From assembly GCA_022340385.1 (NCBI GenBank), contig JAJDOB010000066.1, positions 1 to 32,566 of the forward strand: a DNA stretch of 32,566 nt. The letters run 5' to 3'. The notes below the pieces were generated by a model. It ran no database searches and was not told where the DNA came from. It was given only the letters and a program-made list of their open reading frames with translations. Source of the DNA: Rhodobacter sp. (GTDB lineage Bacteria > Pseudomonadota > Alphaproteobacteria > Rhodobacterales > Rhodobacteraceae). Below, piece by piece: positions 1 through 32,566 of the stretch (position 1 is the first letter of the stretch; the number at the start of each line of letters is the position of its first letter). The position numbers were made by a program, and so were the translations under genes.

Positions 1-201
1 CCGCCGGGCTGCCACCGCGGCGCGTGACCCGTCAAACGGTAACGGAGCCGGGTTGATTTGAACCAATTTTTCGGCGCATCCACCCGCGCGACCTCCGCCG
101 CGTTTCAGAACACCAATCAGAAACGCCTCGCATTGCGGAAATGTCACCAAGCCTGCCCGGTCTTCGTGCCGCGACCTGCACGCATGACCACCCTTTTTCG
201 C

Positions 202-230
202 TTTTCATCGCGCAGGATCTCACCTATACG
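202..230 (+). promoter_or_regulatory. Candidate rpsO promoter
   Basis: TTTTCA at 202-207 and TATACG at 225-230 are separated by 17 bases and each match the sigma-70 consensus at four of six positions. Transcription would start near 237 and leave a leader of about 93 bases before rpsO. This rests on box matching only; read-through from an upstream gene is equally possible. Confidence 0.3.
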
Positions 231-237
231 CGCGCAT

Positions 238-260
238 CCGGTGGCACGAATGCCGACCGG
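238..260 (+). promoter_or_regulatory. Hairpin in the rpsO leader (possible S15 autoregulatory element)
   Basis: CCGGT (238-242) pairs with ACCGG (256-260) and GGCA (243-246) with TGCC (251-254), closing a CGAA tetraloop with one bulged G at 255. Ribosomal protein S15 represses its own mRNA through different leader structures in several bacterial groups, so a structured leader is expected here. That this hairpin is the S15 site is inference. Confidence 0.35.
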
Positions 261-329
261 ACCCGCTCCAAGGGCCCTGCTGGACGACATCCCGGCTTGC
301 GCCATAACCCTTTGACCAAGGAGACCCCG

Positions 330-599
330 ATGTCGATCACTGCCGAAGAAAAGACGCGCCTCATGAAAGAGTTCGCCACCAAGGAAGGCGACACTGGTTC
401 GCCCGAGGTGCAGGTCGCGATCCTGACCAGCCGCATCTCGACCCTGACCGAGCATTTCAAGACCCACAAGAAAGACAACCACGGGCGTCGTGGTCTGTTG
501 AAGATGGTGGCACTGCGCCGCAAGCTGCTGGATTACACCAAATCCAAGGACGAAGCGCGCTATCAGGACCTGATCAAGCGCCTGGGCATCCGCCGCTAG
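330..599 (+). CDS. rpsO: 30S ribosomal protein S15
   Basis: Encodes an 89-residue S15, the usual length, which binds 16S rRNA in the central domain and nucleates platform assembly of the small subunit. The S15 signature is clear: the N-terminal [12 protein letters not shown] segment, the [16 protein letters not shown] loop that contacts the three-way junction, and the C-terminal LGIRR. The start at 330 is chosen because AAGGAG lies at 318-323 with good spacing and the protein then begins MSITAEEK as in relatives. The open frame reaches back to 141, but that extension has no family match. The gene stands alone between a structured leader and a strong terminator. A reverse-strand monooxygenase lies where pnp would normally follow. 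Confidence 0.97.
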
Positions 600-622
600 A
601 ACGCCACCCGGCGAACCTCTGA

Positions 623-649
623 CGCCCGCCCGAACCGGCGGGCGTTTTT
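623..649 (+). terminator. rho-independent terminator of rpsO
   Basis: CGCCCGCC (623-630) pairs perfectly with GGCGGGCG (637-644) around a six-base loop and is followed by five T. It ends the rpsO transcript 24 bases after the stop codon, so rpsO is not co-transcribed with pnp through this site unless there is read-through. Confidence 0.9.
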
Positions 650-750
650 GCGTTTGGGGGGCCTCGGTACAGAACGGCGCGGTTATCCTGCGATCCACCC
701 GATTTGCGCAGTGCAAATGCGCCGATGTTGCATGGCAATGACCCCCTGCA

Positions 751-770
751 CCCGCAGATCGACCTGCGGG
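751..770 (-). terminator. Possible terminator hairpin after the monooxygenase gene
   Basis: CCCGCAG (751-757) and CTGCGGG (764-770) form a seven-base stem with a six-base loop, eight bases beyond the stop codon of the reverse-strand monooxygenase. There is no T run after it, so termination here is uncertain. Confidence 0.3.
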
Positions 771-777
771 AAACGCA

Positions 778-2352
778 TCACCGGAACAGCGCCTCGTAGC
801 GGCGCAGCCCTTCGGCCAGTTCTTCGGGCACGAACGCTGCGGCACAATATCTGTCGGGCCGGATCAGCAGCACCTCGTCGCGATGTGCCCGCAGCAACCT
901 GACCCGGTCATCACGGGCGCTGGATGCGGGCATCGGTCCGGACGCGTCGCGATAGGGAATGAAGACGCGCGCCATCGGCAGGCCCAGAAATGCGAATTCA
1001 CCAAGCGCCGCGACGGCTTTGGCCCCGGCAGCATCCTGTGCGATCAGGCCGAAACCCGGTCCAAGCAACGTGTCGAGCTTTTGCACCCTGCCGCCTGTCT
1101 CGACATCGGGCTGCGGGATCATCTCGCCCACCAGCGAGCCTTCGAATATGCTTTGGCCAAGGCCAAGGAACAGTCCGGTGCCGAACCGCGGCCGTGGCTT
1201 GAATTTCATGTGCAGAAGGTAATCCTGCACAGCCGGAAACGGCGCAAGCGCGCTTATCAAATGTTGGCGAAACGCCAGTTGATCCTTGTCGATCGGCATC
1301 ACGACATCGCCCATCACCACGGCCAGCTGGATCATCGCCCAGGCCGGGTTGCGCCGTTCCGCGTCGTAGCTGTCAAGAATATCCGCCGATGCGCCGCCAT
1401 TCAGCACGGTCGCCAGCTTCCAGCTGGCATTCGCGGCATCGCGCAGTCCCGCATTCATGCCCTGACCGGCAAAGGGCGGGGTCAGATGCGCCGCATCGCC
1501 GGCCAAAAGGATTCGCCCGTCGCGCCAACGCTCCGCAATACGGGCATGGAAGGTGTAGATCGTCTTTCGCACGATATCGCCGTCCGAAATCTGCCGGAAT
1601 GGCGCCAGCAGCCCGGCCAAGAAGTCATCCTTTAGCACATCGGCATGGGATTCGCCCGGCAGCACCATGAATTCGTAGCGCCGGCCGCCGTTCGGGGCCG
1701 GGACAGAGACATGCGGCCGTTCGTTCGAGCAATAGAAATGCGAATGGTTCACGCCATCGGGATCGTTCAGCGTGTCGATGACGATCCAGTCCTGTTCATA
1801 GGTCGAGCCATGCATTGCGATCCCCAGACGCTCTCTGGTCGGGCTGCGCCCGCCGTCGGCTGCAACCACGAACTGCGCCCGGATATCGTCCACCACGCCG
1901 TCGGGGCCGGTGAAGGTCACCGCGACATGATCGGTGTGTTCGGTCATCGCCACCACTTCGCAGGCGAAATGCAAATCGCACAGCGCCGTTTCGCCAAGCT
2001 TGTCGCGCAGCGCGGCTTCCATCTCGGGCTGGTTGATGAAATGCCGCTTGGCAAAGCCATAGGTTTCTGGCCCGGCGCCCACGCGACCGAACTGGTTTCC
2101 GGCGTCATCGACATATTCCGCGCCATTGCCGACAACGGTCCGGCCAACATAGGTTTCGTCGGCCCCGAACACCTGAAGCGTCCGCGCGCCCTCGTCGTCC
2201 AGCACGATGGCACGCGGAATATCGAGCGGCACATCGCTGCGTTCAAGGATAACGGAACGCACGCCGTACCGCGCAAGCAACAGCCCGGTGGTCAGGCCGG
2301 TAGGCCCCGCGCCGACGATCACGACAGGATATTTCGCCGATACGCCTGGCAT
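778..2352 (-). CDS. FAD-dependent aromatic monooxygenase, MhpA-like
   Basis: A 524-residue class A flavoprotein hydroxylase. The N-terminal Rossmann motif GAGPTG (residues 14-19) with the acidic end of the second strand at E37 binds ADP of FAD. The DG motif (AADGGRSPTR, about 165-174) and the GDAAH motif (285-289), followed by PPFAGQGMN, complete the family set. Overall it resembles 3-(3-hydroxyphenyl)propionate hydroxylase (MhpA), which ortho-hydroxylates phenylpropanoid acids using NAD(P)H and oxygen, but the substrate cannot be read from sequence and no ring-cleavage genes are nearby. The start at 2352 has TAGGAG seven bases upstream and puts the dinucleotide fold at the N terminus; the frame runs open to 2715, overlapping pnp, without support. 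It lies reversed between rpsO and pnp, an unusual place that suggests insertion. Confidence 0.85.
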   Translation of the reverse strand: MPGVSAKYPVVIVGAGPTGLTTGLLLARYGVRSVILERSDVPLDIPRAIVLDDEGARTLQVFGADETYVGRTVVGNGAEYVDDAGNQFGRVGAGPETYGFAKRHFINQPEMEAALRDKLGETALCDLHFACEVVAMTEHTDHVAVTFTGPDGVVDDIRAQFVVAADGGRSPTRERLGIAMHGSTYEQDWIVIDTLNDPDGVNHSHFYCSNERPHVSVPAPNGGRRYEFMVLPGESHADVLKDDFLAGLLAPFRQISDGDIVRKTIYTFHARIAERWRDGRILLAGDAAHLTPPFAGQGMNAGLRDAANASWKLATVLNGGASADILDSYDAERRNPAWAMIQLAVVMGDVVMPIDKDQLAFRQHLISALAPFPAVQDYLLHMKFKPRPRFGTGLFLGLGQSIFEGSLVGEMIPQPDVETGGRVQKLDTLLGPGFGLIAQDAAGAKAVAALGEFAFLGLPMARVFIPYRDASGPMPASSARDDRVRLLRAHRDEVLLIRPDRYCAAAFVPEELAEGLRRYEALFR

Positions 2353-2501
2353 CTTGTCACTCCTACTTTGGCGGGCCACCGCTGCCTTGCGCCGTGCCGT
2401 AATAAATACCGCCACTTCCCCTTCGTCCGAAACTGCTCTATAGCCGCGCCATCTGGAATGTGACGCTTGGGACCCCGGCGCACGTACAAAGGATTGGGGT
2501 C

Positions 2502-2547
2502 GGCGGCAATGGGGCCGCCATTCAAACGGGAGACCCGGAAGGCCGGG
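2502..2547 (+). promoter_or_regulatory. Structured leader of pnp: two hairpins
   Basis: GGCGGC (2502-2507) pairs with GCCGCC (2514-2519), and CCCGG (2534-2538) pairs with CCGGG (2543-2547) around a four-base loop, ending 25 bases before the pnp start. In Escherichia coli the pnp leader is cut by RNase III and PNPase then represses its own mRNA. A similar role here is inference from position and structure. I found no convincing promoter boxes in 2353-2501, although pnp must have one if the rpsO terminator works. Confidence 0.4.
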
Positions 2548-2572
2548 AGTGCTCTCTGATAGGAAACGATAC

Positions 2573-4702
2573 ATGTTTAACGTAACGACAAAATCCATGC
2601 AGTGGGGCGAAGAAACGCTGACACTGGAAACAGGCAAGGTTGCGCGGCAGGCCGATGGCTCGGTCATCGCGACACTGGGCGAAACATCGGTGATGGCAAA
2701 CGTCACCTTCGCCAAAAGCCAGAAACCGGGACAAGACTTTTTCCCGCTGACTGTTCACTACAATGAAAAATACTATGCCGCGGGCAAGATCCCGGGCGGC
2801 TTTTTCAAGCGCGAGGCGCGCCCGACCGAGAAAGAGACCCTGACCAGCCGCCTGATCGACCGTCCGATCCGCCCGCTGTTCGTGCCCGGTTTCAAGAACG
2901 AGGTTCTGGTCATCTGCACCTGCCTTTCCCATGATCTGGTCAACGACCCCGACATGGTGGCGATGATCGCCGCCTCGGCCGCGCTGACGATTTCCGGCGC
3001 ACCGTTCATGGGCCCGATCGCGGCCTGCCGTGTTGGTTTCAGCGATGGCGAATACATCCTGAACCCTGAAATCGACGACATGCACAAGCTGCGTGAAAAC
3101 CCCGACCAGCGGCTTGATCTGGTTGTCGCCGGCACCAAAGACGCCGTGATGATGGTCGAATCCGAAGCATATGAGCTGAGCGAGGCGGAAATTCTGGGCG
3201 CGGTGAAATTCGCCCATGAGCAGATTCAGCCAGTCATTGACCTGATCATCGACCTGGCCGAAGACACCGCGAAAGAGCCGTTTGATTTTCAGCCCCCCGA
3301 CTACAGCGCACTTTATGACGCCGTAAAAGCCGCGGGCGAAGCCAAGATGCGCGCCGCCTTCGCGATCACCGACAAGCAGGAACGCACCACCGCGATCTCT
3401 GATGCCCGCGCCGCAGTCCTGGAGACCCTGACAGAGGAACAGCAGGCCGACGAGAACCTCGGCTCGGCATTCAAAAAGCTGGAAAGCTCGATCCTGCGTG
3501 GCGATGTGGTCAAGACCGGCAAGCGTATCGACGGCCGCGATCTGGCCACCGTGCGCCCGATCGTTTCGGAAACCGGCATTCTGCCCCGCACGCATGGTTC
3601 TGCCCTGTTCACCCGTGGCGAAACCCAGGGCCTGGTCGTGACAACGCTGGGCACCGGTGACGACGAACAGATGATCGACGCGCTGCACGGCACTTACAAG
3701 TCGAACTTCATGCTGCACTACAACTTCCCGCCCTATTCGGTCGGCGAAGTCGGCCGCTTCGGGTTCACCGGACGCCGCGAAATCGGCCATGGCAAACTGG
3801 CGTGGCGTGCGTTGCAGGCGGTTCTGCCTGCGGCGACAGACTTTCCCTACACCATCCGGGTCGTGTCAGAAATCACCGAATCCAACGGCTCTTCGTCGAT
3901 GGCCTCGGTCTGCGGCGGGTCGCTGTCGATGATGGATGCGGGCGTTCCGCTGAAGGCGGCGGTTGCCGGCGTGGCGATGGGCCTGATCCTTGAAGACGAC
4001 GGCTCTTACGCGATCCTGACGGATATCCTTGGCGATGAAGATCACCTGGGCGACATGGACTTCAAGGTCGCGGGAACCGAGAACGGCATCACCAGCCTGC
4101 AAATGGACATCAAGGTCGCCGGCATCACACCTGAGATCATGGAGAAAGCCCTGGCGCAAGCCAAGGAGGGCCGTCTGCATATCCTTGGTGAAATGGCGAA
4201 GGCGATGACCGAGGCGGGCGATTTTTCGGTCCACGCACCGCGCATCGAAACGATGCAGGTGCCGACCGACAAAATCCGCGAAGTGATCGGGTCGGGCGGC
4301 AAGGTGATCCGCGAGATCGTCGAGGTTTCGGGCGCCAAGGTCGACATCAACGACGACGGCATCATCAAGATCGCCTCGCCCAACGGCGACGCCATCAAGA
4401 AAGCCTACGACATGATCTGGTCGATCGTGGCAGAGCCGGAAGAAGGCAAGGTCTACAAGGGCACGGTCGTGAAGATCGTCGATTTCGGCGCCTTCGTGAA
4501 CTTCTTCGGCAAGAAAGACGGCCTTGTGCATGTCAGCCAGATCGAGAACCGCCGCCTGAACCATCCTTCGGACGTGTTGAAGGAAGGCCAGGAAGTCTGG
4601 GTTAAACTTCTGGGCTTCGACGATCGCGGCAAGGTTCGCCTGTCGATGAAAGTCGTGAATCAGGAGACCGGCGAAGAAGCCACGGAACAGGCCGCCGAAT
4701 AG
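2573..4702 (+). CDS. pnp: Polyribonucleotide nucleotidyltransferase (PNPase)
   Basis: A 709-residue PNPase, the normal length, which degrades RNA 3' to 5' by phosphorolysis as a trimer and takes part in the degradosome and sRNA metabolism. Two RNase PH domains fill residues 1 to about 550. The second carries the acidic catalytic segment [17 protein letters not shown] domain follows (about 564-620, GSGG loop at 573-576) and then an S1 domain (about 625-695, starting GKVYKG). The start at 2573 is preceded by AGGAAA at 2561 and gives the usual MFNV N terminus. The upstream in-frame codon at 2549 lies inside the leader hairpin. pnp is monocistronic, bounded by its own leader and a strong terminator. 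Confidence 0.97.
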
Positions 4703-4726
4703 GGCCTGCCCCAACAGTTACATCTG

Positions 4727-4757
4727 AGCCCCGACAGCAACTGTCGGGGCTTTTTTC
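4727..4757 (+). terminator. rho-independent terminator of pnp
   Basis: AGCCCCGACA (4727-4736) pairs perfectly with TGTCGGGGCT (4742-4751) around a five-base loop and is followed by a T-rich tract. It lies 25 bases past the pnp stop. Confidence 0.93.
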
Positions 4758-4855
4758 TTTGGGTGACGTTAGCGTGATTTTTCCCGTTTGATTTGTCTTG
4801 CTATCCTGTCAGCACAATAAGACGCCCCGTATTTGCACGAAACAGAGGTTCCACA

Positions 4856-5425
4856 ATGCTGACCAGACGCCATTTCATTTCCACCGCCGGCGCGGTTGCC
4901 GCTTTTTCGGCGCTGCCACGAACCGCACAGGCTGCCTATACGATTCCGCCAGAGCACATGCCGCAGATCGTCAGCATCGGCAAACAGTACGCACCCGGCG
5001 AAATCCACGTCGATCCGAACCGGTTCTACCTGTACTGGACCCAGGAAAAGCGCAAAGCCATTCGTTATGTCGTCGGGGTCGGCAAGCGCGGTCTTTATGA
5101 ATCCGGCGAATTTTTCGTCGGCGAGAAGAAAGAATGGCCATCCTGGCGACCGACGGACGACATGATCAAACGCAGCCCCGAGCAATACGAAAGATACGCC
5201 GATGGCGTGCCCGGCGGCCCAGGCAACCCGCTGGGGGCTCGCGCGTTATATCTGCACACCGCTGACGGCGTTGATTCCGCGCTGCGCATTCATGGCACAC
5301 CCCAGCCCTGGACGCTGGGCCAGGCGGTTTCCAATGGCTGCGCGCGACTGGCCAACAGTCACATCATTCACCTTTACGAGCGTGTACCGCTGGGCAGCCG
5401 CGTGGTGCTTTATCCGCAGGCCTGA
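4856..5425 (+). CDS. L,D-transpeptidase (YkuD domain) with Tat-type signal
   Basis: A 189-residue exported enzyme. Residues 1-26 form a signal peptide with a twin-arginine motif, TRRHFIS (3-9), a hydrophobic stretch and an AQA/A cleavage site, so Tat export is likely. The C-terminal YkuD catalytic motif is complete: H146 in HGTP, then S159-N-G-C162-x-R164, where C162 is the nucleophile. Such enzymes form 3-3 crosslinks in peptidoglycan or attach lipoproteins to it in the periplasm. The start at 4856 follows an AGAGG site and gives a proper signal peptide; the longer frame from 4793 would bury it. The gene is monocistronic, between the pnp terminator and an OsmC-like gene 144 bases away. Whether it crosslinks or anchors cannot be told from sequence. 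Confidence 0.88.
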   Translation: MLTRRHFISTAGAVAAFSALPRTAQAAYTIPPEHMPQIVSIGKQYAPGEIHVDPNRFYLYWTQEKRKAIRYVVGVGKRGLYESGEFFVGEKKEWPSWRPTDDMIKRSPEQYERYADGVPGGPGNPLGARALYLHTADGVDSALRIHGTPQPWTLGQAVSNGCARLANSHIIHLYERVPLGSRVVLYPQA

Positions 5426-5569
5426 TGCCCGACTGACGGCAGATGTTCGCGGAACCGTACGGCCTTGCCGCCGGCGGCGGCATTGCCTTGCGCGGTGGCC
5501 GGTCACGGCAGTCTTGCCTGGCCGCGCGTTCGGTGAAATGTTCCCACCCGGTCAGCCCAGGAGCCGCCG

Positions 5570-6040
5570 ATGACACGCGAGAACCAATTCACATCCAGCA
5601 TCGTCTGGACCGGCAACACCGGGGCGGGCACAAGAACCTATCGCGGCTATGATCGCACCTGGAACGTCGAGATCCCCGGCAAGCCGGTGATAATGTGTTC
5701 CAACGACCCCGAACTGGGCGGCGATCCGACGCTGATGAACCCCGAAGACATGCTGCTTTCGGCGCTCTCTGCCTGTCACATGCTGTGGTATCTGCACCTT
5801 GCCAGCACCGCCGGCATCGTGGTGACCGGTTATCGCGACGAACCGCTGGGCATCGGCGAGACCGCGCCCGACGGTGCCGGGCGATTTGTCAGGGCGACGT
5901 TGCGACCCCGGATCAGCGTGGCCAGGGGCGCCGACCTGGACAAGGCCGACGCCATTCATCGCGACATCCACAAATACTGTTTCATCGCCCGCTCGGTCAG
6001 CTTTCCGGTGACGATCGAGGCGACGTTTACGACAGATTGA
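5570..6040 (+). CDS. OsmC/Ohr family peroxidase-like protein
   Basis: A 156-residue protein of the OsmC family, thiol peroxidases that reduce organic hydroperoxides. The two expected cysteines are present: C69 in the helix LLSALSACHM after NPEDML, and C137 in HKYCFIARS, matching the peroxidatic and resolving pair of the family. The overall sequence is closer to the general OsmC group than to Ohr proper. The start at 5570 has AGGAG about seven bases upstream. It converges with a peroxiredoxin gene only nine bases away, so two peroxide-removing proteins lie tail to tail. The preceding 144 bases hold no gene, only GC-rich sequence. Confidence 0.85.
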   Translation: MTRENQFTSSIVWTGNTGAGTRTYRGYDRTWNVEIPGKPVIMCSNDPELGGDPTLMNPEDMLLSALSACHMLWYLHLASTAGIVVTGYRDEPLGIGETAPDGAGRFVRATLRPRISVARGADLDKADAIHRDIHKYCFIARSVSFPVTIEATFTTD

Positions 6041-6049
6041 GCCCGGATC

Positions 6050-6697
6050 TTAAAGCTTTGTGGTCCGCAGATAGGGCAGCACGGTCTTGAAATCACCGAA
6101 TCTGGCCTTTGCATCCCCGTCACTGACAGCCGTCGGAATGATGACATCGTCGCCGACATTCCAGTTTGCCGGGGTCGCCACGCCCTGCCCCGCAGCGGTC
6201 TGCAACGCATCCAGCGCACGCAGCACCTCGGCAAAGTTGCGCCCCACCGTCATCGGATAGGTCATGCTGAGTTTCAGCTGCTTGTCGGGGCCAATGATGA
6301 AGACAGAGCGCACCGTGGCGCTGTCCGCCGGGGTGCGACCATCGGGCAGGTAGGCTTCGGCGGGCAGCATGTCGAACGCTTTCGACACCTCCAGCCCCTC
6401 ATCGGCAATGATCGGAAAACCCACATCGGCGCCACCGACCTTTTCGATATCGCCGATCCATTTCCTGTGATCCTCGACCCCGTCGACGCTGACGCCGATC
6501 ACCTTGGTGCCGCGCTTGGCCCATTCATCCCGCAACTGCGCGACGGCCCCGAATTCGGTGGTGCAGACAGGCGTGAAATCTTTCGGGTGGCTGAACAGGA
6601 TGGCCCAGCTGTCGCCGATCCAGTCGTGAAATTTCAGCGTGCCTTGACTGGTTTCGGCGGTGAAATCGGGCACGACGGAATTGATGCGAAGTGACAT
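6050..6697 (-). CDS. 1-Cys peroxiredoxin (Prx6 type)
   Basis: A 215-residue peroxiredoxin that reduces peroxides through C45 in the motif DFTPVCTTE. There is no second cysteine anywhere in the protein, so it must be a 1-Cys enzyme resolved by an external thiol. Length and the C-terminal block with TPANW and GDDVIIP match the Prx6/AhpC-TSA 1-Cys clade. The start at 6697 gives the usual N terminus MSLRINSVVPDF and has AAGGAA eight bases upstream; the open frame to 6808 has no family match. A candidate promoter lies at 6767-6794. The neighbour across a nine-base gap is an OsmC-like peroxidase, which fits a role in oxidative stress. Confidence 0.93.
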   Translation of the reverse strand: MSLRINSVVPDFTAETSQGTLKFHDWIGDSWAILFSHPKDFTPVCTTEFGAVAQLRDEWAKRGTKVIGVSVDGVEDHRKWIGDIEKVGGADVGFPIIADEGLEVSKAFDMLPAEAYLPDGRTPADSATVRSVFIIGPDKQLKLSMTYPMTVGRNFAEVLRALDALQTAAGQGVATPANWNVGDDVIIPTAVSDGDAKARFGDFKTVLPYLRTTKL

Positions 6698-6766
6698 GAG
6701 TGATTTTCCTTGGTTAGCGTTGGGCCAATTGCGGCCGATCAGCGTGAAATCTGAATCGGCGGACAC

Positions 6767-6794
6767 AGCATAATCGGATTTGTCCGCGTTGCAA
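6767..6794 (-). promoter_or_regulatory. Candidate promoter of the peroxiredoxin gene
   Basis: On the reverse strand TTGCAA (6794-6789) and TATGCT (6772-6767) lie 16 bases apart. A transcript would start near 6760 and have a leader of about 60 bases. No known peroxide-regulator site is recognised. Support is box matching only. Confidence 0.3.
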
Positions 6795-6804
6795 TTGAGC
6801 TCGG

Positions 6805-7452
6805 TCAAAACGGCAGTTTTGCCTTGAACGTCATGCCAACGCCACCATCTGGATGCCGAAGGCGCAGGCTTTCGGAATGCAGCATCAGGCGCGGGGCGTC
6901 GCGCGCCGGCCCGGTTGCATAGAAAGGATCCCCAAGGATCGGATGGCCAAGCGCGCGCATGTGAACCCGCAGCTGATGGCTGCGCCCGGTCAGCGGAGTC
7001 AGCCGCACACGGGTCGCATCCGCCTCGAAGCGCAGGACACGCCAGTCGGTTTGCGCAGGCTTGCCGTTTTCATGGTCGACCATCTGCAACGGCCTGTTCG
7101 GCCAGTCGACGATCAGCGGCAGATCGACGGTGCCGGTCTTCGGTTCAAGCCTGCCCCAGACCCGCGCGACATAGGTCTTTCGGGTCTGGCGTTTTTCGAA
7201 TTGCAGCCCCAGATGGCGCTGTGCCGACGGGCTCAGCGCGAACACCATCACGCCAGAGGTGTCGCGATCCAGCCGATGCACCAGCAGCGCCTCGGGATAG
7301 GCCGCCTGCACCCGGGCCAGCAGGCAATCGGCCAGATGCGCGCCTTTGCCGGGCACCGAAAGCAGGCCCGGCGGTTTGTCCACCAGCAGCAACTGATGAT
7401 CGGCATGGATCACCTGCAGCGGCGTATCGGGAGGGGCGTAAACATCACTCAT
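6805..7452 (-). CDS. RluA-family pseudouridine synthase
   Basis: A 215-residue enzyme that isomerises uridine to pseudouridine in rRNA and/or tRNA. The catalytic motif HRLDRDTSG begins at residue 59 with the nucleophile D62. VDKPPGLLSVPG near the N terminus and LTGRSHQLRVHMRALGHPILGDPFY near the C terminus are the other conserved blocks. The length agrees with E. coli RluA (about 219), and there is no S4 domain, so RluA itself is the closest model, but target positions cannot be told from sequence. The start at 7452 is the first ATG before the conserved region. The gene is upstream of the peroxiredoxin gene on the same strand, with 107 bases between that contain a separate promoter candidate. 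Confidence 0.88.
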   Translation of the reverse strand: MSDVYAPPDTPLQVIHADHQLLLVDKPPGLLSVPGKGAHLADCLLARVQAAYPEALLVHRLDRDTSGVMVFALSPSAQRHLGLQFEKRQTRKTYVARVWGRLEPKTGTVDLPLIVDWPNRPLQMVDHENGKPAQTDWRVLRFEADATRVRLTPLTGRSHQLRVHMRALGHPILGDPFYATGPARDAPRLMLHSESLRLRHPDGGVGMTFKAKLPF

Positions 7453-7691
7453 CCAGGCGGGGCCTACTCTGTGCGCCTGCCGTCCGCAAGCATTGCAGGG
7501 CCGCGCCTTGGGTTACCTTTTCGTGACTTATCCCGCGCTTTTCACCGTCCAGTCGAAGCGTTTTGTCATGTTTATCAATACCAAACCGGATTTCCAGTAT
7601 TCCGGATTTCCGGTTATCCGGCAGAATCGGGACTGGCACCCTCTCGAATTCCGCGGCCCGGGTCGGTTGCTCCTTGTGGCCGCACCGTGGC

Positions 7692-8078
7692 TCAGGGCGC
7701 GCGGAATACCAACTGACCGCCCGCTTCGTTTGACAGGATCAGCACCGCACCTTTTGCCTCGACCAGGGTCATGGCCTGCAAGGCGGCCAAGAACGCATTC
7801 TCCGCGTCAAGCTCGCGGCAGACGCGTCTGGTGACTGCGATCGCCTCTATCCTGATCCAGGGATAGGGCACCGTCTGCGTGGCGGAATAGCCGTTGCAGG
7901 GCCCGGTTCCCTGTACCCGACCTTCCTGCGGGAATTGAATCGTGGCCCCGGCCGTTGCCGGATCGCCATTCATCTCCACCAGGTGAAATACCGTTTCCGG
8001 ATCGACAAAGCCTGACACGCTTTCGTCCTTCGGACAGGCCGTCAGAAGCAGCGGCAGGATAAGCGGAATGCGCAGCAT
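7692..8078 (-). CDS. META-domain lipoprotein (HslJ-like)
   Basis: A 128-residue protein with a lipoprotein signal: a hydrophobic stretch and the lipobox LLTAC with the lipidated cysteine at residue 15. The mature part matches a META domain as in HslJ: MNG near the start, a GRVQGTGPCNGYSA segment, then a helix and a final strand. META proteins are envelope proteins of mostly unknown role; HslJ is linked to heat and novobiocin response. The start at 8078 is chosen because it opens the signal peptide; an upstream in-frame ATG at 8126 adds a charged, unrelated stretch. The gene diverges from the aminotransferase gene. The 239 bases on its downstream side (7453-7691) hold no gene. Confidence 0.75.
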   Translation of the reverse strand: MLRIPLILPLLLTACPKDESVSGFVDPETVFHLVEMNGDPATAGATIQFPQEGRVQGTGPCNGYSATQTVPYPWIRIEAIAVTRRVCRELDAENAFLAALQAMTLVEAKGAVLILSNEAGGQLVFRAP

Positions 8079-8188
8079 CCTTGCAGTCTGCCATGACCGG
8101 GCCAACCCAACAACCGGCCATGCCACCTTGCCAATCCCGTCGTGATCCGGGACAAACTCGTTGACAGGAATTTGCGAAAGGCAAAGCG

Positions 8189-9361
8189 ATGATCACCGTC
8201 GAGAATTTCAACCGCATCGGCGAAGAAAATGCCTTTGCCGTGCTTGCCCGCGCCGGGGCGCTGGCAGACAAGGGCATGGATGTGATCAATTTGGGGATCG
8301 GCCAGCCGGATTTCCCCACGCCTGACAACATCGTCGAAGCCGCGATCAAGGCGCTGAGGGACGGTCATCACGGCTATACGCCCGCGACCGGCATCGCGCC
8401 GCTGCGCGAGGCGGTCAGCGCCGACCTGCACCGCCGCTTCAACGTCGAAGTGGACCCCGGCAACGTCCTGATCGTGCCCGGCGGCAAGGTCACCATGTTT
8501 ACCGCCATCCTGATGTTCGGCGAACCCGGCGCGGATATCCTTTACCCCGATCCCGGCTTTCCGATCTACCGCTCGATGATCGAGTTCACCGGCGCCAACC
8601 CGATCCCGATTCCGATCCGCGAGGAGAACGGCTTTGCCTTTTCCGCCGAGGAAACGCTGGCGCTGATCACGCCGCAAACTCGGCTGATCATCCTGAATTC
8701 GCCCGCCAACCCCTGCGGCGGCGTCACACCGAAAACCGAAGTCGACAAGCTGGTCGCTGGTTTGGCGGATCATCCGCAGGTGGCGATCATGTCCGACGAA
8801 ATCTACGACCAGATGCTTTATGATGGCGAACAGCATGTCAGCCTGCTGACCTACCCGGAGATCCGCGACCGCCTGATCCTGCTGAACGGCTGGTCCAAGA
8901 CCTACGCGATGACCGGCTGGCGGCTGGGCTATTCCGTCTGGCCCGATGATCTGTATGAAAAGGCGCGCAAACTGGCGGTCAACGCCTGGTCCTGCGTCAA
9001 CGCCCCCGCACAATGGGCCGCGCTCGAGGCGCTGACCGGCCCGCAGGATGCCGTCGGCGTGATGCTTGCCGAATTCGACGCACGCCGCAAACTGGTGGTC
9101 AAGCTGCTGAACGACCTGCCCGGCGTCAGCTGTATCACGCCAAAGGGCGCGTTCTATGCGTTCCCCAACGTGAAAGACACCGGCTGGAAAGCCAAGGAAC
9201 TGGCCGGGCAGATGCTGGAAAAGACCGGAGTCGCCACCATCGGCGGGCCTGACTTTGGCATCCTGGGTGAGGGCTACATCCGCCTGTCCTACGCCAACAG
9301 CCAGGAAAACATCGCCCGCGCAGTAGAACGGATGAGGGGCTTCCTTGCCGAAGGCCGATAG
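8189..9361 (+). CDS. Class I PLP-dependent aminotransferase
   Basis: A 390-residue fold-type I aminotransferase of the aspartate aminotransferase superfamily. The PLP lysine is K237 in NGWSKTYAMTGWRLG. Other landmarks are the Y63-T-P-A-T-G segment, N174-P-C-G-G, and S202-D203-E-I-Y206, which contact the cofactor. A late arginine in YIRLSYANS would bind the substrate carboxylate. It transfers amino groups between an amino acid and a 2-oxo acid, but the exact substrate is not readable. Arginine:pyruvate or aspartate/aromatic transaminases are possible. The start at 8189 has GAAAGG upstream. The gene overlaps or abuts aroQ downstream, so the two are probably one transcript, which would suit a role with aromatic amino acids, though this is only context. 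Confidence 0.88.
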   Translation: MITVENFNRIGEENAFAVLARAGALADKGMDVINLGIGQPDFPTPDNIVEAAIKALRDGHHGYTPATGIAPLREAVSADLHRRFNVEVDPGNVLIVPGGKVTMFTAILMFGEPGADILYPDPGFPIYRSMIEFTGANPIPIPIREENGFAFSAEETLALITPQTRLIILNSPANPCGGVTPKTEVDKLVAGLADHPQVAIMSDEIYDQMLYDGEQHVSLLTYPEIRDRLILLNGWSKTYAMTGWRLGYSVWPDDLYEKARKLAVNAWSCVNAPAQWAALEALTGPQDAVGVMLAEFDARRKLVVKLLNDLPGVSCITPKGAFYAFPNVKDTGWKAKELAGQMLEKTGVATIGGPDFGILGEGYIRLSYANSQENIARAVERMRGFLAEGR

Positions 9362-9380
9362 GCAGAACGGGGCATCGGAC

Positions 9381-9860
9381 GTGACAGCGCGGATCACCAT
9401 TCTGAACGGGCCCAATCTCAACCTGCTGGGGGTCAGAGAGCCGCATATCTACGGCACCACGACCCTTGCCGAGATCGAAAGCACCTGCCGCGAGGCGGCG
9501 GGTTTTCTGAACGTGACATTGGCGTTTCATCAGTCAAACCACGAAGGCGAATTGCTGGACCTGATCCACGCGGCCCGTGAAGATACCGATGCACTGATCA
9601 TCAATCCGGCGGGGCTGTCATTCACATCCATTGCGCTGTTTGACGCCATCAAGGCCTTTGACGGGCCCTGCATCGAACTGCACCTTTCCAACATCCAGGC
9701 CCGAGACGAGTTGCATCGTCACTCCAAACTGTCTGCTGCGGCCACTGCGGTTATCTGCGGGCTGGGGCCGTATGGATACATTATGGCCCTGCAGGCCGCG
9801 GCTCAGCGGTTGGGAAAACTGCCCGCAACCATGGCAAACGGGTTGCGCGGCATCCGATAG
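9381..9860 (+). CDS. aroQ: Type II 3-dehydroquinate dehydratase
   Basis: A 159-residue type II dehydroquinase, which converts 3-dehydroquinate to 3-dehydroshikimate in the shikimate pathway. The family signature ILNGPNLNLLGVREPHIYG is at the N terminus, with the catalytic tyrosine at residue 24. HQSNHEGEL, INPAGLSFTSIAL and the ELHLSN segment with the catalytic histidine follow. I chose the GTG at 9381 because it gives the short leader normal for the family. An ATG at 9345 in the same frame, overlapping the aminotransferase gene by 17 bases and preceded by GAGGGG, is a real alternative that would add 12 residues. The gene follows the aminotransferase gene directly and is probably translated from the same mRNA. 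Confidence 0.93.
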   Translation: MTARITILNGPNLNLLGVREPHIYGTTTLAEIESTCREAAGFLNVTLAFHQSNHEGELLDLIHAAREDTDALIINPAGLSFTSIALFDAIKAFDGPCIELHLSNIQARDELHRHSKLSAAATAVICGLGPYGYIMALQAAAQRLGKLPATMANGLRGIR

Positions 9861-9923
9861 CGGCCCGTCAAAGGCATGCCCAAAGCTTGACAGGCATCGC
9901 GAAAGAACGCTCAAATCCATCGC

Positions 9924-10625
9924 ATGACGACGCGCGCATACCTTTGGGCTGCGCTGTCGCTGAGCATCGCGACTGCCGCACAGTCCCAGGCCATCCAGCA
10001 GGTGCCCTATGCCCAGCTGGAAGACGAACTGACTGCGCGCATTGATTTCGAAGGCTTCCCGCGCCTGCCCTCGCCCGGCAGTCAGCTGGACGGCATCCAG
10101 GCCTTCGATGGCGCGCTGATCGGCGAACGCTTTGACGGGCAGATGATTGCGCAGGATCACGGGTTCGACATTCTGCATCTGGCACCCACCCCGCCGCTGC
10201 GGCTGCGCCCCGGCGCCAATGGCGAGAATCTGGCGGTGGAGTTCGTGTTCTTCATGTCCAACCAGCTGAAGGGCATGGCGCCCCCCGGCTTTCCCGAACG
10301 CAATGGCGGCGGCGAGGGTGCGGTGGCGATCCTGTTTGAACGCGACCAGTCGGCGTTGGGGTTCCGGGTCACGGCAGAGCCCGACCCGAAGAATCCCGAG
10401 ATCGCCAAGGGCCGGATGACGGTTGCGTTCTATCGCCGCGACGGCGCGCTGATCGACCGGCTGGATGTAGAACTGGGCTGGCTGCTGGCCGGGTACGGAT
10501 TTCAGCGCAGCGATGGCGCCGAGGACATCGCCGGCATCGCCATCACCAATCGCGACCCGCAAGGCGTGATGATCGACGACGTGATATTCGACCGGGTGCT
10601 GGTGACAAGCTGGCTGCGGCCGTGA
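9924..10625 (+). CDS. Secreted protein of unknown function
   Basis: A 233-residue protein that I do not recognise. The first 23 residues form a Sec signal peptide ending in QSQA. The mature part is rich in beta-forming sequence, with an IDFEGFP segment, a long EFVFFMSNQLKGMAPPGFP stretch, and a C-terminal VMIDDVIFDRVLV strand. The pattern (DFEGFP, GFRV, AGIAITNRDPQGVMIDDV) resembles beta-sandwich, lectin-like extracellular domains, but this is a loose impression. No cysteines are seen in the mature part. The start at 9924 is the only one giving a signal peptide; the ribosome site is weak. It converges with the cyclodeaminase-like gene, nine bases apart, and follows aroQ by 63 bases. Confidence 0.7.
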   Translation: MTTRAYLWAALSLSIATAAQSQAIQQVPYAQLEDELTARIDFEGFPRLPSPGSQLDGIQAFDGALIGERFDGQMIAQDHGFDILHLAPTPPLRLRPGANGENLAVEFVFFMSNQLKGMAPPGFPERNGGGEGAVAILFERDQSALGFRVTAEPDPKNPEIAKGRMTVAFYRRDGALIDRLDVELGWLLAGYGFQRSDGAEDIAGIAITNRDPQGVMIDDVIFDRVLVTSWLRP

Positions 10626-10634
10626 CTTGTGCGC

Positions 10635-11558
10635 CTATCCGCCCGTCGCGCGCTGATAGGCCAGCGCCGCGACTGCCAGATCGCCCACGGAAATGCCGCG
10701 AAAGATAAAGGCCGACGGGCGCGCCGGGTCCGGCGCGGCGCCGTCCACCACCAGCCCGGTCAGATCGCCGGTGATCAGATCGGCGGCGACCATCGGTTTT
10801 TCCATCGCCTTTTCCTGTTCCAGATCGTCAACGTAGATGCGGCCAAATGCCGATTGCCCGGCGGGTTGCCACGGTATGCCCAGATCGGTGATCGCCGCGA
10901 ATGCTCCGGGCTTCAGCCAGCGCGCATCGACGAACGGTGCCGTGTCATAGTTCAGCGTCACCGAACTGACGATGATATCGGCGTCACTGATGGCGGCCTG
11001 CGCAGTGGCGCTGACCGCGTCCAGACCAAGCTCGCGTGCAATGTCGATCAGGCGGTCGACGCTGGTCTGGCTGCGGCTGTGGATCGCGACATGCTCCAGC
11101 GGGAACATCTGCGCAAAGGCACGCAGATGGCTTTCGCCCTGCACCCCGGCTCCGATCAGGCCCAGTGTCCTGCTCGCCGGATCGGCCAGCCGTCTGGCCG
11201 CCACTGCCGACAGCCCGGCGGTGCGCACCGCCGTCACCCAATTGGCATCCAGCGTGGCGCGCAACTGGCCGGTTTCGCTGTCCAGCAGCAGGATCGCGCC
11301 GTTGATACCGGGCAGCCCGTTGGCCTTGTTGCGGTCGTTGACCAGCACCGATTTCACCACGATCAGCCCGGCCGCATCAGAGGCCGCCAGCGTCGCCATC
11401 ATGTAGCGCCCGTCAGGCGCAATCGCGGCGGTTTTCGGCGCGGCGGTGATCGTGCCGGCGACCAGACCGCGCAGGGTGTCCTCGATCGCGGTGACGATCT
11501 CTGGCGTGGTGATCCCAAGGCCCGCCAACGCGGCATCGTCGAGATATAGCGTTGTCAT
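10635..11558 (-). CDS. Ornithine cyclodeaminase / mu-crystallin family protein
   Basis: A 307-residue NAD(P)-binding protein of the OCD/mu-crystallin family. The N-terminal half carries the substrate domain, with VKSVLVNDRNKANGLP and the RTAGLSAVAARRLA helix. The Rossmann motif LIGAGVQGESHL lies near residues 134-145. Members include ornithine cyclodeaminase, ketimine reductases, and alanine or 2,4-diaminobutanoate-related enzymes; which reaction applies is not decidable here. VKSV in place of the usual VKxxN segment suggests it need not be a true ornithine cyclodeaminase. The start at 11558 is the first ATG. It follows the methylsuccinyl-CoA dehydrogenase gene on the same strand, with 55 bases between, so it may be the last gene of that transcript. 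Confidence 0.8.
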   Translation of the reverse strand: MTTLYLDDAALAGLGITTPEIVTAIEDTLRGLVAGTITAAPKTAAIAPDGRYMMATLAASDAAGLIVVKSVLVNDRNKANGLPGINGAILLLDSETGQLRATLDANWVTAVRTAGLSAVAARRLADPASRTLGLIGAGVQGESHLRAFAQMFPLEHVAIHSRSQTSVDRLIDIARELGLDAVSATAQAAISDADIIVSSVTLNYDTAPFVDARWLKPGAFAAITDLGIPWQPAGQSAFGRIYVDDLEQEKAMEKPMVAADLITGDLTGLVVDGAAPDPARPSAFIFRGISVGDLAVAALAYQRATGG

Positions 11559-11613
11559 CGGCGGCCCCTTTCACCGGACAGACTGCGGGGGGTGAGCGCG
11601 GATTGCAAGCGCG

Positions 11614-13296
11614 TCAGCCCAACAGGCGGCGCGCAATGACCTGCGCCTGAATTTCCGCGGCGCCCTCGAAGATGTTCAGAATGCGCGCGTCGCACAGAAT
11701 GCGGCTAACCTGGTATTCCAGCGCAAAGCCGTTGCCGCCGTGGATTTGCAGCGCGTTGTCGGCAGCCGCCCAGGCTACACGGGCGCCCAGCAGCTTGGCC
11801 ATTCCGGCCTCCAGATCGCAGCGCCGGTCATTGTCTTTCTCGCGGGCGGAAAAATAGGTCAGCTGCCGGGCCACCATGATTTCCACCGCCATCATCGCCA
11901 GTTTGCCAGCCACGCGCGGAAACTCGATCAGCGATTTGCCGAACTGCTTGCGGTCGAGTGCGTATTGCATCCCGACCTCAAGCGCGGATTGCGCTACACC
12001 GATGGCGCGCGCAGCGGTCTGGATGCGGGCGGATTCGAAGGTCTGCATCAACTGCTTGAACCCGTTGCCCTCGACCCCGCCCAGCAGGTTCTCCGCCTTC
12101 ACCGGGAACGCGTCGAACGCCAGTTCGTATTCCTTCATGCCGCGATAGCCCAGCACCTCGATCTCGCCACCGCTCATGCCCGGGGTCGGGAAAGGCTCCT
12201 GATCCGTGCCGGGGGACTTTTCGGCCAGGAACATGCTGAGGCCTCTGTAATCGCTGGTTTGCGGATCGGTGCGCGCCAGCAGCGTCATCATATGAGTGCG
12301 CGCGGCATGGGTGATCCAGGTCTTGTTGCCGGTCACGTCGTAGACATCGCCGTTCTTCACCGCCCGGGTGCGCAAAGACCCAAGGTCGGACCCGGTGTTG
12401 GGTTCGGTAAAAACCGCCGTTGGCAAGGTCTCGCCGCTGGCCAGTTGTGGCAGCCATTTGGCCTTCTGGTCGTCGGTGCCGCCACACAGGATCAGTTCGG
12501 CCGCGATCTCGCTGCGCGTGCCAAGCGATCCGACCCCGATATAGCCGCGCGACAGTTCCTCGCTGACCACCACCATCGAGGCCTTGGACAGGCCGAAGCC
12601 GCCGAATTCCTCGGGGATGGTCAGGCCGAACACGCCCATTTCGGCAAGCTCGTCGATGATCTCCATCGGGATCAGTTCGTCTTTCAAATGCCAGTCATGG
12701 GCGTTCGGAACAACGCGGTCGTCGGCAAAACGGCGGAACTGTTCGCGGATCATTTCCAACTCGTCGTCCAGCCCGGTCGCACCGAACGTGGCATGTCCGG
12801 TGTTTTCGCGCATCAGCGCGACCAGCCGCATCCGCGCGGCCTGGGTGTTGCCCGACCGGGTCAGTTCGCCCACCGCGTCGGTCATCAGGGCGCGCTGGTC
12901 ATGCCGGGGCAGGCCGATATCCTGCAGGCGCACGATTTCGCCCTGGCTCATCGGGATGCCGCCGTCGATCTGCGACAGGTACTCGCCGAACGCAATCTGA
13001 TGGATCAGCTGTTCCATCTCGGTGAACCTGTCCTCGGCCTGCAGCCGTTCGGCCCAGCCCTGCATCTCGCGCAGCGCCTCGACATAGGTCGCCAGCCAGG
13101 CCAGCCCGTGCGCGGCCGTCTGGTGGGTCTCAAGCAGGTCGGCAGAGACCTTGCCATCCCGACCGACCATGTCGCGGACAGTCGATCTTGCTGCATCCAG
13201 CAGCGCCGAGGCGGGTTGCAACGCGGCGGCGGTAAGGGTCAGAAGATCGGGTAGAACGGGTGTGTTCATCGTCAGATCCTGTCCATCGTGAGCCAT
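11614..13296 (-). CDS. mcd: (2S)-methylsuccinyl-CoA dehydrogenase
   Basis: A 560-residue acyl-CoA dehydrogenase with an N-terminal extension of roughly 170 residues, the hallmark of Mcd, which oxidises (2S)-methylsuccinyl-CoA to mesaconyl-CoA in the ethylmalonyl-CoA pathway for acetate assimilation. The dehydrogenase core contains the FAD-binding TEPNTGSDLGSLRTRA segment, DRKQFGKSLIEFP, QIHGGNGFALEYQVSRI and the catalytic glutamate E544 in NIFEGAAEIQ. Electrons pass to ETF, whose genes are at 24319-26006. The start at 13296 has AGGAGG six bases upstream; a second ATG nine codons later (13269) is weaker, and the frame to 13356 is unsupported. An inverted repeat at 13342-13354 lies upstream. 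The gene sits with an OCD-like gene downstream and an RraA-like gene upstream. The identity rests on the long N-terminal domain and remembered family sequences. Confidence 0.85.
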   Translation of the reverse strand: MAHDGQDLTMNTPVLPDLLTLTAAALQPASALLDAARSTVRDMVGRDGKVSADLLETHQTAAHGLAWLATYVEALREMQGWAERLQAEDRFTEMEQLIHQIAFGEYLSQIDGGIPMSQGEIVRLQDIGLPRHDQRALMTDAVGELTRSGNTQAARMRLVALMRENTGHATFGATGLDDELEMIREQFRRFADDRVVPNAHDWHLKDELIPMEIIDELAEMGVFGLTIPEEFGGFGLSKASMVVVSEELSRGYIGVGSLGTRSEIAAELILCGGTDDQKAKWLPQLASGETLPTAVFTEPNTGSDLGSLRTRAVKNGDVYDVTGNKTWITHAARTHMMTLLARTDPQTSDYRGLSMFLAEKSPGTDQEPFPTPGMSGGEIEVLGYRGMKEYELAFDAFPVKAENLLGGVEGNGFKQLMQTFESARIQTAARAIGVAQSALEVGMQYALDRKQFGKSLIEFPRVAGKLAMMAVEIMVARQLTYFSAREKDNDRRCDLEAGMAKLLGARVAWAAADNALQIHGGNGFALEYQVSRILCDARILNIFEGAAEIQAQVIARRLLG

Positions 13297-13341
13297 GGCA
13301 TGCCTCCTGTTCCCAAGTCCGGATGACATAATTCTTTCGCA

Positions 13342-13354
13342 GTTGCAGCGCAAC
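13342..13354. promoter_or_regulatory. Inverted repeat upstream of mcd
   Basis: GTTGC-AGC-GCAAC, five-base arms around three bases, 46 bases before the mcd start. The half-site TTGC/GCAA recalls the TTTGCAAA-type sites of short-chain fatty acyl regulators (RamB/PccR family) that control acyl-CoA metabolism, but the match is partial. An AT-rich stretch lies next to it. A role in mcd control is inference. Confidence 0.3.
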
Positions 13355-13507
13355 AATAATTCGCGCAGACGATCAATTTAGACCAAAGATGTCGCGGCGA
13401 CGCCAGAGAGAGGTCGCCGATACCACGTTTTTCTCAGGTTACATTCCAAACGGTCCGATGCGCGCCCATTGACGAGAACCGCGTATTTTGCACTCGCAGA
13501 AACCCGG

Positions 13508-14206
13508 TCAGTCGACGTATTTCGCCTGATCTCCGGCCAGAAGCTCGACAATCGCCTGCGGCGTTCTCAGGCCGTTGTTCAACTCTTTTTCCAGCTCGGT
13601 TTCCAACGCACGCACCTTGGCCAACATCCCGATGACCTGGTCCAGGTGTTCGAACGGAACCACAACCACACCGTCACGGTCTGCGACGATCATATCGCCG
13701 GTTTCAACTTCGCGACCGCCGATCTGAACAGGGAAACCCACCGTGCCGGGGCCCTTGGAATAGGGCGACCCGGGATTCAGGCCGGTGCACCAGACCGGCA
13801 GCCCGACTTCCACGATCCCGGCATAGTCGCGCACCGGTCCGTCGGTGACGAACCCTGCCGCGCCGCAATTCTTCATCATCGCCGCGACCCGGTCACCGGC
13901 GGCGGCACAGCCCTGATGGCCGTGAAAGGCGGATATGACGATATCGCCCGCGCGGATCGATTCAAGCGCACCCAGCAGCGCCAGAATGTCGGCGGGTCCG
14001 CAATCGACCGTCAGCGCCGGACCAGAGGCCTGACAGGCAATGTCCAGACCATCGCCCACCGGCTTGATCGCGGGCGAAAGCGATCCGGCACCGTACATCG
14101 CATCGACGACGAAGCTGGTCGGAACATCCTGAAACGCGGCGATCTGCTGCGCGGTCGGGCGGCGCGATGCCCGTTTGATGGTCAGTAGAGGCGGTTCTTC
14201 GATCAT
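13508..14206 (-). CDS. RraA-like / 4-hydroxy-4-methyl-2-oxoglutarate aldolase family protein
   Basis: A 232-residue member of the RraA-like family. The metal and substrate motif is intact: GAAGFVTDGPVRD, with D122, R126 and D127, the set needed for catalysis in the HMG/CHA aldolases; RraA proper lacks the aldolase reaction. Such aldolases split 4-carboxy-4-hydroxy-2-oxoacids to pyruvate and also decarboxylate oxaloacetate. True RraA (about 160 residues) inhibits RNase E; the greater length here favours the enzyme group. It lies 109 bases from pckA on the same strand, and both could act on oxaloacetate, a suggestive but unproven link. The start at 14206 is the first ATG, with AGAGGCAG upstream. 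The 211 bases between it and mcd hold only the mcd upstream region. Confidence 0.78.
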   Translation of the reverse strand: MIEEPPLLTIKRASRRPTAQQIAAFQDVPTSFVVDAMYGAGSLSPAIKPVGDGLDIACQASGPALTVDCGPADILALLGALESIRAGDIVISAFHGHQGCAAAGDRVAAMMKNCGAAGFVTDGPVRDYAGIVEVGLPVWCTGLNPGSPYSKGPGTVGFPVQIGGREVETGDMIVADRDGVVVVPFEHLDQVIGMLAKVRALETELEKELNNGLRTPQAIVELLAGDQAKYVD

Positions 14207-14257
14207 CGGCTTCTGCCTCTGTTGAATTTCAGGCTTGCGAAACGATGACCGAAATAC

Positions 14258-14299
14258 GCGCCCGCGTCCATAGACGCAGGCGCCCGTCAGGCCTGACGG
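14258..14299 (-). terminator. Double inverted repeat after pckA, probable terminator
   Basis: A perfect 16-base palindrome CCGTCAGGCCTGACGG (14284-14299) is followed, in the direction of pckA transcription, by an 11-base stem (14273-14283 with 14258-14268, one G-U wobble in the transcript) around a four-base loop. Only a weak T stretch (GTATTT) follows. The position, 17 bases after the pckA stop, favours a terminator, perhaps one that insulates the RraA-like gene. Confidence 0.5.
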
Positions 14300-14315
14300 C
14301 CCGTCTCAACCGGGT

Positions 14316-15914
14316 TCAGCCGATGGCAACCGCTTTCACGTCATCGTCGATATAGCCAAGGTATTGTTCAAAATTCTTGGCGAACATCGACACCAGCTTG
14401 GCCGCTTGCGCATCATAGGCCGCCCCGTCGTCCCAGGTGCGGCGTGGATCCAGCAGGATCGAGGCGACTTCGGGTACATCGACGGGGACTTCGAAGCCGA
14501 AATTCCGATCCTTGCGGAACTTCACGTTGGCAAGCGATCCGTCAAGTGCCGCCGTCAGCAGCGTGCGGGTCGACCGGATCGGCATCCGGCTGCCGGTTCC
14601 GTAGGCGCCGCCGGTCCAGCCGGTGTTGACCAGCCAGCAGGTCGCGCCGTGCTTGGCAATCTTCTCGCGCAGCATCGCCCCATAGATTTCGGGCCGGCGC
14701 GGCATGAAGGGCGCGCCGAAACAGGTGGAAAACGTCGGCTGCGGTTCGGTCACACCGCGCTCCGTGCCCGCCACCTTGGACGTGAAGCCGGACAAAAAGT
14801 GGTACTCCGCCTGTGCCGGCGACAGCCGCGCGATCGGCGGCAGCACGCCGAACGCGTCGCAGGTCAGCATGATGACATTCTTGGGGTGCCCGCCCAGCGC
14901 CGTTGGCGAGGCGTTCGAGATATAGTTCATCGGGTAGGCACAGCGCATGTTGGCGGTCAGGCTGTCATCCTCGAAATCAAGTTCCAGCGTTTCCTTGTCG
15001 TAGACCATGTTTTCGATCACGGTGCCGAACATCGAGCAGGTGGCAAAGATCTCCGGCTCTGCCTCGGCGCTGAGCGAGATGGTCTTGGCGTAACAGCCGC
15101 CTTCGAAATTGAACGACCCACGTTCCGACCAGCCGTGTTCATCGTCGCCGATCAGCACCCGGTTCGGATCCGCCGAAAGCGTGGTCTTGCCGGTTCCTGA
15201 AAGCCCGAAGAAGATCGCGGTGTCCACCGGATTGCCCGGTGCGTGGTTGGCCGAACAGTGCATCGGCATCACGCCTTTCTCGGGCAGGATGTAGTTCAGC
15301 AGCGAAAACACCGATTTCTTGTTCTCGCCTGCATATTCGCTGTCGCCGATCAGGATCAGCTTCTTGTCCATATGCACCGCTATGACGGTTTCGGAGCGGC
15401 AGCCGTGGCGCGCCGGATCGGCCTTGAAGGTCGGGCAGTTCAGGATTGTGAACTCTGGCTCGTAATCATCAAGTTCGGACCGCGTCGGGCGTCGCAGCAT
15501 GTGGCGGATGAACAGGTTGTGCCAGGCCAGTTCGTTCACGACCCGTACATCCAGGCGATGGGCGGGGTCGGCCCCGCCGAACAGATCCTGCACGAAATAG
15601 TCGCGCCCCTTCATGTGCTCCAGCATGTCGGCGTAAAGGCGGTCGAACGCTTCCGGCTCCATCGGGGCGTTGTTTTCCCACCAGACGCTTGCCTCGACCG
15701 ATGGCGTGCGAACCATGAATTTGTCTTTCGGCGAACGGCCCGTGTGCTTACCGGTCTCCACCAGCAGCGCGCCGCCTTTACCCAGCACCCCTTCGCCGCG
15801 CTTGATCGCAGCTTCGACCAGTGACGGCTCCAGCAGGTTGTAATATACGTTGCCCAGCCCCGAAATGCCCTGATCCTCAAGGCGATGGTTTGGGTTAACC
15901 CTTCCGGTGTCCAT
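14316..15914 (-). CDS. pckA: Phosphoenolpyruvate carboxykinase (ATP)
   Basis: A 532-residue ATP-type PEPCK, the usual length, which converts oxaloacetate and ATP to PEP, CO2 and ADP, the first step of gluconeogenesis. The substrate loop [10 protein letters not shown] (57-66), the kinase-1a P-loop GLSGTGKTT (237-245), the metal-binding GDDEHGW segment (256-262) and the FEGGCYAK segment are all intact. The start at 15914 is preceded by AAGGAG with a seven-base spacer. It diverges from chvI, an arrangement known in many alphaproteobacteria. The upstream region carries two tandem copies of GTTAGCGCAACCA (16061-16093) and a candidate promoter, which suggests activation by a CceR-like regulator on gluconeogenic carbon sources. 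Confidence 0.97.
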
Positions 15915-16016
15915 GATGCCGCTCCTTCGCCAATTTGTGTGGCGTTCTGGTCATATTTTTCTCCACGGCAGGTGCGCCAATGGCGAATACGGGGAGAAAG
16001 CCCCCATGCCCGGGGC

Positions 16017-16045
16017 GTATAACATGATGATTTTCGCTGTGAATA
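16017..16045 (-). promoter_or_regulatory. Candidate pckA promoter
   Basis: On the reverse strand TATTCA (16045-16040) and TTATAC (16022-16017) are 17 bases apart. The start point would be near 16010, giving a leader of about 95 bases. The tandem repeats at 16061-16093 would then lie at about -50 to -85, an activator position. Confidence 0.35.
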
Positions 16046-16060
16046 GGCGGCTTTGACACA

Positions 16061-16093
16061 GTTAGCGCAACCACGGCAGGGTTAGCGCAACCA
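16061..16093. promoter_or_regulatory. Two tandem CceR-like operators upstream of pckA
   Basis: GTTAGCGCAACCA occurs at 16061-16073 and again at 16081-16093, exactly 20 bases (two helical turns) apart. Each resembles the palindrome GTTAGCGCTAAC (ten of twelve positions), which I recall as the site of CceR, a LacI-family regulator of central carbon metabolism in Rhodobacter that activates gluconeogenic genes. The repeat is seen directly; the regulator assignment is from memory of the family. Confidence 0.6.
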
Positions 16094-16274
16094 TACACAG
16101 GAATGACATCTTAATGCCATGAAGTGAGGTAAATTAGCCATTGGTTACGATTTTTCGCGTTCCTATTGGGCCCACACGCCGGGTGATTCGCACTTAGTTG
16201 TTGATTCCATAGGGCGAAGTAGGAACAATGTTTCAAAAAGCTGGCACACACAGAGCAGTATAAGGAAACCTCCT

Positions 16275-16976
16275 ATGTCGAGGATTGCATTGGTTGACGA
16301 CGACAGGAATATCCTGACGTCGGTTTCTATGACTCTTGAGGCTGAGGGTTTCGAAGTCGAAACCTACAATGACGGACAGGCGGCGCTGGATGCGTTCAGC
16401 AAGCGCCTTCCGGACATGGCCGTTTTTGATATCAAGATGCCCCGGATGGATGGCATGGATCTGTTACAGCGGGTCCGCCAGAAAAGTACCATGCCGGTGA
16501 TCTTCCTAACCTCGAAGGACGACGAGATCGACGAGGTTCTGGGCCTGCGCATGGGCGCCGACGACTATGTGAAAAAGCCGTTTTCACAGCGCCTGCTGGT
16601 AGAGCGTATCCGCGCATTGCTGCGCCGCCAGGACGCGATTGAAACCGGCGAAGTCGGCGATACCGAGGCCAGCAAGATCATGGTGCGCGGCGAATTGTCG
16701 ATGGACCCGCTGCGCCACTCGGTCAGCTGGAAAGGTCTGGATGTCTCGCTGACGGTCACCGAATTCCTGTTGTTGCAGGCGCTGGCCCAGCGCCCCGGTT
16801 TCGTCAAGAGCCGCGATCAGCTGATGGACGTCGCCTATGACGATCAGGTCTATGTCGACGACCGCACCATCGACAGCCACATCAAGCGGCTGCGCAAGAA
16901 GATGCGTTCGGTCGACAATGAATTCTCTGCGATCGAAACGCTTTATGGCATCGGATACAGATATAACGAGGAATAA
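16275..16976 (+). CDS. chvI: Response regulator ChvI
   Basis: A 233-residue OmpR-type response regulator. The receiver domain (1 to about 120) has the acidic pair D8/D9, the phosphorylated D52 in FDIKMP, T79 and K101. The C-terminal winged helix has the recognition segment [17 protein letters not shown]. ChvI with the kinase ChvG controls envelope, acid and symbiosis or virulence genes in rhizobia; its role in Rhodobacteraceae is less studied. The start at 16275 follows an AAGGAAACCTCCT segment. The stop overlaps the chvG start (TAATG), so the two are translationally coupled. It diverges from pckA across 360 bases. Confidence 0.95.
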
Positions 16977-18694
16977 TGACCCTCGCGTCCGAAATCGACA
17001 TGCGCGATTCTAAACCGGTGACCGACAACGACCTGGTGCTGGGCGAAGACTGGGTTTCACCGCAGTCCGACCCCGCCATGCAGGCGAGGCGGCGCGGGCG
17101 CGGTTTCATTTCTATCAACCGGTCGCCGCTGGCGCGCAAGATCATCACCTTCAATCTGCTGGCGCTGATCGTGCTGGTGGCCGGTGTGCTGTGGCTGAAC
17201 CCGGTGCGCGACAATCTGGTGTTGCAGCGCGAGGCCGGGCTGATTGCCGAGGCGCATCTGATTGCCGACGTGTTCGAGGCGCAGTTGCCCGAAACCGCGC
17301 CGGTCAACCTGATAACGGGTGACGGTATTGATGTCGTGTCGACGCTGGCAGGATTGAACCTGACGCTGGGCATGCAGGTTCACATCTATGACAAGACCGG
17401 TGTGCTTGTGGCTACGACCGTGGGTCAAAGCGCGCCGATGCCGATGTCGGGTCGTGACGCCGACGGGCGCAGCAAGCTGATCACCGATTTTCTGAACACC
17501 GTCTGGGAAACCCTGGCTGGCATATTCGCAAGCCAGCGCACCAGTACCCGCAAGGTCGATGTCGAACAGCAACTGTCAACCCTGCTGCCCGGCGCGATGA
17601 GCGGGCAGACCATGGCGCGCAACGGCGTCGCCTCTGATGGTGGAACGGTCTTTTTCGTGGCCACGCCGATCCTGCAGGGCGCCACCGCCGTTGGCGCCAT
17701 CGCCGTCTCCAGCCCATCGGGCGAGATTGACGATCTGGTACGCTCGGAACGCGAACAGGTGCTGCAGATGTTCGTGATCGCGATCCTGGTCTCGATCGGG
17801 CTCAGCCTTGTGCTGGCCTCGACCATCGCCAATCCGCTGTCCGATCTGGCCGCTGCGGCCGAATTCGGCGGCAACAGCAAATCGCGCAACAAAAGCCCCG
17901 CCCGGGTGCGCATTCCGGACCTGTCCGGGCGGCCCGATGAAATCGGCCGCCTGTCGGGCGCGATGCGTGGCATGGTCAATGCGCTTTACGAACGCATCGA
18001 CAGCAACGAACAGTTTGCCGCCGACGTGGCCCATGAAATCAAGAACCCGCTGGCCAGTCTGCGCTCTGCCATCGGCACCATGCGCGTGGCCAAGCGCGAA
18101 GATCAGCGCGACCGGCTGCTTGATGTGATCGAGCATGATGTGCGCCGGCTGGACCGGCTGGTCAGCGACATCTCGAACGCCTCGCGGCTGGACAGCGAGT
18201 TGGTCAAGGAAGAGGAAGAACCCTTTGACCTGATGTCGATGCTGACCAACCTGACCGATTTCCTTGGCAACGAGGCACAGGAAAAGGGCATCGAATTCAT
18301 CGCCGACATGCCGTCCGAACCGATAGAGGTGCTCGGGCTGGAGGCGCGCCTGGCGCAGGTGTTCGTCAACCTGATCAGCAACGCGGTCTCGTTCTGCGAA
18401 GAGGGCGACGCGATCCGGGTCTGGGCACGGCGGCGCGACAATCGCGTGCTGGTCGTGGTCGAGGATACCGGCCCCGGCATCCCCGAGGCCGCGCTTGGCA
18501 AGATCTTCAACCGGTTCTATTCCGAACGCCCCGAAGGCCAGTTCGGAAACAATTCCGGCCTTGGCCTGGCGATCAGCAAACAGATCGTCGAGGCGCATTC
18601 CGGCGTGATCTGGGCGGAAAACATCCGGCCCACCGACGCCGATCTCACGTCCGATCCGCTGGGCGCGCGCTTTGTCGTCGGCCTGCCGGTCTGA
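16976..18694 (+). CDS. chvG: Sensor histidine kinase ChvG
   Basis: A 572-residue inner-membrane kinase, the partner of ChvI. A long cytoplasmic N terminus (1-56) precedes TM1 (about 57-76). A periplasmic sensor domain of about 185 residues comes next, then TM2 (about 265-286) and a HAMP region. The phosphorylated H353 lies in FAADVAHEIKNPLASLR. The ATPase domain has an N box (NLISNAVSF), G1 (DTGPGIP) and G2 (GLGLAI). In rhizobia the periplasmic domain is held off by ExoR; no exoR is seen here. The start overlaps the chvI stop by one base, with GAGGAA just upstream; a later ATG at 17000 lacks a ribosome site. The short hprK gene follows after 45 bases. Confidence 0.95.
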   Translation: MTLASEIDMRDSKPVTDNDLVLGEDWVSPQSDPAMQARRRGRGFISINRSPLARKIITFNLLALIVLVAGVLWLNPVRDNLVLQREAGLIAEAHLIADVFEAQLPETAPVNLITGDGIDVVSTLAGLNLTLGMQVHIYDKTGVLVATTVGQSAPMPMSGRDADGRSKLITDFLNTVWETLAGIFASQRTSTRKVDVEQQLSTLLPGAMSGQTMARNGVASDGGTVFFVATPILQGATAVGAIAVSSPSGEIDDLVRSEREQVLQMFVIAILVSIGLSLVLASTIANPLSDLAAAAEFGGNSKSRNKSPARVRIPDLSGRPDEIGRLSGAMRGMVNALYERIDSNEQFAADVAHEIKNPLASLRSAIGTMRVAKREDQRDRLLDVIEHDVRRLDRLVSDISNASRLDSELVKEEEEPFDLMSMLTNLTDFLGNEAQEKGIEFIADMPSEPIEVLGLEARLAQVFVNLISNAVSFCEEGDAIRVWARRRDNRVLVVVEDTGPGIPEAALGKIFNRFYSERPEGQFGNNSGLGLAISKQIVEAHSGVIWAENIRPTDADLTSDPLGARFVVGLPV

Positions 18695-18739
18695 CGCAGG
18701 ATGCCCTGCACGCGCCATCGCAAGACCCGCAACTAGGAC

Positions 18740-19165
18740 ATGGCAGAGACCCTGCGCCTGCACGCCAGCTGCGCCGCACTGAACGGCCGGGCGGTTCTGA
18801 TCACCGGCCCTGCGGGCAGCGGAAAATCCTCGCTGACGCTGCAACTCATGGCATATGGCGCCACGCTGGTGTCGGATGACCAGACGCTGGTCGGGTTGCA
18901 ACAGGGCCGGCCCTCGGCCAGCGCGCCGGACCCTCTGCGCGGCCTGATCGAGGCGCGCGGCGTCGGCATACTGAACGCCACGCCGGCAGACCCGACGCCG
19001 ATCCATCTGGTCATCGACATGGGACACATCGAAGCCGAGCGGCTGCCACCGGACCGCCACACAGACCTGCTTGGCCAACGCCTGCCGCTGCTTCACAAAT
19101 CCGATACCTGTGGTTTCGCAGCCGCGATTCTGCAATATCTGAAAGCCGGAAAGGTCACCGTTTGA
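18740..19165 (+). CDS. hprK: HPr kinase/phosphorylase, short alphaproteobacterial form
   Basis: A 141-residue HprK that consists only of the catalytic domain; the Firmicute enzyme has about 310 residues with an extra N-terminal domain. The Walker A motif GPAGSGKS is at 23-30, the acidic pair D46/D47 follows, and the HprK signature EARGVGIL is at 71-78. It phosphorylates HPr on the regulatory serine, here S49 of the HPr at 20486-20764. The truncated form is normal for alphaproteobacteria and lacks the domain thought to mediate metabolite control. The start at 18740 has only a weak GGA upstream. The stop overlaps the rapZ start (TGATG), which implies coupled translation. Confidence 0.93.
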
Positions 19166-20079
19166 TGCCAGTCCCCGCAACCGAGCAGGAAAATCACGGG
19201 CACCGGGTGGTGCTGGTAACCGGCCCGTCGGGTGCCGGGCGATCGACCGCGATCAACGTGCTGGAGGATCTTGGCTTCGAAGCGATCGACAACCTGCCGC
19301 TGCATCTGTTGCCGCGTCTGCTGGATGGCCCGCCGATCGGTCGGCCACTGGCGCTGGGCCTTGATGTGCGCAACCGCGATTTCAGCGTCAACGCCCTGCT
19401 CGACCTGATCCGCCAACTGGCCGCCGACCCCGCGACCGACGCCGACATGCTGTATCTCGATGCCAGCGTCGAAGTGTTGCAACGCCGCTATTCCGAAACC
19501 CGCCGGCGCCACCCGCTGGCGCCTTCGGAAGCCCCCGAACTCGGCATCGCGCGCGAAGTCGATCTGCTGGCCCCGGTGCGCGCGCAGGCCACGGTGCTGA
19601 TCGACACGTCCGAACTGACCCCGCATGATCTGCGGACCGAACTGCAAACCTGGTTCGACCCGGAACCATCCGGGCGCATGGGCGTTTCGGTGCAGTCGTT
19701 TTCCTTCAAACGCGGCGTCCCGCGCGGGGTGGACATGGTGTTCGACTGTCGCTTCCTGAAGAACCCGCACTGGGACGCGAATCTGCGAAAGCTGGACGGA
19801 CGCAATTCATTGGTGCGCGACTACGTGCAATCCGACCCCCTGTGTCAGCCGTTCTTCAAAAGCGTCCGGGACATGACGACGCTGCTGCTGCCCGCCTACC
19901 GCGACGAGGGCAAAACCCATCTGACCATCGGTTTCGGCTGTACCGGAGGGCAACACCGGTCAGTTGCCCTTGCGGAAAAGCTGGCGAATACGCTTGCAAA
20001 GAACGGTTGGCAGGTCTCTATAAGACACAGGGAACTAGAGCGGCACGCCCGATCCGTGCCGCCGTCGTCGGTGGGGTAA
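19165..20079 (+). CDS. rapZ: RNase adapter / nucleotide-binding protein RapZ
   Basis: A 304-residue RapZ/YvcJ family protein. The N-terminal Walker A motif GPSGAGRS is at 20-27, followed by [10 protein letters not shown]. The C-terminal block [14 protein letters not shown] begins at residue 258. In E. coli RapZ guides RNase E to the sRNA GlmZ and so controls glucosamine-6-phosphate synthesis. Alphaproteobacteria are not known to have GlmZ, so here the role is probably linked to the neighbouring PTS genes but is unknown. The start ATG at 19165 overlaps the hprK stop; a TTG one codon earlier is less likely. A GTG-started EIIA gene follows after four bases. Confidence 0.94.
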
Positions 20080-20083
20080 AAGC

Positions 20084-20476
20084 GTGATCGGCATTGTTAT
20101 CGTTGCGCATGGAGGTCTGGCCAAAGAGTATCTTTCGGCCATGGAACACGTCGTCGGCGTGCAGAACGGAGTGCGCACAGTTTCCATCGAACCCGACCAC
20201 GACCGCCCTGAAAAGCAGGCCGAAATCTGTGCAGCCGCCGACAGTGTCGATACCGGCAGCGGGGTTGTGGTGGTGACCGATCTGTTCGGCGGTTCGCCCA
20301 GCAATCTTAGCCTGCGGGCCTGCACACCCGACAATCGCCGGATCATCTATGGCGCCAATCTGCCGTTGCTGGTCAAGCTGGCGAAATCCCGCCAGCTGCC
20401 GGTTTCGGAGGCCGTCAAACGTGCGCTTTCCGCGGGGCGGAAATACATTGACAGCATTGATGGCGCGATAGGCTAA
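20084..20476 (+). CDS. PTS EIIA component, mannose family
   Basis: A 130-residue stand-alone EIIA(Man) domain. The phosphorylated histidine is H9 in IVIVAHGGLA; the VTDLFGGSPSNLS segment is the second family block. In alphaproteobacteria this protein (called PtsM, ManX or EIIA-Man) takes phosphate from HPr but has no cognate permease, so it acts in regulation. The start is GTG at 20084, four bases after rapZ, with GGTGGGG upstream. No EIIB or EIIC gene is in the window. It is followed by ptsH after nine bases, with a possible internal promoter overlapping its 3' end. Confidence 0.93.
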   Translation: MIGIVIVAHGGLAKEYLSAMEHVVGVQNGVRTVSIEPDHDRPEKQAEICAAADSVDTGSGVVVVTDLFGGSPSNLSLRACTPDNRRIIYGANLPLLVKLAKSRQLPVSEAVKRALSAGRKYIDSIDGAIG

Positions 20477-20477
20477 T
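20448..20477 (+). promoter_or_regulatory. Candidate internal promoter for ptsH
   Basis: A perfect TTGACA at 20448-20453 is followed after 18 bases by GCTAAT (20472-20477, four of six). It lies over the end of the EIIA gene. A start at about 20484-20486 would coincide with the ptsH ATG, which has no visible ribosome binding site. Confidence 0.35.
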
Positions 20478-20485
20478 ATACTGAT

Positions 20486-20764
20486 ATGTCGGAAAATATC
20501 ACGCGAACACTGCGGATCGTCAACGAAAAGGGCTTGCATGCGCGGGCCTCGGCCAAACTGGTCGAAGTGGTCGAGGCGCATGACGCAAACGCGACGGTCT
20601 GCAAGGACGGGCTGGACGCATCCGGCGACAGCATCATGGGGCTTTTGATGTTGGCAGCCTCCAAAGGAACCTCTATTGAGGTTACGACCGACGGTGCAGA
20701 GGCCGAACGGCTGGCAGATGCGCTTGAAGCGCTGGTAGCCGACCGGTTTGGCGAAGACAATTAG
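20486..20764 (+). CDS. ptsH: Phosphocarrier protein HPr
   Basis: A 92-residue HPr. The catalytic H18 sits in GLHARAS and is phosphorylated by enzyme I (not in the window). S49 in DSIMGLLML aligns with the regulatory serine phosphorylated by HprK, so both control sites are present. HPr passes phosphate to EIIA(Man) encoded just upstream. The whole set, kinase, RapZ, EIIA and HPr, without permease genes, is the regulatory PTS typical of this class. The start at 20486 gives the normal N terminus; there is no good Shine-Dalgarno sequence before it, only ATACTGAT, so translation depends on coupling or a leaderless transcript. Confidence 0.95.
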   Translation: MSENITRTLRIVNEKGLHARASAKLVEVVEAHDANATVCKDGLDASGDSIMGLLMLAASKGTSIEVTTDGAEAERLADALEALVADRFGEDN

Positions 20765-20791
20765 CACTGTCCCCGGGGGAGGCGGTCGGTT

Positions 20792-21718
20792 TTGGTCGAC
20801 AGCGGCGCGCAGCAACGGCCTGCCTTGATGCAGAGTCATCCCGACCCGACCGATGGGACGGCCGAAGGCTTGAAAGCGCCGCGGCAGGTCTATGACCGCC
20901 GTCGTCTGACCTATTCCAACACTTTCGACAATCCGGTGAAGGCGATCATCATCCGGGCGCTGGAATGGATGACCGGCAAGGTCAGGATCATCCTGATGTT
21001 GCGGGAATTCCAGCGACGTCCCCGCGCCACCCGGCAGGATTACTGGGCACCCGCGCTGGACGTCATGAAGATCGATCTGAAGACCCCCCCAGATCAGATT
21101 ACGCGAATCCCCGAAAAGGGACCGGTGATCGTGGTGTCCAACCATCCGCATGGGCTGGTCGATGGCATGATCATCGCGCATCTGATCAGCCGGGTGCGGG
21201 CCGATTACAAGATCCTGACCCGCTCGATCCTGACCGGAATCGACAAGACTGCCGCCAGTTTCCTGATCTCTGTGCCCTTCCCGCACGAGGAAGATGCGCA
21301 AAGGAAGGGTATTGAGATGCGCGAAGCGGCGATGAAACAACTGTCGGACGCCGGCGTTGTCGCGCTGTTCCCGTCCGGGGTTGTGGCCTCGTCGGAAACC
21401 ATGTTCGGCCCCGCAATCGAGGCCGAGTGGAATGTGTTCACCGCCAAGATGATCCGCCGGTCGGGTGCGACCGTCGTTCCGATCTATTTCCCGGGCTCGA
21501 ATTCACGGCTTTACCAGATCGCCAACCAGATCTCGGCGACCTTGCGGCAGGGCTTGCTGCTGCATGAAATCGTCGCGGCATGCAAAAAGCCGCAGGCGCC
21601 GGTTGTCGGCAATCCGATTGATCCGACAGAGATCGAGGCCCGCATCAAAGAGCCTCGCGCCTTCATGGCCTGGCTGCGCGAACAGACGCTGGCGCTGGCC
21701 GAAGATCCCGACAGGTAG
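20792..21718 (+). CDS. PlsC-like lysophospholipid acyltransferase
   Basis: A protein of about 308 residues of the glycerolipid acyltransferase superfamily, which transfers acyl chains to lysophospholipid-type acceptors at the inner membrane. The active-site region reads SNHPHGLVDG (about 116-125): the catalytic histidine and aspartate are five residues apart (H118, D124) or three (H120), not the usual four, as in a hemolysin/OlsA-like side group. FPSGVVASSE replaces the usual FPEG motif. Start choice is unsure. A TTG at 20792 has a strong GGGGGAGG upstream; the first ATG (20828, 12 codons later) has none. It follows ptsH by 27 bases, perhaps as the last gene of that operon, and converges with the hydroxybutyryl-CoA dehydrogenase gene. 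Confidence 0.75.
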   Translation: MVDSGAQQRPALMQSHPDPTDGTAEGLKAPRQVYDRRRLTYSNTFDNPVKAIIIRALEWMTGKVRIILMLREFQRRPRATRQDYWAPALDVMKIDLKTPPDQITRIPEKGPVIVVSNHPHGLVDGMIIAHLISRVRADYKILTRSILTGIDKTAASFLISVPFPHEEDAQRKGIEMREAAMKQLSDAGVVALFPSGVVASSETMFGPAIEAEWNVFTAKMIRRSGATVVPIYFPGSNSRLYQIANQISATLRQGLLLHEIVAACKKPQAPVVGNPIDPTEIEARIKEPRAFMAWLREQTLALAEDPDR

Positions 21719-21730
21719 CTGCGCGCAATC

Positions 21731-22606
21731 CTATCGGGTCGGCACCGGCACGTCGCCGCGATAATCATAGAACCCGCGCTGCGATTTACGGCCCAGCCAG
21801 CCGGCCTCGACGTATTTCGTCAGCAGTGGACAGGGCCGGTACTTGGTATCGGCCAGCCCGTCATGCAGCACGTTCATGATCGCAAGGCAGGTGTCCAGCC
21901 CGATGAAATCAGCCAGTTCCAACGGCCCCATCGGGTGGTTGGTTCCAAGTTTCATGGCTGAATCGATCGAAGCGACGTTGCCGACGCCTTCGTACAGCGT
22001 ATAGACCGCCTCGTTGATCATCGGCATCAGGATACGGTTGACAATGAACCCGGGGAAATCCTCGGCGCTCGACGCGGTCTTTCCCAGACGTTCGACGACC
22101 GCATGACAGGCGTCATAGGTCGGCCCGTCCGTGGCTATGCCGCGGATCAGTTCGACCAGTTGCATGACCGGCACCGGGTTCATGAAATGGAATCCCATGA
22201 ATTTTTCCGGCCGGTCGGTGCGGCTGGCCAGCCGGGTGATCGAAATCGACGAGGTGTTCGAGGTCAGGATGGTGTGCGGCTGCAAATGCGGCACCAGATC
22301 CTCGAAGATCGCCTGTTTCACCGTTTCACGTTCTGTCGCGGCCTCGATCACCAGATCGGTCTGACCCAGATCGGTCAGCGTCAGCGTTGTCGCGATATGC
22401 GCCATCGCATCGGCCTTCGTCGCCTCCGAGATCTTGTCGCGCGCGACCTGGCGTTCCATGTTGGCGTCGATCAGGTCGACGGCCGACTTCAGCGCGTCCT
22501 GGCTGATGTCCGTCATCAAAACCTCGTAGCCCGCCAGCGCCAGAACATGAGCAATCCCATTGCCCATCTGGCCTGCGCCGACCACGCCCACCTTCTTGAT
22601 TTCCAT
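21731..22606 (-). CDS. 3-hydroxybutyryl-CoA dehydrogenase
   Basis: A 291-residue NAD(P)-dependent short-chain 3-hydroxyacyl-CoA dehydrogenase (Hbd/PaaH family), which interconverts 3-hydroxybutyryl-CoA and acetoacetyl-CoA. The N-terminal Rossmann motif is GAGQMG (10-15). The catalytic histidine is H140 in GFHFMNPVP, with NTSS (117-120) and the C-terminal SEDFPGFIVNRILMPMINEA and NHPMGPLELADFIGLD segments. Length and lack of an enoyl-CoA hydratase domain fit Hbd. The start at 22606 puts the dinucleotide fold at the N terminus with AAAGGG upstream; the frame open to 22696 is unsupported. Its job here is C4 acyl-CoA or polyhydroxybutyrate metabolism. It diverges from an uncharacterised gene across 176 bases. 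Confidence 0.94.
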   Translation of the reverse strand: MEIKKVGVVGAGQMGNGIAHVLALAGYEVLMTDISQDALKSAVDLIDANMERQVARDKISEATKADAMAHIATTLTLTDLGQTDLVIEAATERETVKQAIFEDLVPHLQPHTILTSNTSSISITRLASRTDRPEKFMGFHFMNPVPVMQLVELIRGIATDGPTYDACHAVVERLGKTASSAEDFPGFIVNRILMPMINEAVYTLYEGVGNVASIDSAMKLGTNHPMGPLELADFIGLDTCLAIMNVLHDGLADTKYRPCPLLTKYVEAGWLGRKSQRGFYDYRGDVPVPTR

Positions 22607-22782
22607 TCCGGGCCCTTTCCGCGATCCTTGGCGGACAATATGCGGCGCTGCGGCAAAGGCGCAAGGGCGAACGCTGCCGCAGGCCTTCACCGACAATTCC
22701 TGTCAAATGCAAGCCTTATACACTTGGCAATCAATCTCTGCGAATCTCGGCTTCGGGGTTACCAAACAAAAAGTGGGTGAAG

Positions 22783-23610
22783 ATGAGCTACCAAAATCTG
22801 GGCCAGGCCGACCTGGACTATTTTCCATGCCGCTATGGCACGTCGAAATTGCTGTTCCGGGGGCCGCGCAGGCGACTGCGGGACAATTATGTCGCCTATC
22901 TTGGCGGGATAGAAACATATGGCCGGTTCATTCAGGAACCGTATCCAACATTGTCAGAGCATGAAAGCGGCGTGAAATCGGTCAACCTGGGCTGCGTGAA
23001 TGCGGGCGTGGATGCCTATGTCACGGACAAAAGCCTGATCGACATCTGCGCTAAGGCCAGGGTCACCGTTATCCAGATGGTCGGCGCGCAGAACATGTCG
23101 AACCGGTTCTACGCGGTGCATCCGCGCCGAAATGATCGTTTCCTGCGGGCATCATCGCTTTTGCAGACGATCTATTCCGGGGTCGATTTCACCGATTTCA
23201 ACTTTACCCGCCACATGCTGACGGTTCTGGCCGAAACGTCGGCGCAGAAATTCGCGATGGTCGAAGCGGAACTGAAGGATGCCTGGGTCGGGCGGATGAA
23301 GACGCTGATCGAACAGATCAACGGCAATGTCGTGCTGTTGTGGTTGGCCGATCACACGCCCGAACAGGCGGCAGAACGCGGCATGGCAGAGGCAGAGCCG
23401 CTGTTCGTCGACCGCGCGATGATCGACGCATTGTCGGGGCTGGTCTCGAACGTGGTCGAGATCGTGTCGACGCCCGCTGAACGGCGCAGCGGTCTTGACG
23501 AAATGGCATTCGCGCCGCTGGAACAGCCCGCGGCAGAGGAAATGCTGGGCCCCGTCGTACATCGCCGCGTGGCCGCGACACTGGCACCGATCATCCGCTC
23601 GTTGATCTGA
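22783..23610 (+). CDS. Conserved protein of unknown function (DUF6473-like)
   Basis: A 275-residue cytoplasmic protein with no signal peptide or membrane segment. From memory the N terminus (MSYQNLGQADLDYFPCRYG) matches a family common in Rhodobacteraceae named DUF6473, without known function. Conserved-looking blocks are YLGGIETYGRF, VNLGCVNAGVDAY, VIQMVGAQNMSNRFY, VHPRRNDRF and VVLLWLADHTPE. Their order recalls an SGNH-hydrolase fold (block I near GGIETYG, block II near NLG), but the canonical GDS and GxND are not present, so enzymatic activity is doubtful. The start at 22783 gives the MSYQ N terminus; a GTG two codons earlier is possible. Ribosome binding is weak (GTGGGTGAAG). The gene diverges from hbd and precedes idi by 120 bases. 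Confidence 0.65.
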   Translation: MSYQNLGQADLDYFPCRYGTSKLLFRGPRRRLRDNYVAYLGGIETYGRFIQEPYPTLSEHESGVKSVNLGCVNAGVDAYVTDKSLIDICAKARVTVIQMVGAQNMSNRFYAVHPRRNDRFLRASSLLQTIYSGVDFTDFNFTRHMLTVLAETSAQKFAMVEAELKDAWVGRMKTLIEQINGNVVLLWLADHTPEQAAERGMAEAEPLFVDRAMIDALSGLVSNVVEIVSTPAERRSGLDEMAFAPLEQPAAEEMLGPVVHRRVAATLAPIIRSLI

Positions 23611-23730
23611 CCGGGCGCGTTGCGGCTTGCGAAAGGCATGCGCGCGCGCCTCGTTCCGAAGAATGCTGGAAATCCGCCGACCCAGAGGCTAATCGGGTGC
23701 GAAACCGGCACCACTGGGGCGATGAAAGCG

Positions 23731-24249
23731 ATGACCAACCTGATCCCGGCCTGGGTAGACGGCCAGTTGCAGCCGCATGACAAGATGGCGGTTCATCTGG
23801 GCGGCCTGCGACACAAGGCGGTATCGGTCTTTGTGATCAGCGCCGACGAGTTGCTGATCCAGCGCCGCGCGATGGGCAAATACCACACGCCGGGCCTGTG
23901 GGCGAATACCTGTTGCACGCATCCCGACTGGGGCGAAGCCCCGGTCGACTGCGCCGTGCGGCGGCTGCGCGAAGAACTGGGCGTCGAGGGCCTGACCCCG
24001 CAGCATCGCGGCAAGATCGAATACCGCGCCGATGTTGGCGGCGGCATGGTCGAGGACGAAATCGTCGACGTGTTTTCGGCCTCTGCGACACCGGCGCTGC
24101 CGATCACGCCGAACCCGGACGAGGTGATGCAGGCACGCTGGATCAGGCTCGGCGATCTGCAGGCCGAAATCGCCGCGGGGCCGGACCGTTTCACGCCGTG
24201 GCTGCGCATCTACCTGGCCGAGCATCTGGAACAGATTCTCGGTAACTGA
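23731..24249 (+). CDS. idi: Isopentenyl-diphosphate delta-isomerase, type 1
   Basis: A 172-residue Nudix-fold isomerase that interconverts isopentenyl and dimethylallyl diphosphate in isoprenoid (quinone, carotenoid) synthesis. The catalytic cysteine is in NTCCTHP (C62), with metal-binding histidines at H22 and H28 and the EDEIVDVF segment that carries the second catalytic acid. The sequence is close to Rhodobacter Idi (MIPAWVDG-like N terminus, FTPWLRIYLAEH near the end). The start at 23731 is taken from that N-terminal match. An ATG three codons earlier (23722) and a long open frame back to 23620 are less likely. In phototrophic relatives idi sits with photosynthesis genes; here it does not. 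Confidence 0.93.
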   Translation: MTNLIPAWVDGQLQPHDKMAVHLGGLRHKAVSVFVISADELLIQRRAMGKYHTPGLWANTCCTHPDWGEAPVDCAVRRLREELGVEGLTPQHRGKIEYRADVGGGMVEDEIVDVFSASATPALPITPNPDEVMQARWIRLGDLQAEIAAGPDRFTPWLRIYLAEHLEQILGN

Positions 24250-24254
24250 ATGCG

Positions 24255-24283
24255 AAAAGGCCCGCCGATCCGGCGGGCCTTTT
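24255..24283. terminator. Bidirectional terminator between idi and etfA
   Basis: AAAAGGCCCGCCG (24255-24267) pairs with CGGCGGGCCTTTT (24271-24283) around a three-base loop. The A run on one side and T run on the other make it suitable for ending both idi (forward) and etfA (reverse). Confidence 0.9.
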
Positions 24284-24318
24284 GCAATTTCGCGGGCGTG
24301 GGCGAAACCGGATCGCCG

Positions 24319-25245
24319 CTAGAGCTTTTCCACCAGTTCCGGCACAGCGGTGAACAGGTCTGCAACCAGACCATAGTCAGCCACCTGAAAGATCGGCGCT
24401 TCCTCGTCCTTGTTGATCGCCACGATCACCTTGCTGTCCTTCATCCCGGCCAGGTGCTGGATCGCACCGGAAATGCCGACCGCGACATACAGATCGGGGG
24501 CGACCACCTTGCCGGTCTGTCCGACCTGCCAGTCATTGGGCGCATAGCCGGAATCGACCGCGGCGCGGCTGGCACCGACGGCGGCCCCCAGTTTGTCGGC
24601 CAATTTTTCGATCAGCGCGAAGTCATCCTTGCTGCCGACACCACGGCCGCCCGACACGACGATTCCGGCGCTGGTCAGTTCCGGCCGGTCGCTGGCGGCG
24701 ACCTTGTCCTCGACCCAGGACGACAGGCCCGGATCGGCGGCGGCGCCGATGGATTCGACCGGGGCGGAATTGCCGGTGCCGGCGGCCTCGAACGTCGATG
24801 TGCGGAAGGTCACGACCTTCTTCGCATCGCCCGATTTCACCGTCTGAATCGCGTTGCCGGCATAGATCGGGCGCTCGAACGTGTCGGCGTCAACCACACC
24901 CGACGCGTCGGAAATCACCATCACGTCCAGCAACGCGGCCACGCGGGGCATCACGTTCTTGGCGTCGGTGGTCGCGGGGGCGACGATATGGTCGTAATCA
25001 CCCGCAAGCGACACGATCAGCGCGGCGGTGGATTCCGCCAGCCGGTGCCCAAGCGAGGCATCCTCGGCGCACAGCACCTTGGCCACGCCGTCAATCGTCG
25101 CCGCATCCGCCGCCGCAGCGGCAGCACTTGCGCCGCAGGCCAGCACGGTGACATCGCCCAGCGATTTCGCGGCGGTGACGGTCTTGGCGGTGGCGTCCAT
25201 CGCCAGTTCGCCGTTGTTCACCTCTGCCAGTAGAAGAACAGCCAT
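24319..25245 (-). CDS. etfA: Electron transfer flavoprotein alpha subunit
   Basis: A 308-residue EtfA. With EtfB it forms the soluble heterodimer that takes electrons from acyl-CoA dehydrogenases, including Mcd in this window, and passes them to ETF:ubiquinone oxidoreductase. The C-terminal FAD domain is clear: [14 protein letters not shown], then [27 protein letters not shown] and [20 protein letters not shown]. The start at 25245 shares a base with the etfB stop, so translation is coupled. It ends at the bidirectional terminator at 24255-24283. Confidence 0.97.
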
Positions 25246-26006
25246 CAGAGCACCCCCGCTTCGTCTTTCAGTTTCGCCAATAGTTCGTCGACCGAGCCAA
25301 CCATGACCCCGGCCTTGCGCGCCTCGGGTTCCTGGGTTTTCACGATCTCCAGCCGGGGGCTGGCATCGACGCCATAGTCGGCGGGCGTCTTTTCATCCAG
25401 CGGCTTCTTCTTGGCTTTCATGATGTTTGGCAGCGAGGCATAGCGCGGTTCGTTCAGACGCAGGTCCACCGTGACGATGGTGGGCATCGCCACCTTGATT
25501 GTCTGCAAACCGCCATCGACCTCGCGGGTGACGACGGCATGGTCGCCCTCGATATCCAGGTCCGAGGCAAATGTCGCCTGGCTCCATCCCAGCAGCGCCG
25601 CCAGCATCTGGCCGGTGGCGTTCATGTCGTTGTCGATCGCCTGCTTGCCGCACATCACAAGACCGGGCTGTTCTTCGTCAACCACACCCTTCAGGATCTT
25701 GGCAACCGCCAGCGGTTCGATATCGGTGTGCACGTCCTCGGACGCAATCACCAGAATCGCGCGATCCGCACCCATCGCCAGCGCGGTGCGCAGGGTTTCC
25801 TGGTTCTGCTTGACCCCGATCGAAACGGCGATGATCTCTTCGACCTTGCCCGCTTCTTTCAGACGAATTGCTTCTTCCACCGCGATCTCGTCGAACGGGT
25901 TCATCGACATTTTCACGTTCGCCAGATCGACGCCGCTACCATCCGCCTTGACGCGAACTTTCACGTTGTAGTCGATCACGCGTTTGACCGGCACCAGAAC
26001 CTTCAT
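25245..26006 (-). CDS. etfB: Electron transfer flavoprotein beta subunit
   Basis: A 253-residue EtfB, which binds AMP and holds the acyl-CoA dehydrogenase docking surface. The N terminus [14 protein letters not shown], the [16 protein letters not shown] segment, [23 protein letters not shown] and the recognition-loop segment [19 protein letters not shown] are characteristic. The start at 26006 has GGAG nine bases upstream; an ATG five codons earlier (26021) is less likely since it overlaps that ribosome site. It is the first gene of etfBA. The palindrome TTGCGCAA at 26081-26088 lies about 75 bases upstream and may be regulatory. It diverges from a VOC-family gene. Confidence 0.97.
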
Positions 26007-26080
26007 GCGTAAAATCTCCATGCGCTGTGCGCCCCGGCAGGTCAGGGGCGGTTCTTCAATCTCGGGCGAGCAATAGCGGC

Positions 26081-26088
26081 TTGCGCAA
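26081..26088. promoter_or_regulatory. Palindrome TTGCGCAA upstream of etfBA
   Basis: An eight-base perfect palindrome in the etfB/VOC divergent region. The arms TTGC and GCAA are the same as those of the repeat upstream of mcd, but without the three-base spacer. A shared regulator is only a possibility; an eight-base site also arises by chance. Confidence 0.2.
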
Positions 26089-26204
26089 AAGGAAAACAGG
26101 GTAAAATCGACGCGGGATCGCCCACTGGCGTCGCGTCACTGCGCCAGGGACGCTGGCCCGGGGCGGATTTGTGCTAGACTGGGTGCCAGCAACAGGAGGA
26201 AATG

Positions 26205-26564
26205 ATGGAAAAGGTGTTGGGATTTGGCGGGCTGTTCTTTCGCAGCAAAGACCCAAAGGCGCTGGCGGACTGGTATCAAACGCATCTGGGGATCCTGCCG
26301 GTGCCGACGGGTCCAGAAGACCAGGTCTGGATACAGGACGCGGGGCCGACGGTGTTTTCGCCCTTTGCCGCCGACACCGATTATTTCACTGCCGACCGCC
26401 AGTATATGGTCAACTTTCGCGTCGCCGATCTGGACAGGATGATCGCGCAACTGGAAGCGGCGGCCGTCGCCATAAGCCACCGTGAAGAGATGGACGGCAT
26501 CGGCCGCTTTGCGCGCATCCACGATCCAGAGGGCAACCCCGTCGAGCTATGGCAACCCGCCTAG
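26205..26564 (+). CDS. VOC (glyoxalase/bleomycin resistance) superfamily protein
   Basis: A 119-residue single-unit VOC protein. It starts with the typical beta strand (FGGLFFRSKDPKALADWYQTHLG), has a middle MVNFRVADLDRMIAQLE unit, and ends in IHDPEGNPVELWQPA, where the final glutamate is the usual metal ligand position. Members include glyoxalase I, dioxygenases and drug-binding proteins; the substrate is unknown here. AGGAGG at 26194-26199 is followed by two tandem ATGs, at 26202 and 26205; the second has the better spacing. The gene converges with the adenosyltransferase gene, and their stop codons overlap by two bases (26561-26564). Confidence 0.8.
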   Translation: MEKVLGFGGLFFRSKDPKALADWYQTHLGILPVPTGPEDQVWIQDAGPTVFSPFAADTDYFTADRQYMVNFRVADLDRMIAQLEAAAVAISHREEMDGIGRFARIHDPEGNPVELWQPA

Positions 26565-27133
26565 CGGTTCGCCCCCGGAACCCACAACACATCGTCTTTT
26601 CCGCCGTTGTTGGCGATGCGGGCGGCCACGAAGAACCAGTCCGACAGCCGGTTGAGGTATTTCACGGCCGCCGGGTTCACCGTCTCTGATTGCGCAAGCT
26701 CTACCGTCAGCCGCTCTGCCCGGCGTGAAACCGTGCGGCACAGGTGCAGATAGGCGGACAGCGCCGAACCGCCGGGCAGGATGAAACTGCGCAACGGGTC
26801 CAGCGCGTCGTTCATCGCGTCAATCTCGGTTTCCAGCCGCGTCACCTGGTCCTGCGTCACCCGAAGCGGCGGGTATTCTGCCTGTGCGTCCTTTTCCATA
26901 TCCGGGCGGCACAGATCCGCGCCGACATCGAACAGGTCGTTCTGAATACGCGACAGTTGCGCATCCAATTCGCCATCGGCATGCAGCCGCGCCAGCCCGA
27001 CGGTGGCGTTGGTTTCGTCGACCGTTCCATAGGCGCTGACCCGGGCCGAATGTTTGGCCACACGCACGCCGTTGCCCAATGCGGTTTCGCCGGCATCGCC
27101 GCCACGCGTGTAGATCTTGTTGAGAACGACCAT
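26561..27133 (-). CDS. Cob(I)alamin adenosyltransferase, PduO type
   Basis: A 190-residue PduO-type ATP:corrinoid adenosyltransferase, which makes adenosylcobalamin from cob(I)alamin and ATP. The ATP-binding N terminus KIYTRGGDAGETALG (about 6-20) is diagnostic, with the later SAYGTVDETNA, LPGGSALSAYLHLCRTVSRRAER and LNRLSDWFFVAAR helices. Coenzyme B12 is the cofactor of ethylmalonyl-CoA and methylmalonyl-CoA mutases, so this gene supports the pathway of Mcd in this window. The start at 27133 overlaps the stop of the twin-TM gene (ATGA), which implies an operon. Longer reading frames to 27340 are in another protein's frame. Confidence 0.93.
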   Translation of the reverse strand: MVVLNKIYTRGGDAGETALGNGVRVAKHSARVSAYGTVDETNATVGLARLHADGELDAQLSRIQNDLFDVGADLCRPDMEKDAQAEYPPLRVTQDQVTRLETEIDAMNDALDPLRSFILPGGSALSAYLHLCRTVSRRAERLTVELAQSETVNPAAVKYLNRLSDWFFVAARIANNGGKDDVLWVPGANR

Positions 27134-27342
27134 CAGTTGCCCCCCATGCGGCGAAAGAACACGAACACCAGGATCAGCACCACGGCCACGGCCTGCGCAA
27201 TGATCCGGTAGCGCATGATCCGGTTGGCATGTTTGCGGTTGAAATCGCCACCCTTCGCGAAGCCGCCGATGCCGATCATCAGGATGACGACGACCACCAG
27301 GCAGGCGACGGCCACCAGAATGAATAACGGGTCTTGCCACAT
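27133..27342 (-). CDS. Twin transmembrane helix small protein
   Basis: A 69-residue inner-membrane protein with two hydrophobic segments (about 5-26 and 46-64) joined by a basic loop (FAKGGDFNRKHANRIMRYR). The twin-TM, basic-loop pattern matches the HIG1-like small proteins common in Rhodobacteraceae upstream of the PduO-type adenosyltransferase; HIG1 domains elsewhere associate with respiratory complexes. Its role here is unknown. The start at 27342 has AAAGGA upstream, and the stop overlaps the next gene's start, so the two genes are co-translated. Confidence 0.8.
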   Translation of the reverse strand: MWQDPLFILVAVACLVVVVILMIGIGGFAKGGDFNRKHANRIMRYRIIAQAVAVVLILVFVFFRRMGGN

Positions 27343-27418
27343 GGCTGGGTCCTTTCAGCGATCTTTCGGCATGTAGCGGTACAGCACCAAAAAGCGAAGA
27401 GTTTTCGGCGCGGCTGCG

Positions 27419-28252
27419 TCAGTACCTCGCAATCAGCCAGTCCATCGCGCGGGTCGGCAGAATGCGGTGCAGTGCCGCCATGATATAGGTCAGCCGGGTC
27501 ACGAAATAACGCGGCCGCGGGCGGCGCGCCTCCAGCGCATGAATCAATTTCCCTGTCACCGCGGCGGGCGCCAATTCGAACCAGTCCGGACCGGCCGGAG
27601 GCGCGTACAGTCGTCTGACCAGGCTTGTCTCGTACTGTTCAGCACGCGGCGAATTGCGCCAGTCGATCCATTTCTCGAAATGCGGAATCGCGTTTTCGCG
27701 GATGCGGGTCGAAATCGGCCCCGGTTCGATCAGGCTGACGTGAATCGGCGTATCGCGCATTTCGATCCGCAGCGTGTTGGTCAGCCCTTCCAGCGCGAAT
27801 TTCGTCGCAACATAGGCGCCGCGCCAGCGCATCACCGTAAAGCCCAGTATCGACGAACATTGCACAATGCGCCCGTGACCCTGCGCCCGCATCACCGGAA
27901 TCACCCGGCGCGTCAGATCGTGATAACCGAAGAAATTCGTCTCGAATATCGTGCGCAGCGCCTCTGTCGGCAGGTCTTCCACCGCGCCCGGAAGCCCGTA
28001 TGCGCCGTTGTTGAACACCGCGTCCAGCGTGCCGCCCGTCGCCTCCAGCACCTCGTCCAGCGCGCTGGCGATGCTGGCGCTGTCGGAATAATCCAGCCAG
28101 GGGCTTTCGAAGCCCTCGACCCGCATCTGCGCACAATCCTCGCGCGATCGACACGAGGCAAATACCCGCCAGCCGCGTTCGCGCAAGGTAAACGCCGCAT
28201 CATAGCCGATGCCCGACGAACACCCGGTAATCAGAACTGATCTTTGTTCCAT
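27419..28252 (-). CDS. Short-chain dehydrogenase/reductase
   Basis: A 277-residue classical SDR. TGCSSGIG (9-16) is the cofactor glycine motif, NNGAYG (81-86) takes the place of the usual NNAG, and S133/S134, Y147 and K151 (YVATK) form the catalytic set. A C-terminal hydrophobic, basic stretch (RPRPRYFVTRLTYIMAALHRILP) suggests membrane contact, as in SDRs of lipid or retinol type; substrate is unknown. The start at 28252 has AGGGAG upstream and opens the Rossmann fold; the frame to 28615 runs through intergenic repeats and is unsupported. It lies on the same strand as the twin-TM gene, 76 bases away. Confidence 0.87.
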   Translation of the reverse strand: MEQRSVLITGCSSGIGYDAAFTLRERGWRVFASCRSREDCAQMRVEGFESPWLDYSDSASIASALDEVLEATGGTLDAVFNNGAYGLPGAVEDLPTEALRTIFETNFFGYHDLTRRVIPVMRAQGHGRIVQCSSILGFTVMRWRGAYVATKFALEGLTNTLRIEMRDTPIHVSLIEPGPISTRIRENAIPHFEKWIDWRNSPRAEQYETSLVRRLYAPPAGPDWFELAPAAVTGKLIHALEARRPRPRYFVTRLTYIMAALHRILPTRAMDWLIARY

Positions 28253-28307
28253 GCTCGCGCTCCCTGGCGCCCGACTACGCCAACCGCTCGCGCCAGACAA
28301 TGCGCAA

Positions 28308-28352
28308 CAGGCCCTGCCGGCTTTGCGGAGGGGCGCAAAGCGGCAGGGCCTG
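28308..28352. repeat. Long hairpin: 19-bp stem with one bulge
   Basis: The arm 28308-28327 pairs with 28334-28352 as an almost perfect stem with a single bulged G, around a six-base loop (GAGGGG). It is the strongest inverted repeat in the window. It lies upstream of the SDR gene and downstream of the SH3-domain gene, but no T run follows on either strand, so it is not a standard terminator. It may be an mRNA 3' structure, a small RNA part, or a REP-like element. Confidence 0.6.
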
Positions 28353-28437
28353 TCACGTTGCCGCATCGCGCCAGGCCGTGAGTGGTGGAGGGTTTGATGC
28401 AGCGGTGTTGGATTCAGTGGATCGGAAGGGTGCCTAT

Positions 28438-28535
28438 AGCGTTTCGACTTGATCTTGAATCGTTTATTCGCTGCCTCTCCCCACGGTCGGGCGCGAAAAA
28501 CGATATGCGGTGTTTCGACATTAAGTCGAAACGCT
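28438..28535. repeat. 98-bp inverted-repeat unit with 13-bp ends
   Basis: AGCGTTTCGACTT (28438-28450) is exactly repeated in reverse as AAGTCGAAACGCT (28523-28535). Inside, another GTTTCGAC (28512-28519) pairs with the right end to form a small local hairpin. The right end touches the stop codon of the SH3-domain gene. The pattern resembles short palindromic intergenic elements of alphaproteobacteria, but no target duplication is evident. Confidence 0.55.
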
Positions 28536-29123
28536 TTATTGTGCGGGTTGCAGGAATCGCGCGGCCATGAAGCCGGTTTGACCCGAGGCCACGGCGCGCA
28601 CCTGGACCCAGCCATCGGGGGCTTCGGCCATCAGTTCCGCCTTGTCGCCCTCGCGCAGCCTGCCCACCACGCTGCGGCTGGTCGATGGCCCTTCGCGCAT
28701 GTTGACGCGGTTGCCGGTCACGATCAGGATCCTGGCCGCCTGCGGCGCTTCGACCGGCTGCGCCGCTTCGGCCGCTGCGTCGGCAGCATTGAATTGCAGC
28801 AGTCCGCTGGTTGTGCCTGTCAGGTCGATCCGGTTCAGCTGTGCGACCTCGACATCCGAATCGTTGTCATCAAGGGCCTGCGCCGCCTCTGCCACGGCCT
28901 CCGTCACGGCATTCGTGTCGACCGACGGCGTGGTCTCAACGACATTGGCGGACGGTTCGGCCACCGGCGCTGGCGCGACAACGGGTTCGGCGACGACCAC
29001 CGTTTCAATCTCTTCTAGCACGGCCTCTTCAATCGCCTCGGCGCGCATCTCGGGCGTGTCCTTGCCCCAGATCAGCATCGCCGCAGCCATCGCGGCCACC
29101 AGCATGAGCGTCAGTCGAATCAT
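28536..29123 (-). CDS. SH3-domain protein with N-terminal membrane anchor
   Basis: A 195-residue protein. Residues 1-19 form a hydrophobic anchor or signal segment (MIRLTLMLVAAMAAAMLIWG). A long acidic and alanine/valine-rich region (about 20-130) is a low-complexity linker. The C terminus (about 133-195) is a bacterial SH3 domain: VTGNRVNMREGPSTSRSVVGRL and GWVQVRAVASGQTGFMAARFL. Such domains bind cell-wall peptides, so a periplasmic, cell-wall role is likely; no enzyme domain is present. The start at 29123 is chosen to begin the hydrophobic segment, with AAGGGAA upstream; the frame to 29207 extends into divergent promoter DNA. The gene diverges from parC. Confidence 0.78.
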   Translation of the reverse strand: MIRLTLMLVAAMAAAMLIWGKDTPEMRAEAIEEAVLEEIETVVVAEPVVAPAPVAEPSANVVETTPSVDTNAVTEAVAEAAQALDDNDSDVEVAQLNRIDLTGTTSGLLQFNAADAAAEAAQPVEAPQAARILIVTGNRVNMREGPSTSRSVVGRLREGDKAELMAEAPDGWVQVRAVASGQTGFMAARFLQPAQ

Positions 29124-29350
29124 CGCATCCGTTCCCTTGTCGTACTCGCACTGCATACCCGACGCGCCGGACCCGGTGACGGGGAATATCCAGGCCGACG
29201 GCCCCACAAGACCGCCCGGTTCGCCTGAAATCCCGTGTCTTGTCCCCCGGACCGCGCAGCAGGGCCGTCATGGCCAAAGCAGCAGAACCCCTGGCCGACG
29301 CCGGCAAATTCCTCCGAATCGCCGCCATCGGTCAACCTGCTTTTCGATGC

Positions 29351-29379
29351 TTGTTCTGGCTGCTTTGGGCGCGTATCAC
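29351..29379 (+). promoter_or_regulatory. Candidate parC promoter at leaderless distance
   Basis: TTGTTC (29351-29356) and TATCAC (29374-29379) are spaced by 17 bases, and the parC ATG begins only eight bases after the second box. Transcription would therefore start at or within a base or two of the ATG. The box match is moderate (three and four of six). Confidence 0.35.
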
Positions 29380-29386
29380 ATCATCT

Positions 29387-31690
29387 ATGAACGATACGAC
29401 AGACGACCCCAACATCCAGCCCTCAGAGCTGTCAGAAACTCTGCGTCGCGCCATTGGCGAACGCTATCTGACCTATGCGCTGTCCACGATCATGCACCGT
29501 GCGCTGCCCGATGCGCGGGACGGGCTGAAACCGGTGCATCGCCGGATCCTGTACGCGATGCGCGAACTGCGGCTGAATTCCGGCGGCGGCTTTCGCAAAT
29601 CCGCCAAGATCAGCGGCGATGTGATGGGCAACTACCACCCGCACGGCGACGCGGCGATCTACGATGCGATGGCGCGATTGGCGCAGGATTTCAACGTGCG
29701 CTACCCGCTGGTCGACGGTCAGGGCAATTTCGGCAACATCGACGGCGACAACCCCGCCGCCAGCCGATACACCGAGGCGCGGATGACCGAAGCCGCAGAG
29801 GCGCTGCTGGAAGGGCTGAACGAAGACGCCGTCGATTTCCGCGACAATTATGACGGCACCCTGACAGAACCCGTCGTGCTGCCCGCCGCCTTTCCGAACC
29901 TGCTGGCCAACGGTTCCAGCGGAATCGCCGTGGGCATGGCCACCAACATTCCGCCGCACAACATAGCAGAGCTTTGCGACGCCTGCCTGCATATGATCGA
30001 CACGCCGGACGTGCGCGACGACACCTTGCTGAACTACGTGAAGGGCCCCGATTTCCCGACCGGCGGCATCATCGTCGAACCGCGCGAAAGCATGGCACAG
30101 ACCTATCGCACCGGGCGCGGCTCATTCCGGTTGCGCGCGACACATGAAGTCGAGGATCTCGGCCGCGGACAATGGCAGATCGTCGTCACCGAGATCCCGT
30201 ACCAGGTACAGAAATCCAAGCTGATCGAACGGATCGCCGAACTGATCCAGACCAAGAAGCTGCCGATTCTGGCTGATGTGCGCGACGAATCCGCCGATGA
30301 CATCCGCCTCATTCTGGAACCGCGCAACCGCAACGTCGACCCGGACGTGCTGATGAACATGCTGTACCGCAATTCGGATCTCGAACTGCGATTCTCGCTG
30401 AACATGAACGTGCTGATCGACGGGCGCACGCCCAAGGTCTGCTCGCTGAAAGAGGTGCTGCGCGCCTTCCTCGACCATCGCCGCGACGTGCTGTTGCGCC
30501 GCTCGCGCCACCGGATGGAAAAGATCGACCACCGGCTTGAGGTGCTCGAAGGTTTCATTGTCGCCTTCCTGAACCTTGACCGTGTGATCGACATCATCCG
30601 CTACGACGATGATCCCAAGGCGGCACTGATGCGCGAGGACTGGGGCAAATCCCATGTCCGCGCGATGAATGAAAAGGACTATGTCAGCCCGCCCCCGGGC
30701 GAGGGCGAGTTGAGCGAGTTGCAGGTCGACGCGATCCTGAACATGCGCCTTCGATCCCTGCGGCGGCTGGAGGAACTGGAACTGCTGCGCGAACAGTCCG
30801 ACCTGATGGAAGAACGCGCCGCGCTCGATGATCTGCTGGAAAGCGGTTCGCTGCAATGGGCGCGCATCGCCGAGCAGATCAGGCAGGTCAAGAAACAGTT
30901 CGGCAAGGATCATCCCGCCGGCGCGCGCCGGACCCGGTTCGCCGAAGCCGCCGATTTCGAAGATGTGCCGATGGAGGCGATGATCGAACGCGAGCCGGTG
31001 ACGGTCGTCTGTTCGAAAATGGGCTGGATCCGCGCCATGAGGGGCCACATCGCGCTGGATCAGGAGATCAAGTTCAAGGATGGCGATGGGCCGCGGTTCA
31101 TCTTCCACGCCGAGACCACCGACAAGCTGTTGATGTTCGGGGCGAATGGCCGGTTCTACACGCTGGCGGCGGCCAATCTGCCGGGTGGGCGCGGCATGGG
31201 CGAACCGGTGCGCCTGATGGTCGACCTGCCGAACGAGGCCGAAATCGTGGCCCTGTTCATCCACGATCCGGCGGGCAAGCTGCTGGTCGCCTCGACAGCC
31301 GGCGACGGATTTGTGGTGCCTGAATCCGATGTCGTCGCGCAGACCCGCAGCGGCAAGCAGGTTCTGAACGTGCGCGACGCCAGCCGCGCGCTGGTTTGCA
31401 AACCGGTCAGCGGCGATCACGTCGCCTGCGTGGGCCAGAACCGCAAGGTGCTGGTCTTCGCGCTGGACGAATTGCCCGAAATGGGCCGGGGCAAGGGGGT
31501 ACGCCTGCAGAAATACAAGGACGGCGGGCTTAGCGACGCCATCACATTCACGCTAGCAGAAGGGCTCAGCTGGCGCGATCCCGCCGGGCGCACCCGCACC
31601 GAATCCGAGCTTTCGGAATGGACCGGCAAGCGTGCCAGCGCCGGGCGAATGGCGCCGCGCGGCTTTCCACGCGACAACAAATTCACCTGA
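29387..31690 (+). CDS. parC: DNA topoisomerase IV subunit A
   Basis: A 767-residue ParC, the cleavage subunit that decatenates chromosomes with ParE. The catalytic tyrosine is Y128 in ASRYTEARM. The quinolone region reads [12 protein letters not shown] (84-95): A89 stands where quinolone-sensitive enterobacterial enzymes have serine, and D93 is the usual acidic position. The C-terminal beta-pinwheel is shorter than in GyrA and lacks a clear GyrA box, which separates ParC from GyrA. The start at 29387 gives the expected N terminus before [18 protein letters not shown]. There is no Shine-Dalgarno sequence; the frame runs open to 29240 but lacks a start with support. It diverges from the SH3-domain gene. 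Confidence 0.94.
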
Positions 31691-31718
31691 ACGACCGGTG
31701 TCGTGCACCTGCCCGCGT

Positions 31719-31747
31719 TGCACTTGCGCGAACACTCGGCTAGGCCT
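31719..31747 (+). promoter_or_regulatory. Candidate promoter of the lipoprotein gene
   Basis: Just before the lipoprotein gene, a TTGCAC box is followed after about 17 bases by TAGGCC within CGGCTAGGCC, a weak but common-looking arrangement in this GC-rich group. Support is box matching only. Confidence 0.25.
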
Positions 31748-31773
31748 GCGGGAACTAACGGGAGAGTGACGGG

Positions 31774-32313
31774 ATGACCAACGTGATCAAGGGGCTGCTG
31801 GCCTGTTGCCTGGCCTTTGTGCTTGCCGCCTGCGACCCGACCCGCGATCTGGAAGATGCGCCGGTCGACCTGGGCCAGTTCAAGCTTGGTCACAACATCG
31901 TCGTGCTGCCCAAGGTGCAGTCGCTGCCGGGGTCGCGCATCGCCACAAACGAGGAATGGCAGGCCGCGATGACCGGCGCCATCGCCGACCGGTTCGGCCG
32001 CTATGACGGCAATCGCCTGTACCATCTCGGGATCAGCATCGACGCCTATAATCTGGCCGCCATCGACGTGCCCGGGATCCCGACACCGAAATCCGCGCTG
32101 GGCCTGACGGTGACGATCTGGGACGATGCCAAGGGCAAGAAGCTGAACGAAAAGGCCAAGACCATCACGGTTCTCGGGGTGTTTTCCGGGGCCGGCATCC
32201 AGCCCACCAAGAAGGTGCAATTGGCAAATCTTTCCGCACTTGCCGCGAAATCGATAGAGAACTGGCTGCTGGAACACCCCGAATGGTTCGCCCCGGACAC
32301 CGCTGCCGAATAG
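31774..32313 (+). CDS. Lipoprotein of unknown function
   Basis: A 179-residue protein with a lipoprotein signal: hydrophobic LLACCLAFVLAAC with the lipobox LAAC and lipidated C20. Aspartate after the cysteine (CDP) is the residue that tends to keep lipoproteins in the inner membrane of enterobacteria; this rule is uncertain in alphaproteobacteria. The mature part has an alpha/beta pattern (LGHNIVVLPKVQSLPG, WQAAMTGAIADRFGRYDG, YHLGISIDAYNLA, LGLTVTIWDDAKGKKL, a final helix), similar to small envelope domains that I cannot assign. The start at 31774 has GGGAGAG upstream. It lies alone between parC and tuf. Confidence 0.7.
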   Translation: MTNVIKGLLACCLAFVLAACDPTRDLEDAPVDLGQFKLGHNIVVLPKVQSLPGSRIATNEEWQAAMTGAIADRFGRYDGNRLYHLGISIDAYNLAAIDVPGIPTPKSALGLTVTIWDDAKGKKLNEKAKTITVLGVFSGAGIQPTKKVQLANLSALAAKSIENWLLEHPEWFAPDTAAE

Positions 32314-32342
32314 GTCGCCGGATCGACGGTCAATCAGCCGCT

Positions 32343-32371
32343 TGATTTTCTGCCCGTCAGGCCTTAGCTAG
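32343..32371 (+). promoter_or_regulatory. Candidate tuf promoter
   Basis: TTGATT (32343-32348) is followed after 17 bases by TAGCTA (32366-32371) in front of the highly expressed tuf gene. A small hairpin GGGCCG-TTTC-CGGCCC (32388-32403) lies in the leader. The second box matches the consensus poorly, so this is a weak call. Confidence 0.3.
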
Positions 32372-32426
32372 CCCGCGATGATGATCCGGGCCGTTTCCGG
32401 CCCCCGCAGAACAAGGCGCCGCACCC

Positions 32427-32566
32427 ATGGCAAAGGCAAAGTTTGAACGCAACAAACCGCATGTTAACATCGGCACGATTGGTCACGTTGACCACGGCAA
32501 GACGACGCTGACGGCAGCGATCACGAAGTATTTCGGTGATTTCCAGTCGTATGACAGCATCGACGC
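32427..32566 (+). CDS. tuf: Elongation factor Tu (5' part only)
   Basis: The first 46 codons of EF-Tu, cut by the window end. The N terminus [20 protein letters not shown] and the G1 motif GHVDHGKT (19-26) are unmistakable; EF-Tu delivers aminoacyl-tRNA to the ribosome with GTP. A modest AAGGCG ribosome site lies upstream. Rhodobacteraceae often have two tuf copies; which one this is cannot be told. No fusA or tRNA gene precedes it here, so it is not the str-operon copy if fusA normally lies directly upstream. Confidence 0.96.

Follow-up and report, generated by a model that had tools for sequence, protein, structure and literature searches.

Several families of short non-autonomous mobile elements (MITEs) offer points of comparison for the unit described here. 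RUP of pneumococcus is described as a 107-bp MITE with 108 copies, for which mobilisation by IS630-Spn1 has been proposed (PMC2229807). Like our family, RUP is a MITE of about 100 bp with IS630-like terminal inverted repeats (TIRs) and TA targets, but it has another host and another sequence and reportedly inserts in IS-containing regions, and the account of RUP that we drew on in this source does not mention rebuilt stop codons (PMC2229807). The Correia/NEMIS elements of Neisseria, MITEs of 107 and 155 bp with TA termini and a hairpin RNA that is processed by RNase III, share with our family the TA termini and the hairpin, but are placed by these sources mostly just upstream of genes (PMC2229807, PMC10969869). 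ERIC/RU-1, of which Yersinia copies at the 3' ends of genes are reported to affect mRNA levels, is also a MITE with TA termini and one long stem-loop, but has a 7-bp TIR and an enterobacterial host (PMC2229807, PMC10969869, PMC2267715); the latter two families were compared with ours by description. MITEPye1 of Paracoccus yeei is, like our family, a Rhodobacterales MITE with a predicted long stem-loop RNA, but its mobility is ascribed to IS1182-family elements and it is described with 1-3 chromosomal copies (PMC11578231). Duplication of a TA target by an IS630-family transposase has been described (PMC2170065). Our literature search returned no description of the present MITE family, nor of MITEs that rebuild stop codons. 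An IS630-type MITE is a known kind of element, similar to RUP; the special point of this one is that its ends rebuild the stops they hit.

The unit is located in a 32,566-nt stretch of Rhodobacter sp. DNA (the window), at the 3' end of a gene for an SH3-domain protein. The original prediction offered two readings, a mobile palindrome or a 3' mRNA structure of the SH3 gene, and we are highly confident that the unit is a copy of an IS630/Tc1-mariner-type non-autonomous MITE with a stop-rebuilding insertion. The features are as follows.

28536..29123, minus strand: gene for the SH3-domain protein, 195 aa (PF08239, E 1e-8); its stop codon holds the insertion
28437..28536, minus strand: putative MITE body between two TAs, oriented gene-side end first
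28537..28538, no strand: putative TA target-site duplication on the gene side, forming with 28536 the TAA stop of the minus-strand SH3 gene
28435..28436, no strand: putative TA target-site duplication on the far side, with G (28434) next on the minus strand
28511..28538, minus strand: gene-side end TAAAGCGTTTCGACTTAATGTCGAAACA, matching the right end of the IS630 element of genome G183 in 21/28 positions and its left end in 20/28
28435..28462, plus strand: far end TATAGCGTTTCGACTTGATCTTGAATCG, matching the left end of the same element in 24/28 positions and its right end in 20/28
28459..28504, minus strand: inner hairpin, with arms 28459-28471 and 28493-28504

The boundaries of the MITE body were set from the 12 full copies in the host genome and, in the case of related G010 elements, from empty sites. 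The element measures 104 bp with the flanking TA on each side (28435-28538) and 100 bp between the TAs (28437-28536). The predicted perfect inverted ends of 13 bp were present (AGCGTTTCGACTT at 28438-28450 and AAGTCGAAACGCT at 28523-28535), within longer arms, 28435-28459 and 28514-28538, that are 84% complementary. The proposed local hairpin was also recovered, with the third copy GTTTCGAC at 28512-28519 pairing with GTCGAAAC at 28525-28532. The unit does adjoin the SH3 stop codon, as had been noted, but not by its start: the gene lies on the minus strand and meets the right-hand end on the plus strand of the window. Nor does the stop codon merely abut the unit, since the TAA (28538-28536, minus strand) is partly built from it. 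The order on the minus strand is ...CAA-TA|A, element, TA|G, and the site would have been CAA-TAG before the insertion.

The window contained three 13-bp inverted repeats (non-overlapping arms within 110 nt), compared to a mean of 0.19 in first-order Markov simulations, in which at least one such repeat was seen in 13% of 300 runs, and the inverted repeat alone is therefore weak evidence. It is the dispersed copies and not the palindrome that decide the mobile identity. A second near-perfect hairpin, with 13-bp arms and an inner 8-bp stem, is located at 28307-28353, in the spacer that separates the SH3 gene from the following one; it is possibly a terminator, and no other copies of it passed E 0.1 in the host genome.

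In the host genome, a draft of 3.93 Mb in 305 contigs that is about 90.6% complete, we identified 12 near-full copies of the element (82-100% identity, the window copy counted) and 5 partial copies at E ≤1e-3. A single-copy sequence, conserved only as part of this gene neighbourhood, had been suggested as the sign of an mRNA element; instead, the sequence is dispersed, and the element was absent from all 29 SH3 homologues examined at loci fetched from the 180 genomes, out of 295, that had SH3 homologue matches. Over the C-terminal stretch that was compared, these homologues are 35-58% identical to the window protein, and their ends fall within a few residues of its own (FLSPANPG, FLAPSE and FLIPAE, compared to FLQPAQ in the window). 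The window's genus is represented by one genome and the SH3 3' end was compared at the protein level; the history given above for the window copy is a proposed one.

To outline the distribution of the family, we searched several genome samples. Within the GTDB family, 37 of the 394 genomes sampled matched at the DNA level (host counted, two candidates scored per genome), while a covariance model recovered relatives in 52 of 198 (host counted, at most 20 candidates taken per genome), or about a quarter. A class-wide sample yielded matches in 4 of 289 genomes, three from the same GTDB family, which is itself part of the sample, and one from outside it. When named genomes were searched for exact occurrences of the conserved core, the apical part of the inner hairpin, at least 80 contig stretches were returned; among the matches listed, 71 were Rhodobacterales by record title (Sulfitobacter, Roseovarius, Loktanella and others), 4 were titled Alphaproteobacteria only and 5 were metagenome bins called Hoeflea, Neomegalonema or Mesorhizobium. 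By themselves, these matches would place the host in the Rhodobacterales. The element was not found in a phage collection, nor in viral contigs searched with one exact pattern, and Rfam searches of the window stretch and 11 loci gave matches only below gathering scores and none on the element.

The element was also present on 17 plasmids, 14 of which are predicted to be conjugative. Two of the plasmid matches overlie a type IV secretion gene, and in the single plasmid region examined the element lies within a virB-type operon. In this region, on a plasmid of Sulfitobacter alexandrii (L337), an annotated hypothetical protein of 89 aa at 2841-3110 (270 nt) spans the element match; it is probably a false gene call, and such elements can cause false calls of small proteins.

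The copies fall into subfamilies of different lengths, namely 93 bp in G010, 104 bp in G003, 115 bp in G183 and, for the most part, 105 bp in G155 and G173. The four 115-bp copies of G183 are nearly identical but differ in their flanks. In G010, which belongs to another genus, a degenerate end pattern gave 99 forward and 103 reverse matches compared to 4 and 5 for a reversed control, corresponding to about 100 element ends per strand. The element thus occurs in multiple dispersed copies at unrelated sites; it is non-coding, has terminal inverted repeats and is too short to encode a transposase. The host genome also contains an apparent second subfamily with TTTCGCGTT-type ends (C86:3069-3173, C200:10359-10463 and C244:15283-15387; L144-L146). 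Four copies in G173 (L119-L121) have common flanks beyond the element, which there seemingly lies inside a larger repeat. On contig C3 of G010, two elements surround a gene that by its translation reads like selU/mnmH, in a unit of 1281 bp (L128, 1538-2818) that is a possible compound mobile unit.

We also searched eight genomes with PF13358, the catalytic domain of IS630. G183 contained 111 matches and G108 two, while none was found at E 0.001 in the host draft genome, G010, G155, G003, G173 or G145. The G183 element is 1057 bp long and contains two overlapping frames, of which the second (231 aa) matches PF13358 (E 2.5e-32) and NF033545 (130 bits, above the cut-off) and the first (141 aa) matches NF033545 below the cut-off (53 bits). 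Its ends are TAAAGCGTTTCGTCTTGAACCTGAATCG on the left and TAAAGCGTTTCGACATTAACCTGAGACA on the right; the loci of both G108 matches were without such ends by the pattern used. The consensus of the host copies agrees with the left G183 end in 23/28 positions at the far end (19 with the right) and with the right G183 end in 23/28 positions at the gene-side end (21 with the left). Judged by these alignments, the element ends clearly resemble IS630-family ends of Rhodobacterales. For the window copy, the left/right assignment appears clear at the far end and slight at the gene-side end (21 vs 20 of 28). An autonomous IS630-family element with matching ends is present in G183, and such an IS was not found in the host draft genome, where a resident partner would be sought by ends starting with TAAAGCGTTTCGACTT and TATAGCATTTCGACTT.

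The scores of 98 of the 111 PF13358 matches in G183 fall between 111.9 and 113.3 bits, as would be expected if a single IS630 element had recently undergone a burst. Most of the 104+104 end matches found in this genome belong to the IS itself and do not represent about 104 MITEs, of which there are 4 copies. Using the G010 ends, we also looked for an autonomous IS in that genome: among the matches listed (100 of 202), the ends in the 15 other stretches read paired at 93 bp, once at 94 bp, and one of these stretches (L142) had no partner by the pattern used. A pair of element ends 49 bp apart was seen at C1:250384.

Ends of the same kind occur on plasmids. From a set of 11 plasmid IS630 copies, 10 of them from Rhodobacterales, eight had a clean end pair; the left motif TGAATCG was exact in five of these and near in two, and the right end was within a TGAGACAT-like motif in seven. 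The ends of the Dinoroseobacter shibae plasmid element differ, and no clean end pair was obtained for the copies from Sulfitobacter OXR-159 (set inwards), S. faviae and Azospirillum. Both ends could be placed for 26 of 30 IS630 loci, 28 of the 30 being from G183, and the base before the TA was C in 23 and T in 3, while the base after it was G in 21 and A in 5. IS630, whose host is Shigella, reportedly prefers TA within 5'-CTAG-3', a finding said to be that of Tenzen and Ohtsubo in 1991; its target preference is as in the G183 counts, but it is an autonomous element. The target of our element is likewise Y-TA-R, with the TA duplicated. Integron attC sites also follow genes; this candidate was dropped because the ends and the target fit IS630.

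To reconstruct the sites before insertion, we joined the flanks of nine G010 elements and compared them with G010 and 60 relatives, examining five of these loci (L094, L095, L096, L099 and L106); an empty row, that of L163, was left out of the alignment. At L099, all 15 alignable congeners have the gene end at the codon that carries the element in G010 (5 TAG, 1 TAA, 9 TGA), while G010 reads GGT-TA|AAGCG...GCTA|TA-G. Compared with the TAG congeners, the TA of the TAG was duplicated and the first A of the element makes the new TAA. L106 (two relatives, TAA) and L094 (TAA, TAG) are in agreement; at L095 and L096 the stop of the relatives is TGA, about one codon off. The TA target and its duplication are thus seen in the empty sites of G010 copies, and the rule from these sites, with the ends of the window copy, suggests the same duplication at 28537..28538. 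At 5 of 16 loci, two convergent genes end in the same YTAR with their stops overlapping by 4 nt (no gene 1 was obtained for 2 of the 16 loci and no gene 2 for 3). In G010, the second convergent gene has lost its own stop and extends by 7 codons, reaching a TGA inside the element; three G010 copies removed the stop of the opposite-side gene in this manner.

Taken together, the dispersed copies, the near-identical copies in G183, the empty sites in G010 congeners, the TA duplication and the IS630-like ends support the MITE reading of the original prediction. Being short, palindromic and dispersed, the element could also be viewed as a repeat of the REP type, on whose single-stranded hairpins a RAYT (Y1 transposase) would act to move it. 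REPs are described as palindromes of 20-40 bp with a GTAG or CGTC tag (PMC3733652), while the present element is about 100 bp with the ends TAAAGC and TATAGC, and the TA duplication and IS630-like ends also argue against this explanation, to which we give almost no credence.

To quantify the association with stop codons, we scored coding-biased open frames of 80 codons or more, counting any frame that ended in the TAA of the element. In the host genome, 10 of the 12 full copies were located at a stop, the window copy among them, and so were the two partial copies whose gene-side end is intact, giving 12/14. In the same host stretches, with the elements' own TA sites included in the counts, the background at stops was 115/1598 for TA, 28/102 for YTAR and 10/23 for CTAG (Fisher's test for 10/12 copies: 3e-10, 2.6e-4 and 0.034, respectively). 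The enrichment over CTAG alone (p 0.034) is modest. Estimates for YTAR vary with the gene criterion (16/115 vs 28/102, the latter from the same test as for the elements); by crude gene calls, 81/115 of the YTAR sites in the host stretches are in stops or intergenic. MITEs at a stop numbered 9/17 in G010, 9/11 in G155, 4/5 in G003, 1/4 in G183, 0/4 in G173 and 13/25 in other relatives, with 2/12 in the host genome and 8/17, 2/11, 1/5, 3/4, 4/4 and 12/25, respectively, located elsewhere. Overall, 33/53 MITEs were at a stop compared to 6/26 copies of the G183 IS (p 0.0016), a total in which neither the set of 25 from other relatives, with its 13 at stops, nor the two partial host copies are counted. 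For copies with no empty site, a hit stop codon and a slight in-frame truncation look alike in this test; a hit stop codon is favoured by the SH3 homologues and by the empty sites.

The orientation of the copies follows the end that can rebuild a stop. The stop-side end is one that supplies A or G after the TA; it is chiefly the 5' end in the host genome and exclusively so in G010, while in G003, where the 5' end reads TAT, the stop is at the 3' end. In G155 both ends supply A or G and the stop is at either end (4 and 5 of 11), and two host copies have a stop at both ends. A stop lost at the 5' end of the element was seen in no group tested. Since orientation tracks the stop-rebuilding end and not the hairpin, this pattern argues against an orientation-specific mRNA element, and the suggestion that a 3' mRNA structure is the reason for the placement did not gain support. 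Insertion combined with selection for an intact stop explains the orientation pattern.

We infer that the element is mobilised in trans and that its present placement reflects a survivor effect. A transposase from an IS630-family element with similar ends would excise the MITE in trans and join it at a TA, preferably within YTAR or CTAG, duplicating the TA. In this GC-rich genome, most such sites would lie between genes or in stop codons. Where the element enters the TA of a stop codon that is TAG or TAA, its first base (A or G) would complete a new TAA or TAG, leaving both the stop and the protein of the host gene intact. Copies that land inside coding sequence, or that have a TAT-reading end at the gene, would be costlier and largely lost, and the survivors would thus mark the 3' ends of genes.

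We also examined the covariation of the hairpin. Across 36 elements, the modelled structure pairs in 94.9% of cells, and 18 of 31 pairs in the outer and inner stems are changed on both sides compared to 6.8 in shuffles (0/500 as high), using a structure obtained by folding some of these elements. In the inner stem, columns 43-82 contain UA 14, CG 9, GC 8 and UG 4, and columns 57-65 CG 17 and GC 13. In the gene-sense strand a U-G pair is kept in 33/36 elements, and G-U is found in 10/36 at columns 10-104. The apical part TTCGCGTTCGASCGNAGSGAGAGGCAGCGAA is common across genera, with a different loop in G010 and deviations in detail in the window copy. GNA triloops form specially stable hairpins. 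The outer-stem covariation is accounted for by both ends serving one transposase, an explanation that does not extend to the inner stem.

The strong covariation of both stems, the conserved U-G and G-U pairs in the gene-sense strand, the position directly after stops and the copy inside a virB-type operon could all be taken as signs of a conserved host 3' mRNA element that ends, processes or stabilises transcripts, with the copies kept for this function. We consider this very unlikely given the genome-specific subfamilies with near-identical copies, the empty sites and the IS630-like ends, which also explain the outer-stem covariation; furthermore, in 4/5 G003 copies the gene runs into the hairpin from its other end, and in G155 from either end. 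A less remote alternative, which from our analysis may be possible but is not the likely one, is that an IS630-type insertion came first and the inner hairpin was later kept for the mRNA, as a terminator, RNase target or stabiliser. This would fit the inner-stem covariation beyond end recognition, the apical motif common to several genera and the precedents described for NEMIS in Neisseria and ERIC in Yersinia (PMC2229807, PMC10969869), but the orientation relative to the gene varies between subfamilies, the apical loop is different in G010 and the conservation of the hairpin may stem from constraints at the DNA level. Under the preferred reading of an IS630-type MITE, the hairpin conservation may reflect either such a constraint or an RNA role, and a secondary effect of the hairpin on the mRNA may exist.

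For the biology of these genomes, the TA/CTAG preference of IS630-type transposition can make stop codons near-neutral landing sites where the DNA is GC-rich. The element supplies the missing base of the stop codon, and where the stops of convergent genes overlap, both genes share one target. More speculatively, and on balance doubtful, the copies may represent a stop-codon-dwelling MITE lineage whose TA-A and TA-G ends enter stops harmlessly, even those shared by convergent genes, with ends that vary with the partner IS630 and a structured core, conserved across genera of Rhodobacterales, that would terminate or process host transcripts as a portable 3' module. The conserved inner hairpin makes such a portable role at the 3' end of transcripts a testable idea.
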